A program made the translations under genes and the position numbers. The notes beneath the pieces are model-generated. The model saw only the letters and a program-made list of their open reading frames with translations. It was not told the DNA's origin and did no database searches. A stretch of 64,000 nt of DNA from Jiella pacifica (GTDB lineage Bacteria; Pseudomonadota; Alphaproteobacteria; Rhizobiales; Rhizobiaceae). Positions 1 through 64,000 of the stretch are shown in pieces. The first letter of the stretch is position 1, and each line of letters starts with the position of its first letter. Where the stretch lies: assembly GCF_010500815.1 (NCBI RefSeq), contig NZ_JAAAMG010000023.1, positions 1 to 64,000 of the forward strand. Reading direction: 5' to 3'.

Positions 1-2
1 AG

Positions 3-110
3 GCTCTCGCCAACCGCTCCGGCTCGAAAAAGCTCGCTCTCGTAGCCGTCGCGCACAAGCTGCTCGTCGTCCTCAATGCCATGCAACGCGACCAAAAGGC
101 GTTCGCATGA
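3..110 (+). mobile_element. IS110-family transposase, C-terminal fragment
   Basis: The open frame entering from the left edge encodes the last 35 residues of a protein and ends in TGA. The segment KKLALVAVAHKLLVVLNAM followed by a short basic tail matches the C-terminal helix region typical of IS110/IS116/IS902 transposases, which carry a RuvC-like DEDD domain and a Tnp_20 domain. Those catalytic parts lie outside the window, so activity cannot be judged. IS110 elements usually lack long terminal inverted repeats, and I see no clear right end between this stop and the next gene. The assignment rests on one short segment. Confidence 0.7.
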
Positions 111-328
111 ACACAGTTGCCAGGGGCGCCCGCCGCAACATCGGCCGCTTCCACCTGTTGTGGCTGAAGCCAAGAGCGCTCGATGATCTCTGGATTCTCG
201 GGACGGGGCCCGAGAATGACGAGGCGTCTTATGTCGCCCACGTACTTCTACGCTCGGATGCCTTTGGGAATGTCATGCCCACGAAGCTCCGATGCGATGC
301 GTGAAACGTGTACGACGCAGCCGCCCGC

Positions 329-1339
329 CTATTCCTCCGTCGGCGCGACCAGGATCAGCACGTGCAGATCCTCCTTCGGGAGGAAATCGCGATAGACCAC
401 CTCGAACTTCGTCGGCGCGATCTTCTTCACGCCGCTGGCGCAGAAGCTGACGAGGTTCTTCGGCGCGCCCTTGTCGACGACGAGCCGGAAGGTGCCGATG
501 GGCTTGGCCCAATTGGAACCGGTGGTCAGCACATAGTCGATCTTGCTGTCCTGATAGGTGACGCCGCCATCGGGGCCCAGCGCCGCCTCCGCCTTCTTTA
601 CCGCGCGCACGATGTCGTCTTCGATGCAGTAGCGGGCGTTGAATTCCCGCGTCTCCTCCGGCGAGAAATAAGACGCGCCGACGTCGGTCGCGACGAAACT
701 CGCCACCGAGGGCTTGTAGCTGTGGGCGACCTTCACCGTCGCGCCCGGCGGGAAGGTCTGCTCCCAGTGATAGGCGAGGCGGATCGACCAGAGCGGTGCC
801 AGGTGCCGCTCCCAGCCCTTGCCGGCGTCGTATTCCTCGACGGTGGCGATCCCGTCCTTCACCAGCGCCTGCTGCTCTGCCTCCGGCAGTGCGTCGAGAG
901 CCGCGACGACGGTGCCGCCGAAGGGGGCCAGGGGAATGCCGAGCTTTTCCAGCCTCTCGGTGATGATCTTGCCGTCGTGCAAGGCTGCCCGGTCGATGGT
1001 CATTTCCACCGGCTTGCCGTCCACCCTCGTCTCGAACAGGAACGGGTCGTCCGGATCGTCTGACGGCAGGTGGACATTGCCGCCATAGGGATCGATGGCG
1101 AGGTCAGGAAGCGGAAAGGCGACCGTCGTCGTCACCGGCGCGTCGCTGACATTGACGAATTCGTAGTCGACGGTGATCCGATCGAGCGAGATCGACAGAT
1201 CTTCGCGGCGCATCTCGATCGCATCGGTCTTGGTGAGGACCAGTCCGCCAGCGGCGAAATTGGCGGTGGAATCATTGGCGAGCGCCGGACCCGCCGCAAC
1301 GAAAAGGAGGATGGCGGAGACGAATCCACGAAACGGCAA
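329..1339 (-). CDS. DUF4424 domain-containing exported protein
   Basis: This 336-residue protein begins with a clear Sec signal peptide (about residues 1-21, ending PALA before ND). The rest matches the DUF4424 family, whose members are exported proteins of roughly this length and unknown function. The start codon is TTG, supported by a GGGGG ribosome site about six bases upstream. An ATG start is not available without losing the signal peptide. It lies downstream of the TRAP permease genes on the same strand, with about 160 bp and a possible terminator between, so it may be a separate unit. No enzymatic motif is visible. Confidence 0.8.
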   Translation of the reverse strand: MPFRGFVSAILLFVAAGPALANDSTANFAAGGLVLTKTDAIEMRREDLSISLDRITVDYEFVNVSDAPVTTTVAFPLPDLAIDPYGGNVHLPSDDPDDPFLFETRVDGKPVEMTIDRAALHDGKIITERLEKLGIPLAPFGGTVVAALDALPEAEQQALVKDGIATVEEYDAGKGWERHLAPLWSIRLAYHWEQTFPPGATVKVAHSYKPSVASFVATDVGASYFSPEETREFNARYCIEDDIVRAVKKAEAALGPDGGVTYQDSKIDYVLTTGSNWAKPIGTFRLVVDKGAPKNLVSFCASGVKKIAPTKFEVVYRDFLPKEDLHVLILVAPTEE

Positions 1340-1435
1340 GCTGCACCCCCAAGCGGCCGCGTCGACAACGACGCAGCGTCAGTCGCGGCGACATTGCTCC
1401 GGCATCGGGCCGGCCGCAAGTCCTCCTCGAACGGC

Positions 1436-1462
1436 AAAAGCCAGCGGCTTCGAAGACCGCTG
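1436..1462 (-). terminator. Probable rho-independent terminator after dctM
   Basis: Read on the minus strand, CAGCGG and CCGCTG form a six-pair stem around a nine-base loop and are followed by GGCTTTT. It sits 40-65 bases beyond the stop of the large TRAP permease gene and ahead of the DUF4424 gene. The T tract is short, so termination would be partial. Confidence 0.45.
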
Positions 1463-1501
1463 CGTCCGGCTTTGAAAGCCGCAGGCGTCGCGGTGCCGCT
1501 G

Positions 1502-3589
1502 TCAGTTGAAGGATGGCGGCTGCGAGAGGTCCATGCCGGCCGGCGCCCCATTGCCCGTTGCGGTTCCGTTCGCCGGCGTCTGCGATCCGCCGGGCTGCGA
1601 CGGCTCGACGATACCGGCGCCGTTGCGGTCGGCTTCGCCGGCTCCGGATGGTGCGGCTTTGCCCGACCCGGCCGCCGGCGCGGGCGCGCCGCTTGCTGCC
1701 GGCGGGTTGCCGAGTTGCAGCGGCGGCAGCCCGAAGGCCGGTGCCTGGCCGGTCTGCCCTGCACCGCCCTGGCCGGCAGCCCCTGGCGCCGAACCAGTCT
1801 GACCGGTCGCTCCGCCCGTCTGCGGCGCCGGCTGGCTGCCGGGGAAACTCACCGGCGGCAGGCCGAAGCCGCCGTTGTTTCCGGCTCCGCCGGATGCACC
1901 GCCCCCACCGGCGCCGCTGCTGCCGCCGAGCGGCGGCAGGCCGAAATTCGGCGCCCCGCCATTGCCGTCGTTGCCGCTGCCGAAACCCGGCACCTTGAAG
2001 TCCTGGGAACTGGGCGGCGGCGCCTCGCTCTTGTAGCGCATCACCATGCCCGGGAAGGCGATGGTGAGGCCGACCATGACCACCTGGATGCAGACGAAGG
2101 GCACGGCGCCCCAATAGATCTGCCCGGTCGTCACCGGCGCCATCTTCTTGCCGGTGATGCGGTCGAGATAGGGCACCTTCGCCGCCACCGAGCGCAGATA
2201 GAACAGCGCGAAGCCGAAGGGCGGATGCATGAACGACGTCTGCATGTTGATGCCGAGGAGGACGCCGAACCAGATCAGGTCGATGCCGAGCTTGTCGGCC
2301 GCCGGCGCGAGCAGCGGCACGATGATGAAGGCGAGCTCGAAGAAGTCGAGGAAGAAGGCGAGGAAGAAGACCAGCACGTTGACGACGATGAGGAAGCCGG
2401 TCTCGCCGCCGGGCACCGAGGTCAACAGCTCCTCGACCCAGATATGGCCGTTGACGCCGTAGAAGGTCAGCGAGAACACCCGCGCGCCGATCAGGATGAA
2501 CAGGACGAAGGCCGACAGCTTGGTCGTCGCTTCCATCGCCTGGACCATCAGGGCGGTGTTCAGCTTGCGCTTGCCGAAGGCGAGGATCAGCGCGCCGACG
2601 GCGCCCATGGCGCCGCCCTCGGTCGGCGTTGCGACGCCGAGAAAGATGGTGCCGAGGACGAGGAAGATCAGTGCCAGCGGCGGGATCATCACGATGATCA
2701 CCTGCTGGGTGAGGTAGGAGAGAAGCTTCAGCTTCAGCGCCTTGTTGAGGACGGCGACGGTGTAGATCGCCACGACGCCGACGACGGCGCCCCAGATTCC
2801 CGCTCCCTGCAGCACATGGCCTTCGAGATAGAGGGTCGCGAGGTAGGAAAGGGCGCCTGCCGCGATCAGGCTGAGAATGAGCGAGGTGATGCCGCCGCCG
2901 AGGGTGCGCGCTTCCGGCGGCAGGGCCGGAGCCGAGCCGGCGCGGAACATCGTCATGGCGAAGATGTAGAAGACGTAGAGGCCGGTCAGCACGAGTGCCG
3001 GCACCAGCGCGCCGGAATACATGTCGCCGACCGAACGGCCGAGCTGGTCGGCGAGGACGATCAGGACCAGCGACGGCGGGACGATCTGGGCGAGTGTGCC
3101 GGACGCCACGATCACGCCCGAAGCGAGCCTGCGGTCGTAGCCGTAGCGCAGCATGATCGGCAGCGAGATCAGCCCCATGGCGATCACCGAGGCGGCGACG
3201 ACGCCCGTCGTCGCGGCGAGCAGCGCCCCCACGAAAATCACCGCATAGGCGAGGCCGCCGCGCAGCGGGCCGAACAGCTGCCCGACGGTCTCCAGCAGGT
3301 CCTCGGCCATGCCGGAGCGTTCGAGGATCAGCCCCATGAAGGTGAAGAACGGGATCGCCAGCAGCGTGTCGTTCGACATCACCCCGCCGAAGAAGCGGTC
3401 CGGCAGGGCGCCGAGCAGCGGCCAGAACAGGTTGATGTCGTTGGACAGCGGCGCCAGCTCGACGCCGATGACGAAGAAGGCGAGGCCGATTGCCGACAGC
3501 GAGAAGGCGACCGGATAGCCGAGGAGCAGCACCACCACGAGGGTGGCGAACATGATCGGGGCGAGGTTGTGGGCGATGAACTCGATCAC
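1502..3589 (-). CDS. dctM: TRAP transporter large permease (DctM) with low-complexity C-terminal tail
   Basis: This is the large membrane subunit of a tripartite ATP-independent periplasmic (TRAP) transporter, which drives solute uptake with a sodium or proton gradient. The predicted protein is 695 residues. About the first 520 carry many hydrophobic segments and family motifs such as TPTEGGAMGA and the IVPPSLVLIVLAD region. The remaining 170-odd residues are a Gly/Pro/Ala/Gln-rich tail with repeated GLPP-type units (FGLPPLGG, FGLPPVSF, FGLPPLQL), which most DctM proteins lack. The start is GTG, overlapping the dctQ stop in the sequence GTGA. No binding protein (DctP) lies nearby, so the substrate is unknown. 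Confidence 0.9.
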   Translation of the reverse strand: MIEFIAHNLAPIMFATLVVVLLLGYPVAFSLSAIGLAFFVIGVELAPLSNDINLFWPLLGALPDRFFGGVMSNDTLLAIPFFTFMGLILERSGMAEDLLETVGQLFGPLRGGLAYAVIFVGALLAATTGVVAASVIAMGLISLPIMLRYGYDRRLASGVIVASGTLAQIVPPSLVLIVLADQLGRSVGDMYSGALVPALVLTGLYVFYIFAMTMFRAGSAPALPPEARTLGGGITSLILSLIAAGALSYLATLYLEGHVLQGAGIWGAVVGVVAIYTVAVLNKALKLKLLSYLTQQVIIVMIPPLALIFLVLGTIFLGVATPTEGGAMGAVGALILAFGKRKLNTALMVQAMEATTKLSAFVLFILIGARVFSLTFYGVNGHIWVEELLTSVPGGETGFLIVVNVLVFFLAFFLDFFELAFIIVPLLAPAADKLGIDLIWFGVLLGINMQTSFMHPPFGFALFYLRSVAAKVPYLDRITGKKMAPVTTGQIYWGAVPFVCIQVVMVGLTIAFPGMVMRYKSEAPPPSSQDFKVPGFGSGNDGNGGAPNFGLPPLGGSSGAGGGGASGGAGNNGGFGLPPVSFPGSQPAPQTGGATGQTGSAPGAAGQGGAGQTGQAPAFGLPPLQLGNPPAASGAPAPAAGSGKAAPSGAGEADRNGAGIVEPSQPGGSQTPANGTATGNGAPAGMDLSQPPSFN

Positions 3590-4230
3590 CGGCGTGGCTC
3601 CCCGCTGGTAAGGGTTCCCGGCGCGCCGGTGGGTTTCTCCGTGCCGCCCAGCGGCGCGTCCGGGGCGAGCACCGAAAGCTCCATCGCTTCCGCGGCGTGG
3701 CTGGCGCCCTGCGGCGTCTCGTCCGGATAGCCGGCGAAGAGCACGGCGCCGCGCTTGATCAGCTCGGAGATCCCCTGCAGCAAAAGCAAGAGGAAGCCGC
3801 CCAGAAGCAGCGCCTTGGCCGGCCAGATGATCAGGCCGCCCGCATTGCCCGACCGTTCGCCGCTGGTGAAGGACTGCAGGACATAGGGCCAGAGCAGCCA
3901 GATCATCAACGCTGCGAAGGGCAACAGGATGACGATGTGGCCGACGAAGTCGATCCAGTCGCGCACGCGCTTCGACAGCGAATTCGAGACGATGTCGACG
4001 CGGATGTGCTCGTTGCGCTGCAATGTCCAGGCGGCGGCGAGCATGAAGATCGCGCCGAACAGATACCACTGCAGCTCGAGCCAGGCATTCGAGGAAATGT
4101 CGAAGAGCTTGCGGATCACCGCATTGCCGGCGCTGACCAGCACCACGACGAGGACCAGCCACGACACCCCCCGCCCGACGAAGGTCGTGACCCTGTCGAT
4201 GCCGCGCGCAAAGGCCATGAGAGCCGACAT
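3586..4230 (-). CDS. dctQ: TRAP transporter small permease (DctQ)
   Basis: This 214-residue membrane protein has four hydrophobic segments and the features of the DctQ small subunit of TRAP transporters. One of these is the WYLFGAIFMLAAAWTLQRNEHIRVDI stretch (W to I), with the typical conserved R-x-E-H-I-R-V-D motif. I chose the ATG at 4230 because a GGGGGG ribosome site lies seven bases upstream; a longer frame reaches 4353. It is translationally coupled to dctM through a four-base overlap, so the two form one operon. The C-terminus (about 40 residues) is a polar cytoplasmic extension. Confidence 0.9.
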   Translation of the reverse strand: MSALMAFARGIDRVTTFVGRGVSWLVLVVVLVSAGNAVIRKLFDISSNAWLELQWYLFGAIFMLAAAWTLQRNEHIRVDIVSNSLSKRVRDWIDFVGHIVILLPFAALMIWLLWPYVLQSFTSGERSGNAGGLIIWPAKALLLGGFLLLLLQGISELIKRGAVLFAGYPDETPQGASHAAEAMELSVLAPDAPLGGTEKPTGAPGTLTSGEPRR

Positions 4231-4425
4231 GCGGCATCCCCCCAAAACCGTCGGGGATCGACGTTTCAGGGCCGGCCCTTGCCGGCTCGTCGTCCACCGC
4301 TTCATCTTTGTCGATCCGGCGGAGCCGCCGGTTGTCAGGAGACGAGGCGACAATGTCGCCGCGTGAAAGTCCGGTTGCGTTAAGCAAAATCACGCCATTG
4401 CGCAAGAGTGGCGATCATCGTGTCA

Positions 4426-4444
4426 TGGTAAGCGCAAGTTACCA
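4426..4444. promoter_or_regulatory. TGGTAA-N7-TTACCA palindrome in TRAP promoter region
   Basis: A perfect six-base inverted repeat, TGGTAA and TTACCA separated by seven bases, lies about 195 bp upstream of dctQ. It is in the 345-bp gap that separates dctQ (minus) from a small plus-strand gene. TGGT...ACCA symmetry is common for GntR-family operators that control solute uptake genes, so an operator is plausible. No regulator gene is adjacent. Nothing else is recognisable in this gap. Confidence 0.4.
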
Positions 4445-4575
4445 CTCGGGAGATCGTGCGGCCGACGGGCAGGGGACTTTCGCCGCGGCGCGGCAGCCCG
4501 TGCCGGGGCGAGGACAGGCGCGGTGAAATTGCGCGCTGCGCCGAGAGCGTATGGACAGGCGGGAGCAATCGGGCC

Positions 4576-4839
4576 ATGTCGTCGGCGATGAGCGAAGAAC
4601 CCGCCCCGCATTGGCCGCGCTTCATGACCGACAAGGAGTTGAGGGCCTATTTCGGCCTCTCCGAGCGGGCGCTCAAGCGCTATCGCGATTTGAAGGAATT
4701 TCCCCAGAAGGACGTGGTGGCGGGGAAGACCGATTCGGCGGCCGTCGCGCGGTTCTTCGACTGGGTGGCGGGAATTGCAGAACGGCCGCCGCGGCCGAAC
4801 AGCCGGTATCTGCCGTCGAGTGAAAAGCCCAAGGCTTGA
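4576..4839 (+). CDS. Small helix-turn-helix protein
   Basis: This gene encodes about 87 residues. The core from TDKELRAYFGLSERALKRYR onward reads as a helix-turn-helix: a helix, a GLS turn and a recognition helix. It is followed by a segment (KTDSAAVARFFDWV) that resembles excisionase or phage-type winged-helix proteins of alphaproteobacteria. The start could be 4576, 4588 or 4624; I chose 4576 because GGGAG precedes it. It is transcribed divergently from the TRAP permease genes. DNA binding is inferred from the fold pattern only. Confidence 0.6.
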   Translation: MSSAMSEEPAPHWPRFMTDKELRAYFGLSERALKRYRDLKEFPQKDVVAGKTDSAAVARFFDWVAGIAERPPRPNSRYLPSSEKPKA

Positions 4840-5124
4840 GCAGGGCGCCGTAACGGACTGCCGAACGACCGAATGGCCTGATGCTGCGCTGGCCGGGCGA
4901 AGACGCCGGTGTGCGGCGAATCGCGCTTCTGCAACAGGCTTCTGCTGCGGTGGGCGCCCCACCGAAGGGCGGGACGCCGGAAGGTCGTCGATGTCTCCGA
5001 ACTCAAAGCTCGGGGTCCGAAAGCGGCACAAATCGATTTGCCATCATGTGCCTGGCGGGATCGGAACTCGCCGATCTGGCTCAGGCGTCGCGGCGAAGGT
5101 CGCGATCGTGACGCCAGCCCACGC

Positions 5125-5424
5125 TCACTTGCCGAACGTGGCGCCCGAACCGGGTACGAGGACGCTCGGACGGACGTGCGAGGAGTCCGTCTCCGCCGAT
5201 GTCTGGTCGTCGACGTTGCGACGCAGCGCGGATGCGGGCGCATTATAGGTGCGGGTCGAGCCTGTCGTGACGGCATCGTCGGACCGGACCTTCGGAGCGG
5301 GCTGGACCTGGGGCGCCTCGTAGAAGTCTGCGCCCGAGCCCGGCACGAGACCTGCGGCGAAGGACGTCGCCGGGGCGGCGAGCAGCCCGCCCATTGCGAC
5401 CGCGATGGTGAGATATGTCTTCAT
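5125..5424 (-). CDS. Small exported protein with two VPGSGA repeats
   Basis: The 99-residue product has a signal peptide (MKTYLTIAVAMGGLL...SFA, cut near residue 23). Its mature part is only about 75 residues. The mature N-terminus reads GLVPGSGADF and the extreme C-terminus LVPGSGATFGK, so the same VPGSGA-x-F motif brackets a polar, low-complexity middle. The start is placed at ATG 5424, preceded by AGGAAA; an upstream ATG at 5451 would bury the signal peptide. It is divergent from the lysR gene with about 135 bp between them, so LysR control is plausible. I do not recognise the family. Confidence 0.65.
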   Translation of the reverse strand: MKTYLTIAVAMGGLLAAPATSFAAGLVPGSGADFYEAPQVQPAPKVRSDDAVTTGSTRTYNAPASALRRNVDDQTSAETDSSHVRPSVLVPGSGATFGK

Positions 5425-5529
5425 CGTCGTTTTCCTGTTTCGACTGGACACCAGGGCGACGACAAAATGTCGCAGCCGGTCCTGTCGCTGGTCTATCCTT
5501 GCAACACGAACTGCTGTAGAGCCATGAGC

Positions 5530-5556
5530 GGGACATCCTGTCCCATTTGTGGGACA
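5530..5556. promoter_or_regulatory. Overlapping GGGACA/TGTCCC palindromes at lysR start
   Basis: Three half-sites alternate in orientation within 27 bases: GGGACA (5530), TGTCCC (5539) and GGGACA (5551). They give two overlapping palindromes, GGGACA-N3-TGTCCC and TGTCCCA-N4-TGGGACA, and the second ends four bases before the lysR start codon. A bound protein would block lysR translation or transcription, so autorepression or control of the divergent small gene is likely. It differs from the classic T-N11-A LysR box. Confidence 0.5.
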
Positions 5557-5560
5557 TGAG

Positions 5561-6511
5561 ATGCGCGACCTGAACGACTTCCGCTATTTCGAGGCCGTCG
5601 TGCGTAACGCTGGTTTCAACGCCGCCTCGCGGGACCTCGGGGTCAGCAAGTCGACGCTGTCGCGCCGGATCCTCGCGCTCGAACAGGATCTCGGCGTCCG
5701 CCTGATCGAGCGGACCACCCACAGTTTCTCCGTGACGGCGGTCGGCAACGAATTCTACGAAAAATGCCGCGTCGCGGTGACGGAACTGGAATCGGCGGAG
5801 ATGCTGGCGACGGCGATGAGCGCCGAGCCGCGCGGCCTCGTGACCGTCGCCTGCCTGCCAGGGGCCTGCGCCGCGACCCTTGGGGCCGGACTGCCCGACT
5901 TCCTCGATCGATATCCCAAGGTGAAGATCCGCATGGTGATTGGCCAGCGGCGATTCGACCTGGCCGAAGAACACATCGACGTGGCAATCCGCGGCAGCCG
6001 GCTGGACCAGCCGGGGGATGGCGATCTGGTCATCAAGCGGATCGCCGACATCGCCTCCCGACTGGTTGCCAGCCCGCAATATCTCGCGCGCGCCGGCTCT
6101 CCCTCCACTCCGGAGGAGATCTCGCGCTTTGCGACGATCGCGCGCGATGCGGGCGAGGCCGGCGAAACGGAAGTCTGGCGGCTGGTGCATCGCAGCGGCG
6201 AGGCGCGCACCGTTCGGATCGAGCCGCGGATCGTCGCGCAATCCCTGGCGGTGCATGCCCAGGCGGTCAAGCGAGGCGGCGGCATCGCCTTGTTGCCGGA
6301 GCCGTTCACGGCCGGCATGATCCGTTCGGGAGAGCTCGTCCGGGTGCTGCCCGCTTGGGCGGGCGAGGGCGAGACGCTGCATATCGCCTTCACCTCCCGC
6401 CGCGCCATGTTGCCCGCCGTGCGGGTGTTCATCGATTTCGCCCACGCCCAGCTGCGGGGATTGCTGCGCGGCACATGCGACAGCCTCGCCGACTTCGTCG
6501 ATGCGGCCTGA
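5561..6511 (+). CDS. LysR-family transcriptional regulator
   Basis: The 316-residue product has the standard LysR layout. A winged helix-turn-helix occupies residues 1-60 (DFRYFEAVVRNAGFNAAS, then KSTLSRRI). The effector-binding domain begins near residue 90 with RGLVTVACLPGA. The start at 5561 gives the usual MRDLNDFRYF N-terminus; an in-frame start 12 bases earlier would lie inside the palindrome. It is divergent from a small exported protein gene, and recX starts 20 bases after its stop. The effector and targets are unknown. Confidence 0.9.
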   Translation: MRDLNDFRYFEAVVRNAGFNAASRDLGVSKSTLSRRILALEQDLGVRLIERTTHSFSVTAVGNEFYEKCRVAVTELESAEMLATAMSAEPRGLVTVACLPGACAATLGAGLPDFLDRYPKVKIRMVIGQRRFDLAEEHIDVAIRGSRLDQPGDGDLVIKRIADIASRLVASPQYLARAGSPSTPEEISRFATIARDAGEAGETEVWRLVHRSGEARTVRIEPRIVAQSLAVHAQAVKRGGGIALLPEPFTAGMIRSGELVRVLPAWAGEGETLHIAFTSRRAMLPAVRVFIDFAHAQLRGLLRGTCDSLADFVDAA

Positions 6512-6530
6512 GCGGCCCGAGGCAGAGCGC

Positions 6531-7172
6531 ATGTCGGAAGACGACTTCGAGACGGAAAACCGCGCCGGGCGGCCGGCGCCGCCCGGCGCCGAGGTCGCGG
6601 CGGAGGCTTCGCCGGACACCGCACGATCGACGAAACGCTCGCCACGGGTGAAGCCCGTCAGCGCCGATTGGCTGATGCGGGCCGCCAGCTACTATCTCGA
6701 GCGATACGCCACATCGGCGGAGAACCTGCGCCGGGTGCTTCGGCGCAAGGTGAAGCGACGGGCAGGGGAGGCAGGCGAGGACGCCGGCCAATACGAGCCG
6801 CTGATCGAGACGACACTGGCGCGCTTCGCCGAACTCGGCCTGCTCGACGATCGCGCCTATGCTTCGGCCCGGCTCTCGAGCCTTCGCCGCAAGGGCACGT
6901 CGCGCAGGATGGCGACGGCGAAGCTGCAAGAGAAGGGGTTGCCGCGCGAGGTGGTCGAAACGGCACTCGAAGGTGACCAGACCGGCGAAGCGGAGGCTGC
7001 GGCCGCCTATGCGCGCCGCCGCCGTTTCGGTCCGCATCGAAACCCCGGGCGTGAGGATCGCCGCGACAAGGAAATCGCCGCCATGGTCCGGGCTGGCTTT
7101 TCGGCGAGGCTTGCGATCGCCGCCATCGACGGCACGATCGAACCCGACGAAAGCGTGGCGCGGCCCGATTGA
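6531..7172 (+). CDS. recX: Recombination regulator RecX
   Basis: RecX binds RecA filaments and limits their growth. The predicted protein is 213 residues with a polar N-terminal extension of about 45 residues. The repeated three-helix RecX modules follow: AASYYLERYATSAENLRRVL, then the segment containing LGLLDDRAYASA, then AKLQEKGLPREVVETAL. The start at 6531 (MSEDDF) is preceded by a GAGG; an alternative ATG at 6501 overlaps the lysR end. recA is not in this window, so the gene is unlinked from its partner, as is usual in alphaproteobacteria. Confidence 0.85.
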   Translation: MSEDDFETENRAGRPAPPGAEVAAEASPDTARSTKRSPRVKPVSADWLMRAASYYLERYATSAENLRRVLRRKVKRRAGEAGEDAGQYEPLIETTLARFAELGLLDDRAYASARLSSLRRKGTSRRMATAKLQEKGLPREVVETALEGDQTGEAEAAAAYARRRRFGPHRNPGREDRRDKEIAAMVRAGFSARLAIAAIDGTIEPDESVARPD

Positions 7173-7263
7173 ATAATCCCACCAGTGATTTGCCCGATTC
7201 TTGCCACGGAACCTCGCGCCGTTGCTGCCGTTCTCCCCACGAACGACACGAACAGGCTTGCGG

Positions 7264-7296
7264 CTCCCAGGGGCGACCAGACGTCGCCCTTGGGAG
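7264..7296. other. Strong 13-pair hairpin upstream of the PfpI gene
   Basis: CTCCCA-G-GGGCGA and TCGCCC-T-TGGGAG form a 13-pair stem (one G-T wobble) around a seven-base loop. It lies about 30 bases before the start of the PfpI-family gene. No T run follows on either strand, so it is not a standard terminator. It may be a 5' UTR structure or the end of a small RNA. Confidence 0.5.
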
Positions 7297-7326
7297 GTGC
7301 CGCGCCCAGATACAGGGACAATCACG

Positions 7327-7890
7327 ATGCCGAAGATTACCGAAGCGACAATCGCCATTCTTGCCACCGACGGCTTCGAGCAGGCCGAACTCACCGAGCC
7401 TCTGGACAAGCTGCGCAAGGCCGGTGCCACGGTCCACGTCATCTCGCCCAAGGGCGGCGAGATCACCGGTTGGGACCAGGATCACTGGGACAAGAAGATC
7501 CCCGTCGACAAGGAGCTGTCGCAGGTCAAGACCACCGATTACGACGCGCTGGTTCTGCCGGGCGGCCAGATCAACCCGGACGTGTTGCGCGCCGACCCCA
7601 AGGTCGTCAGCTTCGTGCGCGAGTTCTTCAACTCCAAGAAGCCGCTCGCCGCGATCTGCCATGCGCCTTGGTTGCTGATCGAGGCGGACGTCGTGCGCGG
7701 CCGTGACGTGACGTCCTACAAGTCGATCAAGACCGACGTCGTCAACGCCGGCGGCAACTGGCAGGACGCCGAGGTGGTGGTTCACCAGGCGCTGATCACG
7801 TCGCGCAATCCGGGCGACCTGCCGGCCTTCATCGCGAAGATCATCGAGGAGGTCGAAGAGGGCCGCCACGAGGACCGCAAGGTCGCCTGA
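7327..7890 (+). CDS. PfpI/DJ-1 family protein (type 1 glutamine amidotransferase-like)
   Basis: The 187-residue product matches the PfpI/YhbO branch of the DJ-1 superfamily in length and sequence. It has the nucleophile elbow AAICHAPW with Cys111 and His112, the acidic residue in GFEQAE near residue 18, and LVLPGGQ. Family members act as stress proteins, deglycases or peptidases; which activity applies here is not evident. The start at 7327 follows AGGGACAA. The upstream gap contains a strong hairpin, so the gene probably has its own leader. Confidence 0.9.
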   Translation: MPKITEATIAILATDGFEQAELTEPLDKLRKAGATVHVISPKGGEITGWDQDHWDKKIPVDKELSQVKTTDYDALVLPGGQINPDVLRADPKVVSFVREFFNSKKPLAAICHAPWLLIEADVVRGRDVTSYKSIKTDVVNAGGNWQDAEVVVHQALITSRNPGDLPAFIAKIIEEVEEGRHEDRKVA

Positions 7891-7917
7891 TCCTCACGAC
7901 GGAATTTCGAAGAAAGC

Positions 7918-9987
7918 CTATTCGGCCGGCGGCGTCCCCTGCGGATGCCGCCGGCTTCTTGCGTCGGCGAGATTGCGCTTGACGGCGAGGATGTCCTGCT
8001 GGAGCCGGGCGATGTCCTGGTTGTAGATCGTCTGCTCGCGATCGCCGGAGGACGCTTCGAGCCGTGCCTGCTCGGCAATCGTCCGCAGCCTTTCCCGCAG
8101 TGCCTCGCGTTCCGGCTTCGAGCGGACCGACCGGGCGAGCGGGCTCGCGATTTCGACCTGCGCTTCCGTCGCTTCTGCCGGCATGATCTGTTCCGGGCCG
8201 GAAGCCTTCGCCGGCTCCAGGACGGGGGCGCGCGGCGCGTGTGCCGGGACCGGGAGCGTTTCGGCCAGGGCCGCCTCCGCCCGTGAGACCCTCTCCGCCA
8301 TGCCGCTTTCGGCGCGGACGACATCCGGCCGCGCCGACCGCCGCACCCGTTCGGGCGGGACGTGAACCGTCGGCCGCACCTGCGAGGCCAGGCTGGGCTC
8401 CTCGCTCGGCTTCTTCTCCGCCGTGAAATCGGCGTCGGCGCGGTCCGTGATGGGCTCGGAGCGATCCGGAGCGGGGCCGGCGATCAACCACGACCCGCGA
8501 TCGGCGGTGGTCCGCGCATTGTTTCGTGAAAACCGCAATGCGCGCCGCAACACCCTGACGCAGGCGATCAGGCCGGCAAGGCCCAGTCCCAGCACGAAGC
8601 CACCCATCGTCGCCGCCACGACGGTAATCTTGCGGCTGGTGCTCGAGGGATCGAGCGGCGGATTGGCGGAGGAGATGACCCGCACGTTCGCCGTGTTCAG
8701 GCTTTCCTGCTCGCCGGTTTCCCGGGCCCGCAACAGGAAGGCCTCGTAGACCGCGCGGGAGGCGTCGACCTCGCGCTCGAGCTCCCGGAGCCGGACGAAG
8801 GACGAGCTGGTCTCGAGTTGCTTGTCCTTCAGATCGTTGACCTGGGCCGAAAGTTCCCGGTCCGTCTGTTCGGCCCGGGCGAGTTCGGTCTGGGCGCCGG
8901 AGACGATGCGCTCGAGTTCCTGGCGGATCGCGTCTCGGATCGAGCGCAGCGCGTCCTCGGAGGCGATGCGGCGCGGATGGCGGGGCCCGAGGGTCGCGGC
9001 AAGGGTGGCGTTCTGCTGGGCAAGATCGGAATAGGTGCTGCGCAGCCGCGACAGGCTGTCGGATGTCAGCTCTTCCGGCAGCGTGCCCTTGACGACGTCG
9101 TCGACGCTGGCGTTCCGCATCTGGTCGGCCCGCACGCGCAGTGCCGTCATCTCGCCGCGGGCCTTGGCGAGCTGGTCGTTGATGCGCACGATGTAGTCGT
9201 CGTCGACGAGCCGCCCGCCGACGCCGACGAGCCGGTTCTCGCTCTTGTAGGCCTCGGCGGCGCGCTCGGCCTCGACGACGCGCTGGCGAAGCTCTGCCAG
9301 CCGCGAGGAGAGCGCGTCGCTCGCCCGCCGGGCGGTGTCCGACTGGACCTTGCCCAGTTGCTCGATGAAGGAATCGGCGACGAGATTGGCGAGTTTCGCC
9401 GACTTCTCCGGGTTGCGGGTGGTGACGGCCAGATTGATGACGAAGCTCTTCGGATCGCGGCTGACATGCAGCGCGTCGCGCAGGCCGGCGAGGGTCATCA
9501 GTTCGCGGCGGCGCTCGGTCTCCGGATCATCCGGGCTGGAGAACAGCGACAGGCTCGGGAAGAAGCTCTCCGCCTTGCCGTTGAACTCGGAATCCTCGGC
9601 GAGATCGGCCTTGTCGATGACCCGTTGCATGACGTCGTTCGAGTAGACGACGGAGATCTGGCTCTCGATCAGCGCCAGCGTCGCGTCGCTGGGCAGGCCG
9701 TTCGGCGTCACCTCGTTCTGCACCACCTTGATGTCGCGCGGGTCGATGAGGATCTCGGTCACGGCGGTGTATTTGTGCGGCGTGGCGAGCGCCATCAGGA
9801 CGCCGACGACGAGCCCGAGCAGCGTCAGGAGGATGACGAGCCAGCGCAGCGACCAGACCTGGGCGAAGATCTCGAACGGATCGAACAACGGGCCGGTTTG
9901 CGCCTCTGCCGAAGACGAAGCGCGGACCGGCGCTGCAGGCGCGACCTTTCGGTTCGGGCTGGTCCTGGAACCGGCTCTAGCAAACAT
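7918..9987 (-). CDS. Wzz/GumC-type polysaccharide chain-length protein without kinase domain
   Basis: This 689-residue inner-membrane protein has the architecture of polysaccharide co-polymerases. A first transmembrane helix lies near residues 49-68, followed by a Wzz domain, a long periplasmic coiled coil and a second helix near residues 452-475 with Pro-rich flanks (SSANPPLDPSS). Instead of the C-terminal Walker-type tyrosine kinase seen in ExoP/Wzc, there is a roughly 210-residue polar cytoplasmic tail ending in a predicted coiled coil. The start is ATG 9987; GTG 9996 is possible. It heads a surface-polysaccharide locus, downstream of the GH10 gene on the same strand. Confidence 0.85.
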   Translation of the reverse strand: MFARAGSRTSPNRKVAPAAPVRASSSAEAQTGPLFDPFEIFAQVWSLRWLVILLTLLGLVVGVLMALATPHKYTAVTEILIDPRDIKVVQNEVTPNGLPSDATLALIESQISVVYSNDVMQRVIDKADLAEDSEFNGKAESFFPSLSLFSSPDDPETERRRELMTLAGLRDALHVSRDPKSFVINLAVTTRNPEKSAKLANLVADSFIEQLGKVQSDTARRASDALSSRLAELRQRVVEAERAAEAYKSENRLVGVGGRLVDDDYIVRINDQLAKARGEMTALRVRADQMRNASVDDVVKGTLPEELTSDSLSRLRSTYSDLAQQNATLAATLGPRHPRRIASEDALRSIRDAIRQELERIVSGAQTELARAEQTDRELSAQVNDLKDKQLETSSSFVRLRELEREVDASRAVYEAFLLRARETGEQESLNTANVRVISSANPPLDPSSTSRKITVVAATMGGFVLGLGLAGLIACVRVLRRALRFSRNNARTTADRGSWLIAGPAPDRSEPITDRADADFTAEKKPSEEPSLASQVRPTVHVPPERVRRSARPDVVRAESGMAERVSRAEAALAETLPVPAHAPRAPVLEPAKASGPEQIMPAEATEAQVEIASPLARSVRSKPEREALRERLRTIAEQARLEASSGDREQTIYNQDIARLQQDILAVKRNLADARSRRHPQGTPPAE

Positions 9988-10127
9988 CCGCGCCACCGCA
10001 GCGTGAGAGAATCGACATCATCGCTCGCAAAATCGGCGCTTATGCTAAACAAACCCTTAACATCCGGAGCATTTGCGGATTTCTCCGCGCCGGCAACGCC
10101 CTGGCCGGCGCGAGGAGTCGCCCGCGG

Positions 10128-11300
10128 TCAGGCGACCGCCAGCCGCTTCCGGATGACGTCGAGCCACGGCTTGGGCCGGAGGTCGCGATCGAAGGGCAGG
10201 GGGCGGCTTTCGGCGCCGTCCGGGCGGGGCATGACGTCGTTGATCCAGCTGTAGCGGTCGGTCAGCCCCCAGGCGATCACCAGTTCCGGCGGCTTGTGGG
10301 CGAAGAGGGCGTCGAGGAACCGGGTGACCAGAGCGGCTGCGGTCTTGTCCTGAGCTTGCGGGTCGGGCGCCGACTTCCAGTCGATGACGTCAAGTTCGGT
10401 CACCAGGAGCTTCACGCCCAGCGCGTCGAGATCGCGGTGGAACCGGTCGATGGCGTCGACGTCGATGACCTTGTCGGCATAGAGGTGGCCCTGCATTCCG
10501 ACGGCGTCGATCTTGACGTTGGCGTCCTGCAATTGCCGGACGATCGACAGGACGATGGTGCGGCGCTCGTCGTAATGCGGCCCCTTGTATTCGAGGTCGT
10601 ACTCGTTGAGCGCGAGTTCGGCCGTCGGGTCGGCATTCGCCGCGGCCTTGAAGGCGATGGGAATATGGCGGGGGCCGAGGGTGCGCAGCCAATAGGTGTC
10701 GCGCAGCGAACGGTTCTCGTAGATCGGATCGTTGGCGACCACCTCGTTGACGACGTCCCAGCCGAGAAGCTTGCCCTTGTAGCGGTCGCCGACCCGTTCG
10801 ATGTGCTCGACCAGCACGCGCTCGGCCTCCGAGGGGCTTTCGATCGCCTCCACCCAGCCCGGCGTCGCGCCCCACCAGACATGGCACGTCCCGCGGCTGG
10901 TCTTGCCGTTGGAAAGGGCGAAGTCGACCACCTTGTCCGCCGGCTCGAAGTCCCAGATGTCCCGTGTCGGGCGCATCAGGTTGAACTTCAGGGCGTTCAT
11001 CGGCATCACGAGATCGCAGTGCTCGACGAAGAGCTGGCGATAGGCCGGGCCGCCATTCATCAGTTCGCTCTGGATCGCCGCGCCGAAGGGGACGCGCCGC
11101 CCGGCCGCACGGGCCGGCCCTGCCGCGCCGCCGGGCAGGGCCGAGACGATGCCCGCCGCGACGCCGCCGGCCAGAAGTGAACGACGCGTTAAGGTCGCCG
11201 TGCTAGTCCGATCGGGGAGGCCTGTGGTCGACGGGGCGGTCGACCGGCTTTCCATCTTTCCGGAAAGCCGGCGGTCTTCGATGTCGTCGACATTCCTCAT
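10128..11300 (-). CDS. Tat-exported GH10 family glycoside hydrolase (endo-1,4-beta-xylanase-like)
   Basis: GH10 enzymes cleave internal beta-1,4 links in xylan-like chains by a retaining mechanism. The 390-residue protein carries the acid/base motif WDVVNEVV (about Glu186) and the nucleophile motif VTELDV (about Glu302), with the family's usual spacing. A twin-arginine signal, TRRSLLAGG, begins near residue 38, so export of the folded enzyme is likely. I chose ATG 11300, preceded by AAAGG; a start at 11330 would overlap the divergent flippase gene. Its place in a polysaccharide locus suggests trimming or release of the organism's own polymer, but plant polymer degradation is possible. Confidence 0.88.
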   Translation of the reverse strand: MRNVDDIEDRRLSGKMESRSTAPSTTGLPDRTSTATLTRRSLLAGGVAAGIVSALPGGAAGPARAAGRRVPFGAAIQSELMNGGPAYRQLFVEHCDLVMPMNALKFNLMRPTRDIWDFEPADKVVDFALSNGKTSRGTCHVWWGATPGWVEAIESPSEAERVLVEHIERVGDRYKGKLLGWDVVNEVVANDPIYENRSLRDTYWLRTLGPRHIPIAFKAAANADPTAELALNEYDLEYKGPHYDERRTIVLSIVRQLQDANVKIDAVGMQGHLYADKVIDVDAIDRFHRDLDALGVKLLVTELDVIDWKSAPDPQAQDKTAAALVTRFLDALFAHKPPELVIAWGLTDRYSWINDVMPRPDGAESRPLPFDRDLRPKPWLDVIRKRLAVA

Positions 11301-11328
11301 CGGGCGACGCCTTTCGTGGGAAATCTTC

Positions 11329-12639
11329 ATGTCACGGCGATCATTCTGGATCGAAAGATTTAAGGATAACTTAGATCTACTCAGAGACTACGCGTCGCTG
11401 CTCGCCGGTTCCGGCGGACGACTGGTGCTGTCCCTCGCCTATTTCGTTTCGGTGGCGAACGGTCTTTCCGTCGGGGATTTCGGCCTGTTCGCCACGGCCT
11501 CCGCGACCGGGATCGTCCTGTCGCGGATCGCCGGCTTCGGCTTCGTCTCGCCGCTCTACCGCACCGCGACCCGCCGCCCACAACTGATCGGTGCCTATAC
11601 GGCGGGCTTTCTCGCCGCACTTTGCCTGTCGCTGCCGCTGGTGGCGATCGCCGCGATCGGCTTCTTCCTGGTCTTCTTCGATGGCGAAATGGCGCCCGCG
11701 GCCTTCATCGCCGTCGTCCTCGCCGAAGTCCTCTGCTGGCGTCTCCTGGAAGTCGTGGTGATCGTCAACAACGGCATGGGCCGGTTCTTCACCGGTGCCG
11801 TGATCGTGATCGTCGGCTCCGGGCTTCGGGCGTTGGCGGCGCTCGCCTTCGTCGGCCTCGGCGACGGCAGCCTCGTTACCTGGTCGCTCTACTATCTCGG
11901 CGCCAATCTTGTCGCGATGCTCGGCACGGTGATCGTCTGTTATCCCCGCCAGCGGCTCAGATGGACGCCGCGCCTTTACTTCGCCCGGATGCGCGACAGC
12001 CTCTCGGTCGCCGGCGCCGAAATCGTCTTCTACCTCCAGTCCGAGCTCGACAAGCTGCTGGTCCTGTCCTTCGGCGGGCCCCACACCGCCGGCATCTACG
12101 CGATCTTGATGCGGCTCATCGATCTGACTGCCCTGCCGATCCGTTCCTTCAACACGATGATCGTCCAGAAGCTGATGAAGACCCCCGGTCTTCTCTCGAC
12201 CTGGCGGATCCGCTGGGGCCTCGAGGCGGGAATCGCCGCGGTTTCGATCGCCGGCCTCGGCTTTCTCGGCGGCGTCCTGCATTTCTTTCCGCGGGCGCTC
12301 GGCAACAATGTCGCCGACGCCGCACCCTTCGTCCTCGTCGCGCTTCTCGTGCCGGCCTTCCGCAACCTCGTCGAATACGAGAGCGAGCTTCTCTATGCGC
12401 GCGGCAGGACCGCGACGCGCGCCATGGTGCTGGCGCTGGTCGGGCTGATCAAGGCCGGGCTCCTGATCGCCCTCCTGCGGCATTTCCCGGACGACACGGC
12501 CTGGATCGCCGGCCTAAACGCGGTCTTCCTGGTGCTGTGGATGATTTCGGCCGCGGCGAGCTATACGGCGCTCGACTGGGACGCCCGATCGCCCCGCCGG
12601 CTCCTGAAATTCAGCGCAGCCCCGCAGCCCGGCGAATGA
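11329..12639 (+). CDS. Polysaccharide flippase (MOP superfamily, Wzx-like)
   Basis: The 436-residue product is almost entirely hydrophobic, with about 12 transmembrane segments. It shows the MOP-type N-terminus (ASLLAGSGGRLVLSLAYFV) found in lipopolysaccharide and exopolysaccharide flippases, which move lipid-linked repeat units across the inner membrane. The start ATG 11329 is only 28 bases from the start of the divergent GH10 gene, so their promoters must overlap the coding ends. Its 3' end overlaps the convergent DUF6492 gene by 29 bases. Confidence 0.82.
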   Translation: MSRRSFWIERFKDNLDLLRDYASLLAGSGGRLVLSLAYFVSVANGLSVGDFGLFATASATGIVLSRIAGFGFVSPLYRTATRRPQLIGAYTAGFLAALCLSLPLVAIAAIGFFLVFFDGEMAPAAFIAVVLAEVLCWRLLEVVVIVNNGMGRFFTGAVIVIVGSGLRALAALAFVGLGDGSLVTWSLYYLGANLVAMLGTVIVCYPRQRLRWTPRLYFARMRDSLSVAGAEIVFYLQSELDKLLVLSFGGPHTAGIYAILMRLIDLTALPIRSFNTMIVQKLMKTPGLLSTWRIRWGLEAGIAAVSIAGLGFLGGVLHFFPRALGNNVADAAPFVLVALLVPAFRNLVEYESELLYARGRTATRAMVLALVGLIKAGLLIALLRHFPDDTAWIAGLNAVFLVLWMISAAASYTALDWDARSPRRLLKFSAAPQPGE

Positions 12640-13489
12640 GGCCGGGATCGGTTGCGGTGAAGGACTGGATGCCGGCGGCGACCTGACCCGGTTTGAGATC
12701 CGCGACGAACCGTCCGAGGCTCTCCTCGTCCATCGGCGCGCCGGACCAGTACATCCGGCAGAACGAATCGGACGTCGGAAGGTACTGATCGATCCGGCCC
12801 TCGACCTCGTCGACGAAGCGCCCGTAGATCGTGCATTCCGACAGGATGCGGCTGCCGGCGAGCGTTGCCAGCCAGCTTCGGCCGGAAACCGCCTCGATCC
12901 GCTCGACCATGGCTTTCACGGCCTTCGTCCGCCAGGGAATGAGCGTCGCGACATAGCCGGTGTCGGTGGTCTCGGGCTCCTTTATGCCGAGAAATTCGCC
13001 GGCCTTCTTCGACCAGGCGAGATGCTCGTCCCGGTGTTCCGGCGTGACGTCCAAAATCGCCTCCGGCCGGCGGAAGAACAACGTCTTCCCGGCGGGCGAG
13101 AAGACCTCGGCGTCGAAGTCTTTGAGGAAAACCACGTCGGAATCGATCGAGACCATCACCTCTTCGTCGAGGCTCGCCGCAAGTGCGATCCGGCGCAGCT
13201 GCTGCACGTGCCAGCCGCGCAGCGGCCATCCGAAGGGCGACAGCCAGATCCGCCGCCGGCCGAAATTCGTCGGGTCGGGGAAGGGGCGCAGCCAGCCCGG
13301 CAGAAGGTCCCGCTCGTCGACGATCTCGCGCTTCGGCCCGGCCAGCTGTTTGAACAAAGGCACGTCCGCGGCCTCGACGAGGATCAGATGCCGCGTGTGC
13401 CCCTCAACGCGGGCATCCATGCTCTCGCAAAGCAGGCGGCAGCGTTCGAAGTCGCCGCGATAGCTGGCGGTGGCGATGGCCGTGGGCAC
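12611..13489 (-). CDS. DUF6492 family protein (glycosyltransferase-like)
   Basis: The 292-residue product resembles DUF6492 proteins of polysaccharide clusters. The N-terminus (AIATASYRGDFERCRLL) looks like the start of a nucleotide-sugar-binding fold, and VSIDSDVVFL supplies a DxD-type motif. A transferase role is therefore plausible but unproven. I prefer the GTG at 13489, because GGAGAGAG lies seven bases upstream. An ATG at 13567 overlaps the wecG stop as TGATG but lacks a ribosome site. It is the distal gene of the minus-strand glycosyltransferase operon. Confidence 0.7.
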   Translation of the reverse strand: MPTAIATASYRGDFERCRLLCESMDARVEGHTRHLILVEAADVPLFKQLAGPKREIVDERDLLPGWLRPFPDPTNFGRRRIWLSPFGWPLRGWHVQQLRRIALAASLDEEVMVSIDSDVVFLKDFDAEVFSPAGKTLFFRRPEAILDVTPEHRDEHLAWSKKAGEFLGIKEPETTDTGYVATLIPWRTKAVKAMVERIEAVSGRSWLATLAGSRILSECTIYGRFVDEVEGRIDQYLPTSDSFCRMYWSGAPMDEESLGRFVADLKPGQVAAGIQSFTATDPGLIRRAAGLR

Positions 13490-13566
13490 GTCGGTCTCTC
13501 TCCGGGGTTGCTGCCCTGCAGCATAACCGCTCGGAGCCGGTTGCGGTGTATCGAATTGTCGCAACA

Positions 13567-14376
13567 TCAATTTGGCCGCCGCCGCCCAGCGCCGCGCAGC
13601 CTGTCGAGGACAAGGTCCCGCAGAAACACCGGATTGCCGACGACGTAGCGCCGGAACAGCCGCTTCGGTTCCAGCACCAGGCGCCAGATCCATTCGGCCC
13701 GCAGCTTGCGCGCGAGCCGCGGTGCGCGTGGGACGTTGCCGGCAATGAAGTCGAACAGCGCCCCGACGGCGACGAAGACGGTGCCGTGGCGCTCGTCGAG
13801 ATGATCGGCGATGAAGATCTCCTGGGCGGGCACGCCCATGGCGACGAGGACGATGTCGGGGCGCAGCGCCTCCAGGCGTTCGAGCACCGCCGGCCGCCCC
13901 GCGGTGCCGAAATAGCCGTCGGAAACGGCGACGATCTCATGCTGTGGCACCACTCTCGCGAGGTTTTCCGCTGCCTGCTCGGCAATGCCCGGCGCCGCGC
14001 CCACGAGCGCGATCCTGGTGGGGCGCGAGAGCGTCATGACCAGCCGCGGGATGAAGTCCGTGCCGTTGAGGTTTTCTGCGAAGGCGCGGCCGTAGAGGAG
14101 CTTCGCGCCGATGTCGACGCCGACGCCGTCGGGCAAAAGAAGAAAATCCGCGATCGCCGCCCGATAGGTCGCGTTGCGCCGCGCGACGTTGACGCAATGG
14201 GCGTTGACGAAGCCAACCCTGGTGAGCCGGCGCGCCGACAGCGCGGTCTCGATGCGTTCGATCGCCTCTCTGCCCGAAATGTCCGCGATCGCCACGCCGC
14301 CGATCGCCATATGTGGTGATCGACGGGTTGCGGTCGCGGCAGATTGGCGTGCAGTGTCGAGGGCTTTCATGAGCAT
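13567..14376 (-). CDS. WecG/TagA/CpsF family glycosyltransferase (GT26)
   Basis: Family members transfer N-acetylmannosamine-type or related sugars onto lipid-linked acceptors during surface polymer synthesis. The 269-residue protein has the diagnostic blocks FVNAHCVNVARRN, LPDGVGVDIG, NGTDF, the GALFDFIAGNVPRAP region and EWIWRLVLEPKRLFRRY. Its start overlaps the end of the upstream GT4-like gene by ten bases, and its stop touches the next gene, so the three are co-transcribed. The exact sugar donor cannot be read from the sequence. Confidence 0.88.
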   Translation of the reverse strand: MLMKALDTARQSAATATRRSPHMAIGGVAIADISGREAIERIETALSARRLTRVGFVNAHCVNVARRNATYRAAIADFLLLPDGVGVDIGAKLLYGRAFAENLNGTDFIPRLVMTLSRPTRIALVGAAPGIAEQAAENLARVVPQHEIVAVSDGYFGTAGRPAVLERLEALRPDIVLVAMGVPAQEIFIADHLDERHGTVFVAVGALFDFIAGNVPRAPRLARKLRAEWIWRLVLEPKRLFRRYVVGNPVFLRDLVLDRLRGAGRRRPN

Positions 14377-15614
14377 GAGATACGTTCCGCGACTTCGGAT
14401 GGCGCGGGCGTGCGGGCAGAATCCGGCAACATGGTTACTGACGACGTGCCGGCCGCCGCAGCGAAGATGGCCAGCCCACGGGTGATCCCGGCGTCGAGCG
14501 CGGCGCGCTGGCGGTCCGCAAATCTCGCCCCGTCGAGGCGAAGAGCGCCGCCGGCGCGCTCGGCTGCGACGAGCTCGGCGATCCCGTCGGCAAAGGCCCG
14601 AGGCTCATCCGCCACGCGCACGTTTTCCGGCACGGCATCGATGCCGCGGAGCGCCGCCCGCGTCGCGACGGCGGGGAGCCCTTCCTCGAAGGTCTCGATC
14701 GTCTTCAACTGCACGCCTGTGCCCCCCTTCGTCGCCAGCGCGACGACGCGGGAAGCCCGCACGAAGCCCTGCGCGTCCGGCACCCGGCCGACGAAGCGGA
14801 CGTTCGCCGGGACCTGCGGCGGCGGACCGTCCATCCGGCCGGCGATGGCGACCGTGACGCCGGCCGGCAGAAGCGGCACCACCTTTTCGAGAAACCAGTC
14901 GAGACCGACGCGGTTCGGCGCCCAGCTCCAGGTGCCGATCAGCCCGACGTCCTGATGGCGCTTGCCGTCGTCCGCGATCTTGCCGTCCCGGCCGATCGAC
15001 AGCGCCAGCGGCACCGCACGGTGGTCCCCCGCGAGCCCGAGGCCGGCGCGGTCGTCGCCGCTCAGCGTGTGGATGACCGCCGCCTGCCGGCAGATCCGCG
15101 TCTCTTCCCGCCGCAGGATCCGCGCCTCGCGGCCGTAGAGCAATCGGTTGAGGGGATCGGCGGCATTCGCCGCATTCTCCTCGGCCGAGCGATGTTCGAC
15201 GTTGTGGGCGACGAAGATCGCGGGTTTGTCGGTGGCAAGGAAGGGATAGGCGATCGGCATCTGCACCGAATTGAGCACGTAACCGTCGACGGGGCCTGCC
15301 TCCGCCAGCCGCCGCATCAGGCCGGAGCGCGAATGACGGGCGAGTTTCTCGGCCGAGACGGTCCGCCCGGAGGACAAGGCGCCGAAAAGCCAGAGCGCCT
15401 TCTGCCGCGCGGTCGCGGCGGCGTTCTCGAGAACGATGGTGCCGAGGTCGATCTCGCCGTCTTCCGCCGGCCGAGCGCTGTCGCGCCGAAAGCCTGCGAC
15501 GGTCAGGCGGACGCCCTGCCGCCGATAGGCGGAGATGATGGCCGCATTGGCGATTTCGAAGCCGGTCGTGGCGACGCCATCGGGAAGCAGCGAGGATAGA
15601 AAAAGGAGATGCAT
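14367..15614 (-). CDS. Glycosyltransferase, GT4-like
   Basis: The 415-residue product starts MHLLFLSSLLPDG, the typical first strand and loop of a GT-B fold. It continues with HNVEHRSAEENA and a C-terminal half with VGLIGTWSWAPN, VRFVGRVPD and a KTIETFEEGLPAVAT donor-binding block, as in glycosyltransferase family 4-like proteins. I use ATG 15614 because upstream codons do not fit the fold. It is the first gene of the minus-strand trio and is divergent from the GT2 gene, with about 217 bp between them. Confidence 0.82.
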   Translation of the reverse strand: MHLLFLSSLLPDGVATTGFEIANAAIISAYRRQGVRLTVAGFRRDSARPAEDGEIDLGTIVLENAAATARQKALWLFGALSSGRTVSAEKLARHSRSGLMRRLAEAGPVDGYVLNSVQMPIAYPFLATDKPAIFVAHNVEHRSAEENAANAADPLNRLLYGREARILRREETRICRQAAVIHTLSGDDRAGLGLAGDHRAVPLALSIGRDGKIADDGKRHQDVGLIGTWSWAPNRVGLDWFLEKVVPLLPAGVTVAIAGRMDGPPPQVPANVRFVGRVPDAQGFVRASRVVALATKGGTGVQLKTIETFEEGLPAVATRAALRGIDAVPENVRVADEPRAFADGIAELVAAERAGGALRLDGARFADRQRAALDAGITRGLAIFAAAAGTSSVTMLPDSARTPAPSEVAERISCS

Positions 15615-15678
15615 TCGCTCAGCCCGAATACCGGTCGATCGCACGAATGTAAGCGAGACATGTTTCGATCGGCCTAAC

Positions 15679-15691
15679 TTCCGTGACGGAA
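15679..15691. promoter_or_regulatory. TTCCGT-G-ACGGAA palindrome between divergent glycosyltransferases
   Basis: A perfect 13-base palindrome sits near the middle of the 217-bp gap between the divergent GT4-like (minus) and GT2 (plus) genes. Its position suits an operator acting on both operons. No cognate regulator is identifiable in the window. Confidence 0.35.
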
Positions 15692-15831
15692 TTCGGCCTT
15701 TCGGCAGTTTGTCGCGAATTCGGGAGGGGTGGGGCGGCAGGCCGGCCGCAATTTGCGCCGAAGAGGCCAGACTTTCTTCACCAAGCCTCGTTTATCGTGC
15801 GGCAAAGCCCCGAACCACTCGGAAATCGCCC

Positions 15832-16809
15832 ATGTCGCAGACGATCACCGTTGAATGCGTTTCCCCGCAGCTTGACGGCACGGCGATCGACACGGTCGTG
15901 ACCCTGCCGACCTTCCGCCGGCCGGAGCATCTGCTCCTTACCCTGGCGAGCCTTTCGGCCCAGCGTGGCGCGCCGCGGTTCGCCGTGATCGTCATGGAGA
16001 ACGACGCCGAAGGGCGGGCGGGGCTCGATGCCGCGCGGCCTTTGTTCGACGCCGGGGCGATCGAAGGTCTCGTCCTCGTCGCCCACGAGCGCGGCAACTG
16101 CTCGGCCTACAATGCCGGCTGGTCGACGGCGCTCGAACGCTTTCCGGCGATGCGCAATCTCCTCGTCATCGACGACGACGAGGTGGCGGCGGAGGACTGG
16201 ATCGCCCGGATGATCGCGGTTGCAGACGATCTCGGCGTCGACATCGTCGGCGGGCCGCAGGTGCCGAAGTTCGAGGCGGGCGCGCGCACGCAATACGAGA
16301 ACCATCCCGTCTTCACCCCGCACTACCGGGCGACGGGCACCGTCCCGATCCTGTTTTCCTCCGGCAACGTCCTGATCCGCCGCGAGGTGCTCGAAGCGAT
16401 GGGCGCGCCCTTCCTCGACACCGCCTTCAACTTTATCGGCGGCGGCGACGCCGACTTCTACTCGCGCTGCCGCGAGCGCGGCTTCCGCTTCGGCTGGTGC
16501 GCCGAAGCGCCGGTTTTCGAGACCGTGCCGTCGCGCCGGACGGAGTTTTCCTGGCTCAACGCCCGCGGCCTGCGCAACGGGGCGATCTCGGCGATCATCG
16601 AGCGGCGCCGCGGCGGCCGGCACGGGGCGCCCAAACGCATCGCCAAGAGCCTCGGGCTTCTCGCCGCCTCGCCCTGGCGCTCGCTGCGGCTCGGCCTCGG
16701 CACGGGCTCGGCGACGATCGGCCTTTATCACTGCCAGGTCGCCGTCGGGCGGCTGATGGCCGAGTTCGGACGGGTCAATGAGCAATACCGCCAGGCTGAA
16801 CGGAACTGA
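15832..16809 (+). CDS. Glycosyltransferase family 2 protein
   Basis: The 325-residue protein has a GT-A fold pattern: a nucleotide-binding start (VVTLPTFRRPEHLLLTLASL), the metal-binding VIDDDEVAAEDW (DxD-type) and the acceptor-region GGGDADFYSRCRERG. Family 2 enzymes are inverting transferases that build surface glycans from nucleotide sugars. The start at 15832 follows GGAA. Its last 32 bases overlap the O-antigen ligase gene, so translation is probably coupled. The donor sugar is unknown. Confidence 0.88.
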   Translation: MSQTITVECVSPQLDGTAIDTVVTLPTFRRPEHLLLTLASLSAQRGAPRFAVIVMENDAEGRAGLDAARPLFDAGAIEGLVLVAHERGNCSAYNAGWSTALERFPAMRNLLVIDDDEVAAEDWIARMIAVADDLGVDIVGGPQVPKFEAGARTQYENHPVFTPHYRATGTVPILFSSGNVLIRREVLEAMGAPFLDTAFNFIGGGDADFYSRCRERGFRFGWCAEAPVFETVPSRRTEFSWLNARGLRNGAISAIIERRRGGRHGAPKRIAKSLGLLAASPWRSLRLGLGTGSATIGLYHCQVAVGRLMAEFGRVNEQYRQAERN

Positions 16810-18094
16810 CGCCGGGCCGGCGGCTGCGGCCGTCGACTGGATCGGCTTCGCCGGCTTTCTCGTTTCGGCCGCGGTGCTGACGGCCGTCCTCGTCACCTTC
16901 ACGCCCTTCGTCGTTACCTTCGACGGCAACCAGAATTCCGGCGATCTCGCCAACCAGCTCGGCTATTCCGGCCTCGCAGCCATGGTTCTGGCCGGCCATC
17001 TGATGCTGTCGGACCGCCATGTCGTCATCTCGCTGCTGCGCCCGACATGGATCCTCATGGCGGCCTGGCTGTTCGCCAGCGCCTTGTGGGCGCCGAGTCC
17101 CGAAAATGCCGTCCGCTCGGCCCTGTTCACGCTGCTCGCCATGACGGCGGTGACCGGCGTCTACACCTTTCCGAAGGATGGTCGGGCATTCCGCTTCGTG
17201 CTCGTCGTCGCGGCGATGGCGGTTCTCGTGATGTCCTATTTCGGCATCCTCGTCTGGCCGCAACTCGCCATCCACGACGGCTCGGGACCGGAAGCCCAGC
17301 ATGCCGGCCTGTGGCGCGGCATCTATTCCCACAAGAACGTCGCCGGCTCGGTGATCGGCTCGCTGTTCTTCTTCGGCATCTATCTGATGCGCGCCCGCAT
17401 GGTCTGGTGGGGTCTCACGATCGCCGGCCTGTCCGCGAATTTCGTGCTGCATACGGGTTCCAAGACCGCGACTGGCCTCCTCCCACTCGTCACGCTGATC
17501 GTCATCTTCGGCCGGCTGATCGGCGGGCGCATCGTTCTGTCCTTCTGCGTCTTTGCCGCCGTCGTGGTGATGGCGCTGCTGACACTCGGCACGATTTTTT
17601 CGCCGACCCTCGACGCCATCGTCCAATGGGCGGTGCCCGGCACGACCTATACCGGCCGCATGGACCTGTGGCGCTTCGCCGTCGAGGTCTGGCGTGGGCA
17701 CGAATGGACGGGCTTCGGCCTCAACGCCTTCTGGCAGACCCTCGTCGTCGCCGGCACGGAGAGGAACTTCGAGCTCTCCTGGGATCCGCGCGGCAGCCCC
17801 AACGCCCATAACGGCTATCTCGACATCGCCATTTCGATGGGCATTCCCGGCCTCGTCCTCGCCGTCATCATGCTGGTGATCCTGCCGCTCGTCGACTATG
17901 CGCGGATCAGCCGCGATCCCGAGAGCACGCAGCTCGGCGATTCGCTCCTGATGATCCTCTTTTATCTGCTCTTGAATTCGTTCCTCGAGAGCTTCCTCTT
18001 CGAGCGCGCCAATCCGGTGTGGATGATGGTGTGGTTCGCGGTGGTGGGCCTGAGGCTGCTGGCCCGCCACAGGGTGGAGCAGCCGGGGGAGTGA
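16778..18094 (+). CDS. O-antigen ligase/polymerase family membrane protein
   Basis: The 438-residue product has about 11-12 transmembrane segments and the Wzy_C/O-antigen ligase signature. This includes the large periplasmic loop with YTGRMDLWRFAVEVW and WTGFGLNAFW, followed by HNGYLDIAISMGIPG. Proteins of this class either polymerise repeat units (Wzy) or ligate chains to an acceptor (WaaL); the two cannot be separated by sequence here. With the flippase, the Wzz-like protein and several transferases it makes a Wzx/Wzy-type pathway likely. Confidence 0.85.
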   Translation: MSNTARLNGTDAGPAAAAVDWIGFAGFLVSAAVLTAVLVTFTPFVVTFDGNQNSGDLANQLGYSGLAAMVLAGHLMLSDRHVVISLLRPTWILMAAWLFASALWAPSPENAVRSALFTLLAMTAVTGVYTFPKDGRAFRFVLVVAAMAVLVMSYFGILVWPQLAIHDGSGPEAQHAGLWRGIYSHKNVAGSVIGSLFFFGIYLMRARMVWWGLTIAGLSANFVLHTGSKTATGLLPLVTLIVIFGRLIGGRIVLSFCVFAAVVVMALLTLGTIFSPTLDAIVQWAVPGTTYTGRMDLWRFAVEVWRGHEWTGFGLNAFWQTLVVAGTERNFELSWDPRGSPNAHNGYLDIAISMGIPGLVLAVIMLVILPLVDYARISRDPESTQLGDSLLMILFYLLLNSFLESFLFERANPVWMMVWFAVVGLRLLARHRVEQPGE

Positions 18095-18484
18095 CCTCGC
18101 CGGCAGATTGGCCAGTCAGTGCCGTGCGAGGGGAGGCGTTTCTCGCCGAGATCGGGTGGTGGCATTCACACATCCTGTCCGCTTCATCGGCAGTCTCGTG
18201 CGAGGCGGCATCGGCGTGGAAGGATGCTCGCTGAGATTGAAGCTTCGTCATCCCGGCCCCCGAGCCGGGACCCATTCCAAATCATTGACGCTGCATCGAC
18301 AGATCAATCCGAAGTCGGCGAATCATCTGCGCGATTTGGCTGGTTGCAAGGGAGAGGAATGGATCCCGGGTCAAGCCCGGGATGACGAAGCCTTGATGCT
18401 TCCGCCGGTTCTGCAACGTCGATGCGAAGAACAGGGAAGGTGGCCGTTCGTGTCCGAAAGGAAATTCGTGAAGTCTTGCGGAGT
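18095..18484. repeat. Intergenic gap with inverted pair of a palindromic repeat element
   Basis: Two copies of an alphaproteobacterial-type palindromic repeat face each other at 18245-18278 and 18356-18388. Each contains TCATCCCGG...CCGGGA or its complement and ends in GGAATGG/CCATTCC on the inner side. The unit CGTCATCCCGG with an adjoining self-complementary core resembles REP-like sequences dispersed in many alphaproteobacteria. Together they could fold into a long cruciform. The gap lies between convergent genes, a common place for such elements, and may act in termination. I see no gene here. Confidence 0.6.
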
Positions 18485-19696
18485 TCAGGCGGCGGCGGGC
18501 GACTTGGCCGGCGTGCCGGACCGTTCCGAACGCCCCACCAGCCGACGGCCGAGCGCCATGCCCGGCTTTTCGACGAAGCGATAGGTGAGGGCGCTGAAGA
18601 CGATCGTCACCGCCACGATGACGACGAGTGCCAGCGTTCCCTGCCAGGCCTCTGGCCCGATCAGCTCGTTCCGGGTGGCGGATTGGACGAAGAGCTCCTC
18701 GCCCGCGAGCTTGCCCAGCACCGTCACGGCGTTGTGGACGCGGTCGATGACGAAGGCATGGGTCATGTAAAGGGAATAGGAGATCAGCCCGAGAAAGGCG
18801 AAGGGCCGCGTCTTCAGGGCGCGGCTCAGGATGCCGCCCTCATGGGCGAAGACGTAGAGGGCGAGGCCGAAGACGAAGGGGGCGGCATAGGCGAGATCGG
18901 TGCCGCCCTGCCGCGAGACGAAGACGCCGACGAGAAGGACGGCCGCCAGTTCGGCGAGGCTCCAGCTCGTCGGATGGCGTTTGGCCTCCGCCGCCGCCCC
19001 ATCGCGCCAGACGACCCGGCGCAGGATGACGCCCACCGAAAATCCGGCGAGGCAACGCAGCCAGCCGAGATTGGACGAGGCGTCCATGGTGCCGATCACC
19101 ATGGCGATGACGGGAAGGCCGACGACGATGGAGAGGACCGAGAGCGGAACGAGGAGGCGCGGCGCCGTCACCACGACGCCCGCGAAGGCCGCATAGGCGA
19201 CGAGTTCAGCCGAGATCGACCAGCTCGGATAGTTCCACGTCAAGGTGTCGAGGAAGCCGAAGGACTGCACCATCATCAGGCTGGCGAGCAAGCCCTCCAG
19301 CGACGTGCCGCCCTGGAACGTCTCGCCGGGTCCCTTGAGGGCCAGCCTGGCGCATTCGAACGCCAAGGGCAAAAGCAGCATGGCGAGATGCAGGGGATAG
19401 ACCCGAGCGAGCCGCAACAGGAAGAACCTGCCGAAGTCGCGGCTTTCGCGCAGCGTCTCGTAGAAGGCGTGGGCGATGACGAAGCCGGACAGGACGAAGA
19501 AGAAGTCGACGAACAGGAAGGCGTTGCGGATAAGGCCGCTGGTCTCGGCGAAACCGGTGACCGGCGCATGGAAGCAGACGACGAGGAGGGCGCAGACGCC
19601 GCGCCACCCGTCGAGCGTCTGGAAGCGGGCGCCGTCGTTCCTGACTGCCGCGCGGCCCTCGATCATCTCGCCTGGCTCCGAATCGGGATGCGCCAT
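18485..19696 (-). CDS. Acyltransferase 3 family membrane protein (OafA/NodX-like)
   Basis: Family members move acyl groups, often acetyl, onto sugars of lipopolysaccharide, exopolysaccharide or Nod factors. The 403-residue protein has ten or so transmembrane helices. It carries the catalytic region TLDGWRGVCALLVVCFHA with the conserved His, FLFVDFFFVLSGFVIAH and FFLLRLARVYPLHL. I chose ATG 19696; a longer frame extends to 19888 without family similarity. Its position beside the O-antigen ligase suggests decoration of the same polymer. Confidence 0.87.
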   Translation of the reverse strand: MAHPDSEPGEMIEGRAAVRNDGARFQTLDGWRGVCALLVVCFHAPVTGFAETSGLIRNAFLFVDFFFVLSGFVIAHAFYETLRESRDFGRFFLLRLARVYPLHLAMLLLPLAFECARLALKGPGETFQGGTSLEGLLASLMMVQSFGFLDTLTWNYPSWSISAELVAYAAFAGVVVTAPRLLVPLSVLSIVVGLPVIAMVIGTMDASSNLGWLRCLAGFSVGVILRRVVWRDGAAAEAKRHPTSWSLAELAAVLLVGVFVSRQGGTDLAYAAPFVFGLALYVFAHEGGILSRALKTRPFAFLGLISYSLYMTHAFVIDRVHNAVTVLGKLAGEELFVQSATRNELIGPEAWQGTLALVVIVAVTIVFSALTYRFVEKPGMALGRRLVGRSERSGTPAKSPAAA

Positions 19697-19928
19697 CAAC
19701 AGCCGGCCGAAGCAGCCCGGCCGGGCGCAATCGCCGCCATCCTCGCCGATGGGCGGATAAGGAAGTGCTAACGAAGCCCCCGGCCGGCGAACCGGATCGT
19801 CAGTATTGCCGGGGCGGAAACATGCAGCCGTGTCGTCGCCGCGTCGCCAGTCTTCCTTGCATGGCGGCGGTCGCAGCCTAAGTGACACGCCGCGACAGAT
19901 GCTCCCGGAAACGAGGTTACCAGTCAGT

Positions 19929-20381
19929 ATGGACCAATTGCGCCTGCTTGCCGTCGATGCGGAGGACCTTGCGATCGTCTCGGCGCATTGTCAGGACGCC
20001 GTGATGCGGGTCGAGGAATTGCAGTTTTCCCCGGCCGAACGGAAGTTCGTGATGGAGATGAACCGCTTCGTCTGGGAAAAGCTCGTCCCGCCGAAGAAGT
20101 TCAGCCTGTTTTCCCGCCCGGCCTACGAGCGCCGCCGGGCGATCCTGCATTTCGACCGGGTCATCGCCGCGGCCCGCCTCGGCTTCGACAATCTCGCGCC
20201 GGACGACGTGCTCGTTCTCCTCGCCATAAGGTTCGAGGAAGGTGACGCCCCTTCGGGGTCGGTCGAACTTGTCTTTGCCGGCGGCTCCGCGATAAGGCTG
20301 GACGTCGAAGTGATCGAGGCGCAGCTGGCCGACGTCGGCGGCGCCTGGGGAACCACGGCACGGCCGAACCACCGCGCCTGA
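19929..20381 (+). CDS. DUF2948 family protein
   Basis: The 150-residue product matches the DUF2948 family, a cytoplasmic alphaproteobacterial family of unknown function. Its members almost always sit just upstream of hisD. Diagnostic stretches are LLAVDAEDLAIVSAHCQDAV and ERRRAILHFDRVIAAA. The start at 19929 is the first codon of the conserved region. The gap to hisD is about 125 bases. Confidence 0.85.
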   Translation: MDQLRLLAVDAEDLAIVSAHCQDAVMRVEELQFSPAERKFVMEMNRFVWEKLVPPKKFSLFSRPAYERRRAILHFDRVIAAARLGFDNLAPDDVLVLLAIRFEEGDAPSGSVELVFAGGSAIRLDVEVIEAQLADVGGAWGTTARPNHRA

Positions 20382-20506
20382 AGGAGGGCGCCGAGGCCTC
20401 GGCCGGGAGGGGCGAACGGTCGGCGGGCTGCCGCAGAAGCGCGAGGCCGTCCCGGCTCACGACGCTGGATGTGCCCGCAACGGGCAAGACGGAGAGGACA
20501 CTCACA

Positions 20507-21799
20507 TTGCCCTGGCGCCTCGTTTCCACGGATGCGGATTTCGACGAGCGGTTTGCCGCGCTTCTCGGCGCCAAGCGGGAACAGGCGTCCGACGTCGATG
20601 TGGCGGTGCGTAGCATCGTCGCGCGGGTGCGCAGTGAGGGCGACGCGGCGCTGATCGCCCTGACCCGGCAGTTCGACCAGCTGGACCTCACCCCGGCGAC
20701 GATGCGAGTGAGCGAAGCCGAGATCGACGCGGCGTTCGAGGCGACCGCGCCCGAGACCCTCGCGGCGCTCCGTCTCGCCCACGACCGCATCGCCGCCCAT
20801 CATCGCCGGCAATTGCCCAAGGACGACCGCTACACCGATGCGATCGGCGTCGAGCTCGGCAGTCGCTGGACGGCGATCGAATCGGCCGGCCTCTACGTGC
20901 CGGGCGGCACGGCGAGCTATCCCTCCTCGGTGCTGATGAACGCCGTCCCCGCCAAAGTCGCGGGGGTGGAGCGCATCGCCATGGTCGTTCCGGCGATGCG
21001 CGGAGCGCTCAATCCGCTGGTCTTGGCAGCTGCCAGGATCGCTGGCGTCTCGGAGATCTACCGCATCGGCGGAGCCCAGGCGATCGCCGCGCTCGCTTAC
21101 GGGACCGAGACCATCGCCCCGGTTGCCAAGATCGTCGGCCCCGGCAACGCCTTTGTCGCCGCGGCCAAGCGCCAGGTCTTCGGCCATGTCGGCATCGACA
21201 TGATCGCCGGCCCGTCCGAAGTCCTGGTCATCGCCGACGGCGACAACGATCCGGCCTGGATCGCCGCGGACCTTCTCGCCCAGGCCGAGCACGACGCGGC
21301 GGCCCAGTCGATCCTGATCACCGACGATGCGGCCTTCGCCGATGCAGTGGAGGCCGCCGTCGAGCGCCAGTTGAAGACGCTGTCGCGCGCCGAGACGGCG
21401 GCTGCCAGCTGGGCGACGCACGGCGCGATCATCGTCGTGCCGAGCCTCGACGATGCCGTGCCCTTGTCGGACCGCATCGCGCCCGAGCATCTGGAGCTTG
21501 CCGTCGCCGATCCCGAGGCGCTGTTCGCCAGGCTGCGCAACGCCGGCGCCGTCTTCCTCGGCCGGCATACGCCGGAAGTCATCGGCGATTACGTCGGCGG
21601 CTCCAACCACGTTCTGCCCACCGCCCGCTCGGCGCGGTTTTCCTCCGGCCTCTCGGTGCTCGACTTCGTCAAGCGCACCTCGATCCTGAAGCTCGGCGCC
21701 GAACAGCTGCGCGAACTCGGCCCGGCGGCAATCGAGCTTGCGAGGGTCGAGGGGCTCGACGCCCACGGCCGATCGGTGGCCGTTCGGCTCAACCTCTGA
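20507..21799 (+). CDS. hisD: Histidinol dehydrogenase
   Basis: HisD oxidises L-histidinol twice with NAD to give L-histidine, the last step of histidine synthesis. The 430-residue protein has the expected family length. It contains [16 protein letters not shown], the zinc- and substrate-site regions [13 protein letters not shown] and [12 protein letters not shown], and IAPEHLEL. I prefer the TTG at 20507 with GGAGAGG nine bases upstream, which gives the usual MPWRLVST-type start. A GTG at 20471 would add 12 residues. It belongs to the conserved block DUF2948-hisD-UPF0262-phosphatase. Confidence 0.95.
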
Positions 21800-21809
21800 G
21801 GGCCGGGCG

Positions 21810-22295
21810 ATGGCTGAGGAGAACAGCAGAACGGGCCGCCTGATCGACGTCGAACTCGACGAGACGATCGGCCGCGCGACCCCCGACGTCGAGCACGAGC
21901 GCAACGTCGCCATCTTCGATCTGGTCGAGGAGAACGTCTTCGATCCCGTCGGCGCGCCAGAGGGGCAGAAGTTCAAGCTGAAGCTGTCTCTCGCCGACAA
22001 GCGTCTCGTCTTCGACATCCGCAACGAGGCCGGCGAGACGCTGGTCGTCCATATCCTGTCGCTGACCCCCTTCCGAAAGGTCATCCGCGACTATTTCATG
22101 ATCTGCGACAGCTACTACGAGGCGATCCGGTCGGCGACGCCGCAGCAGATCGAGGCGATCGACATGGGACGGCGCGGCATCCACAACGACGGCTCGCAGA
22201 CGCTGATGGAGCGGCTGAAAGGCAAGATCGCAGTCGATCTCGACACCGCGCGCCGGCTGTTCACTTTGATCTGCGTCCTCAACTGGCGGAACTGA
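21810..22295 (+). CDS. UPF0262 family protein
   Basis: The 161-residue product matches UPF0262 (DUF2090-unrelated, alphaproteobacterial) in length and in conserved stretches such as [33 protein letters not shown] and [16 protein letters not shown]. Its function is unknown. It begins ten bases after the hisD stop and has the family's usual position between hisD and a low-molecular-weight phosphatase gene. Confidence 0.9.
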
Positions 22296-22448
22296 GGCGG
22301 CCATGACGGCGCAGGCGCTTCCAGCACGGTCGACCCGCAGCCTCGGGGCCTCGGCGCCAGGGCGTCCGACCGCCGCGGGCGCGGCGCTTGCTGTCGCGTC
22401 GGGCCGGCGGTGCGGAGATGCCGCGGGCGCCTTGCGCGGGGCCTGCCT

Positions 22449-22928
22449 ATGAGCGGTGGGCCGGACGACGAACGGGCCGAAGCGGATGCTTCGGCCAGCC
22501 ACGCCCGACCAAAGATCTCTTCCGTCCTGTTCCTTTGCGGCATGAATTCCATCCGCTCGCCGATGGCCGAGGCCTTGGCGAAGGAGTTCCTACCCTCCAC
22601 GGTCTACATCGCCTCCGCCGGCGTCCGTCTGGGCCAGCGCGACCCCTTCGTCGACACGGTCCTCGCCGAGCGGGGGCTGTCCCTCGGCGAGCGCCAGCCG
22701 CAGCGCTACGAGGACATGGAGGACGGCTATTTCGACCTGATCGTCACCATGGCCCCGGAAGCCCACCACGTCGCCCTAGACGCCACCGGGACGTCCTCGG
22801 TGGAGGTCGAGTTCTGGCCGATGCCGGACCCCTCCGTCGTCACCGGCTCGCGCGAGCAGATCCTCGACGCCTATCGCGACGTGCTGCGGCGGATCGAGGC
22901 GCGGATCGCCGGGCGGTTCGGGCGGTGA
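22449..22928 (+). CDS. Low-molecular-weight protein phosphatase / arsenate reductase family protein
   Basis: The 159-residue protein carries the P-loop C-x5-R motif (FLCGMNSIRSPMAEAL, Cys30 and Arg36) and a C-terminal MPDP acid loop. These are the catalytic features of low-molecular-weight tyrosine phosphatases and thioredoxin-linked arsenate reductases. The substrate is unclear. The N-terminus has a polar extension of about 20 residues; I chose ATG 22449. In related genomes this gene is usually followed by housekeeping genes; here it is followed by the Hint gene array. A frameshifted copy of its 3' end lies at 24194-24374. Confidence 0.88.
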   Translation: MSGGPDDERAEADASASHARPKISSVLFLCGMNSIRSPMAEALAKEFLPSTVYIASAGVRLGQRDPFVDTVLAERGLSLGERQPQRYEDMEDGYFDLIVTMAPEAHHVALDATGTSSVEVEFWPMPDPSVVTGSREQILDAYRDVLRRIEARIAGRFGR

Positions 22929-23183
22929 TGGAGCCATTGTGCGCGGGGATGGCCCGCTGCCCGTCGCCGAGCGCAGGTCATGCGCTTGCATTGCAAAGTG
23001 AAAATGCCGCACTGACATTGACGGCCGCTTGAGAATACCAAAGCCGCGATCAGACCCGCGTGAGGAGCCAACCCGTTACAGAGGAGAAAATTCGGTGAAA
23101 CCGTTTCTCTTCTGCAAGTCGGGTGGCTTCACCACCGATCGGTGGAAAAGCAAGCAACCAACGAAAATGCGCATGGAAAACCG

Positions 23184-24125
23184 ATGGCAACAATCAACAT
23201 CCCCTATTCGAATTACATCCTTCCGAACGGAGATGGGACATATTATATTTATGCCAGCAAGCCGTCGGTTGCCGCGCTTCCTGTCACGGATGTCGATGAT
23301 GGCAATGGCGATGACTTGACGATCCTCGGCGACGTTTCGACGGGCGACACGATGGCCTCGTTCGACGACAACAACGTTTACGAAGGAACTTATATCGCAG
23401 CCACGCAGAACGGTTTCATTTTCGAGCGCTATGGACTGCACTACGTCTATTCGACCGTCCAGTATACCGGCTCCGAGACGATCGTGGCCTTGGATCAGCC
23501 CTATGCGATCTGCTTTGGCGCCGGGACGCGAATCGAAACGCTCCACGGGCAGGTCGCCGTCGAAGCACTCGTCGCCGGCGATGTCGCGGTGACGGCCTCC
23601 GGTGCAGAGCGCCCAATCGTCTGGGTCGGCTGCCGCACGCTCGACTGCTCCGGCGACAACGCCCACATGGCGCCGGTCCGGGTTAAGGCAGGGGCATTCG
23701 GCGCCGGCGTCCCCGAGCGCGACGTGCTGCTGTCGCCCGGCCACCCCGTCCTCGTTCGTCAGAACGGCGTGGAAGTGCTGGTTCCGATCATGAACCTGAT
23801 CAATGGCACGACCATCGAGCGCACATCGATGCCGTCCGTCACCTACTGGCATATCGAACTCGACCAGCACGACGTGCTGCTCGTCGACGGCCTGCCGGCG
23901 GAGAGCTTCTTCGACATGGGCTCGCGCGGCTGGTTCGACCACGATCTCGATGACATTCTCGCCAATCCGGATCTGGTTCCGGCCGGCCAGCATGGCCGTT
24001 GCCGCGAAGTGGCGATCGACGGGCCGCTGGTCGAGGCCGAGCGCAGGCGCCTCGCCGATCTGTTTTATGCGGATCTGTCCGCCCAGTGCGCCTGGCCGAG
24101 CGCGGGGGCATACGCCTCCGCCTGA
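23184..24125 (+). CDS. Hint-domain protein, paralogue A
   Basis: This 313-residue protein has two parts. Residues 1-108 form a divergent, beta-rich, Asp/Tyr-rich module with no signal peptide. From Cys110 (ICFGAGTRIETL) a Hint domain of the Hint_2 type begins, with GDVAVTASG, VPERDVLLSPGHPVLV, VPIMNLINGTTI and YWHIELDQHDVLL. A conserved tail of about 60 residues follows. Hint domains can self-cleave through the first Cys; no host protein is split here, so it is not an intein. The start at 23184 (MATINI) follows GGAAAA. The 3' part is nearly identical to that of paralogue B. Confidence 0.85.
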   Translation: MATINIPYSNYILPNGDGTYYIYASKPSVAALPVTDVDDGNGDDLTILGDVSTGDTMASFDDNNVYEGTYIAATQNGFIFERYGLHYVYSTVQYTGSETIVALDQPYAICFGAGTRIETLHGQVAVEALVAGDVAVTASGAERPIVWVGCRTLDCSGDNAHMAPVRVKAGAFGAGVPERDVLLSPGHPVLVRQNGVEVLVPIMNLINGTTIERTSMPSVTYWHIELDQHDVLLVDGLPAESFFDMGSRGWFDHDLDDILANPDLVPAGQHGRCREVAIDGPLVEAERRRLADLFYADLSAQCAWPSAGAYASA

Positions 24126-24151
24126 GAACGCTCGATCTCGTCTGCTATTGA

Positions 24152-24182
24152 CGGAGCCCGGTCTGCCTATGGCGGCCGGCCT
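24152..24182 (+). terminator. Decayed terminator hairpin after Hint gene A
   Basis: The sequence GGAGCCCGG...CCGGCCTCC corresponds base for base to the intact hairpin after Hint gene C (27176-27207), with mismatches that weaken the stem and no T run. The bases from the gene A stop codon to this point also match the region after gene C. It is therefore a copy of the same 3' end rather than an independent site. Confidence 0.5.
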
Positions 24183-24193
24183 CCATCGGTACC

Positions 24194-24374
24194 ATGGCGC
24201 CGGAAGTCCACCACGTCGCCCTCGACGCCACAGGCACGTCCTCGGTCGAGGTCGAGTTCTGGCCGATGTCCGACCCCCTCCGCCGTCACCGGCTCGCGCG
24301 AGCAGATCCTCGATGCCTATCGCGACGTCCTAAAGCGCATCGAGGCTCGGATTGCCAAGCGCTTCGGCGAGTGA
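24194..24374 (+). pseudogene. Frameshifted duplicate of the phosphatase gene 3' end
   Basis: This stretch repeats the last 60 codons of the low-molecular-weight phosphatase gene (22750-22928), including MAPE-x-HHVALDATGTSS and the terminal RIEARIA-K/G-RFG block. An extra C in a run of C residues after the MSDP codons shifts the frame. The original C-terminal end reappears in another frame, ending at the TGA at 24372. There is no catalytic P-loop, so it is inactive. Homology begins near 24185, immediately after the decayed terminator, and marks a tandem duplication boundary. Confidence 0.85.
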
Positions 24375-24714
24375 AGCCCCCGGGTCCAAGGCAATCTGCC
24401 ACGACTCGCCAGTCGATCCGACGTATGCGCAGGAGCTCAGTTCGTCCCCATCGCGGAGGGGAGTCCATTCGATCTCACCCTCTGCAGCACATGCAAACCG
24501 CACCCGGACGCGAGCTAACCAGCGGGAAAGATGGCGAAATATTAGACGCAAAGAGGGTATCGTGCGTCTTGCTCGAATCCACAAATTGCGAATAACGTGC
24601 CGGTGAAGATTCGGTCTCTGGACACTCGACGGTCCCGACTCAGCCAAAGCTCGCCATCGGCTCTGGAATCAGTGAAAACACCGCAGTTCGGGCGGAGTAT
24701 GGCAAAGAGGCACC
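24375..24714. other. Intergenic gap before Hint gene B
   Basis: This 340-bp stretch holds no convincing gene. Its right part is less GC-rich than the flanks and ends in AAAGAGGCACC, a good ribosome site for Hint gene B. I see no clear similarity to the leader of Hint gene A beyond the last few bases. It probably contains the promoter of gene B. Confidence 0.4.
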
Positions 24715-25674
24715 ATGGCAACGACGCAAACATTATATCTCCATAATCTCCAGAGAATCTCGCAGGGAAACTATAGGGTCATAGACTCTGGCGTTTATAC
24801 TTATAACGCCGTGGAGAACGGTGGGCCAGGCGATGACGAACTTCGGCTTGGCGATATCGGTGACGACCATTTCCTTCTGACGAATGGAACGGTCAATAAC
24901 GCTGATCTTGATTTCGTCTATCGCTCGGCGCTGCCTTTGAACAGTGGATTTGTCGCGGTTTATTATGACACGGGCGATTATTTTGTTCTGAGTTACAGTA
25001 ATACGTACAGCACTGAGGATACCTTCACGACGATCGATACACCGTTTGCCGTTCAGTGCTTCACGGCGGGGACGCAGATCTCGACGACACTCGGACCGGT
25101 GGCGATCGAGGATCTCTGCGTTGGAAATACTGCCGTGACTGCTTTCGGAACGAGGCGATCGATCAATTGGATCGGCAGCCGGATGATCGATTGCTCCGGC
25201 GAGAACGCCCACATGGCGCCGGTCAGGGTGCGTGCCAATGCCTTTGGCGGCGGCGTCCCTGAGCGCGACGTGCTGCTGTCGCCAGGCCACCCCGTCCTCG
25301 TGCACCAGAACGGCGTCGAGGTTCTCGTGCCGATCATGAACCTGATCAACGGCACGACCATCGAGCGCACGTCGATGCCGTCCGTAACCTACTGGCACAT
25401 CGAGCTGGACCAGCACGACGTGCTGCTCGCCAACGGACTGCCCGCCGAGAGCTTCTTCGACATGGGTTCGCGCGGCTGGTTCGACCACGATCTCGATGAT
25501 GACATTCTCGCCAATCCGGATCTGGTTCCGGCCGGCCAGCATGGCCGTTGCCGCGAAGTGGCGATCGACGGGCCGCTGGTCGAGGCCGAGCGCAGGCGCC
25601 TGGCGGATCTGTTCTATGCCGATCTGTCGGCCCAGTGCGCCTGGCCAGACGCGGGGGCTTACACGGTCAACTGA
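24715..25674 (+). CDS. Hint-domain protein, paralogue B
   Basis: The 319-residue protein repeats the layout of paralogue A. A divergent N-terminal module (residues 1-112) contains DDELRLGDIGDDHF, and a Hint_2 domain from Cys115 (QCFTAGTQIST) runs into the same C-terminal tail. The DNA of the N-terminal module is conspicuously AT-richer than that of the Hint part. One codon (GAT) is inserted relative to A within an otherwise identical 131-base block in the tail. No signal peptide is present. The function is unknown; autoprocessing is inferred from the family only. Confidence 0.85.
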   Translation: MATTQTLYLHNLQRISQGNYRVIDSGVYTYNAVENGGPGDDELRLGDIGDDHFLLTNGTVNNADLDFVYRSALPLNSGFVAVYYDTGDYFVLSYSNTYSTEDTFTTIDTPFAVQCFTAGTQISTTLGPVAIEDLCVGNTAVTAFGTRRSINWIGSRMIDCSGENAHMAPVRVRANAFGGGVPERDVLLSPGHPVLVHQNGVEVLVPIMNLINGTTIERTSMPSVTYWHIELDQHDVLLANGLPAESFFDMGSRGWFDHDLDDDILANPDLVPAGQHGRCREVAIDGPLVEAERRRLADLFYADLSAQCAWPDAGAYTVN

Positions 25675-26182
25675 CACCGATGGGCTCGGGCCCTTGGTCA
25701 AGTGCCGCAATCGCAACTTGTCCAGCGGGCGCACGCGTCGAAATCCGGCTACGACATCGAGAGGGCATGAAGCGCGTATCGATGTCGGCCGTCGCGGATC
25801 GGTGACAACGGCGGTTCTGCTTCGCAAAGGCGGCGCCCTCCGCAAGGATGGGCAGCGAAAAATTCATTGCAAAATGGTTACGTTACGTTACTGAGTTGAC
25901 CTACGTACTCCAGATGGAGTGCCGGGAGCCGATTCGCCGCCGCGCGATGTGTGCGACCCGCGCTCGGTCGAAGCCGGGTGCCGGGACTGTTCGCCAGGCT
26001 CTCGAGGCGTCCCATCGCGGTGGCGTGGACGCAACGCTGCTCGCGCATGCCCGATCCAGGCGGGCCGGGCGGCGCGAAGGATTGCCGAGCGTTTCCTCAC
26101 CCAGTCTCAGGGCGCCGGAGGACATATCGGCACATGACGTTCAGCCGGCCTGGGCCGACAGCTCTCGATGGAGCAATCTTGA
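25675..26182. other. 508-bp gap between Hint genes B and C
   Basis: No supported gene was found here. Several frames are open, but their products are Arg/Pro/Ala-rich, typical of chance frames in GC-rich DNA. Just after gene B a self-complementary GGGCTCGGGCCC may weakly terminate. An AT-richer patch near 25850-25910 may hold a promoter. Unlike the region after gene A, there is no phosphatase fragment. Confidence 0.4.
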
Positions 26183-27148
26183 ATGACGAGTATTGCAGGA
26201 TTGTACGCGTTTGGACTGACGCAGACGGATTCCGGTTTCACGATCACTCGCCCGCTGCAACTCACCAATGAGGGGACCTACTACCGCTACACGATTTCCG
26301 ACCAATTTAGTTCCGTAGAAGACGATCTTTCCATACTCGGAGATATCGCCCAAGATGGGTTCGTTGCGGAATCCGGCCCTATAACGCATCAGTTGGTCTA
26401 CATCTCGAAACCTGACGGCGACCTCGGTTTCATCGGCAAGACTAATACGTATTTCTACTATTTGTTCTCGTTCGGATCTCAGATTTACGAGGTCGGTGAT
26501 ACGATTACGCCGGTGTCGGCGTCATTTGCTTTGTGTTTCACCAGCGGGACACGCATTCAGCTTCGGCGCGGCGCCATCGCCATCGACGACCTCGCGATCG
26601 GAGACGAGGTGGTGACATCTTCGGGTACCGGCCGGACGGTCGTCTGGATTGGCCGGCGGACGATCGCATGCACCGGCGACTACGCGCACATGGCGCCGGT
26701 AAGGGTGCGGACCAATGCCTTCGGCGACGGCGTCCCCGAGCGCGACGTCTTCCTGTCGCCGGGCCATCCGGTGCTGGTGAAGCAGGGCGGAGAGGAAGTG
26801 CTGGTCCCGATCATGAATCTGATCAATGGCACGACCATCGAGCGTACGACCATGAGCCGTATCACCTACTGGCACGTCGAGCTCGATCAGCACGACGTCC
26901 TGCTCGCCGACGGACTGCCGGCCGAGAGCTTCTTCGACATGGGCTCGCGCGGCTGGTTCGACCATGACCTCGACGACGCTCTTGCCAATCCCGACCTCGT
27001 CCCCGCCGGCCTGCACGGCCGTTGCCGGGAGGTCGCGATCGACGGCCCGCTGGTCGAGGCCGAGAGGAAGCGTCTCGCCGATCTGTTCTATGCGAATCTG
27101 TCGGCGCAATGCGCCTGGCCGAGTGCGGGGGCATACGCCGCCGCCTGA
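26183..27148 (+). CDS. Hint-domain protein, paralogue C
   Basis: The 321-residue protein is the third member of the array. Its N-terminal module (residues 1-115) differs strongly from A and B but keeps the motif DDLSILGDIAQDGF. The Hint_2 domain starts at Cys118 (LCFTSGTRIQLRRG) and carries the same blocks, with GVPERDVFLSPGHPVLV and VTYWH replaced by ITYWHVELDQHDVLL. The C-terminal tail is close to A and B but more diverged at DNA level. GGAG precedes the ATG by nine bases. It is convergent with engB, with a shared hairpin between them. Confidence 0.85.
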   Translation: MTSIAGLYAFGLTQTDSGFTITRPLQLTNEGTYYRYTISDQFSSVEDDLSILGDIAQDGFVAESGPITHQLVYISKPDGDLGFIGKTNTYFYYLFSFGSQIYEVGDTITPVSASFALCFTSGTRIQLRRGAIAIDDLAIGDEVVTSSGTGRTVVWIGRRTIACTGDYAHMAPVRVRTNAFGDGVPERDVFLSPGHPVLVKQGGEEVLVPIMNLINGTTIERTTMSRITYWHVELDQHDVLLADGLPAESFFDMGSRGWFDHDLDDALANPDLVPAGLHGRCREVAIDGPLVEAERKRLADLFYANLSAQCAWPSAGAYAAA

Positions 27149-27175
27149 GGACGCTCGATCACGATTGCCATGAAA

Positions 27176-27207
27176 AGAGCCCGGTCCGCCAACGGCGGCC
27201 GGGCTCT
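27176..27207 (-). terminator. Bidirectional terminator between Hint gene C and engB
   Basis: AGAGCCCGG and CCGGGCTCT form a nine-pair stem extended by CCGCC/GGCGG around a short loop. On the minus strand the stem is followed by TTTT, so it should terminate engB transcription well. On the plus strand, after Hint gene C, there is no T run. Confidence 0.75.
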
Positions 27208-27224
27208 CGCGTTCGCCTGCCGAG

Positions 27225-27893
27225 CTATTCCGCCAGCGACAGGATCACTGTCCTCAGATCGTCGATGCCGCCGCCCTTTTCCGAAGAGGTGGCGATCAGG
27301 CTCGGAAAGGCGGCCGGCCGCTTTTTCGTCCGCTCCAGTGTCTCGGCGACGAGCCTGTCGACCGCCGGCGGCTTGATCTTGTCGGTCTTGGTGAGAACGA
27401 TCTGGTAGGACATCGCTGCCTTGTCGAGCAGGGTCATCACCTCCTCGTCGTTCGGCTTGATTCCATGGCGCGCGTCGATCAGCAGGAACACCCGCTTGAG
27501 GCTGGTGCGGCCGCGCAGATAGTCGAAGACCAGCGCCGTCCAGGCGTCGACGTGATCTTTAGGGGCCTTGGCATAGCCATAGCCCGGCATGTCGACCAGT
27601 ACGATCGGCGGAAGGCCGGCCTCGACGGCACCGTAGCCATCCGGCACGAAGAAGTTCAACTCCTGCGTCCGGCCCGGCGTGTTCGAGGTGCGGGCAAGGC
27701 CCTTCTGGCCGAGCAGGGCGTTGATCAGCGACGACTTGCCGACGTTGGAGCGCCCCGCGAAGGCGATCTCGGGCGGGCCCTCCGGCGGCAGGAACTTCAG
27801 TGCCGGGACGCCGCGCACGAACACCCAGGGTTTTGCGAAGAAACGCCGGTCGGCCTCGCCCGATCGATCGTCTGCGGTCTCGCCCATGCTCAT
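27225..27893 (-). CDS. engB: Ribosome biogenesis GTP-binding protein EngB (YihA/YsxC)
   Basis: EngB is a small GTPase needed for large-subunit ribosome assembly. The 222-residue protein shows the P-loop GRSNVGKSS, the switch region with [18 protein letters not shown] (G3), TKTDKI (G4) and a final SS motif (G5). The start ATG 27893 overlaps the stop of the acetyltransferase gene as ATGA, so translation is coupled. It is the distal gene of the rpmH-rnpA-yidC side of the locus, an arrangement common in alphaproteobacteria. Confidence 0.95.
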
Positions 27894-28528
27894 CGTGCCG
27901 CTTCCAGTGTCTCGATGTCGGCGCCGCGAATGGCGTCGAGATTGCGGGTAATCTTGTCTGCCGGCCAATCCCACCAGCCAACGGTGAGGAGGCGGGCGAT
28001 GGTCGTTTCGTCGAAGCGGCTTTTCACCACTCGCGCCGGGTTGCCGCCGACGATGGCATAGGGCGGAACGTCCGAAACGACCGTCGACCGGGCCCCGACG
28101 ATCGCGCCGTCGCCGATGGTCACGCCCGGCATGACGAGGCTCTCCATGCCGAGCCAGACGTCGTTTCCGACGACCGTGTCGCCGCGGCTCTGGCCCGTCC
28201 AGGACGAGACGTCGAATCCTGCCTCCCAGCCATTTTGGAAGATGTTGAACGGATAGGTGGAAAAGCCGCCCATCGCGTGGTTGGCGCCGTTCATCACGAA
28301 GCGGGTGCCGGCGGCAATCGCCACGAACCGTCCAATGATCAGGCGGTCGCCGTAGAAATCGAAATGATGAAGGACGTTGCGCTCTTCGAAGCGCTCGGCG
28401 CCGTCCGGATCGTCATAGTAGCTGTAGTCGCCGACGACGATGTTCGGCCGGGTGACGACGTTCTTCAGGAAGACCGCGCGTGGAAAACCGGGAAGCGGAT
28501 ACAGCGTCTCGGGGGATGGCCCATGCAT
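27890..28528 (-). CDS. CatB/Vat-type hexapeptide acetyltransferase
   Basis: The 212-residue protein is a left-handed beta-helix acetyltransferase of the xenobiotic acetyltransferase class, with [20 protein letters not shown] containing the catalytic His. Hexapeptide-repeat turns such as [19 protein letters not shown] and IGDGAIVGA follow. Relatives modify chloramphenicol or streptogramin A, but many act on unknown substrates, so resistance should not be assumed. I chose ATG 28528, preceded by AAAGGAG. It lies between yidC and engB, where alphaproteobacteria usually have no such gene. Confidence 0.85.
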
Positions 28529-28551
28529 GCCCGGCTCCTTTCGCGAAAGCG

Positions 28552-28574
28552 GGGCCGGCGCAGGGCCGGCCCCG
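28552..28574 (-). terminator. GC-rich hairpin between yidC and the acetyltransferase gene
   Basis: GGGGCCGGC and GCCGGCCCC form a nine-pair stem with a short loop, about 33 bases after the yidC stop on the minus strand. No T run follows, so it may only slow RNA polymerase or protect the message end. Confidence 0.4.
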
Positions 28575-28606
28575 AGTTTCATGCGCGGCCGTTTCGCCCC
28601 GCTTGA

Positions 28607-30415
28607 TCAGCTCTCCGAGGGCTTTTCTCGTCGCTTGAAGGCTCCCCGCAGATTGTCGAACAGCTCGATCTTGGCGCCGTTGCGCTTCATGATGACGCTC
28701 TGCTGGATGATCGACAGGAAGTTGTTCCAGGTCCAGTAGATGACCAGCCCTGCCGGGAAGGCCGCCAGCATGAAGGTGAAGATCACCGGCATCCAGGTGA
28801 AGATCATCTGCTGGGTCGGATCGGGCGGGGTCGGGTTGAGTCGCATCTGGATGAACATCGTGATGCCCATCAGGATCGGCCAGACGCCGACCATCAGGAG
28901 ATGCGGCAGGGTAATCGGAATGACGCCGAAGAGGTTGAAGATCGAAGTCGGATCCGGCGCCGCCAGATCCTGGATCCAGCCGAAGAACGGCGCATGGCGC
29001 ATCTCGATGGTGACGTAGAGCACCTTGTAGAGCGCGAAGAACACCGGGATCTGGATGAGGATCGGCCAGCAGCCCGCGGCCGGATTGATCTTCTCCTCCT
29101 TGTAGAGGCGCATCATCTCCTGCTGCTGCTTCTGCTTGTCGTCCTTGAAGCGCTCGCGCATCTCCATGATCTTCGGCTGGACGGTCTTCATCCGCGCCAT
29201 CGACTTGTAGGACTTGTTCGCCAGCGGGAAGAAGAACAGCTTCAGGACCACCGTGACGACGAGGATCGCCACGCCGAAATTGCCGACCAGCTTGTAGATG
29301 TAGTCGAGCGCGTGGAACATCGGCCGGGTGATGAAATAGAACCAGCCCCAGTCGATCAGCTGGCCGAACTGCCGAATGTTCAGCGTCTCCTCGTAGCCGT
29401 CGATGATGTCGACGACCTTGGCGCCGGCGAAGGTGCGCGTCGTTGCCGTCGCGCTCTGGCCGGCCGCGACGTCGATCGGGTCGGAGACGAATTCGGTCTG
29501 GTAGTGCGGCCGCTCTCCGGCGAGATAGAGGAACTGGCTGTCGAAGCGCCGCGACCCCTCGGGGATCAGCGTGGTCGCCCAGTATTTGTCGGTGATGCCC
29601 AGCCAGCCACCGATGGAGGAGGGCTGCCCCTCCTTCTTGTCGTCCTCGATCGAGGAATATTTGACCTCTTTCAGCCCTTCCTCGCCAAACACCCCGAGAA
29701 GACCCTCGAACAGGACGTAGGCCGACGCGACCTCGGGCTTGGAGTAGCGGACGACCCGCCCGTAAGGCTTGACGGTGACAGGCGTGGCGCCGGCGTTGTC
29801 GACCCGATCCTCGATCGTGAACATGAAGTTCTCGTCAACCGAGATGGTGCGATTGACCGTCAGGCCGTCTGCGGTGGCGGTCAGCGTCACCGGCGAGGAG
29901 GGGGTGAGCCGCGCACCCGGCTCGGCCTGCCACTCCGTGGTGGCGCCGACGATGGGGCCCTTGCCCGGGACGATCATCCCGGTTTCCACGAAATAGGCGT
30001 TCGGCAGTTGCTCGGGGGACAGCAGAACGATCGTCGGCGAAGAATCGTCGACGGTCTCGTGATAATCTTTCAGCCTGAGATCGTCGATGCGCGCCCCGGC
30101 GAGGTTGATCGAGCCGGTGAGCTGCGGGGTGTCGATCGGGATGCGCGAGCCACTCGAAAGCACCGCCTCGCGGTCCTGCGAAAGGGGCAGCTGCGGGCTG
30201 GTGATGACGCTCTCGCGGCCCGAGGGCGCGGCGGTCTGGGCCTGGTCCGTGCCGGCGGGCGTCTGCGGCGTCTGCAGCGAGCCCTGCTGGCCCTGCGTCG
30301 TCTCCGCCTGCTGGCGCTGGGCATCCATCCGCGGGCTGACGACGAAATACTGCCAGCCGACCAGGACGGCGATGGAAAGCGCCATGGCGATCAGGAAGTT
30401 GCGATTGTTTTCCAT
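28607..30415 (-). CDS. yidC: Membrane protein insertase YidC
   Basis: YidC inserts and folds inner-membrane proteins alone or with SecYEG. The 602-residue protein has the Gram-negative layout. An N-terminal anchor (FLIAMALSIAVLVGWQYF) is followed by a Pro/Gln-rich linker and a large periplasmic P1 domain to about residue 340. The conserved five-helix core then follows, with FGVAILVVTVVLKLFFFPL and NPAAGCWPILIQIPVFFALY. I use ATG 30415; GTG 30418 directly before it is an alternative. The start is four bases from the rnpA stop. Confidence 0.97.
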   Translation of the reverse strand: MENNRNFLIAMALSIAVLVGWQYFVVSPRMDAQRQQAETTQGQQGSLQTPQTPAGTDQAQTAAPSGRESVITSPQLPLSQDREAVLSSGSRIPIDTPQLTGSINLAGARIDDLRLKDYHETVDDSSPTIVLLSPEQLPNAYFVETGMIVPGKGPIVGATTEWQAEPGARLTPSSPVTLTATADGLTVNRTISVDENFMFTIEDRVDNAGATPVTVKPYGRVVRYSKPEVASAYVLFEGLLGVFGEEGLKEVKYSSIEDDKKEGQPSSIGGWLGITDKYWATTLIPEGSRRFDSQFLYLAGERPHYQTEFVSDPIDVAAGQSATATTRTFAGAKVVDIIDGYEETLNIRQFGQLIDWGWFYFITRPMFHALDYIYKLVGNFGVAILVVTVVLKLFFFPLANKSYKSMARMKTVQPKIMEMRERFKDDKQKQQQEMMRLYKEEKINPAAGCWPILIQIPVFFALYKVLYVTIEMRHAPFFGWIQDLAAPDPTSIFNLFGVIPITLPHLLMVGVWPILMGITMFIQMRLNPTPPDPTQQMIFTWMPVIFTFMLAAFPAGLVIYWTWNNFLSIIQQSVIMKRNGAKIELFDNLRGAFKRREKPSES

Positions 30416-30418
30416 CAC

Positions 30419-30850
30419 TTAAGACCTCGATCGGCGCTCGGTGCCGGCATTGCCGCTTGGAGTCGTCTTTTCAGTCGGCCCGGCCATCCGGGAAAAGCGA
30501 CGTCGCAATTCGTCGGACAGGACCTCGAACGGAGCCGTGAGAACCTCGCGGCGCGCAACGATCACATAGTCGATGCCTGACACCATGTCAGCCTCGGCTG
30601 AGATGCGGATCGCCTCACGAAGTCGTCGGCGGATGCGATTGCGCTCGACGGCGTTGCCGATCTTCCGCGTTGCCGTCAAGCCATAGCGCGGAGGCCCGTC
30701 GTCGCTGCGCTTCAACGCCTCGACGAAGAAAAACGGGCCGTTCAACCGACGCCCTCGCCGCGCGGCGAGGAACTCCGCGCGCTTCTTGAGCCTCTCGGCG
30801 GCCACTATTGGCGATCCGAGCGGAGACGATTCGACATTTGCGGCCCTCAT
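30419..30850 (-). CDS. rnpA: Ribonuclease P protein component
   Basis: RnpA is the protein cofactor of RNase P, which matures tRNA 5' ends. The 143-residue product carries the RNR-type signature (GNAVERNRIRRRLREA) and FFFVEALKRSDDGPPRYGLTATRK. The family core usually begins with ERLKKRAEFLA, so the first 17 residues may be extra; a GTG at 30805 is an alternative start. It lies between rpmH and yidC, as in most bacteria. Confidence 0.93.
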   Translation of the reverse strand: MRAANVESSPLGSPIVAAERLKKRAEFLAARRGRRLNGPFFFVEALKRSDDGPPRYGLTATRKIGNAVERNRIRRRLREAIRISAEADMVSGIDYVIVARREVLTAPFEVLSDELRRRFSRMAGPTEKTTPSGNAGTERRSRS

Positions 30851-31008
30851 GCGTCTTGCGCCGAGTCAAATGTCGAGTTGCCGAGCCCCAGCCGACCCGA
30901 TCGGCCGCCCGTGATCCGTCCCTCTTCGGCCCTTGCCTGCAGCCCGAGATGCTCGCGCGGCGAAGGCCGGACAGAAGGGGATCGCGACAACCGCTCGGTC
31001 GCTCGGCC

Positions 31009-31143
31009 TCAGGCCGACAGCCGCTTGCGGCCGCGAGCGCGACGTGCGGTGATGACCTTGCGGCCACCCTTCGTCGCCATGCGGGCGCGGAAGCCGTGGC
31101 GGCGTTTGCGGACGAGCCGCGAAGGCTGGTAGGTACGCTTCAT
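31009..31143 (-). CDS. rpmH: 50S ribosomal protein L34
   Basis: This 44-residue, very basic protein reads [18 protein letters not shown] and onward, a full match to bacterial L34 from first to last residue. It is a structural protein of the large ribosomal subunit. It is followed by rnpA after about 158 bp. A possible leader hairpin (CCCGCG...CGCGGG, 31152-31174) lies just upstream of the start codon. Confidence 0.98.
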
Positions 31144-31512
31144 CGTCAAATCCCGCGTGGGCTTAGAACGCGGGCCCTTCAGTCGTGTTCAATCCGGGAA
31201 ACCGGTGCGGCCATCCGAGCGCAAACACCCGTCGCGCGGAACGCCGCCCGCTCGCTAAGCCGCTTATTGGAAGACGTGGCGGGAAAAGTCAATTCCCGAG
31301 TTGGCGATCAGCCGGGCGGAGGTCGAGCCGTGGGGCACGAACGAGGCCGCCACATCTGGCCGCGGTCGGCACGCCCGGGGGACGGCGATCGGTGCGCGAG
31401 GGCGGTGCTGGCGACGCAAATGCTTGTGAGCGTTGCAGTGGTTCGATAAACGTCAAGGCACCTTTTGGGAAAAGTCCGCGGCACGAGTCCTGCCGCCCGA
31501 TCGAGCGGTCAC
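31144..31512. other. Divergent promoter region between rpmH and the LysM gene
   Basis: This 369-bp gap separates rpmH (minus) from the LysM-protein gene (plus) and should hold both promoters. The inverted repeat CCCGCG-N11-CGCGGG at 31152-31174 lies nine bases from the rpmH start codon and could fold in the rpmH leader. No gene was recognised. Confidence 0.4.
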
Positions 31513-34500
31513 ATGCAGCGCAGAGCCCTTGGCATCCTTCTCTTTTGTCTCGTCCTCCTGGTCGCGATCATCGCCGGCTACTGGGACATGCTGGAATCGG
31601 AGAAATTGCGGATCGCCGATCGCGGCGAGGTCAGCCCGCCCGTGCGGGAGGGCACGATCGATCCGACGGGATTTTCGGCAGCGAGCGAACCTTCGGAGAC
31701 GGCCGCCGCCGGCTCGCAAGGCGAGGCTCCAGCCGAGGGGCGGGCGGCGATCGATCGCGGCGAAGACGCTGCGAGGGAGGACGAAGACGCCGGTAAGGAG
31801 ATTGCGTCTCGCGTCACCGGTCGTGAAGCGGCCACTCCGTCCGGCATCGCGGCGGAGGACGAAGCCGAGACGTCGGAGGCCGCATCGCCGCAGGCGGGAG
31901 GTTCTGGCGGCGTGAACGGCGCCAACACGCCCTCGGACGCGGTGGCCGCTCCTGATTCGCCGGGTGCCGACCGCCTCGCTGCGGGAAAGAGCGACCGCCG
32001 CTCGGGGGGCGAGGGCACGGTCATGCCATCGGGCGGCCGATCGCAGGCGGCGACTTCCGTGCCTTCTGGCGGCGATGGACTTGCCGCAGCGAATGCGGGG
32101 ACGCAGCCTTCCACGGAGCCGGATGCAGACCCTGCCAAAGCCGGCGCTACTGCCGGTAACGAGGCCGCAAGCGACAGGGTTGCAGGCGGCGAGGCCCAGC
32201 CAGGCCAGCCGGGCGCCGCGAGCGACGGGGCGCCGGAAACGGCCGGGACCTCCATGACCGAGACGAACAGGCGGCAGGCAGCCGCGGGGCTCGAGCAGCC
32301 GGCAGAGGCGTCGGGGGCTTCGGCGTCCCGGCCGGGGGAAAGCACCGCGATGGCGCCTGGGGCGCTGCAGGAGACGACGGACACCGCATCAGCGTCGGCA
32401 GGGCACGATGGGGATGTGGCGGAGGCGGGTCATGAGGGCGGTCGGTCCGCTGGCGATGGCGCGGTTGTGGCAGCCGAGGCAAGCGAAGACGCGGCGCCGG
32501 CCGCCGCCGGTGCGCCGTCCGAAGCGGTTGGGGCAGGTGGGCCGAGGGTGGCGGACGCCGACGAGCCGCGCTTCGACATTCTGCGCGTCGAACCGGACGG
32601 CTCGACGCTGGTCGCCGGCCGCTCGGCGCCGAACAGCACCGTGACCTTGCGCGACGGCGACGAGACCCTCGGCAGCGACAAGGCGGGTCGGGACGGCGAT
32701 TTCGTCATCGTTCTCGACCGGCCGCTTCAACCCGGCGATCACTCGATCCAGATCCATTCCGAAGACGAAAGCGGCAGCGCCAGGACGTCCCGCGAGACGG
32801 CGGTGGTCTCCGTACCGCAGGACGGCAGGGCTGAGGATCTCCTCGCGATGATCGAAGAGCCCGGTGCGCCCTCCCGCCTGATCGACACGCCCGCCGCTCG
32901 CGCTCCCGCCACCGGCACGCAGGCCGGGGAACCGGTCGACGAGCGTGCGTCCGCAGCTTCGAAAGACGGCGCGCCCGGCGGTTCGGCGACGGGCGTCGAT
33001 GCCGCCTCGGTTGCCCGACTGGAAGCACCTGTCGATGCCGCCGCCGAGCCGGCGGACGGCGCGGGGGCGAACGGCAGTGATGTCGCGGGCCTCACGTCAT
33101 CGCAGGGAGAGGCCGCTACACCGCCTGCCGACGGCGAGAGCGTCGTCGCCGATTCAAGCGGGTCTGCCGGCGAGGCGGCCGGAACGGAAAGTCCTGCCGG
33201 GCAACGGCAGGCGTCGGTTGCCCCGTCCGCTTCGGCCCTTGCCGAAACGACCGGCCCTGCGGCGGCCGAGGCGCCGCTGCGGGTCGAGGCCGTAGAGATC
33301 GACGACGGCAAGATCTTCATCGCAGGCTCGGCCGAGCCCGGCACGCGCTTCCGCGTCTATGTCGACAACCAACCCTTTGCGGCTGGAACGGCCGATCGCA
33401 ATGGCCGCTTCGTCGTTTCGAGCGATCAGCAGCTTTCGGTCGGCGATCACCTCATCCGGGTCGATCAATTGTCCGGGGCGAGCGACGTCACCGCCCGCGT
33501 CGAGGTGCCGTTCTTCCGGCCGGAAGGCAATTCCCTAGCTGCCGTCGCCGAGAACGAAGCTGGTCCCGACCGGATGCCGGAGCTGGCTGCCGCGGACGTG
33601 CCGCAGGCGGCTTCGGAACCGCAGACTACGTCGACCGCGGCTGCAGCACCCGTCGAGCAGGCGGAGGCTGCCCCGCAAGGCCGGGAGGAGCCGATCGGCC
33701 CGGCGTCGACCGAGGTGGCAGAGCCCGAGATTGCGGAGCGCCAGTCGCCGCGCGGGGAAGCAACGTCCGGCGGCGAGCCGCAACCGGCTTCCACCGCAAC
33801 GGATGACGATCCCACGACGGCGCCCGGCGCGCCGCCGGCCAGTGACGGCCAGCGACAGGACGAGGACACCCAGCTTGCTGCCCGGCTATCCGGCGGGTCC
33901 AGCGCGCCCGAGCCGGCCGCCTCTTCGGGCCCTGGAGCAACGGCGGATGCACCGACCTTCGATCGCGCCGCCGCTGCCGCCGCTGGCGAGAGCAATGACG
34001 AAGCCGCCGCCTCCGGCGCGCAGAGCGTTACTCCGTCGCCTGCCAATGCCAATGCCAATGCCAATTCCGGCTCGCGTATCGCCACGGATGGCGCGCCGTC
34101 TCTCGATCCGCTTGGTGCTCTCGCGCCGGGTGCCGCGGGCGGCGTGACCGACGGGCTCGCTGAAGCGGACGGCGAGACGACACGCGGAGGACGTGTCGTC
34201 GCCCAGCGCCGGGATGCCGATGGCCGCGAGGAAGCCGGTACCACCGAGCAAGCCGAGGATACGCAAGGGGAGCTGTCCGACAGGACGGCGAGCAGTGACG
34301 GCGAAGGTGCTGGCGAACCCGCCAATGCCGGCGGCGCGACCGCTTCCGCATCGGGTGGCGAGGCGACGGCGGAGGCCGATACATCGGCACCAGGTCCCGA
34401 CGCCGCGGGCTCCGTCACGCCTTTGGCGGAAGAAGATCGCCAGGGCGATGTCGCATCGGCCGACAAGTCCGGGCGTGTTCCGCTTCTTCGCCAGCCGGCG

Positions 34501-34728
34501 CTCGCCGCGGCCAAGTCCAGCAGGGTGATCATCCGCAAGGGGGACACGCTGTGGCGCATCTCGCGGGACAGCTATGGCGCCGGGCATCGCTACACGGTGA
34601 TCTATCTTGCCAATGGCGATCAGATCCGCGATCCGAATCTCATCTATCCAGGGCAGGTCTTCCGCATGCCGGAAGAGCAACGCAGCGAGGCGGCCGGCGA
34701 AAATGCCTCTTCGCGCGCAGTCGAATAG
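31513..34728 (+). CDS. Large membrane-anchored LysM and Ig-like domain protein
   Basis: The 1071-residue protein starts with a single membrane anchor or signal (LGILLFCLVLLVAIIAGYW). Most of the rest is Ala/Gly/Glu/Ser/Pro-rich low-complexity sequence. Two related Ig-like folds stand out at about residues 353-440 and 588-673, each with a G(S/R)(A/S)xPx(S/T) turn and an LxxGDHxI strand. A LysM domain follows at about 1004-1055 (KGDTLWRISRDSYGAGHRY), which should bind peptidoglycan. Alphaproteobacteria often encode a LysM/Ig-like protein of this kind; the exceptional part here is the length of the linkers. A cell-envelope role is inferred. Confidence 0.8.
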   Translation: MQRRALGILLFCLVLLVAIIAGYWDMLESEKLRIADRGEVSPPVREGTIDPTGFSAASEPSETAAAGSQGEAPAEGRAAIDRGEDAAREDEDAGKEIASRVTGREAATPSGIAAEDEAETSEAASPQAGGSGGVNGANTPSDAVAAPDSPGADRLAAGKSDRRSGGEGTVMPSGGRSQAATSVPSGGDGLAAANAGTQPSTEPDADPAKAGATAGNEAASDRVAGGEAQPGQPGAASDGAPETAGTSMTETNRRQAAAGLEQPAEASGASASRPGESTAMAPGALQETTDTASASAGHDGDVAEAGHEGGRSAGDGAVVAAEASEDAAPAAAGAPSEAVGAGGPRVADADEPRFDILRVEPDGSTLVAGRSAPNSTVTLRDGDETLGSDKAGRDGDFVIVLDRPLQPGDHSIQIHSEDESGSARTSRETAVVSVPQDGRAEDLLAMIEEPGAPSRLIDTPAARAPATGTQAGEPVDERASAASKDGAPGGSATGVDAASVARLEAPVDAAAEPADGAGANGSDVAGLTSSQGEAATPPADGESVVADSSGSAGEAAGTESPAGQRQASVAPSASALAETTGPAAAEAPLRVEAVEIDDGKIFIAGSAEPGTRFRVYVDNQPFAAGTADRNGRFVVSSDQQLSVGDHLIRVDQLSGASDVTARVEVPFFRPEGNSLAAVAENEAGPDRMPELAAADVPQAASEPQTTSTAAAAPVEQAEAAPQGREEPIGPASTEVAEPEIAERQSPRGEATSGGEPQPASTATDDDPTTAPGAPPASDGQRQDEDTQLAARLSGGSSAPEPAASSGPGATADAPTFDRAAAAAAGESNDEAAASGAQSVTPSPANANANANSGSRIATDGAPSLDPLGALAPGAAGGVTDGLAEADGETTRGGRVVAQRRDADGREEAGTTEQAEDTQGELSDRTASSDGEGAGEPANAGGATASASGGEATAEADTSAPGPDAAGSVTPLAEEDRQGDVASADKSGRVPLLRQPALAAAKSSRVIIRKGDTLWRISRDSYGAGHRYTVIYLANGDQIRDPNLIYPGQVFRMPEEQRSEAAGENASSRAVE
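34042..34065 (+). repeat. Hexanucleotide repeat (GCCAAT)4 inside the LysM gene
   Basis: Four perfect copies of GCCAAT encode an Ala-Asn run in the low-complexity linker before the LysM domain. Because the unit is six bases, copy-number change would lengthen or shorten the linker without breaking the frame. Confidence 0.8.
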
Positions 34729-34773
34729 TCAAATCGCCGGGCCGCGACGCTGACGCGTCCGCTCTCCGGACAC

Positions 34774-34998
34774 ATGGCGGTTTTCGGCGCAACGCCGGGG
34801 CTCGACCTCGAAAGCCGCGATCCGCGGCCGAGCATCGTCAATTCGGCTCTCTCCTGCGCCGACCTCCTATGCGTACTGCTCGCGGACCGGGTGGCGACCT
34901 TCATGCGACGATCGCGCTCGGCCAGCCATCTGGTGCAGCGCCTGGGCGGCACGATCCTCGTTGCGCTCGGCCTGAACCTCGCCTTCAGCCGCCACTGA
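34774..34998 (+). pseudogene. LysE-type transporter C-terminal remnant
   Basis: An open frame of 74 codons ends with a stretch typical of the last transmembrane helix of LysE/RhtB amino-acid exporters (RSRSASHLVQRLGGTILVAL, then GLNLAFSR). The preceding residues up to CADLLCVLLADRVATFMRR also fit the penultimate part of such proteins. The first 130-150 residues of the roughly 205-residue family are missing, so this is a truncated remnant. Bases 35000-35184 hold no gene and lead into the ABC transporter gene. Confidence 0.55.
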
Positions 34999-35184
34999 TC
35001 GGCCGCCCCGTCTGTTCCCTTTCTCGCGCGGCCATTGATCGCTTCGGCGCAGGACTGATGCCCGTCGATCCAGCGTAAATTCCGCGGCGGGTGGTCGATC
35101 TTTCCGCGGACAAGGATTAGATCGGGTCCAAACTGCGATGCCCATTTCAGGACGCGGCCGGCCTGCGGCCCGTGAAGGATCAGC

Positions 35185-37104
35185 TTGTCCGACAGCAGCA
35201 CCCCGCGCGTTTCCGGCGACAAGACGTTTTCGACGCTGAGGAATCTCTGGCCCTACATGTGGCCGAGCGACCGGCCGGACCTGAAGATGCGGGTGGTCTG
35301 GGCCTCCTTCTTCCTCGTTCTCGCCAAGCTTCTGACCGTCGGCGTTCCGTATTTCTACAAATGGGCGACGGATGCTCTCGACGGTTCGAGCGGCGGTGCC
35401 AGCAATGCGGCGGCCTCAGCAGGTGCGACGCCCGGCTGGCTGCCGATCTTCCTCGCCGGCGCGATCACCCTCGTCATTTCCTACAACGTCGCCCGGGTCA
35501 TCTCGGTCGGGCTGAACCAGCTGCGCGACGCGCTGTTCGCCCGCGTCGGCCAGCATGCGGTGCGCCGGCTCGCCTATCGCACCTTCGTCCACATGCACCG
35601 CCTGTCGCTGCGCTTTCATCTGGAGCGACGCACCGGCGGGCTGTCGCGGATCATCGAGCGTGGCACCAAGGGCATCGAGGCGATCGTCCGCTTCACCATC
35701 CTCAACACCATCCCGACGATCCTCGAATTCGCCCTCGTCGCGATCATCTTCGGCTTTTCGTATGGGCTCAGCTACGTTGCGGTCATCGCCGTGACGATCT
35801 GGCTCTATGGCTGGTTCACCATCAAGGCCAGCGACTGGCGGATCAACATCCGCCGCGACATGAACGAGAGCGACACCGACGCCAACACCAAGGCGATCGA
35901 TTCGCTGCTGAACTTCGAGACGGTCAAGTATTTCGGCAACGAGACGATGGAGGCAGAGCGCTTCGATCGCTCCATGGCGAGATACGAGGTGGCCGCAACC
36001 CGCATCTGGACCTCGCTCGGCTGGCTGAACTTCGGCCAGGGTGTGATCTTCGGCGTCGGCATGGCGGCGGTGATGGTGATGTCCGCCCTGGCGGTGCGCG
36101 ACGGCACTCAGACCCTCGGCGACTTCGTCTTCGTCAACGCCATGCTGATGCAGCTGTCGATCCCGCTCAACTTCATCGGCTTCGTCTATCGCGAAATCCG
36201 CCAGGGCCTCACCGACATCGAGGAGATGTTCGCGCTGCTCGGCATCAACGCCGAGGTGGTAGACAAGCCGGGCGCCAAGCCGCTCGTCGTCAGCGACGGA
36301 GCGATCCGCTTCGAGAACGTCCGCTTCGGCTACGATCCCGCCCGCGAGATCCTCAAGGGGGTCTCCTTCGAGGTGCCGCCGGGCAAGTCGGTGGCGATCG
36401 TCGGCCCGTCGGGGGCGGGCAAGTCGACGATCTCCCGCCTCCTCTTCCGCTTCTACGACGTGAAGGGCGGCCGGATCACCATCGACGGCCAGGACATCTC
36501 CGCGGTGACGCAGGAAAGCGTGCGCGCGGCGATCGGCATCGTGCCGCAGGACACCGTCCTCTTCAACGACACCATCGCCTACAACATCCGCTACGGCCGC
36601 ACCGATGCCGGCGAGGAGGAGGTGGTGCGCGCCGCCGAACTCGCCCAGATCGCCGGCTTCATCGAGCAGCTGCCGGGCGGCTTCGGCGCGATGGTCGGCG
36701 AGCGCGGCCTCAAACTCTCGGGCGGGGAGAAGCAGCGCGTCGCCATCGCCCGGACGATCCTCAAGGCCCCGCCGATCCTCGTCCTCGACGAGGCGACCTC
36801 CGCCCTCGACACCCATACCGAGCAGGAGATCCAGTCGGCGCTCGATCTCGTCTCGAAGAACCGCACGACGCTGACCATCGCCCATCGCCTGTCGACGATC
36901 ATCAATTGCGACGAGATCCTCGTCCTCAAGGCCGGCGAGATCGTCGAGCGCGGTTCCCACCGCGAGCTCCTTGCGATGAGCGGTCTTTACGCGGAAATGT
37001 GGGCGATGCAGCGCGAGGCGACCGAGGCCGAGGAAGCGCTGCGCCGGGCGCGCGAGAGCGACGAATTCGGCGTCATCGAGCGGCGGCGGACGCCGCCGGT
37101 CTGA
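35185..37104 (+). CDS. Atm1/HMT1-type ABC transporter (fused permease and ATPase)
   Basis: This 639-residue half-transporter has an ABC exporter membrane domain (about residues 20-330, five to six helices). It is followed by an ATPase domain with Walker A GPSGAGKST, signature LSGGEKQRVAIART and Walker B ILVLDEATSALD. The N-terminal TFSTLRNLWPYMWP and the NESDTDANTKAIDSLLNFETVKYFGNE region place it with Atm1/ABCB7/HMT1 transporters, which export glutathione-linked sulfur or metal compounds. The start is TTG at 35185, with AAGGA just upstream. The partner is expected to be a second copy of itself. Confidence 0.92.
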   Translation: MSDSSTPRVSGDKTFSTLRNLWPYMWPSDRPDLKMRVVWASFFLVLAKLLTVGVPYFYKWATDALDGSSGGASNAAASAGATPGWLPIFLAGAITLVISYNVARVISVGLNQLRDALFARVGQHAVRRLAYRTFVHMHRLSLRFHLERRTGGLSRIIERGTKGIEAIVRFTILNTIPTILEFALVAIIFGFSYGLSYVAVIAVTIWLYGWFTIKASDWRINIRRDMNESDTDANTKAIDSLLNFETVKYFGNETMEAERFDRSMARYEVAATRIWTSLGWLNFGQGVIFGVGMAAVMVMSALAVRDGTQTLGDFVFVNAMLMQLSIPLNFIGFVYREIRQGLTDIEEMFALLGINAEVVDKPGAKPLVVSDGAIRFENVRFGYDPAREILKGVSFEVPPGKSVAIVGPSGAGKSTISRLLFRFYDVKGGRITIDGQDISAVTQESVRAAIGIVPQDTVLFNDTIAYNIRYGRTDAGEEEVVRAAELAQIAGFIEQLPGGFGAMVGERGLKLSGGEKQRVAIARTILKAPPILVLDEATSALDTHTEQEIQSALDLVSKNRTTLTIAHRLSTIINCDEILVLKAGEIVERGSHRELLAMSGLYAEMWAMQREATEAEEALRRARESDEFGVIERRRTPPV

Positions 37105-37331
37105 TGGCTGCAGGGCACGCAGCCGAGTGTGCGCCAACGCGGGAACGGAACGGCCGGCCTGACGCAACGTTGGTTCTGCGTCGTGGCCGACATCTCGTGG
37201 CCCGCCTGCCGTGACCCGATCGTGATCCGGGCCGGCGGCGATGATGACCGCAAGAGGTATCGCGGAAAGGCCGCATGGGCTAAATCCGCGGGGCGCAACC
37301 GGGCGAAAAGAACAGGAAGAAGACGACAAAC

Positions 37332-38030
37332 GTGCATATCCTCACCTCGATCCGCAACGTTCTGACTCCCATCCACCGGGCCGGCTATCCCTTCATCGCC
37401 GCCTTCTTCGGCGTGTCCGTCGTCCTCGGTTTCTTCTGGCAGCCGCTGTTCTGGCTGGGAATGATCCTGACGGCCTGGTGCGCCTATTTCTTCCGCGATC
37501 CCGAGCGGGTGACGCCGGTCGCCGATCACCTCGTCGTCAGTCCGGCGGACGGTCGCGTCTCCTTCGTCGGCCTGGTCGCCCCGCCGGCCGAGCTCGGCCT
37601 CGGCACGGAGCCGATGTTGCGCGTCTCGGTCTTCATGACCGTCTTCGACTGCCACGTGAACCGGGCGCCGATGCGCGGCCGCATCATGCGCAAGCTCTAT
37701 CGCGAGGGCGAGTTCAAGAATGCCGAACTCGACAAGGCGAGCGCGGTCAACGAACGCAGCTCTCTGGTGATCGAGACGTCTCAGGGCGAAATCGGCGTCG
37801 TCCAGATCGCCGGTCTGATCGCCCGGCGGATCATCTGCTGGTCCGAGATCGAGGACCGGCTCGAGGCCGGCGAGCGTTTCGGTCTCATCCGCTTCGGCTC
37901 GCGCCTCGACGTCTACATGCCCGGCAGCGTCAAGGCGCGGGTGGCCGAGGGACAGACGGCGATCGCCGGCGAGACCGTCATCGCCGAATATGGCGAGATG
38001 CTGAAGTCCTGGCCCGCGAGGCGCGATTGA
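37332..38030 (+). CDS. psd: Phosphatidylserine decarboxylase
   Basis: Psd converts phosphatidylserine to phosphatidylethanolamine using a pyruvoyl group made by self-cleavage. The 232-residue protein is of the short archaeal/rhizobial type. The cleavage site is RFGSRLDVY, between Gly189 and Ser190, and VSPADGRV and [13 protein letters not shown] are further family blocks. The start is GTG, preceded by GGAAGAAG. Its stop overlaps the pssA start by one base (TGATG), so the two enzymes of the pathway are made together. Confidence 0.95.
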
Positions 38031-38860
38031 TGCCGCTCGACAAGCTGTTTCCCCCTTTCGATCCCGGTCATCCGGATGACGAGGAGCGCACGAGCCGGCG
38101 CATCCCGTTTCGCCGGATCGTGCCGAACCTGATCACCATCCTCGCGATCTGCGCGGGGATGACCGGCGTCCGTCTCGCCTTTGAGGGGCGGTTCGAGCTG
38201 GCGGTGCTGATGGTTCTCGGGGCGGCCGTCCTCGACGGCATCGACGGACGGGTGGCGCGGCTTCTCAAGGGCCAGAGCCGCTTCGGCGCGGAGATGGACT
38301 CGCTTGCCGACATCGTCAATTTCGGCCTCGCGCCGGGTCTCGTCCTCTACGCCTTCCTGCTCAACGAGGCGGGCGCCTTCGGCTGGACCGCCGCGCTGCT
38401 TTTTACGACCGGTTGCGCCCTGCGGCTCGCCCGGTTCAACACCATGCTCGACGACCCGCACCGGCCGAAATGGCATTCGGCCTTCTTCGTCGGCGTCCCG
38501 GCGCCGGCGGGGGCGGCTTTGGCCATGCTGCCGATGTATGTCAGTTTTGCCGGCCTCAATCTGAACCTGCCGCAGGTCACGGCGGGCTTCGCCTCGGTCT
38601 ACCTCGTCTTCGTCGGCCTCCTGATGGCGAGCCGCATTCCGACTTGGTCCGGCAAGGGCGCGGGTATCCGGGTTCCGCGCAGCTATGCGATCCCGATCAT
38701 CATGCTGCTGGTGCTCTACGTAGCGATGCTGGTGAGCTATTTCTGGGAAACGCTGACCCTGACGATCGTCGTCTATTACGTTTCGATCCCGTTTTCCTGG
38801 CAGGCCTTCTCACGGCGCGCGCGGCGGGAAACGCACCAGTACGGCCCGCCGACTGGATAA
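38030..38860 (+). CDS. pssA: CDP-diacylglycerol--serine O-phosphatidyltransferase
   Basis: PssA makes phosphatidylserine from CDP-diacylglycerol and serine, the step before Psd. The 276-residue membrane protein has the CDP-alcohol phosphatidyltransferase motif DG-x2-DG-x-AR-x8-G-x3-D-x3-D spread over DGIDGRVARLL and FGAEMDSLADIVNFG. About seven further hydrophobic segments follow. The start ATG overlaps the psd stop codon. A strong hairpin follows about 60 bases after its stop. Confidence 0.95.
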   Translation: MPLDKLFPPFDPGHPDDEERTSRRIPFRRIVPNLITILAICAGMTGVRLAFEGRFELAVLMVLGAAVLDGIDGRVARLLKGQSRFGAEMDSLADIVNFGLAPGLVLYAFLLNEAGAFGWTAALLFTTGCALRLARFNTMLDDPHRPKWHSAFFVGVPAPAGAALAMLPMYVSFAGLNLNLPQVTAGFASVYLVFVGLLMASRIPTWSGKGAGIRVPRSYAIPIIMLLVLYVAMLVSYFWETLTLTIVVYYVSIPFSWQAFSRRARRETHQYGPPTG

Positions 38861-38921
38861 GGTCGCCAGGCGGCACCTGTGGGCGGAGACAACGCCAGAC
38901 GCCCGGTAGAGCGTCAGCGTC

Positions 38922-38953
38922 GAGCGAACGCCGCGCTTTCGGCGCGGCGCTCG
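38922..38953. terminator. Bidirectional terminator after pssA
   Basis: CGCCGCGC and GCGCGGCG form an eight-pair stem around TTTCG, extended by GAG/CTC. ATTTG follows on the plus strand. It lies between the convergent pssA and MetE-like genes and can serve both. Confidence 0.6.
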
Positions 38954-38991
38954 ATTTGTGTATGCGTCGGAGCTTCAGCCGCCCCGGAGCC

Positions 38992-40101
38992 TCAGCCCCA
39001 GACGGACCTCGCCACCTCGACGCAGCGCTCCAGCTTGCGCCACTGGTCGTCCTCGGTGAGGTCGTTGCCGTGGGCGGTGGATGAGAAGCCGCACTGGTGG
39101 GAGAGGGCGCACTGGTCGAGATCGACGAATTGCGCCGCCTCGTCGATGCGCTTCTTGACGAGATCGGCCGGCTCGACCTCGCCCGACTTCGACGACATCA
39201 GGCCGAGGACGACGGTCTTGCCCTTCGGCATGTGGCGCAACGGCGCGAAGTCGCCCGAGCGCTCGTCGTCATATTCGAGGAAGAAGCCGTCGATGGCCAT
39301 CTCGTTGAACAGGATCTCGGCGACCGGCTCGTAGCCGCCGGATGCGACCCAGGCGCTCTTGAAGTTGCCGCGGCACAGATGGACCGAGATCACCATGTCG
39401 GACGGGCGGTCCTTGATCGCGTCGTTGACGAGCCGGCAGTAGAGGCGGGTCAGATCGTCCGGATCGTCGCCGCGCTTGGCGGTGCGCTCGCGGATCTCCG
39501 GATCGCAGAGATAGGCAAGGTTGGTGTCGTCCATCTGCAGGTAGCGGCAGCCGCGATCGGCGAGATCCTTGATCTCTTCCCTGTAGGCGGCGGTCAGGTC
39601 GTCGTAGAAGCCTTCGAGATCGGGATAGATGCTCGACGAGATGGCGTCCCGCCCGCCGCGGAAATGCAGCATCGAGGGAGCCGGGATCGAGACCTTCGGC
39701 GTCCGGGTGACGACCGATTTCAGGAAGTCGAAGTCGGCCCCCTGGATCGCCTGAGAATGCGCGATCTTGTCGTTGACGTGCATGGTCGGCGGCGCGAAGC
39801 CGACCTCCTCGCCGTTGTCCTTGCGGAAATGCGTCTTGAACTCGCCGTAGGTCACGTCGACGCCGTCGAGCTTCTCCAGGAAGTCGACGTGGAAATAGGT
39901 CCGCCGGAATTCGCCGTCGGTGATGCCTTCGAGGCCGACGTCCTCCTGGCGCTTGACCACCTGGCTGATGCAGTCGTCCTCGATGGCGCGCAGTTCCTCG
40001 GCCGGAAGCTTGCCGTCGGCAAAGGCGGCCCGGGCCTTCTGCAGGCGCTCGGGGCGAAGGAAGCTGCCGACGTGGTCGGCCTTGAACGGGGGTGTCGTCA
40101 T
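38992..40101 (-). CDS. MetE C-terminal-like cobalamin-independent methyltransferase (YxjG/YxjH-like)
   Basis: The 369-residue product matches the catalytic C-terminal half of cobalamin-independent methionine synthase. It starts ADHVGSFLRPERLQKAR and continues with GITDGEFRRTYFHVDF, RYLQMDDTNLAYLCDP, ISVHLCRGNFKSAW and DQCALSHQCGFSST. The zinc ligands His and Cys (HLCRGN) and the final Cys (QCGFSS) are in place. The N-terminal half of full MetE is absent, as in YxjG/YxjH and core-MetE proteins. The methyl donor is unknown. GGAGACAGAG precedes the ATG. It is divergent from the TRAP operon. Confidence 0.88.
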   Translation of the reverse strand: MTTPPFKADHVGSFLRPERLQKARAAFADGKLPAEELRAIEDDCISQVVKRQEDVGLEGITDGEFRRTYFHVDFLEKLDGVDVTYGEFKTHFRKDNGEEVGFAPPTMHVNDKIAHSQAIQGADFDFLKSVVTRTPKVSIPAPSMLHFRGGRDAISSSIYPDLEGFYDDLTAAYREEIKDLADRGCRYLQMDDTNLAYLCDPEIRERTAKRGDDPDDLTRLYCRLVNDAIKDRPSDMVISVHLCRGNFKSAWVASGGYEPVAEILFNEMAIDGFFLEYDDERSGDFAPLRHMPKGKTVVLGLMSSKSGEVEPADLVKKRIDEAAQFVDLDQCALSHQCGFSSTAHGNDLTEDDQWRKLERCVEVARSVWG

Positions 40102-40218
40102 CTCTGTCTCCTACCTGACGTCCGGCTCGAGACGGCCGTGTGGCTCCGGAACTGGTGCAGGCAGGTCCCAAGACCACGCCAGCCATGATGAGGACACCAC
40201 ACGATCCTCCCAATTATT

Positions 40219-40239
40219 CTCCAGACTGATGACCTGGAG
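40219..40239. promoter_or_regulatory. CTCCAG-N9-CTGGAG palindrome between MetE-like gene and dctP
   Basis: This six-base inverted repeat lies in the 325-bp gap between the divergent MetE-like gene and dctP, inside an AT-richer patch that should contain promoters. A second, weaker inverted repeat (AAGTC-N8-GACTT) follows at about 40259-40276. Either may be an operator for the TRAP genes. No other feature is visible in the gap. Confidence 0.35.
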
Positions 40240-40426
40240 GTTATGAAAACTGCCAGCAAAGTCATTTTACCGACTTCTTTGTTCATATCATTGATGTCTG
40301 GCCGCCGTACAGGGGCAACCCCGCCGCGAGGTCGTTGCTTTGCGACGGCGTTTCGCTCACCCTTGCCGGCAACACCGCATTCGCGCCGGAGGAGGCGCGG
40401 CGCGCGGCAGCCAAACGGGAGGAACC

Positions 40427-41539
40427 ATGTTCAAGACGACATTCAGGGCAGCGCTCGCTGGCGCCATCGTCGCCGCGGCGACCGGCTATGCGGCGGCGCA
40501 GGACGTGACGCTGCGCATCCATCAGATGCTGCCGCCCCAGGCGACGATCCCGCACGACGTGCTGGTGCCGTGGGGCGAAGCGGTCGCGGAGCAGTCCGGT
40601 GGGCGGATCGCCATCCAGCATTATCCGTCGATGCAGCTCGGCGGCACGCCGCCCGAACTGTTCGACCAGGCCCGCGACGGCGTCGTCGACGTCATCTGGA
40701 CCGTGCTCGGCTACACGCCGGGTCGCTTCCCGAAGACCGAGACGTTCGAACTGCCCTTCATCATGACCGATGCGGTCTCGACCTCCGAAGCGCTTCAGGA
40801 ATTCGTCGAGAAGAACGCCATGGACGAGTTTTCCGACGTCCATCTGCTGGCCGTCCACGCCCACGGGCCCGGCCTCTTCCACACTAAGGATCCGATCACC
40901 AAGCTCGAGGATCTGCAGGGCATGAAGATCCGCGGCGGCTCGCGGGTGATCAACGAACTCCTGACCAAGCTCGGCGCGACGCCGGTGGGCCTGCCGGTCC
41001 CGGCGGTGTCGGAGGCCCTTTCGAAGGGCGTGATCGACGGCACGACCATCCCCTGGGAGGTGACCCTGCCGCTGCGCATTTCCGAGCTCGTCACGAATCA
41101 CACCGGCTTTGCCGGCGACAACGGGCTCTACACCCAGACCTTCGCCATCGCCATGAACAAGGACGTCTATGAGAGCCTGCCGGACGACCTGAAGAAGGTG
41201 ATCGACGACAATTCCGGCATGAAGCTCGCGCGGATGGCCGGCGAGGCGATGGCCAAGCAGGACGCTGTCGGCGAGAAGAAGGCGGAGGACGCCGGCAACG
41301 ACATCGTCACCCTCGACGAGGCCGAGACCCAGCGTTTCAAGGACGCCAGCGACAGCGTTATCGAGGAATGGGTCGCCCAGGGCGAAGGTCGCCAGGCGCT
41401 ACTCGACGACGCCAAGGCGCTGATCGCCAAATACACCGAGCAGAACGCCGGAAACGCCGGGGACGCAGAGAACTCCGGCAAGGCCGAGGACGCCGACGGC
41501 ATGACGAGCGCCATGCCGGCCGAGACCGAGAACAAATAG
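40427..41539 (+). CDS. dctP: TRAP transporter substrate-binding protein (DctP)
   Basis: This 370-residue protein has a signal peptide (AALAGAIVAAATGYAAA, cut near residue 25) and a DctP fold. Family blocks include YPSMQLGGTPPELFDQARDG, the ligand-contact region KIRGGSRVINELL and VIDGTTIPWEV. It captures a carboxylate-type solute in the periplasm and passes it to DctQM. The last 35 or so residues are an Asn/Ala/Gly/Glu-rich tail not typical of the family. GGGAGGAACC precedes the ATG. The solute cannot be read from sequence. Confidence 0.93.
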   Translation: MFKTTFRAALAGAIVAAATGYAAAQDVTLRIHQMLPPQATIPHDVLVPWGEAVAEQSGGRIAIQHYPSMQLGGTPPELFDQARDGVVDVIWTVLGYTPGRFPKTETFELPFIMTDAVSTSEALQEFVEKNAMDEFSDVHLLAVHAHGPGLFHTKDPITKLEDLQGMKIRGGSRVINELLTKLGATPVGLPVPAVSEALSKGVIDGTTIPWEVTLPLRISELVTNHTGFAGDNGLYTQTFAIAMNKDVYESLPDDLKKVIDDNSGMKLARMAGEAMAKQDAVGEKKAEDAGNDIVTLDEAETQRFKDASDSVIEEWVAQGEGRQALLDDAKALIAKYTEQNAGNAGDAENSGKAEDADGMTSAMPAETENK

Positions 41540-41734
41540 GCGCATCGCTCGGATGAACGCGGGGCGGGGTCGGCTTGGTCGGGTCCCGCCCCCCGGCTGG
41601 CTGGATGTCGCCAGAGCGTCATCTGCCTGTCCGGACGCGGGTTCGGCAAGGCGCGGGCGCATCGGAGCGGGAGTGCGGGGCGTGAAGAGGGGGACCGGGT
41701 GAGCGAGACTGGGGATATCGTCAAGGAGGAGGGG

Positions 41735-42259
41735 ATGATCGGCCGCCTCGTCGACGTCGCAGCTTCGGCGCTCGCCTTCGTCGGCGGACTGTTCCTGCTG
41801 TTCATCGTCGTTCTGACATGCGTCTCGATCGTCGGACGCGCGCTTCTCACCGTCGATCTGTGCTGCGGTCCCGTGCCGGGCGACGTCGAGATGATCGAGA
41901 TCGCCTCGGGCGTCGCCGTGTTCTTCTTCCTGCCATTCTGCCAGTTGAAGCGCGGTCACGTGACCGTCGACATCTTTTCCGGGCTGATGGGGGCGCGCGG
42001 CGTCGCGGTGACGGATCTCCTGGGCAATCTCCTGATGACGGCCGCCGCCGTCATCATCCTCTGGCGGCTGGAACTCGGCTTTCAGGACAAGCTGCGGAGC
42101 GGCGAGACCACCTTCATTCTCGCTCTGCCGCTGTGGTGGGGCTATGCCCTGTCGCTGGTCGGGGCCGTCGCCTTCGCCTTCGTCAGCGCCTACACGCTGC
42201 TGCGCTCCTTCTTCGAAGTCGCCTCCGCCAAGGCTCCGGCCTCAAAGCATAACGGTTGA
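41735..42259 (+). CDS. dctQ: TRAP transporter small permease (DctQ)
   Basis: The 174-residue product has four transmembrane helices and the DctQ motif around LPFCQLKRGHVTVDIF, with RGHVTVD matching the conserved R-x-x-x-V-D core. I place the start at ATG 41735, because AAGGAGGAGGGG lies directly upstream. A GTG at 41699 would add 12 residues. It lies 195 bases after dctP and 20 bases before dctM in one operon. Confidence 0.9.
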   Translation: MIGRLVDVAASALAFVGGLFLLFIVVLTCVSIVGRALLTVDLCCGPVPGDVEMIEIASGVAVFFFLPFCQLKRGHVTVDIFSGLMGARGVAVTDLLGNLLMTAAAVIILWRLELGFQDKLRSGETTFILALPLWWGYALSLVGAVAFAFVSAYTLLRSFFEVASAKAPASKHNG

Positions 42260-42279
42260 ACCGGCGTCTCTAGTCACTC

Positions 42280-43602
42280 ATGTCCAATCTCGAAATCGCC
42301 CTTCTGTCATTCCCGGTCCTGCTCGTCCTGATCTTCGCGCGCATGCCGATCGGGCTGGCGATGCTGATCTGCGGCTTCTTCGGCAACTGGCTGGTGCTCG
42401 GCCGCTTCACGCCGATCCTGGCGCAGCTGAAGACGCTGCCCGTCACGACGTTTTCGAGCTATTCGCTGTCGATCATCCCATTGTTCCTGCTGATGGGCCA
42501 GTTCGCCGCCAAGGGCGGCATGAGCCAGGCGCTGTTTCGGGCCGCCAACGGCTGGCTCGGCCATCGCAAGGGTGGCGTGGCCATGGCGGCGATCGGCGCC
42601 TGCGCCGGCTTCGGGGCGATCTGCGGCTCGTCGATCGCCACCGCCGCGACCATGGGCAAGGTGGCGCTGCCGGAACTGAAGCGCTTCGGCTATGACGGCG
42701 GCCTTGCCACCGGCGCCCTCGCTGCCGGCGGTACGCTGGGCATCCTGATCCCGCCCTCGGTGATCCTCGTCATCTACGCGATCCTGACCGAGCAGAACAT
42801 CGCCAAGCTGTTCCTCGCCGCCGTCGTTCCCGGCGTCCTCGCCATGCTCGGCTACATGCTGACGATCGCCATCTACGTGCGGGTGAAGCCTGACTCCAGC
42901 GGCCTGCGCGACAAGGCGCCTCTGGCCGAGCGGCTGCGGCTGACCTTCGAGGTCTGGCCGGTGCTTCTGGTCTTCTTCCTCGTCGTCTTCGGCATCTATT
43001 TCGGCTGGTTCACGCCGACCGAGGGCGCCGCCATCGGGGCCGCCGGCACCGGCCTGATCGCGCTTCTGAACGGCGGGCTGAAGGGCGGGGCGCTCGGCGA
43101 GAGCGTCCGGGAGACGGCGGTCGCGACAGGCATGATCTTCCTGATCATCCTCGGGGCCGGGGTCTACAACTCCTTCCTCGCCCTCAGCCAGCTGCCGCAG
43201 GAGGCGGCGGGCTGGGTCGTCGAGCAGGGATTCTCGCCCTGGATGGTGCTGACGGTGATCCTTCTCACCTATCTCGCCTTCGGCTGCGTGATGGATTCGC
43301 TGTCGATGATCCTCCTCACCGTGCCGATCTTCTTCCCGATCGTCTCCGGCCTCGACTTCGGCCTGTCGCCGGACGAGTTCGCCATCTGGTTCGGGATCCT
43401 GATCCTGATCGTCGTCGAGGTGGGGCTGATCACCCCGCCGGTCGGGCTCAATCTCTTCGTCATCAATTCGATGGCCAAGGACACGCCGATGATCCGCACC
43501 TTCCTCGGCGCGGCGCCCTTCGTGGCGTCGGACATCGTCAGAACCGTGATCCTGGCGACCTTCCCGATCATCACGCTGTTTCTGGTGCGCTGGCTGTATT
43601 GA
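42280..43602 (+). CDS. dctM: TRAP transporter large permease (DctM)
   Basis: The 440-residue protein has the standard length and about 12 transmembrane helices. It carries the DctM blocks SSIATAATMGKVALPELKRFGY, GGTLGILIPPSVILVIYAIL and FTPTEGAAIGA. It forms the transport channel with DctQ. Unlike the dctM at 1.5 kb it has no low-complexity tail. The gene ends five bases from the convergent hxlR gene. Confidence 0.95.
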   Translation: MSNLEIALLSFPVLLVLIFARMPIGLAMLICGFFGNWLVLGRFTPILAQLKTLPVTTFSSYSLSIIPLFLLMGQFAAKGGMSQALFRAANGWLGHRKGGVAMAAIGACAGFGAICGSSIATAATMGKVALPELKRFGYDGGLATGALAAGGTLGILIPPSVILVIYAILTEQNIAKLFLAAVVPGVLAMLGYMLTIAIYVRVKPDSSGLRDKAPLAERLRLTFEVWPVLLVFFLVVFGIYFGWFTPTEGAAIGAAGTGLIALLNGGLKGGALGESVRETAVATGMIFLIILGAGVYNSFLALSQLPQEAAGWVVEQGFSPWMVLTVILLTYLAFGCVMDSLSMILLTVPIFFPIVSGLDFGLSPDEFAIWFGILILIVVEVGLITPPVGLNLFVINSMAKDTPMIRTFLGAAPFVASDIVRTVILATFPIITLFLVRWLY

Positions 43603-43607
43603 CAGCG

Positions 43608-44000
43608 TCAGGTGTCCCGGTCGGCCCTGCGCGACGTCGGGCGGGCCTTGAGGCTGTCGAGGGCGTCGGCGTTCGACCGACCCCAGGCGTAGAGCAGTTC
43701 GACCGGTTCGACGAAGCGCTGGCCGAGATCGGTCAGCCGATACTCGACCGCAGGCGGAACGGTCCCGGCGACGTGGCGGGTGATCAGCCCGCTCGCCTCC
43801 ATGTCACGCAAGGTTTGGGTGAGCATCTTCTTGGAAATGCCGGGCAGGCTGCGCAAGAGGACTCCGGTCCGCGCTTTTCCGCCGTGCCGGGCATGCAGCG
43901 TGTGAAGGACCATGCTGGTCCATTTCGTCGCGAAGATCTCCAGGATCCGGCGCGGCGCGCAATCCTCCCGCCATTCGGCTTCGTCGCTGCCTTGCTCCAT
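43608..44000 (-). CDS. HxlR-family transcriptional regulator
   Basis: The 130-residue protein is a winged helix-turn-helix regulator of the HxlR type, with ILEIFATKWTSMVLHTL, RSLPGISKKMLTQTLRDMEASGLI and VEYRLTDLGQ. These proteins often sense quinones, aldehydes or redox-active compounds and control a neighbouring oxidoreductase. I use ATG 44000, preceded by AAAGGGTAA; an upstream start at 44114 would run into the divergent gene. It faces away from the PRISE-type reductase gene across 98 bp, which is its likely target. Confidence 0.9.
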   Translation of the reverse strand: MEQGSDEAEWREDCAPRRILEIFATKWTSMVLHTLHARHGGKARTGVLLRSLPGISKKMLTQTLRDMEASGLITRHVAGTVPPAVEYRLTDLGQRFVEPVELLYAWGRSNADALDSLKARPTSRRADRDT

Positions 44001-44055
44001 GCTGGTTACCCTTTGGTGGCTATGTCCCGTTTTGGTGCCGTCTAGCCGGTCCATG

Positions 44056-44095
44056 GTCTCGTGCATAGCTTCGTCTCGAACGAGATTGGAGAGAC
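44056..44095. promoter_or_regulatory. GTCTCG repeats and TCTCGAACGAGA palindrome
   Basis: In the gap between hxlR and the reductase gene, GTCTCG occurs twice, 17 bases apart (44056 and 44073). The second copy is part of the 12-base palindrome TCTCG-AA-CGAGA (44074-44085), and a further GAGAC follows at 44091 next to the start codon. The arrangement suits a dimeric HxlR operator covering the reductase ribosome site. This is an inference from symmetry alone. Confidence 0.4.
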
Positions 44096-44098
44096 GAC

Positions 44099-45166
44099 AT
44101 GGCCAAGACGGCACTCATTGCAGGCGTCACCGGTATCCAGGGAAGCGCTACGGCGGATCGCCTCATCGCGGACGGCTGGACGGTCTACGGTCTCGCCCGC
44201 AATCCGTCCGACGATGCCGGATACCTGCCGGTGGCCGCCGATCTGCTCAATCCCGCTTCGCTCGGGGCGGCGCTGAAGGACGTTCGACCCGAGGTGCTGT
44301 TCCTCACGACCTGGCTCCGGCAGCCGACCGAAGCCGAGAACATCCGCGTCAACGCGGCGATGGTGCGCCATCTCCTCGACGCGCTCGGCCCGAAGGAATC
44401 GCTGCGGCACGTCGCTCTGGTGACCGGCCTGAAGCACTATCTCGGCCCGTTCGAGGCCTATGCCAAGGGCAACTTGCCGAAGACGCCCTTCCGCGAGGAT
44501 CAGGGCCGGCTCGACGTGCCGAACTTCTATTACGCCCAGGAGGACGAGGTCTTTGCCGCGGCCGAGCGGCACGGCTTCGGATGGAGCGTCCACCGGCCTC
44601 ACACGGTGATCGGCAAGGCCGTCGGCAACGCAATGAACATGGGCACGACGCTGGCGGTCTATGCCAGCATCTGCCGGGAGACCGGACGCCCCTTCCGTTT
44701 CCCCGGATCGGCCGTCCAGTGGAACGGTCTGACCGACATGACGGATGCCCGCCAGCTCGCCGCACAACTCGTCTGGGCCGCCGAGACGCCGGCAGCCCGG
44801 AACCAGGACTTCAACATCGTCAATGGCGACGTGTTTCGCTGGAGCTGGATGTGGCCCCGCATCGCCGCCTGGTTCGGCATCGAGGCGGAGGAATTCGACG
44901 CCACCGTCCGCCCTCTCGAAGCCCAGATGCGGGACGATGCCGCGATCTGGCGGACGATCGCCGAACGGGAGGGACTGGCGGTGCCGCAGATCGAGAAGCT
45001 CGCCTCTCCCTGGCATACCGATGCCGATCTCGGCCGGCCGATCGAGGTTGTCACCGACATGTCGAAGGCGCGCAAGGTGGGCTTTTCGGCCTACCGGGCG
45101 ACCGATGACTGCTTCTTCGAGCTGTTCGAGCAGCTGGTCGCCGACCGGATCATCCCGTCGCCCTGA
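44099..45166 (+). CDS. PRISE-type NAD(P)-dependent reductase (SDR superfamily)
   Basis: The 355-residue protein is an extended short-chain dehydrogenase. It has the nucleotide motif GVTGIQGSA (residues 9-17) and the PRISE signatures VTGLKHYLGPFEAY and NFYYAQEDEVF. In that family a Lys and the Tyr of NFYY act in 1,4-reduction of enones such as progesterone or iridoid precursors. It therefore probably reduces an activated double bond of a ketone or aldehyde; the physiological substrate is unknown. The divergent HxlR regulator supports an inducible role. Confidence 0.88.
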   Translation: MAKTALIAGVTGIQGSATADRLIADGWTVYGLARNPSDDAGYLPVAADLLNPASLGAALKDVRPEVLFLTTWLRQPTEAENIRVNAAMVRHLLDALGPKESLRHVALVTGLKHYLGPFEAYAKGNLPKTPFREDQGRLDVPNFYYAQEDEVFAAAERHGFGWSVHRPHTVIGKAVGNAMNMGTTLAVYASICRETGRPFRFPGSAVQWNGLTDMTDARQLAAQLVWAAETPAARNQDFNIVNGDVFRWSWMWPRIAAWFGIEAEEFDATVRPLEAQMRDDAAIWRTIAEREGLAVPQIEKLASPWHTDADLGRPIEVVTDMSKARKVGFSAYRATDDCFFELFEQLVADRIIPSP

Positions 45167-45212
45167 GCGGCGCGTCGGGCAGTCCCCGCCGCGTCGTCGC
45201 GGCCGTCGGCGA

Positions 45213-46553
45213 TCAGGCTCCCGCCGGCGGTGCGAACGCTTCCTTCAGCTTCTTCGACAGGTCCTTGAACGGCTTGTCGGTGACCGGATTGCCCGGGTGC
45301 TGGACGAGATAATCGTAGATGTGCGGCACGAGGTCGACGGCCTGGTCGAGGGTGGCGTCCGAGCCGCGTTGGTAGCCGCCGAGGAGGCGAAGATCGCGGG
45401 TGTCCTCGAATCGCGAGATCATCGCTCGCAGCCGCGTCACCAGTTCGCGCTCCTGCGGGTTCCAGGCGCGGTCGGCGAGGCGGGAGATCGACTTGAGCAC
45501 GTCCACGGCCGGGAAGCGGCCCTGTTCGGCGATCGCCCGGTCGAGCACGATGTGGCCGTCGAGCGTGCCGCGGATGGCGTCGGCGATCGGGTCGTTGTGA
45601 TCGTCGCCGTCGACCAGCACCGAGAAGACGCCGGTGATCGTGCCGGATCCTTCGAGGCCAGGACCGGCCCGCTCGAGAAGCTGCGGCAGTTCGGAAAAGA
45701 CGCTCGGCGGATAGCCGCGTGCCACCGGCGGCTCGCCGGCGGCGAGCGCGACGTCGCGGGCGGCATGGGCGAGGCGCGTCACGCTGTCGATGATCAGGAG
45801 GACGTTCTCGCCCTTGTCGCGGAAGTACTCTGCGATGGCGGTCGCGGTCTTCGGGGCGAGGCGGCGCATCATCGGGCTCTCGTCGCCGGTGGCGACGACG
45901 GTGACCAGCTTGTCCAGTCCGCCGGCCATGGTCTCTTCGAGGAATTCGCGCACCTCGCGGCCGCGCTCGCCGACCAACGCGACGACCGCCGTGTCGAAGC
46001 CTTGCGCCCGCGACAGCATGCCCATCAGCGTCGACTTGCCGACGCCGGAGCCGGCGAAGATGCCGATGCGCTGGCCTTTGACCAGCGGCGTGAAGATGTC
46101 GATCGTGCGGATGCCGGTCTGCACCGGGCTGCCGACCCGGCCACGCTTCAGGGCCGGGGGAGGGGAGCCATCGGCGATGCGCTCCTGTTCGCCCTTCTCC
46201 AGCGGCCCGTGGCCGTCGACCGGCTGGCCGAAGGCGTTGACGACGCGGCCCTTCCACGCGGCGCTCGGCGCCACGGTATAGGGGCCGATGCGCCGGGCCG
46301 GGCTCTTGACGCCGAGGGTCGAGCGGATGCCGAAGGGCTTGACCGTCAGGCTGTCGGATTCGATCCGCACCACCTCGCCGATCTCCTCGCCGGCTGAGCC
46401 CGGGCAGGAGATGCAGTCGCCGAGGCGCACGAATGGCGACAGGCCGGCGACGCGGAAGGCCTGCGGCCCGACGTCGACGATGCGGCCGGAAATCGCCACA
46501 CGCGGCATGTCCAAGCCTGAGAAGTCGGCCGTTCCCTCACGCGTCATGCTCAT
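45213..46553 (-). CDS. fliI: Flagellar export ATPase FliI
   Basis: FliI energises unloading of substrates at the flagellar type III export gate. The 446-residue protein has Walker A GSGVGKST, the Walker B strand VLLIIDSVTRLAHA and GYPPSVFSELPQLLERAG, all diagnostic of FliI/YscN ATPases. The start ATG 46553 overlaps the flgF stop as ATGA; an in-frame ATG at 46547 is an alternative. It forms a minus-strand pair with flgF, divergent from the motA operon. Confidence 0.96.
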   Translation of the reverse strand: MSMTREGTADFSGLDMPRVAISGRIVDVGPQAFRVAGLSPFVRLGDCISCPGSAGEEIGEVVRIESDSLTVKPFGIRSTLGVKSPARRIGPYTVAPSAAWKGRVVNAFGQPVDGHGPLEKGEQERIADGSPPPALKRGRVGSPVQTGIRTIDIFTPLVKGQRIGIFAGSGVGKSTLMGMLSRAQGFDTAVVALVGERGREVREFLEETMAGGLDKLVTVVATGDESPMMRRLAPKTATAIAEYFRDKGENVLLIIDSVTRLAHAARDVALAAGEPPVARGYPPSVFSELPQLLERAGPGLEGSGTITGVFSVLVDGDDHNDPIADAIRGTLDGHIVLDRAIAEQGRFPAVDVLKSISRLADRAWNPQERELVTRLRAMISRFEDTRDLRLLGGYQRGSDATLDQAVDLVPHIYDYLVQHPGNPVTDKPFKDLSKKLKEAFAPPAGA

Positions 46554-47284
46554 TTGGCACCTCCGAGCGTCTGGATGGCGTCGCCGAGGCTGCGCTCGTT
46601 CGACTGGATCATGTTGGCGGCGCTCTCGAATGCGCGCTGAAGCTCGATCAGCCGGGTCATCTCGAGGATCGGATTGACGTTGGAGCCTTCGACGAAGCCT
46701 TGCATCACGCCCGCCTGGGAGAAGTCGAGGGCCGGCTGTGCCGCCTGGTCGGGGATGACGCCGGAGGTGTCGAAGCGGCTGAGCTTCGCCGTCGCCGGGA
46801 TGGTGAACAGGCCGACGGCGCCGAGCTGGCGGCCGGCCTGGGTGATCATGCCGTCGCGGGCGATGGTGACGGTGCCGCCATTGGGATCGAGCTGGATCTG
46901 CGCCCCACCGGCATCGACCAGCGGATAGCCGGTCAGGGTTTCCATCGTCCCGGCCTCGTTGATCCGCATCCGGCCGTCACGGGTGTAGACCACGCCGTTC
47001 GGCCCCTGGAAGCCGAACCAGGCATCGCCGGAGACGGCCATGTCGAGGGGGTTGCCGGTCTGGGTGAGTTCGCCGTTCCTGGTCGACAGGAAGCTCGCGC
47101 CCTCCGAAGCCAGGCTGATCGGCTCGGCGCCGAAGCCGTCGCCCTTCTTGATCATCTCGTCGAACTTCACTTCCTCGGAGCGGAAACCGGCCGTCCTGAC
47201 GTTGGCGAGGTTGTGCGCCAGCGTGTCGAGGCGGCGCTCGAGGGCGAGTTGGGCCGACAGGGCGACCGGAAGCGATGCCTCCAT
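46550..47284 (-). CDS. flgF: Flagellar basal-body rod protein FlgF
   Basis: FlgF is a proximal rod component. The 244-residue protein has the rod N-terminal signature (LDTLAHNLANVRTAGFRSEE), the central MAVSGDAWFGFQ region and the C-terminal coiled-coil motif VEGSNVNPILEMTRLIELQRAFE. I chose ATG 47284 because AAGAGG sits seven bases upstream; ATG 47290 abuts that site. It is followed by fliI with a four-base overlap and is divergent from motA across 218 bp. Confidence 0.95.
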   Translation of the reverse strand: MEASLPVALSAQLALERRLDTLAHNLANVRTAGFRSEEVKFDEMIKKGDGFGAEPISLASEGASFLSTRNGELTQTGNPLDMAVSGDAWFGFQGPNGVVYTRDGRMRINEAGTMETLTGYPLVDAGGAQIQLDPNGGTVTIARDGMITQAGRQLGAVGLFTIPATAKLSRFDTSGVIPDQAAQPALDFSQAGVMQGFVEGSNVNPILEMTRLIELQRAFESAANMIQSNERSLGDAIQTLGGAK

Positions 47285-47502
47285 GATCATCCTCTTTTCA
47301 TAAGGAGTGCGGGTGCCGAAGCGGCATGGGCCGACGGTCGGGCTCGGCGAGTGTCGGCCGGACAATGCCGTCGCAGGCTTGTCCCAGACTGAAAGGCAGG
47401 ACCCTTGGATTTCAGGGATCGGCGAGGCGGCAAGGTCAAGGCTCGCACAAGCGCTTCTGCCGTAGGCCAGTCTTCGCAGCAACGGGTATGTGAAGGTGGA
47501 TA

Positions 47503-48366
47503 ATGGGAATTGTGATCGGCCTCGTCGTGGCGCTCGCCGCGATGCTCGGTGGCTTCACCGCGATGGGCGGCCATCTGGCGGTGCTCGTCCAGCCATTCGA
47601 ATACGTCATCATTCTGGGTACGTCGCTCGGCACCTTCATCATCGGCAACTCGGCCAAGACGATCAAGGACACCGGCAAGGCGATGGGCGAAGCCATCAAG
47701 AACAAGGTGCCCAAGCAGAGTGAATATCTCGAGGTCCTGGGCCTTTTGCACAATCTGATGCGCGAGATGCGCTCGAAGTCGCGCAGCGAGGTCGAGGCTC
47801 ATATCGACGACCCGAAGGAGTCGACGATCTTCCAGGCCTATCCGAACATCATCAAAAACACCGCGATGCTGAACTTCATCTGCGACTATGCCCGGCTGAT
47901 CATCATCGGGAATGCCCGTCCGCACGAGATCGAGGCGCTGATGGAGGAGGAGATCCAGACCATTCACCACGATCTGCTCAAGGCGAAGCACGCTCTCCAG
48001 GACGTCACCGACGGTCTTCCGGCGATCGGCATCGTCGCCGCGGTTCTCGGCGTCATCAAGGCCATGGGCGCCCTCGATCAGCCCCCGGAAGTGCTCGGCC
48101 ACCTGATCGGTGCCGCGCTCGTCGGTACCTTCGCCGGCATTTTCTTCTCGTATGGCGTGTTCGGTCCGATCGCCGCCAAGATCAAATATGTGCGCGAGAA
48201 GCAGGTCCGCGTCTTCGTCATCGTCAAGTCGACCCTCATCGCCTACATGAACGGCGCGATGCCGCAGGTCGCTCTCGAATACGGCCGAAAGGTCATCTCC
48301 GCGGCGGATCGTCCGACCATCGATCAGGTCGAGAACGAGACCATCGGCGGCGGCTCGGGTGCCTGA
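47503..48366 (+). CDS. motA: Flagellar motor stator protein MotA
   Basis: MotA forms, with MotB, the proton-driven stator that turns the flagellum. The 287-residue protein has four transmembrane segments, the start [21 protein letters not shown] and the [20 protein letters not shown] segment with its conserved prolines. The cytoplasmic loop has charged residues that contact FliG. AAGGTGGATA precedes the ATG. motB is not adjacent, unlike in enterobacteria but as in rhizobia, where it is elsewhere in the cluster. It is the first gene of the motA-fliM-fliN-fliG-flhB unit. Confidence 0.96.
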
Positions 48367-48370
48367 TCCG

Positions 48371-49309
48371 ATGAGCGAGGTCGCCTTCCAATCCGACCCG
48401 GCGGAAATCCGGGCTCGCCTCAAGAGCGCGAGCGAACTCGATCCGGCGCGGTTACCGCGGCTCGAGCATCTCTGCGGCGTCTGGACCGAGGAAATGTCCG
48501 CTCGGCTCAAGGAGCTGACCTCGGGTGCGTTCGAGATCGTCTATCAGCAGTGCGACGTCGAGGGCGCTCCCGATCCGGAAGACCAGGCTTTCGCAACGAC
48601 GCTGATCGCCCCCCTCCTGTCCAACCGTTTTGCCAAGCCGAGCTTCGTTCTCGCCGATCACAAGCTCGTCGAGGTGGTGCTATCGGCCTTTCTCGGATGC
48701 CAGCCGTCGGCCGAACTCGCCGAATCCCGCACGCCGAGCGCCTTCGACCAGCACTTCGTCCGGCTGTTCTTCTCGAAAGTGATGGAGACCGCCTCGAAGG
48801 TCTTTCAGCCGATGGCGAGTTTCGATCTCTCGCTCGGCAGCTTCGTTTCGCCCGCCGAACTGGCTGAACTCCTCGGCGAGGAGCCCGAGCGCTATTTCGT
48901 CTTCCGCTTCGAAATGGAGTTTGCGGGGCTGACCGCGCCGTTCTCCCTGGCGCTGCCGAAGAGCTTCCTCTCACCGCACCGGCGGTTTCTCAGCGGTACG
49001 CCCGAAAAGCCCGAGGTCGGCTCGGACGAAGCCTGGAAGAAGGGCATCGAGGCCAGCTTCGCCCAGAGCGATCTCCGGATCGATGCGGTGCTGTGCAAGA
49101 AGAAGATCCCGCTGTCGCAGGTCGCGCGCTTCAAGGTCGGCGCCACGGTCGAACTGGATGTGGGCCTGACCAGCCTCATTCCGCTCGAATGCGAGGATCG
49201 GCCGATGTTCCGGGCGAAGGTCGGGCGGTCCCGCGATTTCTATGTGGTGCGCGTCGAAGAGCGCATCGATCCGGCTCAGGAGTTCATCGATGACATCCTA
49301 TCTGATTGA
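48371..49309 (+). CDS. fliM: Flagellar motor switch protein FliM
   Basis: FliM is the switch-complex middle ring and the usual docking site for CheY-P. The 312-residue protein matches the divergent rhizobial FliM type. It has a CheC-like middle domain (FDQHFVRLFFSKVMETASKVF, ERYFVFRFEMEFAG) and a SpoA/FliN-like C-terminal domain (KKKIPLSQVARFKVGATVEL). The N-terminal CheY-binding peptide LSQxEIDALL is not evident. The start may be ATG 48371 or GTG 48359, which overlaps the motA stop. Confidence 0.88.
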   Translation: MSEVAFQSDPAEIRARLKSASELDPARLPRLEHLCGVWTEEMSARLKELTSGAFEIVYQQCDVEGAPDPEDQAFATTLIAPLLSNRFAKPSFVLADHKLVEVVLSAFLGCQPSAELAESRTPSAFDQHFVRLFFSKVMETASKVFQPMASFDLSLGSFVSPAELAELLGEEPERYFVFRFEMEFAGLTAPFSLALPKSFLSPHRRFLSGTPEKPEVGSDEAWKKGIEASFAQSDLRIDAVLCKKKIPLSQVARFKVGATVELDVGLTSLIPLECEDRPMFRAKVGRSRDFYVVRVEERIDPAQEFIDDILSD

Positions 49310-49649
49310 TGCGCTCCTCGTCGTCGCACTGGTCGTTACGGCGCTTCGCTGCGGCCGAATGCACAAGGAACTGCGTGCGCTGCGGCAGACCAACCTCGCC
49401 GAGGCGCTGATCGATGCCGAGGTGTCGCTGAACCGGGCCGCCGAGGCGATCGTCGCGGCGCGCCATGAAGGCGTCGACACCGTTCGCGAGCTCGAGCGCC
49501 AGCTGGTCGAGGCGCGCCGCGTCACCGCCGAATTGCGCGGGCTCGTCGCGCGCGGCGAACCGGCGCATGCCGGCGAAGCTGACGCCGACCCTTACCGGGA
49601 TTTCTTTGCCGCAGCGCAAGACAGGCTTCACGCCAGTCTGGCCCGCTAG
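49290..49649 (+). CDS. Small membrane-anchored flagellar-operon protein
   Basis: The 119-residue product has one N-terminal transmembrane helix (SYLIDALLVVALVVTALRC) followed by a charged helical region (RRAA-type heptads, about residues 35-85) predicted to form a coiled coil. It lies between fliM and fliN and overlaps the fliM end by 20 bases. It resembles the small membrane proteins, such as DUF6468, found in alphaproteobacterial flagellar operons, but I am not certain of the family. A role at the motor or export gate is inferred from position. Confidence 0.6.
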   Translation: MTSYLIDALLVVALVVTALRCGRMHKELRALRQTNLAEALIDAEVSLNRAAEAIVAARHEGVDTVRELERQLVEARRVTAELRGLVARGEPAHAGEADADPYRDFFAAAQDRLHASLAR

Positions 49650-49717
49650 TCCGGTAGCGGCAAACCACCGGACCGGACCGCCTGCCGCATCCCCCTCTAC
49701 CCTCGAAAGGCCGCCCA

Positions 49718-50170
49718 ATGAGCGACTCCGAACTCGACCTTGATCTCGAAGACTCCGAAGACGCGGAATCCGGTATGGGCGGTTTCGAGATGCCCGCAGG
49801 CTTCGATCCGTCCGCTGCGATGAGTCAACTAGGCGCCGGGGCGCAGGACGAGGAAGATGACGACGTGATCGAGGAACCCGCCGCCGATCATCTCGATCTC
49901 GATCTGGTCATGGACGTTCCGGTGACCATGGAGGTCATTCTCGGCTCTTCCACCATGACCGTCGCCAACATCCTGAAGCTCGGTCGCGGCGCCGTCGTCA
50001 AGCTCGACACCAAGGTCGGCGATCCAGTCGACGTCGTCGTCAACGGCCGCATCGTCGCCCGCGGCGAGATCGTCGTGATCGACAAGGAGGAGCAGCGCTT
50101 CGGCATCACCCTCACCGACGTCGCGAAGCCCGGCTCCAAGCTGCAAGCTCGCAAGCCTCGCGCGGCCTGA
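49718..50170 (+). CDS. fliN: Flagellar motor switch protein FliN
   Basis: FliN forms the lower rim of the switch ring and helps dock the export ATPase complex. The 150-residue protein has an acidic N-terminal region of about 55 residues. It is followed by the SpoA domain with VPVTMEVILGSSTMTVANIL, KLGRGAVVKLDTKVGDPVDV, VNGRIVARGEIVVID and the final FGITLTDV. It starts 68 bases after the previous gene and is seven bases from fliG. Confidence 0.95.
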   Translation: MSDSELDLDLEDSEDAESGMGGFEMPAGFDPSAAMSQLGAGAQDEEDDDVIEEPAADHLDLDLVMDVPVTMEVILGSSTMTVANILKLGRGAVVKLDTKVGDPVDVVVNGRIVARGEIVVIDKEEQRFGITLTDVAKPGSKLQARKPRAA

Positions 50171-50176
50171 TAAGCC

Positions 50177-51223
50177 ATGTCGATCATCGCCGCCTATACC
50201 AATGAGCCTGGTCTGCCCGATGACGGTAGGTCGCGCGCGGCCATCCTGCTGCTCGCGCTCGGATCGGAGGGGGCGGCGCGTCTTCTGAAGCATCTTTCGC
50301 CCGAAGAGATACGCCTCGTCCGCGAAAGCGCCGCGAGCCTGCCGACCGTCGGGCCGGAGCATATCGACGAGGTGGTCGACGAGTTCCAGAGCTACTTCAA
50401 GAAGGGCGCGGCGCTGACCGGGCCGGCCAAGGAGATGGCCGAGCTCCTCGAGAACGCGCTGTCGCGGGAAGAGTACGTCGCGATCTTCGATCCGGACAGT
50501 CGCGATCCGGCGCTGGCCGACCTCGTCGAGATGAACCGCGACGGCGACGTCTGGGAGGCGATCGCGGCGACGGAGCCGGCTGCCTTCGCCCAGAAGCTCC
50601 TCCCCGAGCATCCCCAGCTGGTGGCGATCATCCTCGCCAAGGTTCCCCCCGAGATCGCCTCGGCGATGGTGCGCGAATTCCCGCCGGCGATGCGCAACGA
50701 CGTGATGCGGCGGATCCTGACCCTGAAGCCGTTGCAATACACGGTGCAGACCATTCTCGAAGGCCAGATCCGGCGCAACTTCGTCACAACGAGTGGCGAT
50801 ACGGAGGAGGGCGGAAGCCACGCCTTCCTGGCCGAAATCGTCAATCGCCTCGACAAGGAATCCTCCGAAGAGGTGCTGGAATCGCTGCGCGCCACCCGTC
50901 CGAAGGACGCCGAGGCGTTGGAAAAGCTCCTCTTCGCCTTCGACGATCTGCCGGCCCTGCCGCTCAGGTCCCGTCTCACGCTGTTCGACGCGGTCGCCCC
51001 CGATCTCCTGGTCAAGGCGCTGCGCGGCGCCGGCGAGGAAATCGTCGAGCTGGTCCTCTCCTCGCTGGGTGCGAGAGCCCGGCGCATGGCCGAAGCCGAA
51101 CTCAAGCAGGAGTCCAACATCCAGAAGTCCGAGATCGACGGCGCAAGGCGCCAGATCGCCAAGGAAGCGCTTCGCCTCGCCGGCGAGGGCAAGCTCGTGC
51201 TGCGCGAGCAGATCGAGGACTGA
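50177..51223 (+). CDS. fliG: Flagellar motor switch protein FliG
   Basis: FliG links the MS ring to the switch and contacts the MotA loop to produce torque. The 348-residue protein shows the N-terminal, middle (with EHPQLVAIILAKVPPEIASAM, an EHPQ motif) and C-terminal domains. The torque helix region reads LLVKALRGAGEEIVELVLSSLGARARRM. Its length is normal for the family. It is co-transcribed with motA, fliM and fliN; flhB follows after 90 bp. Confidence 0.95.
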   Translation: MSIIAAYTNEPGLPDDGRSRAAILLLALGSEGAARLLKHLSPEEIRLVRESAASLPTVGPEHIDEVVDEFQSYFKKGAALTGPAKEMAELLENALSREEYVAIFDPDSRDPALADLVEMNRDGDVWEAIAATEPAAFAQKLLPEHPQLVAIILAKVPPEIASAMVREFPPAMRNDVMRRILTLKPLQYTVQTILEGQIRRNFVTTSGDTEEGGSHAFLAEIVNRLDKESSEEVLESLRATRPKDAEALEKLLFAFDDLPALPLRSRLTLFDAVAPDLLVKALRGAGEEIVELVLSSLGARARRMAEAELKQESNIQKSEIDGARRQIAKEALRLAGEGKLVLREQIED

Positions 51224-51313
51224 CGACCCGGGCGGCGTAACCATTGCGCAACCGTAAGCCCGGGAAAGCGACGGCGAATTCATCCAACGTCAACGGCTTG
51301 AGGGAGTAGATCG

Positions 51314-52399
51314 TTGTCGGACGAGGATAAGTCGTCAAAGACAGAGCAGCCGACGGAAAAGAAGATCCGCGACACGATCGAGAAGGGCAACCTTCCGGTC
51401 TCGCGAGAAGCTCCGATCCTGACCTCTCTCCTGGCGGCGATGGCCTTCTTCACCTTTCAGGTGAAGGACGGCTCCGCGCATCTGCTCCTCGCCCTGAAGT
51501 CGACGATGGAAAATCCGCTCCAATGGGAGTTGGAGACGGGGGCCGATGCGTTACATGTGCTCGAAATGCTCGCAGTCGAGATGGGGCGCTTCCTCATGCC
51601 CGCCGTGCTTCTCTTCGCAGGGGCCGGCGTCGTCGCATCGGTTCTTCAAAATCCGCCGCAGATCAATTTCGAGCGGATCGCACCCAAGGCATCGAACGTT
51701 TCTCTGTCGTCCGGTTTCAGCCGAATATTCGGCCTCAAGGGCGTGACGGAGTTCGGCAAGTCCATGTTCAAGTTCATTGCCATCGGTGTCGTCGTCGGCT
51801 CCATTCTCGTCTCGGGTTTCCCGACGATGGTGAAGGCGATGTATGCCGACCCGGTGCTGTTGCCGGAGCTCATCCTCGAAATGGCGATGAAGCTCCTGTC
51901 CGGCGTGTCGATCGCCACGATCGTTCTCGTCGCCGCCGACATCGGGCTGTCGCGCTTTCACTGGAACCGCGACCTGATGATGTCCAAGCAGGACATCAAG
52001 GACGAAAACAAGCAGATGGAGGGCGACCCGATGGTCAAGGCCCGCCAGCGCCAGATCGCCCGCGAGCGGACCAAGCGTCGTATGATGGCCGAGGTTCCGA
52101 AGGCGACCCTCGTCATCGCCAACCCGACCCACTACGCCATCGCCCTTCGCTATGTCCGCGAAGAGGGCGGTGCGCCGATCGTCGTCGCCAAGGGGACCGA
52201 CCTCCTGGCCCTGAAAATTCGCGAAATCGCCGAAGCCAACGACGTGCCGGTGATCGAAGACAAGCTCTTGGCAAGGTCGATGTACGACCATGTCGAAATC
52301 GATCAGATGATACCGCCTCAGTTTTTCAAGGCCGTCGCCGAGATCATCTACTATTTGTACGCCCGGTCCGGGACCAAGATGGGGGTTGCCACGGCTTAA
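51314..52399 (+). CDS. flhB: Flagellar export gate protein FlhB
   Basis: FlhB is part of the flagellar type III export gate and switches substrate class after self-cleavage. The 361-residue protein has the N-terminal SKTEQPTEKKIRDTIEKGNL motif and four transmembrane helices. The cytoplasmic autocleavage site NPTH lies near residue 270 (ANPTHYAIALRY). The start is TTG, with AGGGAG upstream. It ends two bases before the next small gene. Confidence 0.96.
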   Translation: MSDEDKSSKTEQPTEKKIRDTIEKGNLPVSREAPILTSLLAAMAFFTFQVKDGSAHLLLALKSTMENPLQWELETGADALHVLEMLAVEMGRFLMPAVLLFAGAGVVASVLQNPPQINFERIAPKASNVSLSSGFSRIFGLKGVTEFGKSMFKFIAIGVVVGSILVSGFPTMVKAMYADPVLLPELILEMAMKLLSGVSIATIVLVAADIGLSRFHWNRDLMMSKQDIKDENKQMEGDPMVKARQRQIARERTKRRMMAEVPKATLVIANPTHYAIALRYVREEGGAPIVVAKGTDLLALKIREIAEANDVPVIEDKLLARSMYDHVEIDQMIPPQFFKAVAEIIYYLYARSGTKMGVATA

Positions 52400-52401
52400 C
52401 C

Positions 52402-52830
52402 ATGCTCGACATTCGAAAAAGATCGACGATGTCGCGGGAGCGGGCGCTCGCGGACGGCATCAAGGAAGTGGCCGCGGAGCTGAGGCTCGTCGAGGTCGTC
52501 GACTATATCGCCTTCCTGCGGCTGGAGCGGTACGGCAATCTCGCCGATATCGTCACGTCCTCGTCGGAACTCTATCTGAAGCCCGGCGTCCTGCGCTTTG
52601 CGGATGGTGGTGAAGTGCGGCTGAAGTGGGGCGAAGTGCCGGTGGTCATCCTGGCTCTGGAATTCCGCCACGCCGGTGTGACCGCCCATCTGCACCTCGA
52701 ACTCGGCGCGACGACCGCCGCGGTCGAGATCATTCATGTCAGCTTCGACGATCGGCCGCCGACGGTGGACGAGGAACTCGTCCTGCTGATGAACGCCATC
52801 GCGGACGCGCATCTCAAAGCCCGCGACTGA
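52402..52830 (+). CDS. Conserved-looking hypothetical protein after flhB
   Basis: The 142-residue protein is not recognised. It begins with a basic segment and a possible helix (SRERALADGIKEVAAELRLV). An alternating hydrophobic pattern typical of a beta-sheet domain follows (LRFADGGEVRLKWGEVPVVI, AHLHLELGATTAAVEIIHV), and it ends in a helix. It has no signal peptide or membrane helix. The start may also be ATG 52429. It follows flhB by two bases and is followed by a good terminator, so it is the last gene of the motA operon and probably acts in motility. Confidence 0.7.
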   Translation: MLDIRKRSTMSRERALADGIKEVAAELRLVEVVDYIAFLRLERYGNLADIVTSSSELYLKPGVLRFADGGEVRLKWGEVPVVILALEFRHAGVTAHLHLELGATTAAVEIIHVSFDDRPPTVDEELVLLMNAIADAHLKARD

Positions 52831-52867
52831 TCGCACGAGCGATCCTTCGGACGGAACCTCTCCAGTC

Positions 52868-52906
52868 GGAGCGTGATCGGCCAATCCCGGTCACGTTCCG
52901 TTTTTT
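52868..52906 (+). terminator. Rho-independent terminator of the motA operon
   Basis: GGAGCGTGATCGG pairs with CCGGTCACGTTCC (13 pairs, two of them G-T) around a six-base loop and is followed directly by G and TTTTTT. It lies 38 bases after the stop of the last gene of the motA-flhB unit and separates it from flgB. Confidence 0.8.
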
Positions 52907-53394
52907 CGCTCGGCGCGATACCCACATCCGCCGAGCTCCAGATTCTTCCCCGTGGTGCCGTGAGCGCCGACCCCTCCTTCGCCGAGGAGCGCCGCTGGAG
53001 CGATTCGCGCTCGCGGAAATTCTCCGAGATCACCAAGGCCCATCCGGCCGCTTGCGAATTTCGCCGCCCGGCGCCGTCACGTCGCGCTTCGCGAAACGGA
53101 CAGGTCCGTCGGCTTTGAGCGATACCCTGGCGGCGCCCCCCGGACTGGACGGCCTCTCGCGGGCGCCGGGATCCTGTCCCGCCAGAATCCCATGATGCGC
53201 GGGCGAGGGGTCGTCGTCGAAAGCTCCGCCCAGCCGGCACCGTTTCGGCCGGCCCGTTCGTCGAGATGCGGAGCGAGCCGGCACGCCAGACTCGCCGTCG
53301 GTACTTCGCAACGACGCCGCGGCAGCTTCCCTACAAGTTTCGGACAAGTGGTTCGGCATAGAACCGGGTCAGTCGAAGCAACGGAAGTTTCGCA
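52907..53394. other. 488-bp gap upstream of flgB
   Basis: No convincing gene was found; open frames here encode Arg/Pro-rich products like antisense or chance frames. The promoter of the flgB-fliP operon should lie near the right end. I see no TTAA-type CtrA site and no clear sigma-54 element there. Confidence 0.4.
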
Positions 53395-53775
53395 ATGGAC
53401 AGCGCCTATCTCTTCGGCATCACCTCCCAGCGCAACGCTTGGCTCACCGCCCGTCAGGCGGTCGTCGCCGAGAACGTCGCGAATGCCGATACGCCCGATT
53501 ACAAGACCAAGGACATCGCACCGTTCGAAGACGTGCTGAACCAGGTCGGAATGAAGATGGTCGCCGACAACGAGGCGCACATCGCGATGGGCGGCGGCTA
53601 CGGCGAGGGCGTTGCGCGCACCGGCCAGCAGGACTGGGTGGTGACGACGACCGACAAGGACGTCACGATCGAACAGGAGATGCTCAAGGCCGGCGAGGTC
53701 TCGCGCTCCTATTCGCTGAATACTTCGATCGTCAAAGCCTTCCATCGGATGCTTCTCAACACCGTGAAGGGCTGA
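53395..53775 (+). CDS. flgB: Flagellar basal-body rod protein FlgB
   Basis: FlgB is a proximal rod protein at the MS-ring interface. The 126-residue product has the rod signature ([21 protein letters not shown]) and a C-terminal helix ([20 protein letters not shown]). Its length is normal. It is the first gene of the flgB-flgC-fliE-flgG-flgA-flgI-motE-flgH-fliL-fliP unit; flgC starts five bases after its stop. Confidence 0.95.
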
Positions 53776-53780
53776 CGCCG

Positions 53781-54197
53781 ATGATCGATCCCATTGTCTC
53801 TTCTCTGAAGATCGCTTCGAGCGGGTTGTCGGCGCAGTCGACGCGCCTGCGCGTCGTCTCGGAAAACATCGCCAATGCCAACACCACCGGCGACGTCGCC
53901 GGCGCCGATCCCTACCAGCGCAAGACGATCACCTTCGCCGCCGAACTCGACCGCCTGAGCGGTGCCGACCTGGTCAAGGTGTCGGACGTCGGTCGCGACC
54001 AGAGCCCCTTCATCGTCGAACACGATCCGGGCAATCCCGCGGCCAACGCCGACGGCTACGTCAAGATGCCGAACGTCAACATGCTGGTCGAGATGGCCGA
54101 CATGCGCGAGGCCAACCGCTCCTACGAGGCCAACCTCCAGGTGGTGAAGCAGGCCCGCGAAATCATCAACATGACCATTGATCTCCTGAGGAGTTGA
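53781..54197 (+). CDS. flgC: Flagellar basal-body rod protein FlgC
   Basis: FlgC is the next rod component. The 138-residue product has the N-terminal signature [19 protein letters not shown] with an inserted GADPYQRK, and the C-terminal motif [23 protein letters not shown]. The start ATG 53781 gives the family's usual length. It ends two bases before the fliE start. Confidence 0.95.
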
Positions 54198-54199
54198 CC

Positions 54200-54514
54200 A
54201 TGATCCCAGCAATTGGATCGGCCCTTCCGAGGGTCGAACTCTCCCCGAGCACCAGTTTCGTCACCGGCGGCGTTGCCCCGGGGGGCGTGGAGACCGGCAA
54301 GAGCTTTGGCGCCGTCCTGACCCAGCTCGCCTCCGACGCCGTGTCGACGGTGAAGACCGCCGAGGCGACCTCGATCAAGGGCGTCAACGGCGAATCGTCG
54401 ACCCAGGCCGTCGTCGAGGCGGTGATGAACGCCGAACGGACCCTGCAGACGGCGATCGCCGTCCGCGACAAGGCGGTCGCCGCCTATCTCGAACTCTCGC
54501 GCATGTCGATCTGA
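54200..54514 (+). CDS. fliE: Flagellar hook-basal body protein FliE
   Basis: FliE joins the MS ring to the rod. The 104-residue protein has the C-terminal family block AVVEAVMNAERTLQTAIAVRDKAVAAYLEL and an Ala/Ser/Thr-rich N-terminal half. GAGGAGTTGACC leads into ATG 54200; the TTG at 54194 is a less likely start. A 150-bp gap follows before flgG, the largest inside the operon. Confidence 0.92.
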   Translation: MIPAIGSALPRVELSPSTSFVTGGVAPGGVETGKSFGAVLTQLASDAVSTVKTAEATSIKGVNGESSTQAVVEAVMNAERTLQTAIAVRDKAVAAYLELSRMSI

Positions 54515-54664
54515 CGCCGCCGAGGCGTGCCGGACCGGGGCGCCGCGGGCAAAGCCCGGCGACAAGGCCTGCGACGAGGCGAAGCCGGCTTTTGCCGGAT
54601 CCATCATCGCCGATCCCACGATCGCCACCGGCATCGCGGGCAATAACCAGAAACGGAGTATCCG

Positions 54665-55453
54665 ATGCGCGCCCTAGCGATCGCAGCCACCGGCATGAAC
54701 GCCCAGCAGACCAATGTCGAGGTCATCGCGAACAACATCGCGAACATCAACACGACCGGCTTCAAGCGGGCGAGGGCCGAGTTCACGGATCTGCTCTATC
54801 AGGTCGAGCGGATGCAGGGCGTGCCCAACCGGGGCGGCGAAGGCGTCGTTCCGGAAGGCGCGCAGCTCGGCCTCGGCGTCCGCCTCGCGGCGATCCGCAC
54901 CGTGCATCTGCAGGGAACGCTGAACCAGACCGGCAACCGGCTCGATCTTGCCATCAACGGCAATGGCTGGTTCCAGGTGCAGGGCCCGGGCGGCGAAACG
55001 CTCTATACCCGTGACGGCGCCTTCAACACCAATGCCAACGGCCAGCTCGTCACCCTCGACGGTTTCGCCGTGGACCCGGGCATCACTGTTCCGGCCAACA
55101 CCACCGAGGTGACGGTCAATGCCAGCGGCGAGGTCTACGCCACGATCGACGGCCAGGTCGCCCCGCAGCTGCTCGGCCAGCTGACCATCTCGACCTTTCC
55201 GAACGACGCGGGTCTGGCCGCCCAGGGCGGCAACCTCTTCCGCGAGACCATCGCCTCCGGCGCGCCGGTGGCGGGCGTCGCGGGCGAGCAGGGTTACGGC
55301 ACGATCAACCAGGGCTACCTTGAGGATTCGAACGTCGACCCGGTCAAGGAGATCTCCGAGCTGATCTCCGCCCAGCGCGCCTACGAGATGAACTCCAAGG
55401 TAATCACCGCCGCCGACGAAATGTCGAGCGTCGTCTCCAAGGGCATGCGTTAA
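54665..55453 (+). CDS. flgG: Flagellar distal rod protein FlgG
   Basis: FlgG forms the distal rod. The 262-residue protein has the family start [20 protein letters not shown], the signature [21 protein letters not shown], the [14 protein letters not shown] region and the C-terminal [28 protein letters not shown]. The length is normal. It ends four bases before flgA. Confidence 0.96.
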
Positions 55454-55457
55454 GGTC

Positions 55458-55946
55458 ATGGCTCTCGGCTCCCGTTCGCTCTCACGCCTCGTCGTGCGGT
55501 TCGGCAGGATCGCGGGCCTCGGCCTAGCGACCAGCCTCGCCGGTCCGCTCGCCGCAGCCGAACTGACGCTGCCGGTGCCGTCCGCGATCATCTATCCCGG
55601 CCAAGGCATCGTCGAACGGGGCCTTTCGACCGGCGACTTCATCGTCAAGGACGACAAGGTCGGCCTCTTCGTCCTCGAGGAGAGGATGCTGGAAGGCATG
55701 GTCGCCAAGCGTACGCTCCTGCCCGGCAACGCCATCCGCGTGACCGACATCTCGCTGCCCGATCTCGTCACCGCCGGGTCTCAGGTCACGCTGGTCTACC
55801 GCGAGACGGGTCTCTTCATCACCGGCCTCGGCACGGCCCTTCGCTCCGGCGCCATGGGCGATGCGGTCACGGCCCGCAACCTCGACAGCGGCATCGTCGT
55901 CTCGGGCGTCGTCGAAGCCGATGGAACGATCAGGATCGAGGAATGA
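55458..55946 (+). CDS. flgA: Flagellar P-ring assembly chaperone FlgA
   Basis: FlgA helps assemble the P ring in the periplasm. The 162-residue product has an export signal (to about residue 34, LAAAE) and a SAF-type domain: PGQGIVERGLSTGDFIV, AKRTLLPGNAIRVTDIS, QVTLVYRETGLFITGLGTAL and AMGDAVTARNLDSGIVVSG. It is shorter than enterobacterial FlgA, as is common in rhizobia. Its end overlaps flgI by four bases (ATGA). Confidence 0.92.
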   Translation: MALGSRSLSRLVVRFGRIAGLGLATSLAGPLAAAELTLPVPSAIIYPGQGIVERGLSTGDFIVKDDKVGLFVLEERMLEGMVAKRTLLPGNAIRVTDISLPDLVTAGSQVTLVYRETGLFITGLGTALRSGAMGDAVTARNLDSGIVVSGVVEADGTIRIEE

Positions 55947-57142
55947 GACCTCTGCGTATCATCGGGCTCGTTCTCGCCCTTGCCGGCCTCGTCCCGCAGG
56001 CGCTTGCCGCCGACATGGTCGCGAGCCGCGGGATGCTGCCCGGCCACGGCGCGAACGAACCCTTCCGTCCTGTCCGCGGCGATCCCGATTCGGCTGTCGG
56101 CACCGTCCGGATCAAGGACATCACCGCGGTTCGGGGCGTCAGGGCGAACCAGCTCGTCGGCTACGGCCTCGTCGTCGGCCTGCAGGGTACCGGCGATTCC
56201 ATGCGCAACTCGCCGTTCACCGAGCAATCGCTGCAGTCGATGCTCGATCGGATGGGCGTCAACATCCGCTCGCAGAGCGCCAGGGGCAAGAACGTCGCCG
56301 CCGTCACGGTGACGGCGGAACTGCCGCCCTTCATCGGCACCGGCCAGCGCATCGACGTGACGGTGTCCTCGCTGGGCGATGCCTCCTCGCTGATGGGCGG
56401 AACGCTGGTCATGACGCCGCTCTACGGCGCCGATGGCGAAATCTACGCCGTCGCCCAGGGGCCACTGGCGGTCAGCGGCTTCACCTCGGAGGGCGACAGC
56501 GAAAAGCTGACGCAAGGTGTACCGACGACGGGACGAATCCCCAACGGCGCCCTCGTCGAACGCGAGGTGCCCGGGTCCTTCAACGACGACGGCAAGCTCG
56601 CCTACGAGCTGTTCAATCCCGACTTCAAGACGGCGATCCGCATCGTCGATGTCATCAACGACTATGCGGTCAAGCGCTGGGGCGTTGCCGTCGCCCAGGA
56701 GGAAGATCTTCGCACGGTGCATCTGCATCGGCCGAAGAAGGTCTCCGCCCCGCGGTTTCTCGCCGAACTCGGCGACCTGCGGGTCGCCCCGGACCAACCG
56801 GCGCGCGTCGTCATCGACGAACGAACGGGAACGGTGGTGATCGGCAAGGACGTCCAGATCTCCACGGTGGCGCTCACCCACGGCAATCTGACGGTCCGCG
56901 TCAGCGAGATGCCTTCGGTCTCCCAGCCGGCGCCGCTCTCGGACGGCCAGACGGTGGTGACGTCGGAGACCCTCGTCGAGGTCCAGCAGGATGGCGGCAA
57001 CTTTGCCTATGTCGGCGGCGCCGACCTCGAAACGGTCGTTCGCGGCCTCAACCGAATCGGTCTGAAACCGACGGGGATCATCGCGGTCCTCCAGGCGGTC
57101 AAGACGGCCGGTGCCCTTCAGGCGGAACTGGTGGTGCAATGA
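55943..57142 (+). CDS. flgI: Flagellar P-ring protein FlgI
   Basis: FlgI builds the periplasmic P ring around the rod. The 399-residue protein has a signal peptide (LRIIGLVLALAGLVPQALA), the core IKDITAVRGVRANQLVGYGL, VVGLQGTGDSMRNSPFT and the ring regions containing RIVIDERTGTVVIGKDVQIS. The region around residues 20-45 is a short extra stretch before the core. It overlaps the next gene by four bases. Confidence 0.96.
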   Translation: MRPLRIIGLVLALAGLVPQALAADMVASRGMLPGHGANEPFRPVRGDPDSAVGTVRIKDITAVRGVRANQLVGYGLVVGLQGTGDSMRNSPFTEQSLQSMLDRMGVNIRSQSARGKNVAAVTVTAELPPFIGTGQRIDVTVSSLGDASSLMGGTLVMTPLYGADGEIYAVAQGPLAVSGFTSEGDSEKLTQGVPTTGRIPNGALVEREVPGSFNDDGKLAYELFNPDFKTAIRIVDVINDYAVKRWGVAVAQEEDLRTVHLHRPKKVSAPRFLAELGDLRVAPDQPARVVIDERTGTVVIGKDVQISTVALTHGNLTVRVSEMPSVSQPAPLSDGQTVVTSETLVEVQQDGGNFAYVGGADLETVVRGLNRIGLKPTGIIAVLQAVKTAGALQAELVVQ

Positions 57143-57729
57143 TGCGAGGCGATACGAAGACGAGCGGATTGCGGGCGGTCCTGACGATCTGCGCCGTTCT
57201 CATCCCGGCAACGACCGCGATGGCGGCAGGCGGCGAAGCGAAGCCCGCCGACAAGCCGGTGATCCCGCCGCAGGAACTCCGGGTCATCGACGAGAACGGC
57301 AATCCTGTCGCCGGCCCGGCGCCGGCGACGGAGGTGGAGAAATACTGCCTCAACATCGCCGACCGGGCCCAGGAGAAGCGCTATTCCCTGCAGCAGGCGA
57401 AGCTGAAGGAAATCGAGGTCGAAGTCGGCAAGCAGATCGACGAGCTCGATCGCCGGCGTGCCGACTACAAGGAGTGGCTTGCCGAGCGCCGGAAGTTCCT
57501 CGACAGCGCCTCCGGCGTCGTCGTCGACATCTATGCCAGCATGGACGCCAGCTCCGCGGCCGGACAGCTCGCCAAGCTCGATCGCGACGCGGCCGCCTCG
57601 GTCCTCGTCAAGCTCAAGGCGCGCCAGGCCAGCTCGATCCTCAGCGAGATGGACGCCAATACCGCGGCGGAGATCGCCGGACGCATCGTGCAGAAGACCG
57701 CTGCCGGCACCAACGCGCCGCCGGCGTAG
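57139..57729 (+). CDS. motE: MotE-type periplasmic motility protein
   Basis: In rhizobia MotE is a periplasmic chaperone for the motility protein MotC. The 196-residue protein has a signal peptide (AVLTICAVLIPATTAMA), a Pro-rich linker and a cysteine near KYCLNIADRA. A coiled coil (KLKEIEVEVGKQIDELDRRRADY) and a C-terminal MgtE-N-like domain (DRDAAASVLVKLKARQASSIL) follow. The two start codons 57139 and 57142 are adjacent. It sits between flgI and flgH, the usual rhizobial place. motC was not found in this window. Confidence 0.85.
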   Translation: MMRGDTKTSGLRAVLTICAVLIPATTAMAAGGEAKPADKPVIPPQELRVIDENGNPVAGPAPATEVEKYCLNIADRAQEKRYSLQQAKLKEIEVEVGKQIDELDRRRADYKEWLAERRKFLDSASGVVVDIYASMDASSAAGQLAKLDRDAAASVLVKLKARQASSILSEMDANTAAEIAGRIVQKTAAGTNAPPA

Positions 57730-57740
57730 GAGAGGCGTAA

Positions 57741-58451
57741 GTGACGAAAAGTCTAGTCGCAGTCGTGGCGCTCGTCGCCCTTGCCGGATGTTCGACCACC
57801 AAGGAGGACGCGTTGCGCGAGCCCGGCCTGTCGCCGGTCGGCAGCGGGCTGTACGAATACCCGCCGGTGGCGATCCAGCCGGCGGCATTTCCGGCTGCGG
57901 GGCCGCGCACGCCGCATTCGCTGTGGAGCGACGATCGCGCCACCTTCTACCAGGACCCGCGCGCTCTCGACGTCGGCGACATCGTCACGGTGAAGATCGA
58001 GATCAGCGACCAGGCGAAGCTCGACAACAATTCGAAGCGCTCGCGCACCTCCGACATCGGAGCCTCGCTCGGGCTCGGCGGTTTCTTCGGCACCTGGGTG
58101 TTGCCGGACGTCGACGCCTCGCTTTCGGCGGACGACAAGTCGGCGGCCGAGGGCAAGGGAGCGGTCGACCGGTCGGAGAAGATCAACCTTTCCGTCGCGG
58201 CGGTCGTCACCCAGAAACTGCCGAACGGCAACCTCTTCATCGCCGGCCAGCAGGAAGTCCGGGTGAACTTCGAGGTCCGGGTGCTGTCGATCGCCGGCAT
58301 CATCAGGCCGCGCGACATCCTGCCGAACAACACCATCGACTACGACAAGATCGCCGAAGCACGCATCTCCTACGGCGGCCGCGGCCGTCTGACGGAAGTG
58401 CAGCAGCCGGGATGGGGCCAGCAGGTCTACGACATCGTCGCCCCCTACTGA
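57741..58451 (+). CDS. flgH: Flagellar L-ring lipoprotein FlgH
   Basis: FlgH forms the outer-membrane L ring. The 236-residue protein has a lipoprotein signal with lipobox LAGC (Cys17 or nearby). The ring domain contains SLWSDDRATFYQDPRALDVGDI, VAAVVTQKLPNGNLFIAGQQEVRVN and the C-terminal VLSIAGIIRPRDILPNNTI. The start is GTG, with GGAGAGG upstream. A large hairpin follows its stop. Confidence 0.95.
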   Translation: MTKSLVAVVALVALAGCSTTKEDALREPGLSPVGSGLYEYPPVAIQPAAFPAAGPRTPHSLWSDDRATFYQDPRALDVGDIVTVKIEISDQAKLDNNSKRSRTSDIGASLGLGGFFGTWVLPDVDASLSADDKSAAEGKGAVDRSEKINLSVAAVVTQKLPNGNLFIAGQQEVRVNFEVRVLSIAGIIRPRDILPNNTIDYDKIAEARISYGGRGRLTEVQQPGWGQQVYDIVAPY

Positions 58452-58472
58452 CGATCGTCCGGTCACTTCTTC

Positions 58473-58514
58473 GCGAAACCGCCGGCGGGACCTTCGTTCC
58501 GTCGGCGGTTTCGC
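58473..58514. other. Perfect 12-pair hairpin between flgH and fliL
   Basis: GCGAAACCGCCG at 58473-58484 pairs exactly with CGGCGGTTTCGC at 58503-58514, and the inner bases add a further imperfect stem closed by CTTC. No T run follows. It lies 21 bases after the flgH stop in a 196-bp gap before fliL. It may reduce read-through or mark an RNA processing or stabilising site within the operon. Confidence 0.6.
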
Positions 58515-58647
58515 GTCGCCTCGGCGCCTGCGGGCCGGTTCCGCAAGTCTCGCGATAGCGAGCCGGTTTATCGCAAGGTCGAGCGGTCGGGACGGCGGAT
58601 CATGACGATGCCGAGGCGGACCGTGAGTCAGAGAAGGGCTTTGCTCG

Positions 58648-59190
58648 ATGGCCGAGGCCGACATCCCCGAACTTGACGAAGGCGGCAAGAAGAAGGGCGG
58701 CATGATGCCGACCATCATCGCCGTCACGGTGGTGACGCTGATCGCAGCCGGCGCCGGCAGCGGCATCGGAATGATGCTGACGTCGAGCGCCCCGGCGCCT
58801 GTAGCCCCCGCTCCTGCACCGGAGCCCGACGCGCACAAGGAGGGCGAGGACCACGGTGAGGCGAAGTCGGACATCGAAACGGCGCACGAAGAGATGGTCC
58901 CGCTGCAGCTGATCGAGCTGAAGCCGGTCCTGACCAACATCTATTCGCCCGAGGACGCCTGGCTCCGCATCGAGGCCTCTCTCGTCGTCAAGCAGGACGG
59001 CACCCTCAACGGCGAGGTTCTCGCCGCCGAGGTCGAAGCCGACACCCTGGCGTTTCTGAGGTCGGTCCAGCTGGCGCAGGTCGAGGGGTCGCGGGGCCTC
59101 CTGCATCTTCGCGACGATCTGCGCGAACGGGCCAAGCTGCGTTCCACCGCGGTCGTCGACTATCTCATCCGCACCATGGTGGCCGAATGA
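58648..59190 (+). CDS. fliL: Flagellar basal body-associated protein FliL
   Basis: FliL is a membrane protein that supports stator function. The 180-residue protein has an N-terminal cytoplasmic stretch and one transmembrane helix (MPTIIAVTVVTLIAAGAGSG). A Pro/Ala/Glu-rich linker and the periplasmic FliL domain (ELKPVLTNIYSPEDAWLRIEASL) follow. Its stop overlaps the fliP start by four bases. Confidence 0.93.
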   Translation: MAEADIPELDEGGKKKGGMMPTIIAVTVVTLIAAGAGSGIGMMLTSSAPAPVAPAPAPEPDAHKEGEDHGEAKSDIETAHEEMVPLQLIELKPVLTNIYSPEDAWLRIEASLVVKQDGTLNGEVLAAEVEADTLAFLRSVQLAQVEGSRGLLHLRDDLRERAKLRSTAVVDYLIRTMVAE

Positions 59191-59975
59191 AACGCGGCCT
59201 CCTCGCCCTCGGGCTCGCCGGCCTCGTCCTTCTCCTGGCGGCCCATCCGAGCTTTGCGCAGGCGTCGAGCAACGTCGCTCAGACGCTCTCCGATCTCCTC
59301 CCGGAAGGCGACGCCTCGGTCTCCGGCCGAATCATCCAGCTTTTCGGCATCGTCACGGTGCTGTCCGTCGCGCCCGGTCTTCTGGTGATGGTCACGTCCT
59401 TCACGCGCATCGTCATCGCCCTGTCGATCCTCAGGAGCGGCCTCGGCCTGCAGACGACGCCGGCCAACCTCATCCTGATCTCGCTCTCTCTGTTCATGAC
59501 CTTCTTCGTCATGGCGCCGACCTTCGACAAGGCGTGGCGCGACGGGCTGCAGCCGATGCTGGAGAACCAGATCACCGAGGAAGAGGCGTTCTACCGCATC
59601 TCCGAACCGTTCAAGGAGTTCATGCTCACCCAGGTGAGGGCCTCGGACCTGGCGCTGTTCGACGATCTCGCCTCGACGAACAGCCGCGACCGGGTCGAAC
59701 CGGAAGAGCAGGGGGCAGCCGACGAGCGCGACGTCGATCTGCGCATCCTCATCCCCGCTTTCATGATCTCCGAGCTGCGTCGGGGCTTCGAGATCGGGTT
59801 CCTGATCGTTCTTCCCTTCCTCGTCATCGACATGATCGTCGCGACCCTGACCATGTCCATGGGCATGATGATGCTGCCGCCGACGGTCATCTCGCTTCCG
59901 TTCAAGATCTTGTTCTTTGTCCTGATCGATGGCTGGAACATGCTTGTCGGGTCGCTGGTGAGATCGTTCTTTTAG
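59187..59975 (+). CDS. fliP: Flagellar export gate protein FliP
   Basis: FliP is the core of the flagellar type III export channel. The 262-residue protein has a cleavable signal peptide (residues 1 to about 26), VLSVAPGLLVMVTSFTRIVI, LRSGLGLQTTPANLILISL, LIPAFMISELRRGFEIGFLI and the terminal PFKILFFVLIDGW block. It is the last gene of the flgB operon in the window; fliQ and fliR do not follow. Its stop is about 145 bases before the first flagellin gene. Confidence 0.96.
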   Translation: MKRGLLALGLAGLVLLLAAHPSFAQASSNVAQTLSDLLPEGDASVSGRIIQLFGIVTVLSVAPGLLVMVTSFTRIVIALSILRSGLGLQTTPANLILISLSLFMTFFVMAPTFDKAWRDGLQPMLENQITEEEAFYRISEPFKEFMLTQVRASDLALFDDLASTNSRDRVEPEEQGAADERDVDLRILIPAFMISELRRGFEIGFLIVLPFLVIDMIVATLTMSMGMMMLPPTVISLPFKILFFVLIDGWNMLVGSLVRSFF

Positions 59976-60000
59976 CGTAACAATACTCGGGTTGACTGCT

Positions 60001-60034
60001 TTAACCGGCGTTTAACGTTAACGAACTAGGTTAA
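60001..60034 (+). promoter_or_regulatory. CtrA-type TTAA-N7-TTAA site before flagellin 1
   Basis: TTAA at 60001 and 60012 are separated by exactly seven bases, the known CtrA recognition pattern of alphaproteobacteria. Further TTAA cores follow at 60018 and 60031. The cluster lies 86-119 bases upstream of the first flagellin start codon. Since CtrA controls flagellar genes in many alphaproteobacteria, direct control is a reasonable inference. Confidence 0.5.
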
Positions 60035-60119
60035 GGCAATCGGCGCCGGCATGAAGCGAGGGCCTTTAGAGGCGGCAGGATCCAATGAGCGGACGACCTG
60101 CCCGTAAAGGTTGACTAGT

Positions 60120-61394
60120 ATGACGAGTATCATCACCAACGTCGCGGCAATGACGGCCCTGCAGACGCTCCAGCACACCAATGCGATGCTGGAAGAGACC
60201 CAGAACAGGATTTCCACCGGCTATCGGGTTTCGGAAGCCAAGGACAACGCCGCCTACTGGTCGATCGCGACCACCATGCGCTCGGACAACAGCGCGATGT
60301 CCGCCGTTGTCGACTCCCTCGGCATCGGTGCTGCGATCGTCGACACCGGCTACACCGCCCTGTCATCGGCCAAGGACGTTCTGTCCGAGATCAAGGCGAA
60401 ACTGACCACCGCCACCTCCGACGGCGTCGACCGGAGCAAGATCCAGGCCGAGATCGACGCACTACAGGACCAGCTGAAGACGATCTCCGACTCGGCTTCG
60501 TTCTCGGGCCAGAACTGGCTTTCGAACACCGATGCGGTGGCGCCGGTCAAGCAGATCATCTCGTCGCTTTCCCGCGGCGCCGATGGGACGCTTTCGGTCG
60601 GGTCGATCTCTGTGGATACGAATGGCATCCGCATGTACGCTGCGGGCGCAGGTCTGATGGACAGTGTCATCGACATCGACCAATTCGATGGCGCGCTCGG
60701 CACGGCGACGGTCGAGACCACCGCGATCGACTTTGCCAATACCGACGACAAGATCTCATTCTCGGTGTCGCAGAACGGTAATGCGGCCCGCACGGTCGAG
60801 ATTACCCAGACCACCCTGGCTGCTGCCGGTCTCAGCGATACGACGATCCGTTCGAGCGCCGATCTGAAATTGGTTTACGAGCAGGCCCTCTCGGATGCTG
60901 GCATCACGGGCATCGACGTCTCCATCGGCGCTGCTGGCGAGTTGAGCTTCAAGTCGCTCGAGAGCTTCTCTGTGACCAACGCGGCGACGGCGGGTACGTC
61001 TGCCATCGCCATCACCGACATGGGTCTCGTGGCGACCGACACCACTGCCGCGCCTGGGGGCGCCTTCTCGGTCAGCGTCGATGCCATCAACATCACCTCG
61101 GTCGATTCCGATGAGATCCAAGCCTACATCAAGGTCGTGGACGAGGCGCTGTCGAATGTTACCTCGGCTGCCGCAAGCCTCGGCGCCGTGCAGAACCGCA
61201 TCGACCTGCAGCAGGAATTCGTCTCCAAGCTGATGGACACGATCGATCAGGGTGTCGGCACGCTGGTCGATGCTGACATGACCGAGGAGTCGACCCGCCT
61301 GAAGGCGCTGCAGACCCAGCAGCAGCTCGGCGTCCAGGCCCTGTCGATCGCCAATTCCTCCAGCCAGGCGATCATGCAGCTCTTCCAGAACTGA
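60120..61394 (+). CDS. Flagellin 1
   Basis: This 424-residue flagellin has the conserved N-terminal D0/D1 region (TALQTLQHTNAMLEETQNRI, STGYRVSEAKDNAAYWSIAT) and the C-terminal D0/D1 (VQNRIDLQQEFVSKLMDTID, ALQTQQQLGVQALSIANSSS). A variable middle rich in Asp, Thr and Ala lies between. There is no signal peptide, as expected for type III export. Its N- and C-terminal parts resemble flagellins 2 and 3 but its leader does not. The start is ATG 60120, with AAAGG about nine bases upstream; a TTG at 60111 is an alternative. Confidence 0.96.
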   Translation: MTSIITNVAAMTALQTLQHTNAMLEETQNRISTGYRVSEAKDNAAYWSIATTMRSDNSAMSAVVDSLGIGAAIVDTGYTALSSAKDVLSEIKAKLTTATSDGVDRSKIQAEIDALQDQLKTISDSASFSGQNWLSNTDAVAPVKQIISSLSRGADGTLSVGSISVDTNGIRMYAAGAGLMDSVIDIDQFDGALGTATVETTAIDFANTDDKISFSVSQNGNAARTVEITQTTLAAAGLSDTTIRSSADLKLVYEQALSDAGITGIDVSIGAAGELSFKSLESFSVTNAATAGTSAIAITDMGLVATDTTAAPGGAFSVSVDAINITSVDSDEIQAYIKVVDEALSNVTSAAASLGAVQNRIDLQQEFVSKLMDTIDQGVGTLVDADMTEESTRLKALQTQQQLGVQALSIANSSSQAIMQLFQN

Positions 61395-61424
61395 TCCCTC
61401 TCCACTCAGCTTCGATCGAAAGAA

Positions 61425-61455
61425 GGGCCGCCCGTCTGGGCGGCCCTTTTCTTTT
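61425..61455 (+). terminator. Rho-independent terminator of flagellin 1
   Basis: GGGCCGCCC and GGGCGGCCC form a nine-pair stem with GTCT as loop, followed by TTTTCTTTT. It lies 31 bases after the flagellin 1 stop. This is one of the clearest terminators in the window. Confidence 0.92.
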
Positions 61456-61511
61456 GTGGGTCGGTCTCCTGGGAGTTATCTGGCCGTTCGACGATGGCAG
61501 TTGACGACAAT

Positions 61512-61567
61512 TTAACCACGTTGCTTCGGCAGGAATTAACCACACCAATTCCACGAAAGTTAACCAT
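61512..61567 (+). promoter_or_regulatory. Three TTAACCA boxes at 24-bp spacing before flagellin 2
   Basis: TTAACCAC at 61512, TTAACCAC at 61536 and TTAACCAT at 61560 are direct repeats exactly 24 bases apart. TTAACCAT is a described CtrA half-site in Caulobacter. TTAA cores follow at 61579 and 61610. The array lies about 200 bases upstream of the start codon, before the conserved leader. Even helical phasing suggests cooperative binding by one regulator. Confidence 0.55.
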
Positions 61568-61636
61568 AAGAATTAGTCTTAAGAGTCGAGCCGATATTGG
61601 CGCGCCCAATTAACGTCTCCGAAGGCATCGCGGCTG

Positions 61637-61766
61637 CATGTTGTGGGCATAGCGGAGTGGCAAGACGCAAACAAAAGCGGCCACCGGCATGATGCCCTTT
61701 CGCTATCCCGGCCGATCCGGATTGTCCCAAAAATTCGATGTACTTGCGTATGGGACGCTTATTCTT
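61637..61766 (+). promoter_or_regulatory. Conserved long leader of flagellin 2
   Basis: The 130 bases before flagellin 2 resemble those before flagellin 3 (63403-63521). The core block at 61686-61725 matches 63451-63490 at 38 of 40 positions and includes GGCATGATGCC and CCCGGCCGATCCGGATTGT. The shared TTGCGTATGG lies nearer the start codon. Coding potential in the leader is not conserved. A structured 5' UTR bound by a flagellin translation regulator such as FlbT is a plausible reading. Confidence 0.55.
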
Positions 61767-63047
61767 ATGACCAGCATTATGACGAACGCTTCGGCGATGA
61801 CCGCTCTGCAGAGCCTGCAGTCGATCAATTCTTCGCTCGACGAGACGCAGAGCCGCATCTCGACCGGCTACCGCGTTGCCGAAGCCCAGGACAACGCCGC
61901 CTACTGGTCGATCGCGACCACCATGCGTTCGGACAATCAGGCGATGTCCGCCGTCGTCGACTCGCTCGGCATCGGTGCCGCCACGGTCGACGCCGCCTAT
62001 ACCGGCCTCAACGCCGCCAAGGACGTCCTGTCCGAGATCAAGGCCAAGCTGACGACCGCCACCTCCGACGGCGTCGACAAGGGCAAGGTCCAGGAAGAGA
62101 TCACCGCTCTTCAGAACCAGCTGAAGACGATCTCCGACTCGGCTTCGTTCTCCGGCCAGAACTGGCTGTCGAACACCGAAGCGACCACCAACAAACAGAT
62201 CGTCTCCTCGATCTCGCGTGACGCCGCGGGCAGCCTCGGCGTCGGCGCCATCGATGTCGACATCGACAGCTACCGTCTCTACTCGGCCGACGCGGGTATT
62301 CTCGACAAGACGATCGACATCGCCCAGTTCGACGGCGTACTCGGCAGCGCCACGGTCGAGACCTCGGCGATCAGCTTCGCCAACGCCAACGACAAGATCT
62401 CCTTCACCGTGTCGCAGAACGGTGACGCGGCCCGCACGGTTGAGATCACACAGGCCACCCTGGCCTCTGCCGGCCTCAGCGACACGACGATCCGCTCGAA
62501 CGCTGATCTGAAGGCGGTCTACGAACAGGCTCTGTCGGATGCTGGCATTGACGGCGTCGAGGTCTCCATCGATGCGACCGACAGTCTGACCTTCACCTCG
62601 CTCGAGAGCTTCAAGGTGACCAACGCGGCGACCACCGGCACCTCCGCCATCACCGTGGCAAGCATGGGTCTCGTGGCGACCGACACCACGGCATCGGCCA
62701 CGGGCACGTTCTCGACCAGCGTCGAGGACATCGACCTGAACACTCTGACGTTGGGTCAGGAATCGGCGCAGATCCAAGCCTACATCAAGGTCGTCGACGA
62801 GGCCTTGTCGCAGGTCACCACGGCTGCCGCCAGCATCGGCGCCGTGCAGAACCGTATCGATCTGCAGCAGGAGTTCGTCTCCAAGCTGATGGACACGGTT
62901 TCCGAAGGCGTCGGCTCGCTGGTCGATGCCGACATGACCGAGGAGTCCACCCGCCTCAAGGCCCTGCAGACCCAGCAGCAGCTCGGCGTCCAGGCGCTGT
63001 CGATCGCCAACAACTCCTCGCAGTCGCTGCTCTCGCTCTTCCGCTAA
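61767..63047 (+). CDS. Flagellin 2
   Basis: The 426-residue protein has the same layout as flagellin 1: conserved N-terminal (TALQSLQSINSSLDETQSRI) and C-terminal (VQNRIDLQQEFVSKLMDTVS, ending SLLSLFR) domains around a variable middle. The start is ATG 61767; an upstream frame to 61689 lies in the conserved leader and is not part of the protein. A 293-base block (61887-62179) is identical to flagellin 3. It is probably a separate transcription unit with its own promoter and terminator. Confidence 0.96.
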   Translation: MTSIMTNASAMTALQSLQSINSSLDETQSRISTGYRVAEAQDNAAYWSIATTMRSDNQAMSAVVDSLGIGAATVDAAYTGLNAAKDVLSEIKAKLTTATSDGVDKGKVQEEITALQNQLKTISDSASFSGQNWLSNTEATTNKQIVSSISRDAAGSLGVGAIDVDIDSYRLYSADAGILDKTIDIAQFDGVLGSATVETSAISFANANDKISFTVSQNGDAARTVEITQATLASAGLSDTTIRSNADLKAVYEQALSDAGIDGVEVSIDATDSLTFTSLESFKVTNAATTGTSAITVASMGLVATDTTASATGTFSTSVEDIDLNTLTLGQESAQIQAYIKVVDEALSQVTTAAASIGAVQNRIDLQQEFVSKLMDTVSEGVGSLVDADMTEESTRLKALQTQQQLGVQALSIANNSSQSLLSLFR

Positions 63048-63094
63048 GCGGCGAGGGGAGGCGTCTCCCCGATCCCAGCGAGTCCAGAATGACG

Positions 63095-63122
63095 AAAGGC
63101 CCGGCACTCCGCCGGGCCTTTC
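63095..63122 (+). terminator. Rho-independent terminator of flagellin 2
   Basis: AAAGGCCCGGC and GCCGGGCCTTT form an 11-pair stem around ACTCC, followed by a few further T residues. It lies 48 bases after the flagellin 2 stop. Confidence 0.85.
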
Positions 63123-63521
63123 TGCGTTTGTGAGTCATGAACCGTAGTCCCACAGTCGCCGCTGCGGCTCCGTCTCCGCCTTTGTCGCATGAGCGATCAT
63201 GCGTTTTCCTGCCTGCCGTTAAGCAGGAGTTGGAGAAAAATCTAAGTAAAATTGCGACCGAGATATAGGGTTAATGGGCGTAGTGAATCGACGTGATGAA
63301 TCATTTCTGTCTTAACTACGATCCTTCGCCTTCCATTAGGCTTGAATCGATGGATGTTCGGATCATTCTTGCGGATTAAGGTTTTGGAGTGAGTCCGGAT
63401 CTCATGTTGTGTTCATAGCGAAGTGGCCAGATAGAAATGAAATGGCCATGGGCATGATGCCGTTTCGTTATCCCGGCCGATCCGGATTGTTCCTATCTGT
63501 CTTGCGTATGGAACGTTAGTT
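63123..63521 (+). promoter_or_regulatory. Promoter and leader region of flagellin 3
   Basis: This 399-bp gap carries the second copy of the flagellin leader (63403-63521, core 63451-63490). Upstream of it is an AT-richer stretch with single TTAA cores at 63219, 63271 and 63312. These lack the even 24-base spacing found before flagellin 2. No gene is present. Confidence 0.5.
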
Positions 63522-64000
63522 ATGACCAGCATCAACACCAATACCGCGGCAATGACGGCTCTGCAGAGCTTGCAGTCGATCAACTCTTCGCTTGAAGACA
63601 CCCAGAGCCGCATCTCGACCGGCTATCGCGTCTCGGAAGCTCAGGACAACGCCGCCTACTGGTCGATCGCGACCACCATGCGTTCGGACAATCAGGCGAT
63701 GTCCGCCGTCGTCGACTCGCTCGGCATCGGTGCCGCCACGGTCGACGCCGCCTATACCGGCCTCAACGCCGCCAAGGACGTCCTGTCCGAGATCAAGGCC
63801 AAGCTGACGACCGCCACCTCCGACGGCGTCGACAAGGGCAAGGTCCAGGAAGAGATCACCGCTCTTCAGAACCAGCTGAAGACGATCTCCGACTCGGCTT
63901 CGTTCTCCGGCCAGAACTGGCTGTCGAACACCGACGCGACCACCACCAAGCAGATCGTCTCCTCGATCTCGCGTGACGCCGCGGGCAGCCTCGGCGTCGG
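63522..64000 (+). CDS. Flagellin 3, N-terminal part (cut by window edge)
   Basis: The frame starts at ATG 63522 and runs open to the window end, giving 159 residues of a flagellin N-terminal D0/D1 region (TSINTNTAAMTALQSLQSIN, then STGYRVSEAQDNAAYW). From base 63642 to 63934 it is identical to flagellin 2 at DNA level, while the first 120 bases differ at several sites. The leader is shared with flagellin 2. The C-terminal half lies outside the window. Confidence 0.95.
   Translation, partial: MTSINTNTAAMTALQSLQSINSSLEDTQSRISTGYRVSEAQDNAAYWSIATTMRSDNQAMSAVVDSLGIGAATVDAAYTGLNAAKDVLSEIKAKLTTATSDGVDKGKVQEEITALQNQLKTISDSASFSGQNWLSNTDATTTKQIVSSISRDAAGSLGV

Follow-up and report, generated by a model that had tools for sequence, protein, structure and literature searches.

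What are three adjacent Hint-domain genes doing between a phosphatase gene and engB, and what are the unlike domains that they carry in front? In the window analysed here (the whole stretch of 64,000 nucleotides from Jiella pacifica), the three Hint_2 genes at 23184-27148 are all complete and on the + strand (Table 1). They match Pfam Hint_2 (PF13403) at E values of 3e-41, 4e-40 and 4e-42 for genes a, b and c, or 141.6, 137.9 and 144.5 bits against a curated cut-off of 28.4; no Pfam family other than Hint_2 was found over cut-off in the window proteins. The Hint cysteine is residue 110, 115 and 118, respectively, and sets the head lengths. A sequence-only reading had described divergent heads on a near-constant C-terminus, and identities of 25-28% in the heads, 69-78% in the Hint domain and 89-95% in the tail bear this out; the tail is as constant as claimed, but ~70 rather than 60 residues long. 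Its confinement of the divergence to the heads fails at the boundary, where variability is intermediate over the first ~50 Hint residues (56% mean identity within genomes). The array does interrupt a conserved neighbourhood near hisD, as had been noticed: hisD, UPF0262 and the LMW-phosphatase (LMWPc) gene that borders it lie upstream, YihA/EngB downstream. Among ten genus genomes, this phosphatase-engB junction (site A) is empty in five, with 15-112 bp between the two genes, holds a single gene in one sister, and has its markers on different contigs in three.

Table 1. Features of the array and its borders (positions in the window)
Feature	Position	Strand	Basis or remark
LMWPc-family gene (low molecular weight phosphatase / arsenate reductase-like), intact	22410..22928	+	site A left border; Pfam LMWPc E 3e-12
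Gene a	23184-24125	+	313 aa ORF, complete
Gene a head, 109 aa, variable	23184..23510	+	alignments; leave-genome-out head profile E 1.6e-17; AF2 model
Gene a Hint_2 domain	23508..23915	+	PF13403 match; fold match to BIL and inteins
Gene a C-terminal tail (~70 aa, conserved) and stop	23916..24125	+	identity comparison
Hint/engB-side flank, truncated copy (half of the GC-rich inverted repeat found 3' of gene c)	24126..24179	+	by eye, from sequences 3' of the stops of genes a and c and of sister G001_721k
Dead LMWPc gene fragment, residues 111-171, two frames	24185..24368	+	two pieces, 85-90% identity
Gene b	24715-25674	+	319 aa ORF, complete
Gene b head, 114 aa, variable	24715..25056	+	alignments; head profile E 5e-22
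Gene b Hint_2 (25057-25461) and constant tail	25057..25674	+	PF13403 match; identity comparison
Spacer b-c	25675..26182		search of 10 genus genomes
Gene c	26183-27148	+	321 aa ORF, complete
Gene c head, 117 aa, variable	26183..26533	+	alignments; head profile E 5e-14
Gene c Hint_2 (26531-26938) and constant tail	26531..27148	+	PF13403 match; identity comparison
Original right flank, GC-rich inverted repeat (by eye)	27149..27224		common to the single-gene site of sister G001
engB/yihA	27225..27974	-	site A right border; TIGR03598 E 8e-60

The heads, for all their divergence, are one homologous all-beta family and not unrelated modules. A head profile built from other genomes recovers all three window heads (E 1.6e-17, 5.2e-22 and 5e-14 for a, b and c), and against 500 shuffles the head-to-head scores reach a z of 8.6 for b-c and 4.8 for a-b; for a-c z is 4.2, and the best shuffle scores just as high. 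The motif DD/DE-L-x-LGDI/V and the Tyr-rich stretch before the cysteine, both pointed out earlier, are real and recur across the family. The head of gene a is modelled by AF2 at a pLDDT of 89.5, and PDB searches with the head fold returned no convincing relative. Nor is the array isolated: this genome carries nine Hint_2 genes of the family at six loci, with mean identities across all nine of 25% in the heads, 73% in Hint and 80% in the tails, and family matches occur in eight of the ten genus genomes. Three things had escaped the earlier reading: the membership of the heads in a single family, the existence of further loci (six in all) and the resemblance in layout to B-type BIL domains.

How did such an array come about? 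We think it somewhat probable that it is a local expansion of a two-part family of the genus Jiella, with head release driven by Cys1 of the Hint domain and recombination between heads and modules at fixed sites. Each protein joins a beta head that is small, acidic and free of cysteine to a constant C-terminal unit of Hint domain and ~70-residue tail, the putative processing module. Once the protein has folded, Cys1 would attack the C-terminal carbonyl of the head (an N-to-S shift), and water or another nucleophile would resolve the thioester, so that head and module part with no splicing. New head/module pairs would come from duplication of the unit in tandem, upstream flank included, from homologous recombination with the near-constant 3' module as shared sequence, and from loss of copies; sister species would in this way end up with different old head lineages at one fixed site. 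Homology, the site-by-site comparison, the duplication scars and a vanished His-Asn beside retained Cys1 and SxxH are what the data show; the cleavage chemistry and the reshuffling of heads are inferred, and the weakest step is that the heads are probably variable external or interaction domains.

Scars are visible in the window itself: the dead LMWPc fragment behind gene a is, judged by its sequence, a scar of tandem duplication. Genes a and b share an exact 104-bp identity at the DNA level, starting at codon 256 of gene a. The downstream flank is 92% identical to that of sister G001 across 2.5 kb. The spacer between genes b and c matched nothing elsewhere in the 10 genus genomes searched.

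Between genomes, same-site heads are on average 34% identical and different-site heads 31%, with Hint-C at 85% and 83%; at some matching sites of related species, front domains appear to have been exchanged, the module and its surroundings remaining unchanged. At site B, a single clade is rejected for the heads (AU p 0.0009) and not rejected for Hint-C/tail (AU p 0.21). The earlier formula of a variable head on a constant self-processing module therefore stands as to layout, given that same-site heads in sister species are about as different as different-site ones in similar flanks and before similar Hint domains and tails; the self-processing part we infer. Head monophyly at sites A and D is rejected only borderline (p 0.059 and 0.061), and at sites C and D the heads go in part with the site: the site C heads of G000 and G001 are mutually nearest at 52% identity, and four site D heads form a group with support 82/95. 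The 7-row site-B, 5-row site-D (without G009_C21) and site-A tests were defined from flanks, and the 5-row site-B, the 4-row site-D and the two pair or triple tests were picked after the first tree. These comparisons, like the head composition and motif counts given below, draw on a set of 25 genes that omits pieces at contig edges (G004 C40, G006 C3 and C17), decayed fragments (G001, G004, G008) and a weak match in G005, and in which two G001 rows, running out of frame in the tail, were truncated at that point without repair.

The same pattern might have come about without any head ever being rejoined to another module, if old, separate heads existed at each site, species kept different copies of tandem paralogues through birth and death, and strong purifying selection held the 3' part constant. 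Differential loss from ancestral arrays could indeed mimic exchange, and tandem arrays with decayed remnants are found at site A (G000) and site B (G001, G004, G008). A GENECONV-like test on silent sites, three rows being left out of the larger version, yielded no conversion tract significant after correction (best 0.28). In a simple count on quick trees, the head tree and the Hint-C/tail tree each show 9 changes of site label, so that by this measure heads follow sites no worse than the module does. Head dN/dS is below 0.4 in six of ten well-aligned pairs, those with finite dS, which fits slow, constrained divergence. Against this, head dS exceeds Hint-C dS inside the same gene pair in 10/10 pairs with a head identity of at least 0.50 (across the whole set, head dS suffers from poor alignment for most pairs), and head and module would thus seem to be of different age. 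Moreover, G004_C16a combines a head nearest to site A with a right flank from site B, yet the tail tree is compatible with a union of G001_721k and G004_C16a like that of their heads (p 0.21). On balance, we regard birth and death alone as possible but rather unlikely.

Head release, the other half of the favoured explanation, hinges on the Hint domain. In a pattern search, Cys1, SPGHP and ELDxHD were present in 25/25 Jiella genes and a C-terminal HN in 0/25; in gene a, Cys1 is C110, SPGH spans 184-187, and an ELDQHD block like block F is followed by PAES, with no HN (Cys1, SPGH and this block correspond to the intein motifs A, B and F). With Cys1 and SxxH retained and the C-terminal His-Asn gone, N-terminal cleavage of the B-type BIL-like kind is likely and splicing is not, as far as motifs can tell. 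It counts against release that, in the model, the active-site loop (110-114) and tail residues 236-283 fall below a pLDDT of 50. An inactive Hint domain, by now a constant scaffold in proteins that are never cleaved, would also account for the vanished C-terminal motif, and the papers listed in literature searches showed no cleavage test for this subfamily. We consider it quite doubtful, as not only are the motifs complete in all Jiella genes, but 47/47 selected distant homologues, most of which carry unlike heads, also have invariant columns at Cys1 and at the S and H positions of SxxH.

Might the constant C-terminus instead be a type I secretion and processing module, with the heads as variable adhesin or coat domains on the surface? 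Head composition (K+R 2.2%, D+E 10.8%, no Cys) would suit this, as low K+R, high D+E and freedom from Cys are common in type I substrates. Extracellular-looking domains also occur in a number of the 47 non-Jiella homologues scanned (mostly of Methylobacteriaceae, selected from 68 such ORFs): at E up to 0.01, Peptidase_M10 was seen in seven, RTX repeats and PD40 in three each, and GH113, subtilase, AIDA and PATR in one each. PrtD passes its cut-off in five genomes that bear family Hint genes (G003, G004, G006, G008, G009). However, it does not in G001, which has Hint genes, and does in copy-free G007, and RTX repeats over cut-off are lacking in the window proteins. The present genome, which has most copies, yielded no canonical type I secretion system: at 97% completeness it holds no PrtD-, HlyB- or HlyD-type protein over the curated cut-off, and one OEP/TolC-like gene with strong scores. 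We regard secretion by this route as an unlikely account.

What makes the family worth pursuing is that it offers a natural test case: related species can be compared at four chromosomal sites, the heads are homologous and have a model of good quality, and the module is constant. Were cleavage confirmed, a self-processing domain would be linked to a changing set of heads in bacteria of ordinary environments, and new self-cleaving tags might be obtained from it.

How does the family compare with known systems? It shares the fold and the N-terminal chemistry motifs of inteins, but is not an intein: HN is absent from all 25 genes, no host protein is interrupted, the whole protein consists of head, Hint and tail, and no homing endonuclease family matched the window proteins over cut-off. 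The earlier view, that it is neither an intein nor a known polymorphic toxin, holds for the features tested. Polymorphic toxins (CdiA, MafB and Rhs types) resemble it in using Hint as a release module within recombining multi-copy families; PMC3482391 describes Hint as processing many of them from just before the C-terminal toxin domain, and their toxin domains as diversified by recombination. Were the Jiella proteins of the CDI/MafB-like kind, Hint would free a toxic domain from which an immunity gene protects the producer, and a sub-threshold Colicin_E5 match (E 0.17) in 1/36 homologues hints in that direction. The polarity is opposite, though: membership requires a variable domain C-terminal to Hint, and here the variable part is N-terminal and constancy is highest in the tail (mean 80%). 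No toxin family exceeded its cut-off in the window proteins or the 36 homologues, and the spacers consist of the dead phosphatase fragment or of DNA unmatched in the genus, where no immunity gene was recognised, although those outside recognised families could escape. A toxin role is thus highly improbable.

Compared with Hedgehog (Hog) and the nematode Hedgehog-related proteins, the Jiella proteins are bacterial, no signal peptide was seen in them by eye and no sterol-recognition region came to light; where Hog has, after Hint, an adduct-recognition region that presents a sterol nucleophile, they have their conserved and, at 236-283, poorly modelled tail. By analogy, Hint_2 and tail might be a bacterial counterpart of the Hog unit, the tail presenting a small nucleophile (lipid, amine or sugar) that would resolve the head thioester and so covalently tag the variable heads of each cell at their C-terminus, and a store of heads recombining at fixed sites would then change the coat between lineages; we offer this as a long shot. 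Closest are the B-type BIL domains, which the Jiella layout matches by motifs and fold. The two share the Hint fold, a nucleophile at position 1, a block-B Ser/Thr-x-x-His, a block-F-like motif, the lack of a C-terminal His-Asn and a setting in variable proteins. Reviews place BIL domains in variable, nonconserved or hypervariable bacterial proteins (PMC7765530, PMC5874633), where, according to one of them, they add post-translational protein variability alongside genetic rearrangement (PMC7765530). To this scheme the Jiella family adds a conserved tail of ~70 residues after Hint, and its N-terminal partner is one head family, multicopy across the genus, whose members differ at matching sites.

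What is constant in these genes, and what varies? The three ORFs named in the sequence-only reading are present in the window and each consists, as it had claimed, of a head (the variable N-terminal part before Cys1), a Hint_2 domain and a conserved tail. The home genome (G000; 5.77 Mb) carries nine Hint_2 genes, whose heads have a mean identity of 25% over the 36 pairs, against 73% for the Hint domains and 80% for the tails. This is a genuine family whose members differ in the head and share one module; of 79 loci kept, the closest belong to J. pelagia, J. avicenniae, Aurantimonas sp. 22II-16-19i and a Fulvimarina MAG.

Different as they are, most heads are recognizably related: a head profile built solely from other genomes recovered eight of the nine home heads (E 2e-10 to 1e-26), with the consensus G-x-Y...D-D-L-T-x-L-G-D-I/V...T-Y...G-F-I...Y-Y-L-F...Y, then Cys. 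The ninth, on contig 74, gave a profile score not above shuffles and possibly represents a second head family. Across the genus set, the 25 heads contain 2.2% K+R, 10.8% D+E, 7.9% Tyr and 11.4% Thr, and lack Cys; GC ranges from 0.40 to 0.62 in these heads as compared to 0.59–0.73 in the tails. Modelled alone with AlphaFold2, the gene a head is predicted to be an all-beta domain (pLDDT 89.5, pTM 0.82), for which a search of the PDB and of viral models returned no convincing relative.

Hint matches, fragments counted, number 9, 8, 0, 2, 8, 1, 3, 0, 3 and 1 in the ten genus genomes G000 to G009, and 9, 5, 0, 2, 5, 0, 1, 0, 2 and 1 genes, respectively, were used in further comparison. Flank comparison defined four sites (see table). 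Site A is empty in G002, G003, G005, G006 and G007, where 15–112 bp separate phosphatase and engB, and in G004, G008 and G009 these two genes lie on different contigs. Two G001 Hint genes are frameshifted in the tail, possibly through sequencing indel errors, as this genome scored only 84% complete.

Features and Hint sites of the home genome (G000) and the other genus genomes
Feature	Position	Description
Genes a, b, c	window 23184-27148 (+)	three tandem Hint_2 genes
Long ORF	window 31465-34728	1087 aa, Ala/Gly/Glu-rich, LysM-like sequence at end (by eye)
Contig 74 gene	4144-5085 of its locus	typical Hint, head outside profile
Other home Hint_2 genes	contigs 73, 18, 23, 56	two (tandem) on contig 73, one on each other contig
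G004_C5	G004:C5:9500-20500, 4375-6290 and beyond	site A left flank and site C right flank meet at one Hint gene
Site A	between LMWPc-family phosphatase gene and engB	G000 three genes, G001 one
Site B	adjoins molybdopterin-type dehydrogenase	G000 two, G001, G003, G004 two, G008
Site C		G000, G001, G006
Site D		G000, G001, G003, G004, G008, G009; assigned to G000 by right flank only in 3/6 (G001, G004, G008)

Do heads stay with their sites? For the seven site B heads a single clade was rejected (dlnL 68.9, AU p 0.0009), whereas it was not for the Hint-C/tail part of the same genes (p 0.21), a clear sign of head/module discordance at this one site as judged from trees. One clade was borderline for the heads of sites A (p 0.059) and D (p 0.061), with compatible tails (p 0.51 and 0.56). 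Counting against head/site discordance, site changes on quick trees were similar for head, Hint-N and Hint-C/tail (9, 11 and 9), the site C heads of G000 and G001 are mutual nearest (52%), and four site D heads cluster together. Heads are thus kept at some sites and clearly not at site B.

Same-site pairs from different genomes (40) and different-site pairs (202) have mean identities of 34% versus 31% in the head, 85% versus 83% in Hint-C and 83% versus 79% in the tail. At site A, the G000 heads are 38, 30 and 27% identical to that of G001, the corresponding Hint-C parts 92, 92 and 87%, and the flanking engB and phosphatase 97% (dS 0.29) and 88% (dS 0.38). Head dS exceeds Hint-C dS in all ten well-aligned pairs (head identity 0.50 or more), which share genes and are thus non-independent. 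In the six of these with finite dS, dN/dS stays under 0.4 for the head, so heads are constrained on average, single sites apart. This fits old head lineages that were reassorted or differentially retained better than it fits fast change within one lineage.

The array itself carries scars. The spacer between genes a and b holds half a copy of the right flank (by eye) and, from the phosphatase gene, a broken 3′ portion; a unit reaching from the interior of that gene across the Hint gene was therefore duplicated. In the tail, a stretch of 104 bp is exactly the same in genes a and b, and this pair was only nominally unusual in a silent-site run test (p 0.008; corrected, 0.28). At site B of G004, the two Hint genes are also separated by a decayed 3′ portion of a phosphatase gene (76% DNA identity, 218 columns), and the head of the gene beside it is nearest (66%) to the site A head of G001. 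In the same genome, the junction at G004_C5 looks like the product of a crossover at Hint genes and suggests that the chromosome was rearranged with a breakpoint in the family.

Outside the genus, fourteen viral-collection contigs carry Hint genes of the Jiella-family kind, which may be prophage-edge cargo in Methylobacterium; endolysin-like and glycosyltransferase-like ORFs were seen near some of them (by eye, from translation starts, nine of the 14 contigs). One Methylorubrum rhodesianum contig holds four tandem Hint ORFs of 347–615 aa. Arrays of this layout therefore also occur beyond Jiella, with longer N-terminal parts.

What might such genes do? The most economical account is that they encode self-releasing heads: the last residue of the head would become bound to Cys1 as a thioester, whereupon, we infer, the head is released, normal splicing not being expected without His-Asn. 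Exposure outside the cell would explain both the composition of the heads and the company of the module in Methylobacterium. In the home genome, no PrtD, HlyB or HlyD protein passes its cut-off. PrtD passes it in six of the ten genus genomes, five with the Hint family (G003, G004, G006, G008, G009) and one without (G007), and fails to do so in G001 with its many Hint copies. On this evidence, type I export is not supported as a general route.

A full-text literature search for Hint domain and Methylobacterium returned no paper. Among the matches listed, none for Hint_2/PF13403 contained PF13403 (they apparently concern the unrelated HINT2), none for Jiella, Hint and intein featured Jiella, and none of the titles and abstract openings, those on Hint and bacterial intein-like (BIL) domains included, described the present family. 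We would file this family as a variant of the BIL kind, with the B-type as the closest known.
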